IMG/VR virus record: IMGVR_UViG_3300046048_000392
Location: 1-27,528 of that record
From: a virus
Length of the DNA stretch: 27,528 nucleotides
Direction: 5' to 3' (one strand)
Shown: in pieces, positions 1-27,528 of the stretch
Position numbering within the stretch: the stretch's first letter is position 1
Layout of the letters: each line of letters starts with the position of its first letter
Program-made: the position numbers and the translations under genes
The notes under the pieces: generated by a model
The model's input: the letters and a program-made list of their open reading frames with translations, nothing else
What the model was told of the DNA's origin: nothing
Databases searched by the model: none

Positions 1-1814
1 AGGAGGAGCTCTGCTTCGACGAGTACGTGCGTCGCCGCGTCGCCACCACCCATGCCGTTGAGGTTCTGGACCGCGGTATCCCAGGCCAGATACCGGGCGC
101 GATACACCTCGATCGAGAGGTGGGCATACCCGACGAGCACATCGATGTCAATCGTCAGCTGCTCTTCTGTAGCGCTGATTCGCTCCCACAGACCGCAGTT
201 ATCGCCGCTCCGAGTGACGATCTCGGGCGCGGTCGCCGTCGTCAGGAGACCAGACCGGTAGGCTGGCGGGTCGTCCGGACAGGTCGGGCAGGACGGATCG
301 TTCCATGCCGCCGGATCCGCGTCGGTAAAGCCGGTCGTGTACTGGCCACCGCCACGGTACCGTAACGAGACATCGTATCGATTCAGCGCTAGGAGCCCGG
401 TGATCTCGAGCGTCTGCTGGTAGTTGGGTGAGCCGCCGGTCAGGTCGATGGGGACCTCGGTGTACTTTGACCACGACCCGCCTCCCGTTGCGTCCCGCAG
501 GTAGACCTCGACCTGCTCGTTCCCGTTCGGAGTACACGGCGGCGTCGGGCCCCCGGAGTTGTACCACGTGAGCTCGATCGAGTTGTCGTTCAGGACGGTG
601 GATCCGTCTTGGATAATCGGCCAGCAGGTCGGCGCGCTTCCGCCACCACCACTGGCCAGCGTCGAGTAGAATTCCGCGCCGCAGTACGGCTGGGCGGTCT
701 CCCCGAATTCGTAGTAGCTCCACCGCAGCTGGTCTGGGAATCTGGTCGAGAGGATGTAGGCTCGCCGGCCCCACACGAACATCACGGTCCGATCGTGGGT
801 GTTATAGACGGCGAACGCCTCTTCGGGAGCGCACTCCGCAACGAGCGTGGCTGGATCCGGGCCCCCGATGTCCAGTGGCAGCGCCAGGTCGGCGGACTCG
901 CCACCTCGGTTCATGCGCGGGCCCTGATTGCTCCAGAAGAACACGGTATCGCCCACGGTCACGGCCAGTCGGGAGCCGACGCAGCCGTAGTTTTGATCGG
1001 CCGGGCGGATCCCGAAGGTCTCCGGGGAGTACCCGAAGATTTCGTACGTTTCCGTTTCCTTGAACACGAGCAGGACGCTACCGGGACCAGAGGATCCCGC
1101 CTGACGGCAGGTAATGACGGGCTCGGCGCGCTGGCCAGCGCGGAAGTAGTGGCGTGGATCGAAGAGGTCCGGATCCCCGGCCAGTGAGACCCGAACGATC
1201 TCGGGCCGGTTCTGGTCGGTCTCGTGCCCGTAGCCCCAGCCGACGAGGTACGACAACCAGCGGGTCACGCCCCGGAACTTGACCGGTGCCGGCGTGCCAT
1301 CGTCGTCGAGATCCGCCTCGAGGTCACTGACGGACGGGCTGGTTTCGGTGCTCCACACTTTCGTCGCGGCTCGAGCCGCGATCAGCGGCTCGTCGTGCGC
1401 AATGAACATCCGATTGTACGTGTCGACCATGTGCACGATCGGCGGCGCGAACGTGGCCGCGCTCGAGAGGACAAAGAGCTCACCATTCGGATCGCCGCTG
1501 GCCTGATGGGACGGGGCCGCGCCAGCGATCGACATGAGGTTCAGGTGGAGCTCGCGGTTCCCCTCGTTGTACCCGACGCCCATCGCGGCGCCTTCGGACC
1601 GGATCGGGGCCAGTTGAATCACCTGATCCATCACACTGAGCGTGTTGTCGATGAGTTGGGTCGTGAGCTCGTAGCCCAGGCGAACCTCGGCCTTGCCTTT
1701 CCAGAGATAGACGTTCCGCAGGTCCTCGAACTGCGTGGGTTCCGCAGCCATCACCCCGGTCGCCCGATCGAGACCGCTCCCGAAGGGGAGGAAGAGCCGG
1801 CGCCGCTCAGCCAC
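1..1814 (-). CDS. Podoviral neck/hub (P22 gp10-like packaged-DNA stabilisation) protein, C-terminus cut by window edge
   Basis: The frame is open from a GTG at 1814 to the left edge (about 604 residues visible, no stop). The GTG overlaps the upstream stop by 8 nt and has AGGGA six bases upstream; the internal ATG at 1751 would lose a sensible N-terminus. The N-terminus ends in 'LRNVYLWKGKAEVRLGYE', and around residues 247-300 a 'FKETETYEIFGYSP' strand is followed by 'VGDTVFFWSNQGP'. This serial 'variable that gates expression of a display strand' pattern is typical of beta-propeller neck/hub proteins that plug the portal after packaging (P22 gp10 class). Its position directly after two head-tail adaptors fits. 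The region near 300-230 contains a CPTC-type cysteine pair (SCPTCPDD). The family call rests on motif style and position and is an inference; it could be another tail-hub protein. Confidence 0.6.
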   Translation of the reverse strand, partial: MAERRRLFLPFGSGLDRATGVMAAEPTQFEDLRNVYLWKGKAEVRLGYELTTQLIDNTLSVMDQVIQLAPIRSEGAAMGVGYNEGNRELHLNLMSIAGAAPSHQASGDPNGELFVLSSAATFAPPIVHMVDTYNRMFIAHDEPLIAARAATKVWSTETSPSVSDLEADLDDDGTPAPVKFRGVTRWLSYLVGWGYGHETDQNRPEIVRVSLAGDPDLFDPRHYFRAGQRAEPVITCRQAGSSGPGSVLLVFKETETYEIFGYSPETFGIRPADQNYGCVGSRLAVTVGDTVFFWSNQGPRMNRGGESADLALPLDIGGPDPATLVAECAPEEAFAVYNTHDRTVMFVWGRRAYILSTRFPDQLRWSYYEFGETAQPYCGAEFYSTLASGGGGSAPTCWPIIQDGSTVLNDNSIELTWYNSGGPTPPCTPNGNEQVEVYLRDATGGGSWSKYTEVPIDLTGGSPNYQQTLEITGLLALNRYDVSLRYRGGGQYTTGFTDADPAAWNDPSCPTCPDDPPAYRSGLLTTATAPEIVTRSGDNCGLWERISATEEQLTIDIDVLVGYAHLSIEVYRARYLAWDTAVQNLNGMGGGDAATHVLVEAELL

Positions 1815-2478
1815 CGGCGGTCCCTGCCAGCAGCGGCAGGAGCTCTTGGATGTTCACCGCGGGCCGTTCGAAGCGCCGTCGCTCGGCGCCCGACACGTGC
1901 TGGACGTATTCCATGAACGACACGAACCACGAATTGCGATCGCGGAGCAGTTGGGCGAGCGCCGCGTCCTCGCGCGCGTCCTTGATCGCGTAGTCGATGG
2001 CGAGCTCGAGCTCGAGAAGTTCGTTGAAGTCCTCACGCCACTGGTCGTCGAGGATCGTCGTGTAGGCTGTCACCACGTCAGGCCGGCGGGCATAGAAGAA
2101 CGTGAGCGTGCCCGTGGGGGCACCGACCGGTGTCGTGATCGCATAGAACGCCTGCCCGAACTCGTAGACACAGAGCCGGTGCGGTTCTGACTGCTGGTCG
2201 TCGAACGGGACTACTTCAACGTCTTCCGGGGTGGCGTCCTGTACGAGCTCGATCGACAGCGCGTCTTCCGGACGGGCCCAGACCCCAGCGACCTCGTTGA
2301 CGTTGGCCGTTCCCGCGAACACGATCGGGTTGACCCGCGCCGCGGCTTGGTACAGACCGGCCATCCGTTTGTTGACCCGCCGCACCACCTCGGCTTCGGC
2401 AAACTGCGAAGGCTCGTTCTTCGAACTCTTGGCCAGTGCGCCGTTGTGGATCTGCTGGACCGTAGTTGTGACGGCCAT
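1807..2478 (-). CDS. Head-tail adaptor-like protein (second of two)
   Basis: A 223 aa protein starting at ATG 2478, which directly abuts the upstream TAA, with GGAGG as ribosome site. The layout is an N-terminal helix (about 28-50), a beta-rich middle ending in 'TGTLTFFYARRPD' and a helical C-terminal part (about 150-215) with 'LLELELAIDYAIKDARED'. The same order of elements is seen in the upstream neighbour (2479-3156), and such 'hydrophobic strand, YARRP, then helix' proteins occupy the adaptor position below the portal in many short-tailed phages. No enzymatic motif is visible. Together with the downstream hub it would form the neck. Function is inferred from position and architecture; the gene itself is secure. 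Confidence 0.6.
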   Translation of the reverse strand: MAVTTTVQQIHNGALAKSSKNEPSQFAEAEVVRRVNKRMAGLYQAAARVNPIVFAGTANVNEVAGVWARPEDALSIELVQDATPEDVEVVPFDDQQSEPHRLCVYEFGQAFYAITTPVGAPTGTLTFFYARRPDVVTAYTTILDDQWREDFNELLELELAIDYAIKDAREDAALAQLLRDRNSWFVSFMEYVQHVSGAERRRFERPAVNIQELLPLLAGTAGG

Positions 2479-3156
2479 TTAGGCGCCTCCGGGGAACGTG
2501 TCGATCGTCTTGATGCGCCGGGCCCGCTTCTTTCCGCCCTGCTCCATGATGAACGAGGAGTACGCGCTGTTGTAGTCCTGGGCGAACTGGTTGACGTCGA
2601 TCGCCTGAATCGTGGGATCGTTATGCCCCCGTTTCGCCATGACGAGTGCGGCGTAGCTGCTGAGCACCTCGAAGGCAGTGTCGGGCATCGGGTCGAAATC
2701 GTCGGCGAGCTCTACTGGCGTTGCCGGGATGGGGACGTAATGGATATGGACCGCGATCGCGCCGGCCCAGTCTTGCGCGTTGCCGTTGAGCCAGAACTGG
2801 TTCTGGACGAACCATCCGGAGCGTAGCGGCCGGCTAAAGAGGCGGACGTTCTGCCCGATGATCCACAGACGCCCACGATCGCCCGGATCGAGCTCGTTGG
2901 CCGGCTCGACTTCACCATCCGGGAGCACGTAGATATGCGCCGGGAACGCATAGCCGAGCGCGAAATCGTACGTGGTCAGGTCGATCACCTCTTCGACCGC
3001 CAGTACGGAGCTGTTGACCACAGTGACGTCGCTCGCGAGCCGCTTGTGAAAATTGAGCAGCTGGCGGAGCAGCACGCCATCCGGGGTTCGCTGGGGCGTG
3101 AACGCGGGGTGCTGATCGCGTGCCGCCGTGATGACTTCTTGCGCCGTCACTGCCAT
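2479..3156 (-). CDS. Head-tail adaptor-like protein (first of two)
   Basis: A 225 aa protein starting at ATG 3156 with AGAGGTG upstream. N-terminal helices (about 5-45, 'LLRQLLNFHKRLASDV') are followed by a beta-rich core (50-150) with 'WLNGNAQDWAGAIAVHIHYV' and a C-terminal helical part with 'DTAFEVLSSYAALVMAKR'. The order helix, strands, 'hydrophobic strand plus Pro', helix matches its downstream neighbour, so the two may be diverged duplicates. The C-terminus is basic (KKRARR). It shares the MAVT start with the neighbour. By position between capsid genes and hub it is probably a connector or head-completion protein. No close family recognised. Confidence 0.55.
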   Translation of the reverse strand: MAVTAQEVITAARDQHPAFTPQRTPDGVLLRQLLNFHKRLASDVTVVNSSVLAVEEVIDLTTYDFALGYAFPAHIYVLPDGEVEPANELDPGDRGRLWIIGQNVRLFSRPLRSGWFVQNQFWLNGNAQDWAGAIAVHIHYVPIPATPVELADDFDPMPDTAFEVLSSYAALVMAKRGHNDPTIQAIDVNQFAQDYNSAYSSFIMEQGGKKRARRIKTIDTFPGGA

Positions 3157-3165
3157 CGTGCACCT

Positions 3166-3546
3166 CTACGCCTGTAGAAGACCCTCCAACTCGGCTTGCC
3201 GGTCGGGTCGGGCGCCATCCTCGCGCGCGAACTCGATCGACAGGAACAGCTTGACCGCCTGCTTCCGGGGCCCGGCTGGCCGCGCGAGCTCCGCGGCATA
3301 GAGCTCATCGGCCATCGTCGGATTGTCGCTCAGCACTTCGCGCAACTGCTTGATGCTGGTCGCTGCGATTTCGCCTTCGACGACCGGGGCTGTAACGCGC
3401 GATTCGGCTTCCTCGAGCGCGCTCAGCATTTCCGCCGCCTTGCGCTTCCCGAACTTCCGCGGCCCGAACTTCTTGGTCGCCTGCTCGCGCAGTTGCAGCG
3501 CGTCGAACCGTGCTTTCCCGATCTTTCGGGGTCCAAAATGCGGCAT
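3166..3546 (-). CDS. Small basic phage protein with FGPRK repeats
   Basis: A 126 aa protein starting at ATG 3546, with GAGAGGT spaced correctly and overlapping no other gene. The N-terminus carries two near-identical motifs, FGPRKIGK at 4-11 and FGPRKFGK at 27-34, 23 residues apart, and a third GPRK appears near residue 91. The middle (about 38-85) is a predicted acidic helix pair. The repeats are basic and could bind nucleic acid or capsid surfaces, but I do not recognise a family. It lies between capsid-related genes and the adaptors. Unknown function. Confidence 0.6.
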   Translation of the reverse strand: MPHFGPRKIGKARFDALQLREQATKKFGPRKFGKRKAAEMLSALEEAESRVTAPVVEGEIAATSIKQLREVLSDNPTMADELYAAELARPAGPRKQAVKLFLSIEFAREDGARPDRQAELEGLLQA

Positions 3547-3555
3547 AGATACCTC

Positions 3556-4119
3556 TCAGGTAGCCAAGCGCGGGCGCCAGCCGAAGACCTTCCGGCCACG
3601 CAGCCTGGCAATGAGGCCCGAGCGTCGTTCATCACGGACGACCTCGAGCGTGCGTTTCACGGCCTGTTGCAGCTTCTCATCGGTGTGCCCGAGCTCGTGG
3701 CGTAGGTACAGCCGCATCCATGCAGCATCCGTGTTCGGGTGGTGTCGGTACAGATAGTCCTGCAGCCGGAACCGCTCGAGGAGCAGTCGCCACGGGGGTT
3801 CATGAGGGAACCGCTCGAGGCTGATCCAGTCATTCGTCTTCGGATCGATGTCCCAGAGCACGATGCGGCGCCAGCCGGATGCCTTGAGCGTCGAGAGCCG
3901 AAGCGCCGGCCACGTTGCACCACCAGACTCCTTGATCGCGATGAGCTCCCGCCGGCCCCACTGGATGAGCGGGATACTTGGGTACACCAAACCGAACCAC
4001 CACTTCCCGCGGCCGATGTAGACCCACTCGGCACGCGGATCCACCGCCCGAAAGTCTGCGACGACCTCGGGCGGCGGATCCCGGAACCGAAAGACGTCCG
4101 TGAGCCTACTTGCGTCCAC
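3556..4119 (-). CDS. Uncharacterised conserved-looking phage protein
   Basis: A 187 aa product if the GTG at 4119 is used. That start has GGTGGG about five bases upstream and overlaps the upstream gene by 14 nt. The frame stays open further upstream, but that part is Arg/Pro-rich low-complexity sequence antisense-like in style and overlaps the 102 aa gene, so I reject it. The protein is rich in Trp and Arg: 'WVYIGRGKWWFGLVYPSI' near the start, 'GWRRIVLWDIDPKTNDW' in the middle and a basic C-terminal tail. It looks like a compact alpha/beta virion or assembly factor. No family recognised; GTG at 4128 is an alternative start. Confidence 0.55.
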   Translation of the reverse strand: MDASRLTDVFRFRDPPPEVVADFRAVDPRAEWVYIGRGKWWFGLVYPSIPLIQWGRRELIAIKESGGATWPALRLSTLKASGWRRIVLWDIDPKTNDWISLERFPHEPPWRLLLERFRLQDYLYRHHPNTDAAWMRLYLRHELGHTDEKLQQAVKRTLEVVRDERRSGLIARLRGRKVFGWRPRLAT

Positions 4120-4414
4120 GTTTCCCACCAGCGGTGCCGCCGGATGGGGTATTCGTGGCGCTCGACTGAGCTCGCGGTCCGCCTCGCGCCTGTCCAGCGG
4201 TGGCGATGTGGCCCGCACGCGCGGCCTGTTGCGCCGGCGCGCTGGCACTGGGCGACTTGCCACCCATTCCGCTCGAGGGCGCGCGGCCCGGTGGCTTCGA
4301 GCCCGAGACATCCGACTTGAGCGCCGAACCGCCGGACATCTGCGCGCGACCGCCGGTCTTGCTGGCGGCGATGCCACCGTGCGACATCGGGTTGTACTTG
4401 CACTTCCTCGCCAC
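4106..4414 (-). CDS. Small low-complexity basic protein
   Basis: A 102 aa protein starting at GTG 4414, two bases after the upstream TAG, with AAGGACGG as ribosome site. It begins 'MARKCKYNPMSHGGIAAS' and continues as a Gly/Ser/Ala/Pro-rich, Lys/Arg-rich chain ending 'GGKRGRK'. It has no predicted globular core. Small disordered basic proteins of this kind are common among minor capsid or DNA-associated virion proteins. Coding status is supported by spacing and start context only, and its last 14 nt overlap the next gene. Confidence 0.45.
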   Translation of the reverse strand: MARKCKYNPMSHGGIAASKTGGRAQMSGGSALKSDVSGSKPPGRAPSSGMGGKSPSASAPAQQAARAGHIATAGQARGGPRAQSSATNTPSGGTAGGKRGRK

Positions 4415-4416
4415 AG

Positions 4417-4608
4417 CTACCGTCCTTTCTTGCCGACCCCGGAGACCTTCTTGAGCCGGGGGTTGCGTTTGACCGCTGCCGGCGACGCCTTGCGGGCCCC
4501 AGCCGCGATCACGGCGCCGGGATCACGAAGCGGTTTCCCGCGCGCGGCAGCTGACTTCGCCGCGGCCTTGGCCGCTCCCTTGAACCCGACGTGCTTCACT
4601 TTCTTCAT
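4417..4608 (-). CDS. Very basic Ala/Lys-rich small protein
   Basis: A 63 aa protein with ATG at 4608, preceded by GTGAGGCAGC. About a quarter of residues are Lys/Arg and another large share Ala/Gly ('FKGAAKAAAKSAAARGK'), giving a histone-tail-like, lysine/alanine-rich composition. It follows the capsid-decoration-like gene and is followed by another basic protein, so a DNA- or capsid-associated role is plausible. Function is not determinable from sequence. Confidence 0.5.
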   Translation of the reverse strand: MKKVKHVGFKGAAKAAAKSAAARGKPLRDPGAVIAAGARKASPAAVKRNPRLKKVSGVGKKGR

Positions 4609-4618
4609 GCTGCCTCAC

Positions 4619-5458
4619 TTACGGGACGAACGCCCCAGTCAGGCCCGTACCGGCCTCGAATCCTTCGCCCTGTGAGGGTGCGTGCCGGTATTCGGGGACC
4701 GCGACCGCGCCTCCGAGCGTCGAGGTACCGGCGCTCCGGACGGTCACGACGATGAGATCATCCTTCTCGCCGACGAGGTTCCCGACCCCAGCCACCTTGA
4801 GGTAGCTCGAGCGGGTGGCCTGCTGGACCTGATCGGTAGCCAGCACGCCCAGGTCGAGGTAATGCCCACCCCGATCGACTGTATTGAAGCTGTTCGCCGT
4901 GGACGTGTTGTCCGCGGTGGCGTCGAAGTCGGCGCCAGAAGCTTCGATCGTCAGGACCCCTACGAGCCCGTTCAGGGCGTCCGGGGTCGGTGCGTTCCGA
5001 ATGGCCGTCGCCTCATCGGGGAAGGCCATGACAGACGCTGCCGCCTTGGTCGTGATGGTCTGCGAACCGTCGATCTGGACCGTCACCACGCCCCAGTAGC
5101 CATCGCTGACGGTAAACGCGGCCGTGAACGCCTGTGCTGCCGTGGCGCCGACCGCCGTGAAGACACCAGCATCCAGCTGGGTGAACGCCTCGATCGTGAA
5201 CGTCACTGCCGCCGCCGCCCCGAACTGGGGCGCGCCGATCGCGCAGAGCTCCTTGCCGATGCACGCGCGCACCCTCGATCCTGTGGTTGCCACGGACCGG
5301 GCAAACGCGAGCAGATCAGTCAACCGGAAATTGTGCCGCGGCTTGAGAGCGAACTGGATTTCGTCCTCATCCGTGCCAGTCGGCGTGACCAGCGCGACCG
5401 GGATCTCCTTCCGGTGGAGAAAGGCGTCCTTGTGGACGTTGCGATCCTGTACTGACAT
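4619..5458 (-). CDS. Putative capsid decoration/head structural protein
   Basis: A 279 aa protein starting at ATG 5458 with GGAGGCGGGAC directly upstream, the first gene after the major capsid gene and after the hairpin at 5488-5513. The N-terminal 50 residues are polar ('HRKEIPVALVTPTGTDEDE'), followed by an Ala/Thr/Val-rich beta-type middle (75-190) and a C-terminal beta segment 'LKVAGVGNLVGEKDDLIVV'. No signal or membrane segment. Position, composition and size suit a decoration or minor head protein, or a virion protein with Ig-like folds. No specific family recognised. Confidence 0.5.
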   Translation of the reverse strand: MSVQDRNVHKDAFLHRKEIPVALVTPTGTDEDEIQFALKPRHNFRLTDLLAFARSVATTGSRVRACIGKELCAIGAPQFGAAAAVTFTIEAFTQLDAGVFTAVGATAAQAFTAAFTVSDGYWGVVTVQIDGSQTITTKAAASVMAFPDEATAIRNAPTPDALNGLVGVLTIEASGADFDATADNTSTANSFNTVDRGGHYLDLGVLATDQVQQATRSSYLKVAGVGNLVGEKDDLIVVTVRSAGTSTLGGAVAVPEYRHAPSQGEGFEAGTGLTGAFVP

Positions 5459-5487
5459 GTCCCGCCTCCATCAGTCGAATGATGTGG

Positions 5488-5513
5488 AGCCGGGGGCCCG
5501 GAGGCCCCCGGCT
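5488..5513 (-). terminator. Strong GC hairpin just after the capsid gene (terminator/attenuator candidate)
   Basis: Arms AGCCGGGGGCC (5488-5498) and GGCCCCCGGCT (5503-5513) form a perfect 11-bp stem around a 4-base loop. It sits in the largest gap of the virion block (5459-5532), 20 bases after the capsid stop. No U-tract follows on the minus strand, so it may be a leaky terminator or an RNA-processing/stability element rather than a full intrinsic terminator. Confidence 0.6.
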
Positions 5514-5532
5514 AACCCACCGGCTCGCCGTC

Positions 5533-6969
5533 TTAGAAGACGGACGTGAGTCCCTCGTAACGAACGTTCTTGCGGGGGGCCATGCAGAACAGCTGCTCGT
5601 ACATGTTCCCGACCGCGTAGTACGCATCCTTCCGGCCGACCGAATCTGTGACCCGGTTCCAGATGCTCCCCGTCCGGTCGTCCCACTCCCACTGACCAAG
5701 GGTGAGCCGGCGCCACGTGTCCGACTGCAGGCCGAATGCCAGTTCCGGAGCCAGCTTCCGCGACACCTTGAGGTCGAGCATGCGGTCCCCGAGATTGACA
5801 CTCAGGCCCGCCTTGCCCCCGGTGTAAGAACGCGGATCGTTGAGGGTCCGGTCGCCCTTGAGGCTCTGCCAGTATCCGCGTGCACTCGGCCGCGACATGA
5901 TGAGCGTGTCAAGCTTGCCGGCGCCCTTCACCGTCACCTGATCGTCGCCGTAGGTCAGGAGCTCTTCCGTCATCTGCCCGCCCCACTGCGGATCGCTGGC
6001 ATCGATCACGATCGAGCGCCACAGACGGTTGCCCGAGGCGGTCCGATCGATGTTGTTGTAGGTGGAGATGATCCCACCGTCGTCGCAGCCGGCCAGACAG
6101 CCCGCAATCTCGCGGTCCTCACCGGCAGCCGTCTGCGAGCTCGCGCCCGCGTCGTCACCAGCGAAGAGGTAGTCGTCCGCGGTCCATGCGGCCAGCAACG
6201 TGTTGTCCCCGGTCACTTCGATCGAAGAATTTTCCTCGTCGATGTCCGTGACCTGGGCGCCCTTGATTGTGCCGTTCGCCCGGATGCTCTGCCCATCGGC
6301 CGCGGGATCCGCGACGATGCGCTCGCCCTCGAGGAACTGCAGGTACGCCCCCGTCAGTCCGTCGACCCCGTACGTGCGGTCAACGACCACAGTGTAGACG
6401 CCACCAGCCCCGCTGATGCTGGCGATCCGCGCCTTCACGCCCGATCCATCGGACACGTACATCCGGTCGATCTCGTTGACCAACCGTGTGACCAGATCGG
6501 GGAGCGCCCGCTCCATGTAGTTCAGGAACGCCCCTTCATCCGAACGGACCCGACGCATCGTGTCGCCCGTCATTTCGACCGTACCCTGCAGCTTCCGCAG
6601 GTACAGGCGGCTGTTGACGAAGCGCGGATCGTCAGGCTCGGGGATGTACTCGTTTTCGGCACGAGCTCCGACGCCAGCCGGCAGCCGGAAGTAGTGCGCC
6701 ATCTCGATATACCGCCCACCGGTCGTGTCGTCCGCCTGCACGTTCATGTCCACCTTGAAGATGTCCATGAACTCAGTGTCCTCCACGATGTTATTGATGA
6801 GCGGATCCGAGAAGATGATCTTCAACGCTTCGTCGAGGTCGGTCGTCAGGGTGATGTCGCCCATGAGAACCGGAGTGCCGGCCAGTGCTGCCGGTGCTCC
6901 AATCACGAGCCACACCGCCACAACCCCCAACGCGAAGAGGAAGCGCTTGAAGCCGGTTTTCAGCTCCAT
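5533..6969 (-). CDS. Major capsid protein (HK97-fold type) with signal-peptide-like N-terminus
   Basis: A 478 aa protein located between scaffold and decoration genes. Typical capsid features are an early helix ('SDPLINNIVEDTEFMDIF'), 'GGRYIEMAHYFRLPAGVGAR', 'LRKLQGTVEMTGDTMRRV', a long spine helix with 'LNYMERALPDLVTRLVNEID' and a C-terminal 'WEWDDRTGSIWNRVTD'. The N-terminus is unusual: a basic segment (1-10), a hydrophobic stretch (about 11-27) and 'AALAGT' (about 27-32), like a Sec signal with an A-x-A cleavage site. The ATG at 6969 has GAGGT seven bases upstream, whereas the next ATG (codon 36, 'MGDITLTT') has no ribosome site, so the long form is probably made. An insertion-like Gly/Ala-rich region with Cys (about 275-305) may be a surface domain. 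The capsid call is strong. Confidence 0.85.
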   Translation of the reverse strand: MELKTGFKRFLFALGVVAVWLVIGAPAALAGTPVLMGDITLTTDLDEALKIIFSDPLINNIVEDTEFMDIFKVDMNVQADDTTGGRYIEMAHYFRLPAGVGARAENEYIPEPDDPRFVNSRLYLRKLQGTVEMTGDTMRRVRSDEGAFLNYMERALPDLVTRLVNEIDRMYVSDGSGVKARIASISGAGGVYTVVVDRTYGVDGLTGAYLQFLEGERIVADPAADGQSIRANGTIKGAQVTDIDEENSSIEVTGDNTLLAAWTADDYLFAGDDAGASSQTAAGEDREIAGCLAGCDDGGIISTYNNIDRTASGNRLWRSIVIDASDPQWGGQMTEELLTYGDDQVTVKGAGKLDTLIMSRPSARGYWQSLKGDRTLNDPRSYTGGKAGLSVNLGDRMLDLKVSRKLAPELAFGLQSDTWRRLTLGQWEWDDRTGSIWNRVTDSVGRKDAYYAVGNMYEQLFCMAPRKNVRYEGLTSVF

Positions 6970-6994
6970 GTGATACCTCGCAGGTTGATGCGTT

Positions 6995-8206
6995 TCAGCG
7001 ACCCAACAGCACGCCGAGACCTTTCTCGCGCGCCAGCTTGAATCGCTCCTCTAACGTTTGGCCTGCGGGCAGCTTCGTTCGGCTGGCCGGGGCGCCTCCG
7101 CCTGGGGGCGTCGACGCGGCGGCTCTCTTCCGCCTCTGACTCGCCTGCATGAGCTCTGCACGGGTGGGCTGTTTCCGTTTCTTCGCGAGGCGTGCGCCGG
7201 GCTCTGAAGCGGGTTTGCCCTTGAGAAGTTGTGCGGCGTGCAGCGGATCGATGCCGGCAGCACGAAGCTGCGAGGCAAGCAGGATCGGCACGTCGTCGAC
7301 TTCGATTTTCTCGAGCTTCTTCTCCCTGATGGTCTGAGCAACGGCTGTTTCGAGCGTCTGAATGATGGCGGTGCGACGGGTCTCGGTGATGCCGTCTGTG
7401 ACGGGCACCATTCTCGCGATCGCGTCGCGGACGATGCGTCCCTGTTCCTTGGCGTACCGGCGTGTCTCGATCGCCGTCCTGAGCCCTGACTGGGCCGACG
7501 CGCGCGCGGCCTTGAGCTCGGCCTGTAGTACGCGCCGTTCCCGTGGATCCTCGAGGGCCTGCTGCAATCGTTCGGACAACTTCTCGAACACGGCCGGCTC
7601 GAGTACGAGTGACAACGCGACATCTTCGATGGTTTCGGGAGGCACGTTCTGAATGATGAATCCGGCGGGATCCGTGCCGATCCAGACCTCCATCTCTTCG
7701 ATCAAGGCTCGGTCCTGCTCGACGGCTTCTCGTTCGGCGCGGAGCTTGCCCGCCGCCTCGTAGCCGTTCTTCAGCTGGCGCAACCGCTCGGCGGCTTCCT
7801 TCGACTCGACGACGATCTCGAACTCGTCGTCCCCTTCCCGACGTGGGGGAAGCGCGACGACGAGATCCTCATCTACGTCCTCCGCTTCACCCTCCGCCTT
7901 GGCAGGTTCGCCGCCTTTCGGTTCGCCTTGCTTGCTTTCGTCCTCGCCGGCCCCTTCCGGTTCGCCCTCCGCTTCCTCACCTCCAGCCTCATCTGTCTCA
8001 TCGCCTTCGGCTTCTTCATGCTGGTTGTCCTCGCCTTCCGGTGTCTCGTCGGCGGGCAGGTCTGTGAGCTCGCCTGCTGGCTGCTTGCTCGCCTGCTGAG
8101 CCTCTCGCGCGCGAGCCAAGGCTGCGGCGATCGGCGAGAGCTTGGGCCCGTCGTTGCCCTTCGGGGGCGTCGGAGCGCCCGGTTCGGGCTTGACTGCTGC
8201 TGACAT
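6995..8206 (-). CDS. Scaffolding protein
   Basis: A 403 aa protein starting at ATG 8206 with AGGAG upstream. The first 20-115 residues are extremely Glu/Asp/Gly-rich and probably disordered. Residues 130-170 and 200-270 are predicted coiled-coil ('SKEAAERLRQLKNGYEAA'). The C-terminus (about 340-403) is Lys/Arg-rich, with 'LEERFKLAREKGLGVLLGR' at the very end. An acidic disordered region, central coiled coil and basic C-terminal capsid-binding tail are the typical make-up of a phage scaffold, and it sits between the portal and the capsid gene. No protease motif is visible, so a separate maturation protease is not evident. Confidence 0.8.
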   Translation of the reverse strand: MSAAVKPEPGAPTPPKGNDGPKLSPIAAALARAREAQQASKQPAGELTDLPADETPEGEDNQHEEAEGDETDEAGGEEAEGEPEGAGEDESKQGEPKGGEPAKAEGEAEDVDEDLVVALPPRREGDDEFEIVVESKEAAERLRQLKNGYEAAGKLRAEREAVEQDRALIEEMEVWIGTDPAGFIIQNVPPETIEDVALSLVLEPAVFEKLSERLQQALEDPRERRVLQAELKAARASAQSGLRTAIETRRYAKEQGRIVRDAIARMVPVTDGITETRRTAIIQTLETAVAQTIREKKLEKIEVDDVPILLASQLRAAGIDPLHAAQLLKGKPASEPGARLAKKRKQPTRAELMQASQRRKRAAASTPPGGGAPASRTKLPAGQTLEERFKLAREKGLGVLLGR

Positions 8207-8209
8207 GAG

Positions 8210-8416
8210 TTATCTCCTGTCTCGGGCTGAGGCACGCCGTTTGGGGCGTGCGCGCTTACGGGCTTTGGCGCTGGCACGTTTCGGGATCTTCGCACCGCTG
8301 CGCCGGGCGGTATCGAGCGAGGCCGCGATGGCCTGCTGCTGCGGGTGTCCCGACTCGATCATCTCGGCGATGTTCTCAGAGATGGTAGCCCTCGAGGTCC
8401 CCTTTTTCAGTGGCAT
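8210..8416 (-). CDS. Small conserved basic phage protein
   Basis: A 68 aa protein starting at ATG 8416 with GGGAGCG upstream. It begins '[16 protein letters not shown]', then '[17 protein letters not shown]', a recurring small-protein pattern in tailed phages near the portal or capsid genes (a set of short proteins beginning MPLKKG with a conserved Gln/Ala-rich helix). The C-terminal half is very basic (Lys/Arg/Ala). Its role is not established; a DNA-associated or assembly role is plausible. Tightly packed between scaffold and portal genes. Confidence 0.7.
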
Positions 8417-8419
8417 GGT

Positions 8420-10768
8420 CTACGCTCCCACTTGGAACTGCGCGGATCCGCCCTGGCCGGCGGCAGTCGGAACTTCGGCCTGCCCGCTCGGGCCACGCTG
8501 CATGGAGCCTTCCGGCCCACCCGCCTGAGAACTTGCACCCGGCCCGCGTTTTCCGGTACCGCTCGGAGAGGGGCTTCCCACTTGCGGTGGCGTCATCTGG
8601 GCGACCTTCAGCTGGATGTTGATGATGTGCAGCCCCCGATGGAACTCGAACGCCTTCCGGATCTGGTCGGACTGCTTGAGGTATTCCGGACTGGCCATGA
8701 ATTCCTCATGCACCATGAGGTGTACGGCGTCGTCGTACCACTCGAAGACAGGCACCATCCGTGGGTCGTTCCCCTGCAGCAGTTGGCCATTCTCCTGCTC
8801 GGCCGTGATCCGGTGCACCCCGCCGAACTTCCGGGCCCGATCGAGGTGCGGGAAGCTCGAGAGATCGAAGAACCGCTTGATCGCTTCGGGGGATCCCGGC
8901 TGGCCGAACAACCCATTCGCGTACAGCGCGGCGATCCGCTGCTGGCGCTCGCCACGCCCTTCAGGCAGCATGGACTCGATGTCCGGTTGCACGTTCACCT
9001 TGCCTTCGGTGAACAGGGTCGGCGTCACGATGATCGTGCGGGCCGTATTGTCATCGCCCGCGTAGCTGAAAAGCTCTTCCTGATCGAACACCAGCGGCAG
9101 CATGGCTACCCAGTCTTCGGCCATCCGGCCGAATTCCTCGACCGCGCGGCGCATCGTCGGTCCTACGAATCGGTCCGAGTTGAACCGGAGCTCTTTGACG
9201 AGCTCGCCCGAGGCGTCCTGGGTAGGCGCGTCCCCTTCAGTCCCTGACAGGGCCCCGAGGTCGGTGATCTCGTTCAGGAGGAGGGCCTGCGTCTGGTAAA
9301 CATCCTGCCCCAACGGTGGCGGCGACACGTACTCGAGCGCCGGGATGTTGGCGCGCCGAGTCACGACATGCCACACGCCCGGCTCATTGTCGATCTCCGT
9401 GTCCTCGATCCCGGCCATCGAGTCGATGATGCCTTTCGGGTTGGTCACGAGGTTCCGATGCTCGAGGATCTGGGCCCACCCCCGGTTGTAGGCCCGCTGC
9501 GCGCCGTTCATTGCCTCCTGAGGGGTGGTCCCGCCTCCGGGCCGGCCGGGGACGCGCACGAACTCGAATCGACGCAATCCACTCGTGTACTTGAAGCGGA
9601 TCGGGCGTACGTCGTCGAAGAGCACCTTGTTCCGCGTACAGATGAGCATCCGTCCGCCGGGGCTCTCGAGCGTTTCGCGCATGCGCGCGTCTTGGGGCAG
9701 CGAGATAGGCTTGTGCCAGAGCTCGAAGACCTCGACCAGCTGCTCGGGCATGGCAGCGCTGGCGAAATCGGCGCCGAAGAATGCGTCGGCGGATCCGAAG
9801 AACCCCTTGCCGAACAGGATCCGCTCGAGCGCCCCCGTCGAGTCAGCCGTGGTCTCGGCCTCACCGACCGTATCGACGCCCCAGCGTTCCATAATCTCGT
9901 GGGGGCTCAGGAACGTCCGAATCAGGTGCCACCGCTTCTCATGCCACGGCCGCGGGCTCCATTCACCCCGAACCTGCAGCGCGTTAAAGACATCGACGTT
10001 CAGATCCCCTTTGCGCTCGACGTACGCGGGTCCCGTCTGGCGCGTGCCATCCGGCGTCATTTGCATCATCGGGTTGAACTGCTCGTCGAGCGGCACGTTG
10101 TCGTACTCGTCCTCTGTCATGGACGGCTCGCCGTTCTCGAGGATCGGCTGCCCGTCTGGCCCGACGATCGGCACGGGCGCGCGCGCCTCGCGGGGCATGA
10201 GCTTCCCCCGTTCTGGATCGATACGGCTGCGACAGTAGACCGTCCCGCTCGGGATCAGCCAGGCGGAGGCGCGGTCCCAGATTTCGGACATGCCCACTTC
10301 CCGCCATTTCGCTTTCCAGATGATGTCCTGTGTGACGGCCGCTTCGGCGTCGATCCGGTCGGGCCCCGGCAGGAAGGTGATGATCGGCGGGTTCTCGGTC
10401 ATACGCGAGTGCGTAATCATGAACCACAGGAGCAGACGGTTGAAGACCGGGCGCTGGCGCCAGCGCTTCTCCTCGTCCGTCATCCAGCGGGTCACGTCCA
10501 CGAATCGCCCGATGCGGTTGTTGTAGACGGTCCACTGCTGGCCCGCGAGCATCCGGAGATTCTCTTCTATCATCCGGTCCCGGATCCGCAGGAGCTCGTC
10601 TTGCGCATCCCACAGGGACGTTGCCCACGTGATCCGGTTGCCGTCCTCGCGATCTGGTTGGTCTGGCTGCTGGCGAATCGCGGGGATCTGTTTCCACGAG
10701 TAGAGCTGGACCGTGCCGCTTCCGCGGGATCCTGTGCCCCGTCCAGCGCCCGGCGGTGCAGTTGGCAT
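8420..10768 (-). CDS. Portal protein (P22-type)
   Basis: A 782 aa protein starting at ATG 10768, two bases after the upstream TAG, with AAGGA eight to nine bases upstream. The N-terminal region has a helical clip of the portal type ('DAQDELLRIRDRMIEENLR', about 50-70, then 'AGQQW'), followed by 'RPVFNRLLLWFMITHSRMTE' near 110 and a long alpha/beta body. The C-terminus (about 690-782) is Gly/Pro/Gln-rich and disordered. The length and motif style match the P22 portal family (about 725 aa). It lies next to a scaffold and the capsid, as in most tailed phages. The order terminase, fibre genes, portal is less usual. Confidence 0.85.
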   Translation of the reverse strand: MPTAPPGAGRGTGSRGSGTVQLYSWKQIPAIRQQPDQPDREDGNRITWATSLWDAQDELLRIRDRMIEENLRMLAGQQWTVYNNRIGRFVDVTRWMTDEEKRWRQRPVFNRLLLWFMITHSRMTENPPIITFLPGPDRIDAEAAVTQDIIWKAKWREVGMSEIWDRASAWLIPSGTVYCRSRIDPERGKLMPREARAPVPIVGPDGQPILENGEPSMTEDEYDNVPLDEQFNPMMQMTPDGTRQTGPAYVERKGDLNVDVFNALQVRGEWSPRPWHEKRWHLIRTFLSPHEIMERWGVDTVGEAETTADSTGALERILFGKGFFGSADAFFGADFASAAMPEQLVEVFELWHKPISLPQDARMRETLESPGGRMLICTRNKVLFDDVRPIRFKYTSGLRRFEFVRVPGRPGGGTTPQEAMNGAQRAYNRGWAQILEHRNLVTNPKGIIDSMAGIEDTEIDNEPGVWHVVTRRANIPALEYVSPPPLGQDVYQTQALLLNEITDLGALSGTEGDAPTQDASGELVKELRFNSDRFVGPTMRRAVEEFGRMAEDWVAMLPLVFDQEELFSYAGDDNTARTIIVTPTLFTEGKVNVQPDIESMLPEGRGERQQRIAALYANGLFGQPGSPEAIKRFFDLSSFPHLDRARKFGGVHRITAEQENGQLLQGNDPRMVPVFEWYDDAVHLMVHEEFMASPEYLKQSDQIRKAFEFHRGLHIINIQLKVAQMTPPQVGSPSPSGTGKRGPGASSQAGGPEGSMQRGPSGQAEVPTAAGQGGSAQFQVGA

Positions 10769-10770
10769 AG

Positions 10771-11208
10771 CTACGAGTCCTTCAACGAAAGGAACTGCGC
10801 GAGCGTCAGAAGCTCGAGCAGGTTTTGGAGAGTCGCGCTTGATGCCTGCGCGATCGTCACGGTCGACGTGGCGCCGACAATCGGGTTCTCGCCGTCACGG
10901 GCGGGGGTGTCAAGGGTGCCACTGTCACCGACCAGATTCCCGCCGGCAATGAACAGATCGCCGGCCGCGACCGCGAACCGGACTTTCCACTGATACAGCG
11001 TCAGCGTCAGTCCGACCAGCGAGGTCTGTTGTGGTGTCTGGAACAAGAACGCATCCCCCTCGATCTTAGCGAAATCCGGGATCGACGAGTAGAGCGGCTC
11101 GTCCATCACCGCTTGTATCGCCGTCCAGAGCTCCCGCACGTCCGCTGACGTGTACGGGGAATCGACGATGATCTCTTCGTTAACCGGGTCGAACGTGTAC
11201 GTTGCCAC
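10771..11208 (-). CDS. Small virion/tail-appendage protein (FDPVNEEI...GGNLVGD family)
   Basis: A 145 aa product from GTG 11208 (a longer ATG start at 11235 is possible but adds 9 residues and a bigger overlap). It opens 'ATYTFDPVNEEIIVDS', then 'SADVRELWTAIQAVMDEP', and ends in a beta-rich half with 'FIAGGNLVGDSG' and 'VGATSTVTIAQ'. I have seen this combination in small tail-appendage proteins of short-tailed phages. The N-terminal 40 residues also resemble the start of the 838 aa appendage protein (11521-14037), so they may share a domain. Function inferred. Confidence 0.55.
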   Translation of the reverse strand: MATYTFDPVNEEIIVDSPYTSADVRELWTAIQAVMDEPLYSSIPDFAKIEGDAFLFQTPQQTSLVGLTLTLYQWKVRFAVAAGDLFIAGGNLVGDSGTLDTPARDGENPIVGATSTVTIAQASSATLQNLLELLTLAQFLSLKDS

Positions 11209-11521
11209 TCTGCCTCTGCCAGTCGATGTAGGCAACGAAGGTCTGATATTCGGCCTGTCGCTGCGTTTCCTTGCGGATCGCCCGGTGGAACTCCATGACA
11301 GCCTTGTTCGCGTGCTGGATTTCCGAATTTAGCTGCTCGCAACGCTTCGCATTCGTCCCCGTACGCCGCAAGAGCACCAGCTGTTGCTGGTACCCCTGCA
11401 GCGCTTGGTTTTGGATGTTCAACACACTCTGAATTCGCGCGATATTCAGATTGGCCTGCTCGATTCCTGCGACGAGCGCCTCGCGATCGAATTCCTGATT
11501 GAACCCCGCGGGCCGCTCCAT
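11180..11521 (-). CDS. Coiled-coil small protein
   Basis: A 113 aa protein whose ATG at 11521 shares a base with the upstream TAA (TAATG), so translation is coupled. Residues 15-90 are a nearly continuous amphipathic helix rich in Gln, Ala and Leu ('LVAGIEQANLNIARIQ', 'GYQQQLVLLRR'). No membrane segment, no cysteine pair. It could be a chaperone or trimeric fibre-assembly helper for the large appendage upstream. No family recognised. Confidence 0.5.
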   Translation of the reverse strand: MERPAGFNQEFDREALVAGIEQANLNIARIQSVLNIQNQALQGYQQQLVLLRRTGTNAKRCEQLNSEIQHANKAVMEFHRAIRKETQRQAEYQTFVAYIDWQRQSGNVHVRPG

Positions 11522-14037
11522 TATGGGGCCGCGATGTCGTCGTCGAGGCGGTTAGCCGCGACCGACAACCCGGAGCTCGTGATCGCGACACCGGTCGTTT
11601 CTCCGGGGAAGATTTTCTGACCCCCGATCTCGCTCGAGGAGAACCGGTACCGGGCCACCACGTTCCGATCGCTCACGTAGATGAGCGACTGGCTCTCGAG
11701 GGTCGCGTCGGCGACCCGATCCATGTACGGGAAGTACACGTCATCGGCATCCACGAGCGCGTCCACGACGAGGTTGATCTCGTACGTGTCACCCACGTCC
11801 CAATCGGTCGGGGTCGTGGGGCTCCCTTCCCACGGCACCACGTTGAGGGTGTTGGCGTCCACGATCTTCGTGACCCGCCAGACCTCGTTCGTCTTGCCAG
11901 CGAAGGTGTTCCGCACCAAGTCGCCGATCTGGACATTGCCACCCGTGAACGTTGCCGACGTGTCGATCAGCTGCGTCGCTGAGCCAGTCGTGACGCCAGT
12001 CCCTTCGGTGACGGCTGCCAGCGTAACCGTCGTCCCCGTCCAGCTACCAACCCGGTAGCGGTGCTCGTAGCCAGTCGATACATCGACGATCCGGATCGTT
12101 TCGGCCGCTGGAGTGTCGTTCGGCGGCGTACTGTCGAGCGGAATCGACGAGGCGCCCTGAGCGGCCCCAGCAGCGCCGACACTGTTCTGGTCCGTCTTGA
12201 CGATCCGCCCGCCACTGACCGTTACCTCGGCAATGAAGAGCCGGTCGTTCACCGCGACACCGCTGAATTCGACCGCGATCTGCGTCGGAGGCGTCTTGAG
12301 GACATTCTCGAGCGTCGTGGTCGTGAAGTTGTTCGAGTCGCCGGCCGGCACGTTGATCGGCACGATGCCACGGGCGAAGAAGAACACACCACCAGCGAAG
12401 TTGCCGAACGGCGCTGAAGGATTCGCCGAGATCGATTCCGGTGTCCCGTCGATCGTGGCGCTGTTGCCGCTTGGGGTCGGTGCGTCGAGCACGTCGTTAT
12501 CGACGAAGGTCCCCTTGATCTGGGTCAGGACGACGACGCGATACCCGACCCCACCGTAGTTGTACGCGACTACGACACCCGTGGCACCACTGAGCGAGCC
12601 TTCGACGACCTGCCCTTCAGTGAGCCCGGTGCCCCCTTGGGCATCGAGCGTCGCGAAGACGTCACCGGCTGCCCGGTAGAACTCCCCGTCTTCGTTGCCT
12701 CCATCGGCATCCGGCAGCCAGGTGGCGCCCTGATCGCCAGCGCCACGCCACGTCCGGTACATGAGCTTCTCGTAGACGCGCTGCAGCGGGACGTTGTTGC
12801 AGTCCACCTCGGCAGCGTAGTTCTCGAGCGTACTGTCCTGATCGATGTCGCCCGTCACGTAACCGAAATCGACCGTCACGCCCTCGGCGTCCGCAGGGCC
12901 GTTGGTCGTGGTGGTCGGGGCCCCGCTGGAGGTGGCCGTGCACCCGGATGCCTGCCCTGTTATGACCTCGCCGCTCTGGAAGTCGGTCAGGTCCTTGCCC
13001 AGCAGGTAGTACCGGAGATTCGTGTCGGTCGTGTTCGCAATGAGCCGGCCGTGCGCCCCAGACGTCCCTCCGACGATCTCCTCGCCGTCGATGAACGCGG
13101 TCGAGAAGGCTCCGGTCGCGATCTGGCGCGGGCCCTCGAGGATGTTCAGGTCGGTCCCGGTCGAAGCGAACGGCAGCACGCCCTGCCCACCGGTCAGGAT
13201 GAGCTCGAAGTGCCAGTAGACCTTCGATCCCTGCCGCGCGAAGCCGGCGAGCCGGCCCCCGTCGATCAGCGTCCCTGCCTCACGGATCTTGACGAGGAGA
13301 TCGATGCCGTACTGGTTGACCGGGTTCGGCGAGACCGCGGCGAAGTCGACGTCGGCATCCCACCACGGCGTGATTTTGACCTTGATCGGGTAGGTCCCAC
13401 CGCCGCCCTGCGCGTTCCCACCCATGAAGTCATCTTCCTGCGCGACGTAGATTTCCGTCCGCGGCTGGACGACACCGACCGAGTACAAGTTGCCCCACGT
13501 GGACTGCCCTGACGCGACCCCAAACGAGGTTTCGGTCTGCAGATCCACACCAGTCCCCGTCACGTTCTCGTTCGCTTGGAACTGGTTCGCGCTCGTGTTT
13601 CGGACCCATGCGATCCGCTTGGTCGCGTTGGTCTTGAGCAGGATCCCTGTTGCCGTCGAGGATCCGCCCGTCAGGACCACCCCGATGTCCCCATCGGTCG
13701 GCGCGTCGGTCGAGCCCACCGTCCAGCGCAGCTGGGTGATCCCGTCTGCCGGCGAGGCCACGTACGCCCAGGCGGCGCTATCGAGGGAGCCCCCGTACAG
13801 CGACTTCGGGCTCTCGTCGTCGATGAACCACGCATCCTCGAGGCGGTACTGTGATGGCGTCTGCGCGCTGATTGGCACGGAATACTGCAGCCGGCCCGGC
13901 TCATCAAACTCGTCTTGAATGAACGTGTAGAACTCGTTCACTGAGTAGATGTTGGGCGGGATGTCATTCACGTACGTCTGCGTCGTGACGAGCCGCTTAT
14001 TTGCGTCGTCGATTAGCCAGTCATCGCGAATTGCCAT
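11521..14037 (-). CDS. Large tail-appendage protein with SGATG-type repeats
   Basis: An 838 aa protein starting at ATG 14037 with AAGGAG upstream. The N-terminal 45 residues ('DDANKRLVTTQ', 'YTFIQDEFDEP') match the start of the 145 aa protein downstream. Further on there are repeated beta-hairpin motifs of the type G-x-x-x-x-G-x-S-G-A-x-G at about 116-131, 318-332, 356-370, 475-489 and 513-530. The C-terminal about 50 residues resemble the C-terminus of the next protein upstream (14049-16589). All this is typical of a beta-rich tail appendage or receptor-binding structural protein. No enzymatic motif is seen. Confidence 0.65.
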   Translation of the reverse strand: MAIRDDWLIDDANKRLVTTQTYVNDIPPNIYSVNEFYTFIQDEFDEPGRLQYSVPISAQTPSQYRLEDAWFIDDESPKSLYGGSLDSAAWAYVASPADGITQLRWTVGSTDAPTDGDIGVVLTGGSSTATGILLKTNATKRIAWVRNTSANQFQANENVTGTGVDLQTETSFGVASGQSTWGNLYSVGVVQPRTEIYVAQEDDFMGGNAQGGGGTYPIKVKITPWWDADVDFAAVSPNPVNQYGIDLLVKIREAGTLIDGGRLAGFARQGSKVYWHFELILTGGQGVLPFASTGTDLNILEGPRQIATGAFSTAFIDGEEIVGGTSGAHGRLIANTTDTNLRYYLLGKDLTDFQSGEVITGQASGCTATSSGAPTTTTNGPADAEGVTVDFGYVTGDIDQDSTLENYAAEVDCNNVPLQRVYEKLMYRTWRGAGDQGATWLPDADGGNEDGEFYRAAGDVFATLDAQGGTGLTEGQVVEGSLSGATGVVVAYNYGGVGYRVVVLTQIKGTFVDNDVLDAPTPSGNSATIDGTPESISANPSAPFGNFAGGVFFFARGIVPINVPAGDSNNFTTTTLENVLKTPPTQIAVEFSGVAVNDRLFIAEVTVSGGRIVKTDQNSVGAAGAAQGASSIPLDSTPPNDTPAAETIRIVDVSTGYEHRYRVGSWTGTTVTLAAVTEGTGVTTGSATQLIDTSATFTGGNVQIGDLVRNTFAGKTNEVWRVTKIVDANTLNVVPWEGSPTTPTDWDVGDTYEINLVVDALVDADDVYFPYMDRVADATLESQSLIYVSDRNVVARYRFSSSEIGGQKIFPGETTGVAITSSGLSVAANRLDDDIAAP

Positions 14038-14048
14038 CGTCGTTCTCC

Positions 14049-16589
14049 TTAGGTGGCCGCTACGGTGTCAGCCCGCTGGTTCGCGGTTACAGTGAGTCCG
14101 TTGTTCGTGATCGTTTCAGCGAACTCGCGCGGGACGTACTTCGGAGGGCGACTGGCCTTGCGGATACGCACGAGGACATCCGTATCGCCTGAGTAATTGT
14201 AACTGGTCGAGACATCCACGAGATCGCTAGCATCCTCGGGGAAGCTCGAGACACTGAGCCGGATCCGATCGTAGTAGACCGTGGCGGTTTCGGTCGAGGA
14301 TTCCAGCCCGATTCGGATCTTGCGGAAATTCCATGCGGCGGCGGATCCCGTGAGTGCGCCACTCGAGACCGCCGCGGGCGTCACGTAGTCACGAGCATCG
14401 GCCGCGCGCACAGAGTACAGGTTGTTAGTCTGATCCCACAGGAGCTCGACGATGTATGGAACCGCCGTGCTGAGCGGCTGGGACCACGTGTAAAGGTTGC
14501 TCGAGGCGTCGTGGTAGACATCGAATTCGAGATAGAGAGATCCGGCGACCTGCTTGATCCGGACGATAATCAGGTCGTTATCCGCAGAGTCCCGATACCG
14601 GGCAATGACTTTGGAATTGCCATCTCCCAGTCCTTCGGCGCCGATGATGAATTCGAAGCTCCACCACGCGATCGCGACGTCACTGGCGAAATCGTTCTGA
14701 GCATACGAATTCTCGCTCGCCGCGGCGAGGCACTGGAGGCACTGCGCTAACCAGTCGCTCGGGGCCCCAGTCACCCCGCTGGTAGCGAACGCCTCATCCG
14801 TGGTCGAGCTCCCCCCAGTCGTCTTCGTCCAGCCGGTTTCGTCCCAGCTGGGCCCCTCGAGCTCCTCGCGGAACGTTTCGTAGGCGCTGATCGCCTCGAG
14901 GTTCATGAGCTCCGTGGGCGTCCCGTCCTGGATGTAGCAGCGGGAGTTGGCCACCGCATCAACGATTAGGAGCGTGCGGGCCGTCACAAACGTCACGGCC
15001 GGCGTTCCGAGGGAGGTCGAAGCATTCGAATCCGGGAGGTTGTTGATCGTGAGCGCCGCCCCGGAGTTGTTATAGACGTCGTAGATGTTCGCGCGGAAAA
15101 TGATGTTGTCGTAGTCGATGGTGCCGCCTGCAGTGTGGCGGATCCCGATGTAGCTGGCGAGGACGAAACAGTTCTTGATGTCGAGGCCACTCGTCCAAAG
15201 CAGCGCGCCCTTCGAGGCTGACAGGATGTTGGCGAAGGTGCAGTTGCGGACCTGCGCCTGCCCGAAATTCGGCTCCGTGCTGTTACTGAAGGAGCAGTTG
15301 GCAGCGAAGTTCCCGGTCGCATTCGGCATCGTGAGACAGGTCACGTAGCCATTCTTGCCGACATCGACCATCGTGACGCCGTACAGTTCGACCAGCGTAG
15401 CTACGGAGAAATCGAGTGTCAGGTTATGCTCATCCCCAGCTTTGGCAAGGTTCGACCGTTGGTCCTGTCGGAAGACGGATCCGCCATAGCCGACGCGATC
15501 ATCGCCGGTTCCTGAGGAGTAGCCGATCAGGATGTTCGTGACCCCGGTATCCACGGTCGAGACCAGCGCGATGTCTTTGTCCGACCCGTTGTTCATCGCT
15601 TGGTCAGCGCCAATCACGACATCTCCGCGCGAGATGAAGTTGCAGTGTAGGGCCCCCGACACGTCGCCAAGCACGACCCGGTAGTTGATCTCGAGCCCGC
15701 CATCACGGTTCTTCTCGATCGCGCCCCACCAGTTGCCATCGGTGGGCCCGTCCTTGGTATAGATGTCGTTGAGGGTGATGCACTGGGACACACGTCCCGC
15801 GGTGTCAGCCAGCGAGCTCGTGCTGAAAGCGGTATAGAGCAGCGTGAGGGTGGACGCTGTGACCGTCACGACCAGAAACACGCCATCGATGCCGGCGCCG
15901 ACCCCGCTGACGCGGACAAAATCGTTCTGCACGTAGCCATCCGTGACCCACGACCCGCCATCCAGCCGCACGATCGTATCGGGGTTGGTTCCTCCACCAT
16001 CGTTGAAGTTGATCCCGTTGGTCCCATCGGTGAACGTCGGGCTCGTGACCTCGATGTAGTTTCCGTGGAACATCTTGTCGATCAGGATCACATCCGACTT
16101 GCTGGCCGTCGCGGCGACGTTGAAGCCGACGCCGACGCGCGTGATGGCCGTCAACGTGACCGTCCCCAGTGTGGCATCTGGTGTGCGGTTCGCGTCGATG
16201 ACGATGAGGTGCCACCCCTTCCCGACCCACGCCACATCGTTTCCGCCGACGAGATAATCCCGATACGCGGTTGTCCACGACGTTGTGCTCGAGGAGATCC
16301 GGACATAGATCCCCTTACTCGCCCGTGTGCCGACGAACGTCGTAGCGACGATGTTCACCCAGACCATGATGAGGCGGGCCGAGGCATCGAACGCGGTGAT
16401 GCCCGTGACGCCCCAGCCACTGTCGCCAGTGGCAAAAGGAGCCAACCCCTGCGCCCCAGTGCCCTCGCGCTTGATGTCGGTCGACACGCCCCACTTCGCG
16501 GTATTCGCGCCCCAACCTGACCATGCCGTTGACGCATTGGCATTGTCGATTAGGGTGAGATCGGCCGAGTTGATTGCGGGAATGGCCAT
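14049..16589 (-). CDS. Large beta-helix/lectin-like tail-appendage protein
   Basis: An 846 aa protein with ATG at 16589 sharing TAATG with the upstream stop. It starts 'MAIPAINSADLTLIDNANAS'. The central part (about 270-560) consists of many short beta strands, as in parallel beta-helix fibres. Residues about 610-800 look like a concanavalin/LamG-type sandwich ('IAWWSFEFIIGAEGL', 'YYDRIRLSVSSFP'). The C-terminal about 50 residues, ending 'NNGLTVTANQRADTVAAT', are a shared tail with the 838 aa protein. This points to a host-binding appendage with a sugar-binding domain. Domain assignments are by pattern only. Confidence 0.6.
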   Translation of the reverse strand: MAIPAINSADLTLIDNANASTAWSGWGANTAKWGVSTDIKREGTGAQGLAPFATGDSGWGVTGITAFDASARLIMVWVNIVATTFVGTRASKGIYVRISSSTTSWTTAYRDYLVGGNDVAWVGKGWHLIVIDANRTPDATLGTVTLTAITRVGVGFNVAATASKSDVILIDKMFHGNYIEVTSPTFTDGTNGINFNDGGGTNPDTIVRLDGGSWVTDGYVQNDFVRVSGVGAGIDGVFLVVTVTASTLTLLYTAFSTSSLADTAGRVSQCITLNDIYTKDGPTDGNWWGAIEKNRDGGLEINYRVVLGDVSGALHCNFISRGDVVIGADQAMNNGSDKDIALVSTVDTGVTNILIGYSSGTGDDRVGYGGSVFRQDQRSNLAKAGDEHNLTLDFSVATLVELYGVTMVDVGKNGYVTCLTMPNATGNFAANCSFSNSTEPNFGQAQVRNCTFANILSASKGALLWTSGLDIKNCFVLASYIGIRHTAGGTIDYDNIIFRANIYDVYNNSGAALTINNLPDSNASTSLGTPAVTFVTARTLLIVDAVANSRCYIQDGTPTELMNLEAISAYETFREELEGPSWDETGWTKTTGGSSTTDEAFATSGVTGAPSDWLAQCLQCLAAASENSYAQNDFASDVAIAWWSFEFIIGAEGLGDGNSKVIARYRDSADNDLIIVRIKQVAGSLYLEFDVYHDASSNLYTWSQPLSTAVPYIVELLWDQTNNLYSVRAADARDYVTPAAVSSGALTGSAAAWNFRKIRIGLESSTETATVYYDRIRLSVSSFPEDASDLVDVSTSYNYSGDTDVLVRIRKASRPPKYVPREFAETITNNGLTVTANQRADTVAAT

Positions 16590-16996
16590 TAGTGGTGCTC
16601 CCGCACGATGAGCTCATACACGAGGCAAGGAACGCAGATGCCAGCAAACGTGGTCGGCAGACCGGGGATGCGCACCCGGCACGCTCCCTCGAGATTGACC
16701 CCACCCCAGCCCGCATAGTCGGATCCGAACGCAAATACGACCTGATCGGACGGGAAGTCGAGCGCCGGCAGAGTCTCTGTTCCATTCTGATCGAAGAAGT
16801 ACCACTCCGAGGCCGCGAGCTCCGGATACGCCTGGGCACTCGCGACGTCGGGAAATGTCATAGGCCGAGTCCCGGAAAACGGTACGCGGGGATCGATGAG
16901 CACTGGCTCCAGCTTCCCGATCGTGGCCCACTTGTCGAGCCACGGATAGTCGCGGCCCCAGCCAGACGTATCGACGTGAAAGAGCAGGTATCTCAC
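16589..16996 (-). CDS. SPOUT-methyltransferase-like protein (tentative)
   Basis: A 135 aa product starting at GTG 16996 (GTGA overlap with the upstream stop); a longer open frame exists but only repeats the upstream gene out of frame. It has 'VLIDPRVPFSGTRPMTF' near residue 31, then 'FPSDQVVFAFGSDYAGWGG' (about 81-99), followed by 'RVRIPG' and 'ICVPCLVYELIVRE'. Acidic or small residue plus G-S-D, then a V-R-I-P strand and a final helix with YE, is the layout of the SAM-binding knot of SPOUT (TrmH/SpoU-like) enzymes. The usual N-x-G catalytic Arg is not clearly seen. If correct, it is an RNA methylase within a tail cassette; it could also be a structural protein. Confidence 0.35.
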   Translation of the reverse strand: MRYLLFHVDTSGWGRDYPWLDKWATIGKLEPVLIDPRVPFSGTRPMTFPDVASAQAYPELAASEWYFFDQNGTETLPALDFPSDQVVFAFGSDYAGWGGVNLEGACRVRIPGLPTTFAGICVPCLVYELIVREHH

Positions 16997-17871
16997 GAGT
17001 AGCTCAGGCTCAGCCGATTCGTCCAGATGTTGTCCTCGTTGCCGTTCCCGTCCGCCCACTCGACGGTCGCATCCCCATCGCTCGCGAACGTGATCCGCTG
17101 AATCGCCCACACCGCGGCGCCTTCGGTGGATCCGGGCGCGGCTTTCCCGAGGTACAGCAGCTTCGGCGTGACGCCGGTATCATCGAGCCGTACGGCTTTC
17201 TTGGCCAAGGCGACTTCTCCATCCTTGAGCAACACCCCTTCGATCGTGACGCCGACATCGGCGGTGCGCTCGTTAATGACATCGACCAGCAGAGGGTCGG
17301 GCAACTGCGAGGAGTCGAGGACGCCTGTCAGCTGGCTCATGGCGATCGAGAGGAAGCTCTGCCACTGCGCGACGGCCGACAGGGGGACCTGACTGTTCAG
17401 TATTACCCCGATGATCTGCGAGAATGTGACCGCCCCACCCCCCGCGCTGGCTCCCGTGCCGAGCTCTGGACGACGATCGCGCACGTCGGCGATCGCTCCG
17501 CCCAGCGTATCGACCTCGTACATCGGGATCCAGTCGGGATAGGCGAAACCGATCGGGCGGGCGCGTACGACCCCAGCGCTCGAGCGTTCGATGTACGTCG
17601 TCGCGTTATCAGGCAGATCGATCGTGCCAGCCGGAGACAGGATCCACTCGTTCCCGCCGTCGATCATGCCCCCGAAATACGCGAACCGCAGGCCGAGGAA
17701 GCGCGTCGGATCGGCTGCGAACTGGTGGTGCACCATCGCATCGATCTGCCGCAGGTTCCGCGTAAGCCGCTGGAACAGCTGCTCGAGATCGGATAGCTGC
17801 GCCCAGCCGTAATCGAGCTGCTTCTCGGACGTCGAGAACCCGACGATGCCCCGGCCGAGCGGGTCGCTCAT
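16993..17871 (-). CDS. Tail fibre/receptor-binding-type protein
   Basis: A 292 aa protein with ATG at 17871, ATGA overlap with the upstream gene. Typical fibre pieces are 'MYEVDTLGGAIADVRDRRP' (about 117-136) and, at about 196-221, 'VDVINERTADVGVTIEGVLL' followed by KDG, the well-known fibre module 'IxE...GVTIDGVLLKDG' that ends shaft segments in many phage fibres. The N-terminal 60 residues are helical and may attach the fibre to the tail. The C-terminus is a beta segment. It forms an operon with the genes around it. Confidence 0.7.
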   Translation of the reverse strand: MSDPLGRGIVGFSTSEKQLDYGWAQLSDLEQLFQRLTRNLRQIDAMVHHQFAADPTRFLGLRFAYFGGMIDGGNEWILSPAGTIDLPDNATTYIERSSAGVVRARPIGFAYPDWIPMYEVDTLGGAIADVRDRRPELGTGASAGGGAVTFSQIIGVILNSQVPLSAVAQWQSFLSIAMSQLTGVLDSSQLPDPLLVDVINERTADVGVTIEGVLLKDGEVALAKKAVRLDDTGVTPKLLYLGKAAPGSTEGAAVWAIQRITFASDGDATVEWADGNGNEDNIWTNRLSLSYS

Positions 17872-18662
17872 CGCGGCGTACCCATGATGCGCGAGTACCA
17901 GATCGCGCGTTTTGCGCTCGACTGCAGCATCAGGCGCAGTTTCAGAAACTCTTCGCCATAATGCTCATCGGCCGGGATGTCGAGCACGGTGACGGGCGCG
18001 GTGGTCGGCGTCAGCGCTCCGGGGACGGTGGTCCCGTCGATCGATAGCCGATCGGCGCCGCCCGTGCCTCCGTGCATCGTGGCACCATCCCACGCGCCGA
18101 ACCCATCGCTGTCGGCCAGCGTGATGCTGTTTGCCCAGGTGCCGGGGGCGAGCGCGGTGATCTTGAGCGAATCGCCGGTCAGGACCTCCGCGGAGACCTG
18201 CCCGTTGCGCAGCGTCGAAGAGCAATACGCCGTGTACCCCACGTCGGCCGGATCTTCCTTGTTGATGGCCTGCACCAATCCGGGAGCCCAGACAGTACCG
18301 GGGGCGTACGTGAATGCGTTGGCGGCACATCCACCGAGGCTGTTTTTGAACGTGTAGACTTTCGAGCCGATCGTGTACGTGATACCGTCAAAGAGCAGGC
18401 CCGAGCGCGTGAAGGTCGCGACCGCGCGCGTGCCGGCGGCCCGCTCGAGGCCGTTCTGGTCGCAGAACGCGGCGTACAGGACGACCGGATACTGTGGGTG
18501 CAGGTAGATCCGGATGGCCGACCACTGGCCCACTGGCACGATGACCGCGTTATCGGTGAAAGCCAGCAGGCTCGTCTGCGAGACCGGATAGGGATCATCC
18601 GGATACAGTTGGATCATCTGCGCCGGGTGCCGGCGCGACGGGGCCCCCAGCAGCGTCGTCAT
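17868..18662 (-). CDS. Beta-rich virion protein, paralogue of the upstream gene
   Basis: A 264 aa protein starting at ATG 18662 (ATGA overlap). It aligns over its whole length with the upstream 261 aa gene: 'VPVGQWSAIRIYL' with 'VPIAPWDWVRLRI', 'AAFCDQNGLE' with 'LAFCDGFGQE', and the final 'HYGEEFLKLRLML' with 'HVGEPWLKVYLSG'. A domain with 'LFDGITYTIGSKVYTFKN' is of the kind common in phage appendage and baseplate-like proteins. The frame is open further upstream but that part overlaps the upstream gene and is not needed. Its place next to the fibre suggests an appendage part. Confidence 0.6.
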   Translation of the reverse strand: MTTLLGAPSRRHPAQMIQLYPDDPYPVSQTSLLAFTDNAVIVPVGQWSAIRIYLHPQYPVVLYAAFCDQNGLERAAGTRAVATFTRSGLLFDGITYTIGSKVYTFKNSLGGCAANAFTYAPGTVWAPGLVQAINKEDPADVGYTAYCSSTLRNGQVSAEVLTGDSLKITALAPGTWANSITLADSDGFGAWDGATMHGGTGGADRLSIDGTTVPGALTPTTAPVTVLDIPADEHYGEEFLKLRLMLQSSAKRAIWYSRIMGTPR

Positions 18663-19444
18663 GCGCCGTACCAGCCCATCGCCTCGAAATACGTGACCGC
18701 TGCTGGCGCGGCGATCCCGCTCAGGTAGACCTTGAGCCACGGCTCGCCCACATGCTCCGGGGTGGCATCGGTCACGCCCGGAATGTCGATCGTGGTAGGC
18801 GTGTCAGCGGTGATCGCGACCGGATCAGCCCCGATGTCACTGGCAGCCCCACCAGCGAGCGTAGCCGTGAACCCGGTAGCATTCGTGATGGTCTCGACCG
18901 TCGTCAGGGCGTTCCCAGCGGTCCCAGGAGCCTTCGCCCACACCCGGAACACGGTGGCGGTCCCTACGGCATACATCGTGGGATGGAGCGTCGTAGAGGC
19001 CGCGTAGGCCGTCCCAGCCCCATCGGCCAGCGTGACCGCGGCCACGAGGTTCGCGATCGACTCGGCCGTGGATGCGCCGATCTGGACGTACCCATCGGTA
19101 TCCGAGAGGGTGGTCCGGAAGTTGTACGTCTTGCCATTCAGGACGACCGTTTCGCCGTTGGCCGGCTGGCCTGAGAAGGTCAGGGCCCCGGTCGCGCGCG
19201 CGCCCGGCCCGAGTTCTTGCCCGAACCCATCGCAGAACGCCAGCGTCATCGTCGCATTCTGGTCAATCAGGATCCGGAGCCGCACCCAGTCCCACGGGGC
19301 GATCGGCACGTACCGGACATTCTCGAGGACGTCGATCGGCAGGATGTCGCCGGGGTTGAAGAGGTTCTTGAGCTTGGGGTTGCCTTCGGGCGAGGGAACG
19401 CCCTTCGACTGGGCGTTATCAAACACGTCAGCGATCGTCAGCAT
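18659..19444 (-). CDS. Beta-rich virion protein (first of a tandem pair)
   Basis: A 261 aa protein with ATG at 19444 and GGAG seven bases upstream. It contains a phage structural domain 'GETVVLNGKTYNFRTT' followed by 'STAESIANLVAAV' and 'WAKAPGTAGNALTTVETI', ending in 'TLAGGAA', a module seen in many phage tail proteins. A second beta segment follows (about 200-255). It is the first gene of the appendage cassette after the 65-bp gap with the upstream HTH gene, and has a paralogue immediately downstream. Confidence 0.65.
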   Translation of the reverse strand: MLTIADVFDNAQSKGVPSPEGNPKLKNLFNPGDILPIDVLENVRYVPIAPWDWVRLRILIDQNATMTLAFCDGFGQELGPGARATGALTFSGQPANGETVVLNGKTYNFRTTLSDTDGYVQIGASTAESIANLVAAVTLADGAGTAYAASTTLHPTMYAVGTATVFRVWAKAPGTAGNALTTVETITNATGFTATLAGGAASDIGADPVAITADTPTTIDIPGVTDATPEHVGEPWLKVYLSGIAAPAAVTYFEAMGWYGA

Positions 19445-19509
19445 GCTACGCTCCGGGGTTCAAAGGGAAAGGCGAACGCCCGAAGATAGGAATCGTGGGT
19501 TTTCGAGCG
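19445..19509 (-). promoter_or_regulatory. Short gap between HTH gene and appendage cassette
   Basis: This 65-bp gap is one of the few breaks in the block. On the minus strand it has a GGAG ribosome site for the 19444 start and a weak GGCG/CGCC hairpin near 19470. No convincing sigma-70-type promoter is visible. It could hold a promoter for the appendage genes, but nothing in it proves this. Confidence 0.2.
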
Positions 19510-19755
19510 CTACCGCTCCGAGGGGGGTTCTAGAATCTCGAGCGGCGCGCCACGCCACCAGAGTTGCAGTTTCATGCGGGCCGGATCGGTACCTGGCAGT
19601 TTCTTACAGGCCCGTTCCGCATGGTACTTGACGGTCGATTTTTCGATGTCGAGTCGGCGCCCGATCTCGACGTATTCATGACCGCGACCGACAAGCACGG
19701 CAACCAGCTGCTCCATCATCGTGAACGGTTCGGACGGCTGCAGTCGATCAGACAT
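19510..19755 (-). CDS. Free-standing LuxR/GerE-type helix-turn-helix protein
   Basis: An 81 aa protein with ATG at 19755, overlapping the upstream stop by 8 nt. Residues 15-55 carry 'MMEQLVAVLVGRGHEYVEIG', then RRLDIEKSTVKYHAERACKKL, a GerE-type HTH (consensus T-x-E...E-I-A-x-x-L...S-x-x-T-V-K-x-H...K-L). No receiver, sensor or autoinducer domain is attached. Within the late block it could be a late-gene activator, or it could be serving as small terminase since no canonical one is seen. The gene is well supported; the role is inference. Confidence 0.7.
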   Translation of the reverse strand: MSDRLQPSEPFTMMEQLVAVLVGRGHEYVEIGRRLDIEKSTVKYHAERACKKLPGTDPARMKLQLWWRGAPLEILEPPSER

Positions 19756-20107
19756 CGATCATGGCCTCTCCCTGCACCGCGGCATTGAGCATCAACTCGA
19801 CTTCGCGGCGCAGTTCCTCGGCTTTCGGGATGGGCAGTCCCTCGGCCTGATAGGCAGCGGCCAGATCCTTAACGCCTGTCTGGACCGCTTTCGTTGACCA
19901 ACTCTTCTGGACCTGACGAGTGGCATCGTCGATCCGCTCTTCGGCGGTTTCCGGTCGGACCGTCCGCGCCGGAATCCGCTCGAACGTGCCACGTTCGATG
20001 TACGCCATCCACCGTTCGCGCTCCTGCTCGAGTGCTCGGCGCGAGAGCCAGTGGTACAGCGTCGAGGCTGCCGCCCAGCCTACCGCGGCCCACAGGATGT
20101 TATCCAC
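19748..20107 (-). CDS. Small membrane-anchored helical protein
   Basis: A 119 aa protein from GTG 20107, overlapping the upstream stop by 8 nt; GGGGAT lies a few bases before. A hydrophobic helix (about 3-20, 'ILWAAVGWAAASTLYHWL') is followed by a mostly helical polar chain (coiled-coil-like about 22-110). An ATG at 20131 would add 8 residues. A type-II-like membrane protein, function unknown. It is between the terminase accessory genes and the HTH gene. Confidence 0.5.
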   Translation of the reverse strand: MDNILWAAVGWAAASTLYHWLSRRALEQERERWMAYIERGTFERIPARTVRPETAEERIDDATRQVQKSWSTKAVQTGVKDLAAAYQAEGLPIPKAEELRREVELMLNAAVQGEAMIDV

Positions 20108-20456
20108 CGGATCCCCGCTGTTCCGCGGCATCCAGCTGCTCGCGCACGTGCTGCCGCTGTTCTGGTGTCAGGTCGGCATAGTGCTTCGCCGGCCGGGTGA
20201 CGGTCTGGACGATCCAACGCCAGAGGCGCCGGTACCAGACGCGCTGCCGGCGCGCCCGCTCGTACCCACGAAGCGCGTCCATCAACTGCGAGCGGGTCAC
20301 GAGCTCGAACCCTTCAAAGACTCGTAAGAGCTCGCTTCGCGATACGGGACGATTGGGCCCCAGGTCGAGCCATTCGGCGATCGTCACGGGTTTCGGCGGG
20401 GTGGCCGGAGGCGTCCTCTTCCCCCGCGGGATGTACTTCGATTTTGACATGGCCAT
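20100..20456 (-). CDS. Basic Trp/Arg-rich small protein
   Basis: A 118 aa protein with ATG at 20456, overlapping the 3' end of the upstream membrane-protein gene by about 143 nt in another frame. Codons in the overlap are GC-rich in the third position in this frame, favouring it as real. It has 'VSRSELLRVFEGFELVTRS' (about 38-56), a basic amphipathic segment 'RRQRVWYRRLWRWIV' (about 69-83) and an acidic C-terminus. A later GTG start in the same frame (about 20309) would avoid the overlap but give a shorter protein. Unknown function. Confidence 0.5.
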   Translation of the reverse strand: MAMSKSKYIPRGKRTPPATPPKPVTIAEWLDLGPNRPVSRSELLRVFEGFELVTRSQLMDALRGYERARRQRVWYRRLWRWIVQTVTRPAKHYADLTPEQRQHVREQLDAAEQRGSGG

Positions 20457-20559
20457 GAACCACGAGCCAGAGGGCGCCGATGGCGCCCGTGAGCGTGAAC
20501 GCGACGGCCACGAAGACCGCCATCAGGAAAATCACCATGTTGGCCAGTTGCTCGAGCAT
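20314..20559 (-). CDS. Small membrane protein directly after terminase
   Basis: An 81 aa protein starting at ATG 20559, sharing TGATG with the terminase stop. The N-terminal hydrophobic stretch (about 8-35, 'MVIFLMAVFVAVAFTLTGAI') is one or two membrane passes, followed by a polar tail that overlaps the next gene. Only the first 35 residues clearly look coding; the tail could be a by-product of overlap. It may be an additional lysis or membrane factor. Confidence 0.45.
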   Translation of the reverse strand: MLEQLANMVIFLMAVFVAVAFTLTGAIGALWLVVHGHVKIEVHPAGEEDASGHPAETRDDRRMARPGAQSSRIAKRALTSL

Positions 20560-22094
20560 CAGTAGCCGTCCATTGAGAGGAGATTCGACCGTCGTGGCCG
20601 AACCTCGATTTTGGACCGGTGCCGCCGCCCGACCTCCATTTCATACGTCAAGACTGACTTCGACCACGCGCGAATATCGGCTTGCTGCCACGTGGGCATC
20701 GCGCGCCGCGGCCGACTCGCCAGCGCGTACCGGGTCTCGTCATAGTCGTCGTCGCCGCCCTCCCCCGTCATCGGATCGGCGTTCATTTTGAGCGCGTCTT
20801 CCGGATCGTCCGGATCGATCACCATCGAGGCGCAGGACTCGAACGCTTTGTGGTTCCCTTCGGTCTCCATCCAATAGACGTTCGGTTCTCCGTCCGCGCC
20901 GCCCGACTCGATCTCTTTCCAGGCGACCTGCTCGCGGAAGTTCTTGAGCCCCGCGGGCCGGCCGATGTTGGCTTTCGTCATAAGAATCGGCGGATCGAAC
21001 TGCGAGAACCGTTCGGCCGTCGAGGGGGTGGTCTCGTCGCCCCGCGCCTTATGTTCGGCCCAGCAGTCGTGGCCAGCCACCACGTACGAAAGCTCCGCGA
21101 CCGGGATCCGGTTGGCGATCCGTTCATGAATCCGCCGGTCGCTCATGCCACGACCACGGATCGTATCGAGCTTGAAGATCGTGCCGTCTTCATCGACCGC
21201 GTAGTGCCCGAACACCCACGGGTGCTGGTAGCCCCAGTCGAACGCGCCGAACTGGGTCCAGTGGGGCGGGATGGTGAACCGCGGGACGAAGTGCACATGC
21301 TCGTCGAGCTCCTCGAGTGCCATGCCGAAGCCAGCATCCCAGTCCCCCTCGAGCAGCTGCCGGCGGAGGGTCTGGGGCAGCGAGACCAGCGCAGCCATGT
21401 AGACCGGATCGTTCGCGTAGATCGGGTTGTCTGTGACCTTCGACGGGATGAACCGGCGGGTCCGCTCGACGAGCTCGCCTGAAGGGAGCGTGAGCGTATA
21501 CGTATAGATCCGCTCGCCCCGTTTCCCGCACTTGTCGATGAACCGGCGCTTGCACCACGGGTGCCCCGGCCGACCGGGGTTGCCGGTCCCGATCATCTGG
21601 CGCCGCACTTTCGGATTTGGGCACCGGTTCTCGGCAATCAACTCGATCCAGACGCGCTCATCAGCCAGATCGGCGACTTCATCGTACCCGATCGTGGCCC
21701 ACTCGCCACCGTGGTACAACTTGACCTCTTCGACCGTCTTACAGTGACCGAACTGGACGATCGCGCCGCCCGTACCGAGCGGGGTATCGGGATTCGGGAA
21801 GGTCCAGCGCTTGAGCGATCCATTCCAGACAGGCCGCTGCGCGAGCCGCGGGTAGTATCGGTGCGAGCGGTCGATGAGCTCTTGGACTTCGGGGAAGGTC
21901 TGGCGCAGGATGAGCGCCTTGTACCGATCGAGGTGGACCTGCTTGAGCGGCTTGATTAGGACCGCTTCCGACTTCGCACCCCCCTTCGCCCCGCCGAAGA
22001 AGATTTCGTCTTCGGTCGCGGACAAGAGTTCGGCCTGCCGGCGATGGATCGGCTTCCAGACGACCTCTTGGCCTTCCTCGAGGTCTACCCGCAT
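20559..22094 (-). CDS. terL: Terminase large subunit (packaging ATPase/nuclease)
   Basis: A 511 aa protein starting at ATG 22094, three bases from the upstream TAG. Walker A is GGAKGGAKS (34-42). The Walker B-like segment 'WATIGYDEV' (132-140) ends in D138/E139. A coupling motif 'GTGNPGRPG' lies at 169-177. The nuclease domain starts near 'LLEGDWDA' (247-254) and has Asp286 in 'FGAFDWGY', a further Asp in 'VAGHDCW', and a C-terminal acidic cluster 'DDDYDETRYAL'. It pumps DNA into the prohead through the portal and cuts it. Complete, with no frameshift. Confidence 0.92.
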   Translation of the reverse strand: MRVDLEEGQEVVWKPIHRRQAELLSATEDEIFFGGAKGGAKSEAVLIKPLKQVHLDRYKALILRQTFPEVQELIDRSHRYYPRLAQRPVWNGSLKRWTFPNPDTPLGTGGAIVQFGHCKTVEEVKLYHGGEWATIGYDEVADLADERVWIELIAENRCPNPKVRRQMIGTGNPGRPGHPWCKRRFIDKCGKRGERIYTYTLTLPSGELVERTRRFIPSKVTDNPIYANDPVYMAALVSLPQTLRRQLLEGDWDAGFGMALEELDEHVHFVPRFTIPPHWTQFGAFDWGYQHPWVFGHYAVDEDGTIFKLDTIRGRGMSDRRIHERIANRIPVAELSYVVAGHDCWAEHKARGDETTPSTAERFSQFDPPILMTKANIGRPAGLKNFREQVAWKEIESGGADGEPNVYWMETEGNHKAFESCASMVIDPDDPEDALKMNADPMTGEGGDDDYDETRYALASRPRRAMPTWQQADIRAWSKSVLTYEMEVGRRHRSKIEVRPRRSNLLSMDGY

Positions 22095-22095
22095 G

Positions 22096-22365
22096 CTACT
22101 TCGTGAACGGCAGCTTCAGCTGCGACAGACTGGATAGGAGCGCTTTGCCGGCCGCATGATCGTACACGACCACGGCGACCACGATGACGATGATATGGAA
22201 CACCGCCTCCGTGATCTCGATCGAGGGCGCCGTATTCGTGCGCAGCGGCAGCACGACGAACTTGACGATCAGCAGCGCGGCACTGACCAGCAGGAGAAAC
22301 AGGGCCAGCACCGTCCGAACGAGGCGTCCTACCGCCAACGGTTCGCCATTGCTTGTCGAGACCAT
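22096..22365 (-). CDS. Holin-like two-TM protein
   Basis: An 89 aa protein if started at ATG 22365, sharing TGATG with the upstream gene; the longer open frame upstream (to 22455) is Arg-rich and overlaps that gene. Two hydrophobic segments, about 16-38 ('LALFLLLVSAALLIVKFVVL') and 49-67 ('VFHIIVIVVAVVVYDH'), joined by a short polar turn, with charged ends and a Lys-containing C-terminus. Size and topology suit a class II holin. It lies between a spanin-like gene and the terminase, as phage lysis genes sometimes do. Lysis role inferred; no endolysin in the window. Confidence 0.55.
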   Translation of the reverse strand: MVSTSNGEPLAVGRLVRTVLALFLLLVSAALLIVKFVVLPLRTNTAPSIEITEAVFHIIVIVVAVVVYDHAAGKALLSSLSQLKLPFTK

Positions 22366-23069
22366 CAGAGACCTCCCGCGATCAGGGTACCTGCCACACC
22401 CACTCCGATCCCGACCACCAGTGCGGTCGTGCGCGAGGGACAGGGGACCAGCCACAGAATCTTACACTGCCGACTGGCCTCCCAGCGCGCCAGCAGCGGT
22501 TCGAGCACCCCTATTCGGGCTTCGGCGGTATCGGCACGGAGAGTCGCAGCCAGGACTTGCCGGCTGAGCGCCTCGAGGCGAAGGGCGCGGGCATCAGCCA
22601 GCGTGCCGAGCGCCGTGTTTTCGCGCTCGAGCTGATCCACGCGCAACAGCCGACCGGCGAGTACCCGAACCCCAGCAGAATCGGTCGCGTAGAGCTGTTG
22701 GTCTCCCACGTGAACCGGGTGCAGCCGCAGTGGTGGCAGCAGATCCGCCAGCGGCGCGAGCGCCACGCTATCCACTTCGATCTGAGCCAGCCGGCGAAGC
22801 GCGGCGAGCGCCGAATCGGCCGTCCGTTCATGGCGTGCGAGCTCCCGATCGACCGCGGCGAGCGAGTCCTCGATCTGGCGTAACGAGTCGCGGTGCGCCC
22901 GGAGCGTCCCTGATACAGCCAGCACGGTCGCGGTTTCCCGCTCGAGGGCTGCCTGCTGGGCATCCAGACTGGCATCCCAGCGGCCGAGCAGGTACAGGAG
23001 CAGGGCCCCGGCACCGACGAGCAGCGCCAGTCGGACCCACGGCCATACCTCGCGGTACGGATTCGTCAC
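22365..23069 (-). CDS. Spanin-like protein with N- and C-terminal membrane segments
   Basis: A 234 aa protein starting at GTG 23069, two bases after the upstream stop. The N-terminal TM is about 12-28 ('VRLALLVGAGALLLYLLG'), followed by a long coiled coil (about 32-100 and 140-200) and a C-terminal part 'CKILWLVPCPSRT' leading to a second hydrophobic segment (about 214-234). A membrane helix with periplasmic coiled coil resembles the i-spanin Rz type, but a second TM at the far end is not normal for Rz. Membrane-fusion function is inference. No separate outer-membrane spanin lipoprotein gene is apparent. Confidence 0.5.
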   Translation of the reverse strand: MTNPYREVWPWVRLALLVGAGALLLYLLGRWDASLDAQQAALERETATVLAVSGTLRAHRDSLRQIEDSLAAVDRELARHERTADSALAALRRLAQIEVDSVALAPLADLLPPLRLHPVHVGDQQLYATDSAGVRVLAGRLLRVDQLERENTALGTLADARALRLEALSRQVLAATLRADTAEARIGVLEPLLARWEASRQCKILWLVPCPSRTTALVVGIGVGVAGTLIAGGL

Positions 23070-23071
23070 GA

Positions 23072-23593
23072 TCAGGCCGGAATGAGCTCAAGTTGCTGCT
23101 GCCTCAGGACCTCGCCGAACCGCCGCACGTCTTCCCGGTACGCACCCCAGCGTGCGACAACCGCCGTGAACTCTTCGACATCGTGCTCGAGCAGACAGTA
23201 CCGCTCGTGGTCGTCGATCCCGCAGTGCGAGAGCTCGTGGTCGAGCACGGCGAGCCGCTTGACGAGCGGCATGCCTTTCCAGAGCTCCCAGTTGACGATC
23301 AGGACGAAATCTTCGCCCGTGATGGTCTTCCAGAGGCCACTGACGAGGCTCATGCGCGCGATCTTGGCGCGACCGCGCCCGCCCAGCTTCTCGGCGAACA
23401 GACAGCGGAGTTTGGCATTTACGAGGTGCGGATACAGCCGCCGCACGAGCTCGCTGAGCAGCGCGGAGACCTGGGGTGCCTCCGTGTATTTCTCGTCCGT
23501 GTTCCATACCGCCGGAATGGTCGTCCGACTTACGATCGCCCCGAACTCGTCCCGGCTGCCAGCGAATGCCTCAGGCCACTGTTCGATTGTCAT
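23072..23593 (-). CDS. Putative phage metallopeptidase (HExxH)
   Basis: A 173 aa protein starting at ATG 23593 (ATGA overlap with the HNH gene); the frame continues upstream but only as out-of-frame HNH sequence. It has the HExxH zinc site HELSH at 119-123, preceded by 'VLD' and followed by CGID, and a downstream acidic or His cluster 'EHDVEEF' (136-142) that could give the third ligand. The N-terminal part includes 'RCLFAEKLGGRGRAKIARMS'. The overall pattern matches the putative phage metallopeptidase family (PF18894, PhageMetallopep) of known phages, which has a conserved HELCHCG-like site. Substrate unknown. Not a typical endolysin. Confidence 0.75.
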   Translation of the reverse strand: MTIEQWPEAFAGSRDEFGAIVSRTTIPAVWNTDEKYTEAPQVSALLSELVRRLYPHLVNAKLRCLFAEKLGGRGRAKIARMSLVSGLWKTITGEDFVLIVNWELWKGMPLVKRLAVLDHELSHCGIDDHERYCLLEHDVEEFTAVVARWGAYREDVRRFGEVLRQQQLELIPA

Positions 23594-23937
23594 GTCGTCC
23601 TCACGATGCCGAAAGGAAGCGGTTCTGCGAGTTGGATGAAATCGCCATCGAAGTCGCGCGCGAGCCACTGGGCGAGCGCCTCGAGATCGACGGCGTACCG
23701 GGTTTCGAAGCTCTGACGGCCGATCGTATGGAGCGCGCCGCCGCCCGCGGTATGGTGCCACGAGCACATCGGCGTCCCGTTCCCGATCGACGGAACGTCT
23801 TTGCCTCCGATCCCGCTGTGGTGATTGTGGCTGAACTCGATCCGGCCGCTGCACTCGCCCGAGTGCTGTGCGACGCAGCGGAATCCGGCGCGGACGAACG
23901 CTTCGAAGCACTGGTCACGGTCAGGTACGCTGGCCAT
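23590..23937 (-). CDS. HNH endonuclease
   Basis: A 115 aa protein starting at ATG 23937. The zinc-finger/HNH core has Cys21 and Cys29 ('GFRCVAQHSGECSG'), a 'HNHHSGIGGKD' segment (37-47), Cys58 and His61-62 ('PMCSWHH'), then 'HTIGRQSFETRY'. This is a compact betabetaalpha-metal nuclease. It overlaps the upstream unknown gene by 17 nt and the metallopeptidase by 4. HNH proteins next to terminase are often required for DNA packaging in phages with a cos or unit-length cut; here it is three genes away from terL. Not clearly a homing endonuclease, as it interrupts no gene. Confidence 0.8.
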   Translation of the reverse strand: MASVPDRDQCFEAFVRAGFRCVAQHSGECSGRIEFSHNHHSGIGGKDVPSIGNGTPMCSWHHTAGGGALHTIGRQSFETRYAVDLEALAQWLARDFDGDFIQLAEPLPFGIVRTT

Positions 23938-24307
23938 TGTAGACCAGATCCCAGTACAGGCCGACCTGCCAGTGTTTGCCCGTCTTGAGCCGGATGTCGG
24001 CTTCCATCGGCAGGTAGCCAGCCCGACGCACCCGGATCACCACCCGCCGGCCCACGGGCCGAATCACGAGGACTTCTTCGAACGTGACCGTTTCGCAGAA
24101 GTAGGTCGTGAACGGCTTCCCGTGTTTCACCCGCTCGTCGAAGACGGCCACCGACCAGTCGGCCGGGGCCTGCGGACCGCGCCAGATGGGCGTAATCACG
24201 AGCGCTTTGCCATCGAGGGTGATGTCGAGCCGCTGGACGCACTCGCCCCGCACGGCGTCGGCCCAGACAAACGGCCGATCGAAGCACGGGTAGATGAAAT
24301 CTCTCAC
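23921..24307 (-). CDS. Uncharacterised phage protein
   Basis: A 128 aa product from GTG 24307 (GTGA overlap with the upstream stop). The longer open frame upstream to 24646 reads as Arg/Pro-rich antisense-type sequence inside the membrane protein gene and is rejected. The protein opens 'VRDFIYPCFDRPFVWADAV' and is mixed alpha/beta, with 'VIRPVGRRVVIRVRR' and a C-terminal 'GLYWDLVYN'. I see no known motif. It lies between a membrane protein and the HNH nuclease. Confidence 0.45.
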   Translation of the reverse strand: MRDFIYPCFDRPFVWADAVRGECVQRLDITLDGKALVITPIWRGPQAPADWSVAVFDERVKHGKPFTTYFCETVTFEEVLVIRPVGRRVVIRVRRAGYLPMEADIRLKTGKHWQVGLYWDLVYNGQRT

Positions 24308-24660
24308 CGGAGGACGCCGATCAAAATCGCGGACGGCAGCATCCAGCAGACGAGCCGCCAGACGACTTCGCGCCAGCTGTAGACGTTCAGCGGAAACAGC
24401 GCGTCGCATTTCGAGCCCTGCACGAGCAGGGCCCCGAGCACGGACACGCCCCATGCGGCCCAGATGTGGCCGGTCAGAGGGTACCCGATGGCCAGATACA
24501 CCGTCCCGCCGATCAGGTGCGCCCCGAGCGGGCTCTCGAGCAGGTAATCGTCCAGTCCCCACGGTCGGGGCGTCCCTGAGGGTTGGATCCACCACGAGGG
24601 TCGAGGGGGCACGTACCATCGGTGCAGCGTCCGCGGGTTGAACCACTCGGCGAGCCGCAT
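24304..24660 (-). CDS. Small membrane protein
   Basis: A 118 aa product from ATG 24660 (TGATG overlap with the upstream gene). The N-terminal 35 residues are Trp/Pro-rich ('WYVPPRPSWWIQPSG'); two to three hydrophobic segments follow (about 48-65, 68-82 and 99-116) with 'GGTVYLAIGYPLTGHIWAAW' and 'LVCWMLPSAILIGVL'. An integral membrane protein. Possible lysis or superinfection-exclusion role, but this is unproven. Confidence 0.5.
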   Translation of the reverse strand: MRLAEWFNPRTLHRWYVPPRPSWWIQPSGTPRPWGLDDYLLESPLGAHLIGGTVYLAIGYPLTGHIWAAWGVSVLGALLVQGSKCDALFPLNVYSWREVVWRLVCWMLPSAILIGVLR

Positions 24661-25292
24661 CAGCCCGACCGCCGGCCGAGCCACTGCTGGTACTCGCCCT
24701 CGCAGTAGGCTTGCTGCTCGAACGACTCCCAGCCTCCTACAGGCCAGCCCAGCGCGGTCGCGCCATCGGCCATCGTAAGGACGGCACAGAACTGCCGCTG
24801 GTCGCCGGGATGCATCGCCCAGGCGCCCGGCAGGACGTCAACTAGACTGACCTGTACGGATGGGATCGTATCGATCCCGACCGAATCAGGCGGCAGCGGT
24901 GGCAGGTACGGAATCGGGAACACCCGGTCGGGCGAGCTCCGGAACGCCGAGACCCCGCCGCGATCGTCCCTCGAGCGCACAACACCCCGAACGAACAGGG
25001 TATCCCCAGGCAGCGGACTGGGCACGAACAGTGTATCGGGGCTCGTGGTCGCCGCGCCGAAGGCCAGTGTATCGCCGAAGCTCGTGCCAACGATGCGGGT
25101 ATCGTAGCTGATCGCCGGCCGGTTGGCCGGGTTCGAGGGAGCGTTTACCCACCGGAGCACCAGTCCGACCGAATCCCCCGCTTGGAACGCGGTCAGGTCC
25201 GGATTCGCTGGGGGCCGCGCCGCCGCGCGAGCTTCCACGGTGCAGGCCCAGACCACCAGTCCGAGCGCCAGCCAACCGATCGCCTTACGCAT
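24660..25292 (-). CDS. Secreted Fn3-like protein (possible lipoprotein)
   Basis: A 210 aa product from ATG 25292 (8-nt overlap with the upstream stop), the true N-terminus: Arg-Lys start, hydrophobic core about 4-16 ('IGWLALGLVVWAC'), then 'TVEARAAARPPANPD'. The cysteine at about 17 (LVVWAC) is a poor lipobox because Trp is at -2; an AxA cleavage is equally possible. The mature part has an Fn3-like fold about 33-120: 'SVGLVLRWVNAPS', 'DTLFVPSPLPGDTLFV', then a Pro/Asp linker and a C-terminal helix with 'QRQFCAVLTM'. It may act at the cell surface, for example in exclusion or as an outer-membrane lysis factor next to the spanin-like gene. Confidence 0.5.
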   Translation of the reverse strand: MRKAIGWLALGLVVWACTVEARAAARPPANPDLTAFQAGDSVGLVLRWVNAPSNPANRPAISYDTRIVGTSFGDTLAFGAATTSPDTLFVPSPLPGDTLFVRGVVRSRDDRGGVSAFRSSPDRVFPIPYLPPLPPDSVGIDTIPSVQVSLVDVLPGAWAMHPGDQRQFCAVLTMADGATALGWPVGGWESFEQQAYCEGEYQQWLGRRSG

Positions 25293-25569
25293 CGATCCGC
25301 TCCTCGTCGAGTTTGTGATCGCCGCACCAGTCATCAGGGAAGGTCGCCGGCCAGCCTTTCAGGGTAGGCGCGTGCTGCCGACAGCGGCCGAGCCGGTACC
25401 GAGCATTCTCGACCTGTGGCTTCTTCGGTACCCACCACATGCACGACCGGCAGCGCATGTTCCGGGCCCGATGACGCCAGTTGTCTTCCGGCGCCTCCCG
25501 GTCGTACATCAGACCGCTGACGTGCACCGTTTTCAGCTTCGTTTCCTCGCCCACCAGTGGCCCAGTCAT
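25285..25569 (-). CDS. Cys-rich Zn-binding phage protein
   Basis: A 94 aa product from ATG 25569 (ATGA overlap); the frame is open further upstream but only in low-complexity Gly/Ala sequence overlapping the Acb2-like gene. Conserved residues are C40 and C43 ('MRCRSCMWWVPKK'), C63 ('GRCRQHAPT') and C82 with H85 ('PDDWCGDHKLDEE'). The 'GRCRRHAPT...WP...DWCG' pattern is a small Zn-ribbon or Fe-S protein often found in phages and their hosts. A typical phage accessory gene, activity unknown. Confidence 0.65.
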   Translation of the reverse strand: MTGPLVGEETKLKTVHVSGLMYDREAPEDNWRHRARNMRCRSCMWWVPKKPQVENARYRLGRCRQHAPTLKGWPATFPDDWCGDHKLDEERIDA

Positions 25570-25841
25570 TCCGCCACCTCCCGCAAGATCGCCTCGTTCG
25601 CCCACAAGACCGCCTGCCGCACTGACCGCACCGCCGCACTCTGATCGGCACACACTGGCGTATTGTCCACGATCGCCTGCGCAAACTCCTGCCCCAACTG
25701 CCGCACAATCCGCAGCTGCCGCGCCTGATTCGTCTGCCCGTCCGGATGCGGCCGCAGCCGAAACAGCCGGTCCAACTCCATCACCCCCGCACGCCGCTCC
25801 CCTACCGTCCGATCCGCTGGTCGCGTCGCCTTCGATGCCAT
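25566..25841 (-). CDS. Acb2/Tad1-like cyclic-nucleotide sponge (anti-CBASS/Thoeris candidate)
   Basis: A 91 aa product from ATG 25841 with a strong AGGGGG five bases upstream; the open frame to 26048 is not needed. It has the Acb2 (anti-CBASS 2) layout: 'ELDRLFRLRPHPDGQTNQAR' (about 22-41), a helical hairpin 'IVRQLGQEFAQAIVDNTP' (about 45-62) and a C-terminal helix 'AVLWANEAILRE' (about 77-88). This matches the known F-x-Y-x-P...Q-x-x-R-Y...FA..I...P...S.A...vM-W-A-N-A-x-I-A-R pattern. Acb2 forms a small oligomer that sequesters cyclic dinucleotide or trinucleotide messengers made by CBASS cyclases. Identification is by motif pattern only; ligand specificity cannot be read. Confidence 0.65.
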   Translation of the reverse strand: MASKATRPADRTVGERRAGVMELDRLFRLRPHPDGQTNQARQLRIVRQLGQEFAQAIVDNTPVCADQSAAVRSVRQAVLWANEAILREVAE

Positions 25842-26150
25842 ACGACCCCCTGAATGAACAACGGGCGAGGAACGGTGCCCTCGGCAAACCCACTCGGCGC
25901 CCCACCCGACGCCATCTGCCTGATCGCCAAGCCCCTGTGCCTGGATCGATCGCCGTCCCTCGCCCCCAGTACCACAATCAACCGGGTCCGCAATCCCCAG
26001 ATGGGACCCATGCTGCCAGTGCCCCCAGTGCTGGAAAAGGCGGTACATCCTCCTCCCCGATGGGACCCACCGTTCCGGACCGCCCCCCCCGCCCCCCGTG
26101 CGCGCGCGTTTCCATGCTCGACCGCTGCGCTCGTCGCCGCACCTTCGAAC
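25842..26150. other. About 300-bp region without a convincing gene
   Basis: No reading frame here has strong coding signs. Minus-strand frames are open from ATG 26048 (in frame with the Acb2-like gene) and from ATG 26011 to a stop at 25802, but neither gives a recognisable protein and the Acb2-like gene has its own strong ribosome site. The region carries G-rich tracts on the minus strand (26082-26097) and a direct repeat (25994-26010 and 26054-26069). It could be a leader or regulatory region. I found no promoter that I trust. Confidence 0.3.
25994..26069. repeat. Direct repeat flanking a G-rich leader region
   Basis: On the plus strand the words TCCCCAGATGGGACCCA (25994-26010) and TCCCCGATGGGACCCA (26054-26069) recur 59 bp apart, differing by one inserted base. 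CCAGTG words lie between them. The repeats are outside confident genes and upstream (in transcription) of the Acb2-like gene, so an operator or RNA-structure role is possible. Confidence 0.45.
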
Positions 26151-26204
26151 CTACCCGCTCCGAGCGAGTGACGCCAGCCAGTCCGCGGCGCCGGCCGGGC
26201 TCAT
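26151..26204 (-). CDS. Possible 17-aa micro-ORF
   Basis: ATG at 26204 overlaps the upstream stop as ATGA, giving MSPAGAADWLASLARSG and a TAG at 26151. The only support is the overlap type that this phage uses throughout. It may equally be chance. No function can be given. Confidence 0.2.
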   Translation of the reverse strand: MSPAGAADWLASLARSG

Positions 26205-26302
26205 CCCCGGTCGTGGGGGATACGATGCCGGCAGACCCAGCCGAGCACGAAGCCGATCGAGACCAGCAGCCAGCCGGCGAGCACGAGCCCGATCGTCGTC
26301 AC
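26201..26302 (-). CDS. 33-aa single-pass membrane microprotein
   Basis: GTG at 26302 overlaps the Zn-ribbon gene stop as GTGA and reads 33 codons: a hydrophobic stretch 'TIGLVLAGWLLVSIGFVLGW' (about 3-22) followed by a Cys/Arg/His tail. A single-pass microprotein such as this is plausible as a small lysis or regulatory peptide. Support is the start overlap and the clear membrane helix. Confidence 0.45.
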   Translation of the reverse strand: MTTIGLVLAGWLLVSIGFVLGWVCRHRIPHDRG

Positions 26303-26574
26303 CGGCCGGCCCGGAACATGTCGGCGTTGCTGCACGTCGAGAAGTGAGAGGAGTAGAACGGGCCCGGATCCCCTGGCACTGCCGCACGGACAGTCTCGGC
26401 GTCGAGATAGACGAACAACCCCCGCAGCTGCGCGGGATCCAGCGGATCCGCCGGCACGGTGCCATCGAGGTTGAGCGGGACGCGCCCGAGCTTGCCATCC
26501 CGCCGGATGCAGCCGACCCACATGAACGACTCGCCGCAGTCTGGCCCCCGGCATGCCACGAGGCGCGACGTCAC
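26299..26574 (-). CDS. Zn-ribbon-like small phage protein
   Basis: A 91 aa product starting at GTG 26574 (GTGA overlap with the upstream gene). Cys8 and Cys13 ('VACRGPDCGE') and His77 with Cys81 ('FYSSHFSTCSNADMF') form a likely zinc site; between them lies 'RRDGKLGRVPLNLDG', the pattern 'GK..PL...G' of a widespread phage and bacterial small family ('...SHFATCP.A..FR' at the end). Biological role unknown. The gene is tightly packed in the operon. Confidence 0.65.
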   Translation of the reverse strand: MTSRLVACRGPDCGESFMWVGCIRRDGKLGRVPLNLDGTVPADPLDPAQLRGLFVYLDAETVRAAVPGDPGPFYSSHFSTCSNADMFRAGR

Positions 26575-26774
26575 AGCAGCCCGCCCATTGCATCCTGTAG
26601 GGCCCCCTGTAGCAGTCCGCCCACGTCCCGCATAGCCCGGATACGCCCCCGGTCGTATGCCAGCTGTAGGGCCCGCTCGATCGCCGGCCGGCCGGGCGAC
26701 AGAACGTCGAGGTTGCGCACCAACGGGGACAGGTCCCGCACCGTCACGGGATCCGCCCCAATGTCCGGGGACAT
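26571..26774 (-). CDS. Small uncharacterised protein
   Basis: A 67 aa product from ATG 26774, preceded by GGCGGGAC just after the upstream TAG. ATG at 26801 in the same frame would overlap the upstream gene by 20 nt. It has an N-terminal polar part and a helical C-terminus with 'AIERALQLAYDRGRIRAMRD' and 'GGLLQGALQDAMGGLL'. No motif recognised. Confidence 0.45.
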   Translation of the reverse strand: MSPDIGADPVTVRDLSPLVRNLDVLSPGRPAIERALQLAYDRGRIRAMRDVGGLLQGALQDAMGGLL

Positions 26775-26781
26775 GTCCCGC

Positions 26782-27174
26782 CTATTCGCCGTCCGTGCCA
26801 TTGCCGGCCGGCAGAGCCCGAGGGTCCGCAACTCGCTGCACGGTGTACTCCCCAACTTCATCGTCCCACGGAGGCACGAGGATGACGCCCGAGCGCTCCC
26901 CCTCTCCCCGGTCGGCTGCCTCGTGCCTGAACCCGATGCCGACCCGAGCGAGCAGCCCCAGCGCGTCCAGCCGCTCTTTGACGCTGGCCACCAGCAGCGG
27001 CGCCCCCTTCCCTTCCGGCGCCTCGATCCCCAGCTGAGCAGCTGCACCGGGCGACACTTCGAGCCCGCCCCAGATGATAGCATCGATCAGCGGCAACGCC
27101 TCGACGAACCGCTCGGCGCAGGCCCGCCTGATGAAATTCGGGGTACGTCCCCTACCGCCCAAAACCGGCGACAT
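26782..27174 (-). CDS. First gene of the leftward block; uncharacterised
   Basis: A 130 aa product from ATG 27174, with GGAG about eight bases upstream; the open frame upstream of it is not convincing. It has 'RTPNFIRRACAERFVEALPL' (about 10-29), a helical middle, 'SVKERLDALGLLARVGIGF' (about 76-94) and an acidic C-terminus. The paired helices could be a small DNA-binding domain. Because it opens the leftward block and no small terminase is otherwise seen, it could be one, but that is conjecture. No recognised family. Confidence 0.5.
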   Translation of the reverse strand: MSPVLGGRGRTPNFIRRACAERFVEALPLIDAIIWGGLEVSPGAAAQLGIEAPEGKGAPLLVASVKERLDALGLLARVGIGFRHEAADRGEGERSGVILVPPWDDEVGEYTVQRVADPRALPAGNGTDGE

Positions 27175-27225
27175 TTGCACGCTCCGAGATAGGCACATGT
27201 AAGCTACGCTGTACCGTTCTAATGT

Positions 27226-27267
27226 CCACCGTTTCCCTCTTGACGTGCAACGTTTTCCCCTTAGATT
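27226..27267 (+). promoter_or_regulatory. Candidate rightward promoter with repeated operator-like words
   Basis: A -35 box TTGACG (27240-27245) and -10 box TAGATT (27262-27267) are separated by 16 bp (5/6 and 4/6 matches to sigma-70 consensus). Related words CCACCGTTTCCCTC (27226-27239) and GCAACGTTTTCCCCT (27247-27261) flank and overlap the -35 box, 21 bp apart, which would suit a repressor or activator site. The start of the plus-strand gene is 63 bases downstream. A matching leftward promoter is not clear. Confidence 0.4.
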
Positions 27268-27329
27268 CGAGGTATCCCGCACGACCCAACCCCACGGGCC
27301 CGCAGAGCCCCGCCACGAGGAGCGCACCG

Positions 27330-27528
27330 ATGGAGATTTGCATTGAGTATCCGAGCACAGGCGCGACGTACTCACGTCAGGAGTATGGCGTGTACGGGTA
27401 CGACGAGTATCCCGAGGGATCAGTGTTATCCGGGCAGTTGCGCCGGCACTTTCTCGGCTCGTTTGCGACGCTCGACCAGGCCGTAGCGCAGTATCCCGAG
27501 GCGGAGGTGTGTCTCGGGGTTTCGCAGT
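27330..27528 (+). CDS. Rightward phage gene, cut by window edge
   Basis: ATG at 27330 with GAGGAGCG upstream, open for 66 codons to the window end. It reads 'SRQEYGVYGYDEYPEGSVLS', then 'GQLRRHFLGSFATLDQAVAQ', 'YPEAEV'. This is a widespread short phage protein pattern (YGVY..Y...SVL.GQ.RR..LG.F.t...A...yP.A.v), of unknown function, seen near replication or early genes. It is divergently transcribed from the late block, so early functions probably lie to the right. Confidence 0.65.
   Translation, partial: MEICIEYPSTGATYSRQEYGVYGYDEYPEGSVLSGQLRRHFLGSFATLDQAVAQYPEAEVCLGVSQ

Follow-up and report, generated by a model that had tools for sequence, protein, structure and literature searches.

Sponges built on the Acb2/Tad1 scaffold act as generalists in counter-defence, and their specificity has come under selection from bacterial decoy systems. 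The K26 residue of Acb2 makes a phosphate contact. Binding of cyclic dinucleotides by the T4 protein is abolished by the Y8A substitution (PMC12657230, PMC12657218), F82 serves as its second stacking residue (PMC12657218), and the di- and trinucleotide pockets of Acb2 are independent of each other (PMC12043709). Tad1 carries an N-terminal beta-sheet domain (PMC12043709). The decoy system Panoptes punishes phages whose Acb2 binds cyclic dinucleotides, and phage T2 has a mutation that probably affects the dinucleotide site selectively (PMC12657218). Microbacterium and Mycobacterium phages carry annotated Acb2 genes (PMC13348362, PMC11953737), and T4-type and Tunturi_1-type sequences occur in 1,038 and 87 phage records, respectively. 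Because the family has already been recorded across many phages (PMC13348362, PMC11953737), the member described here widens it little, and the original prediction that it would extend the reach of the family was overstated; one more phage lineage with a family member is ordinary by itself. The novelty lies in a variant specific to this lineage, whose pocket loop is remodelled, and in the pairing of this variant with a canonical copy.

The gene lies in a 27.5-kb virus record (the whole stretch analysed, hereafter the window), which represents about half of a genome of ~50 kb (Table 1). The stretch 25566-25841 is coding on the minus strand only, from an ATG at 25841 to a TGA at 25568-25566, and its translation is MASKATRPADRTVGERRAGVMELDRLFRLRPHPDGQTNQARQLRIVRQLGQEFAQAIVDNTPVCADQSAAVRSVRQAVLWANEAILREVAE; the coordinates and the length of 91 residues had been predicted correctly, with the strand left unstated. 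A strong ribosome site had also been claimed, and the Shine-Dalgarno-like AGGGGG found ahead of the ATG is plausible but not strong. Since the frame continues open for 69 residues further upstream (ATG 26048), no stop codon determines where translation begins. Initiation at 25841 is nevertheless supported by the ortholog in a related phage, L115, whose ribosome site is a perfect GGAGGT and whose N-terminus reads MDHTTRPADLTQGDRR (versus MASKATRPADRTVGERR in the window protein), and by a conserved TRPAD.T.G.RR stretch. Initiation at M21 (ATG 25781), where many relatives begin, was rejected, as the orthologs conserve residues ahead of M21. The gene is under purifying selection in the window and its two orthologs, with dN 0.36 and dS 0.99 in comparison with L115 and dN 0.44 and dS 2.15 in comparison with L116. 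The open upstream frame, in a genome of 64.5% G+C where long chance reading frames are common, could be taken to mean that the reading frame is spurious and unexpressed; however, two other phages carry orthologs 52-59% identical to it at the corresponding position, with dN below dS, ribosome sites are present, and there is an ATGA overlap with the next gene. The orthologs refute this explanation in practice, and we regard its probability as negligible.

Table 1. Features of the window that are discussed in the text
Feature	Position	Strand	Remark
Major capsid gene	5533-6969	minus	Recognisable structural gene
Portal gene	8420-10768	minus	Recognisable structural gene
Terminase gene	20559-22094	minus	Recognisable structural gene
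Gene of small Cys-rich protein (CRSC...GRC...DWCGDHKLDE)	25285..25569	minus	Directly downstream of hairpin gene
Gene of 91-residue hairpin protein (P0001)	25566..25841	minus	Open reading frame with translation
Two-helix hairpin, residues 43-86	25584..25715	minus	Matches PF24729 positions 13-57
Codon of R47 (equivalent to PaP2 K26 and T4 K23)	25701..25703	minus	R in 55/55 relatives
Remodelled N-terminal loop, residues 27-39 (FRLRPHPDGQTNQ)	25725..25763	minus	3-residue insertion; FxYH tyrosine missing
Shine-Dalgarno-like AGGGGG	25846..25851	minus	4 bases before ATG of hairpin gene

All recognisable structural genes of the window are on the same strand as the hairpin gene, which is located ~3.5 kb upstream of the terminase gene and surrounded by small genes, in an accessory operon; a setting among accessory genes had been proposed. 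The start codon of the downstream Cys-rich gene and the stop codon of the hairpin gene overlap (ATGA), and the two are therefore likely to be co-translated. A Cys-rich protein of this kind (CxxC...GRC..H.PTL.G.P..F..DWCG.HKL) is encoded in the hairpin-gene operon of all three phages, that is, in the window, in L115 (about 7232-7468) and in L116 (about 1611-2152); no confident family was obtained for it, a match to DUF3291 being below the cut-off. Two further small proteins of the region are encoded on the minus strand: one with a metallopeptidase-like LDHELSHC motif (23072-23599), whose best PHROGs family is labelled 'transposase', apparently a mislabel, and an HNH-like protein (23590-23937; NHHSGIGGK..P.GNGTPMCSWHH; phrog_1588) common to L115 and L116. 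The supposition that the phage belongs to an uncultured lineage agrees with the structural proteins: the major capsid protein is ~24% identical to its nearest cultured relatives, Arthrobacter Jasmine-like phages, and the terminase is ~30% identical to those of cultured HMO-2011/Roseobacter CRP-like phages, its nearest match (38.5%) being from another uncultured phage. Arthrobacter phage Jasmine also encodes a predicted Acb2/Tad1-hairpin protein.

Judged from sequence comparisons, the window protein belongs to the Acb2/Tad1 hairpin superfamily PF24729 as a genuine, though divergent, member, and the predicted homology was thus upheld. PF24729 was the sole family returned by a Pfam search (22.0 bits, E 1.9e-4), at a score below the curated cut-off of 27 bits; the orthologs in L115 and L116 scored 27.7 bits (above the cut-off) and 15.7 bits (below it). 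The protein matched phrog_1454 among the PHROGs (E 2.1e-7), and a profile built from 55 phage relatives with the protein itself left out gave it 72.0 bits, the best of 1,000 shuffles reaching 14.8 bits. The phage and viral-contig proteins closest to it belong clearly to PF24729 (39-89 bits) and show the family motif FxYHxPxxxQxxxYxxIR...NTPxxADQ[ST]AAxRxxRExVMTANAAIA. They are strongly virus-linked, with 154 found in 2.9 million viral contigs (IMG/VR) versus 12 among 11.3 million genome contigs of bacteria and archaea, in scans using comparable, not identical, patterns. Alignment of the family profile to T4 Vs.4 with hhalign was modest (E 3.4e-4), and its alignment to PaP2 Acb2 was of no use (probability 0.3). 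A sequence search of the PDB with the window protein alone gave irrelevant matches only, and its NCBIfam matches were far below cut-off. PADLOC has no model for the Acb2/Tad1 hairpin family, and known Acb2 proteins likewise return nothing from it.

The hairpin layout that had been proposed was recovered in an AlphaFold2 model, in which helices are predicted at residues 13-26, 37-60 and 65-90, the latter two long and antiparallel. Mean pLDDT is about 95-97 over residues 41-80 and exceeds 95 in the core of the hairpin, whereas the N-terminal third has low values (about 56-78). In Foldseek searches of predicted viral structures (BFVD), the best named matches of the model were Acb2/Tad1 hairpin proteins (probability 1.00, best E 4.6e-3), but no significant match was obtained in the PDB, where T4 Vs.4 (7uq2) ranked third and seventh with E 1.3-2.3, probability <=0.09 and TM 0.24; on the predicted model, then, the direct fold match of the window protein to solved Acb2 is weak. 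As a positive control, the model of a canonical relative (L011, pLDDT 96) was searched in the same database; T4 Vs.4 with cGAMP occupied ranks 1-3 (probability 0.98-0.99), and Acb2 8h2x and Tad1 appeared lower down the list. Because this canonical relative finds T4 Vs.4 first, the chain that leads from the window protein through its family to Acb2 is sound.

Searches with the capsid and terminase proteins identified related phages of ~50 kb, of which L115 and L116 have syntenic orthologs of the hairpin protein (59% and 52% identity, respectively), with the gene order around the hairpin gene conserved among the three. The remodelled clade is defined by these three sequences only, and ~20 extra N-terminal residues are conserved in it alone. 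L116 has two Acb2/Tad1-hairpin genes in one operon (1308-1598 and 3957-4181), the second of which carries a canonical FRYH motif and lies 2.5 kb downstream of the remodelled-type ortholog. The tree places this FRYH copy among the FxYH proteins, at the end of a long branch, and hence it is not a recent duplicate. It starts within the stop of a metallopeptidase-like gene (ATGA). The 50,253-base record of L115 contains one hairpin copy, and no second canonical copy was found in the 27.5 kb of the window, about half of the genome. Four more distant sister phages (L129, L130, L131 and L132; 67-68% capsid identity) have another loop variant, FFxPV....GTxQ, together with AMFWANQxISHR, and an FFxPV-type variant is also located directly upstream of the terminase gene in L106. 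In a tree based on few columns, a fully supported split divides the window protein, both orthologs and the four sister-phage proteins from the FxYH proteins. The loop insertion is also present in the sister phages, with a different sequence.

In Pfam coordinates, T4 Y8, PaP2 Y11 and the tyrosine of FxYH share one profile position, and T4 K23, PaP2 K26 and the invariant arginine of the family share another. The 55 relatives were chosen by their last-helix pattern, so that conservation there is inflated, and N-terminal positions were not selected on; in these relatives the tyrosine column holds Y in 51, H in three and F in one, that is, an aromatic residue or histidine in every case. When the window protein and its orthologs are anchored on F27, the same column contains leucine (L29), leucine in L115 and valine in L116, and the family-to-T4 hhalign alignment likewise places it at L29. 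When R47 is used as the anchor, it falls instead on H32, and on L and S in L115 and L116, respectively. The N-terminal alignment of the window protein to the family should accordingly be read as uncertain, and no conserved residue replaces the tyrosine, since H32 is L or S in the orthologs. The loop itself is three residues longer in this clade (LF[RK][LV]...P[DA]GxTNQ). The basic residue that follows the tyrosine by 15 positions in Acb2 is retained as R47 on the first long helix, the core NTPxCADQSAA..R..R..V.WA.EAI is kept, and the motifs named in the original prediction are present (E-FAQAI, residues 52-57; WANEAI, residues 80-85). The refuting circumstance that it named, a lack of the conserved binding-pocket residues in an alignment, holds in part, the tyrosine being replaced by Leu/Leu/Val in the clade. 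At the position of T4 F82 the window protein has L86 and 47 of the 55 FxYH relatives have alanine, so that a second stacking residue is no family-wide feature. S68 is retained in the clade, and R67 and T71 of PaMx33 are, we presume, trinucleotide-site residues of Acb2; S68 as a putative trinucleotide-site contact is only a lead.

These residues bear on whether the protein is a canonical Acb2 that binds 3'3'-cGAMP and related cyclic dinucleotides and trinucleotides and blocks CBASS, with H32 or another residue replacing the tyrosine. Membership of the same superfamily and R47 at the K26 position are in keeping with such a role, and the R47 anchor puts H32 exactly at PaP2 Y11/T4 Y8, where histidine also occurs in three of the 55 relatives. 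However, this histidine is not shared by the orthologs, the F27 anchor and the family-to-T4 alignment both point to L29, and Y8A abolishes binding by T4 Acb2 (PMC12657230). We thus consider a canonical function improbable, and a sponge of CBASS dinucleotides is not a safe reading of a clade with Leu/Leu/Val at the Y8-equivalent position. The CBASS-type immunity that the original prediction suggested for the host is conjectural.

A second explanation is that the hairpin protein no longer binds signals and acts, for example, as a small regulator or a protein-binding inhibitor on the same scaffold. Loss of the pocket tyrosine and the clade-specific N-terminal extension would fit such a change, and the canonical copy kept in the operon of L116 could have freed the remodelled copy for a new role. 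Yet the family-conserved core positions are kept under dN below dS, and in L115 the remodelled type occurs alone, as a single copy in the complete record length given above; this explanation also seems unlikely to us.

We interpret the window protein as a phage Acb2/Tad1-hairpin protein, most likely a non-enzymatic messenger sponge that probably does not bind the customary cyclic dinucleotide in the customary manner, a reading we hold to be somewhat favoured. That it works, putatively, like an Acb2 is the most likely account. Its small helical protomers would form an oligomer, by analogy with Acb2 probably a hexamer, and pockets between protomers would sequester a nucleotide messenger of host immunity and thereby keep the effector silent, which would amount to a counter-defence role. 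The base-stacking tyrosine is gone and its loop rebuilt, while the hairpin core and the basic residue are kept, and ligand choice has probably shifted. Losing the dinucleotide site need not end sponge function, because the two Acb2 pockets are independent (PMC12043709).

A narrower version holds that the protein is blind to dinucleotides and selective for trinucleotides, maintained under selection by decoys of the Panoptes kind. The dinucleotide-pocket residue is the only known loss, the two sites are independent (PMC12043709), and phages have been reasoned to be able to tune Acb2 away from the decoy (PMC12657218), but the insertion recurs with another sequence in the sister phages, so that it may be neutral lineage history; we find this version quite doubtful. 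Loss of one site would make biological sense, if unproven here, since neither site depends on the other (PMC12043709) and Panoptes puts dinucleotide binding at a disadvantage (PMC12657218). More broadly, there is a small chance that the clade represents an Acb2-scaffold sponge that lacks the cyclic-dinucleotide site and takes another messenger (trinucleotides only or an unassigned signal), which could evade Panoptes and form a two-sponge set with the FRYH copy in one sister phage. A clade that has the scaffold and lacks the dinucleotide-stacking tyrosine, beside a canonical copy in one phage, offers a natural test of the separate evolution of the two sites and of whether the Acb2/Tad1 scaffold serves other messengers.

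Among described systems, Tad1 (7uav/7uaw, 8kbb) shares the C-terminal hairpin domain, and a Tad1 identity was rejected because the window protein has no beta domain, the model of its 91 residues being free of strands. The family profile finds its best match among solved structures in Acb2 homolog 43 (9ptq; E 0.0008-0.0015), which is likewise without the tyrosine (FDTH) and differs by its low sequence identity (18%), and we found no published ligand for it in the accessible literature. With Acb2 (T4 Vs.4, 7uq2; Pseudomonas phage PaP2/PaMx33, 8h2j/8h2x) the window protein has in common PF24729, a helical hairpin with a short N-terminal helix, a basic residue at the K26/K23 position and its nature as a small phage accessory gene. 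Unlike Acb2, it has no Y8/Y11 stacking tyrosine, has leucine at the T4 F82 position, and bears a 3-residue N-terminal loop insertion and ~20 extra N-terminal residues, whereas the long insert between the two helices of T4 and PaP2 Acb2 is absent from it. It was not filed as Acb2 proper because the feature needed for dinucleotide binding is absent. Closest by sequence, at up to 45% identity, are the FxYHxP short-hairpin proteins (Paenibacillus phage Sitara gp67, Tunturi_1 gp101 and 55 IMG/VR relatives), which differ in keeping Y (51/55) and H (54/55) and in having a shorter loop, and which share with the window protein the core NTPxxADQ[ST]AAxRxxRxxVxxANxAI and a hairpin free of any inter-helix insert.
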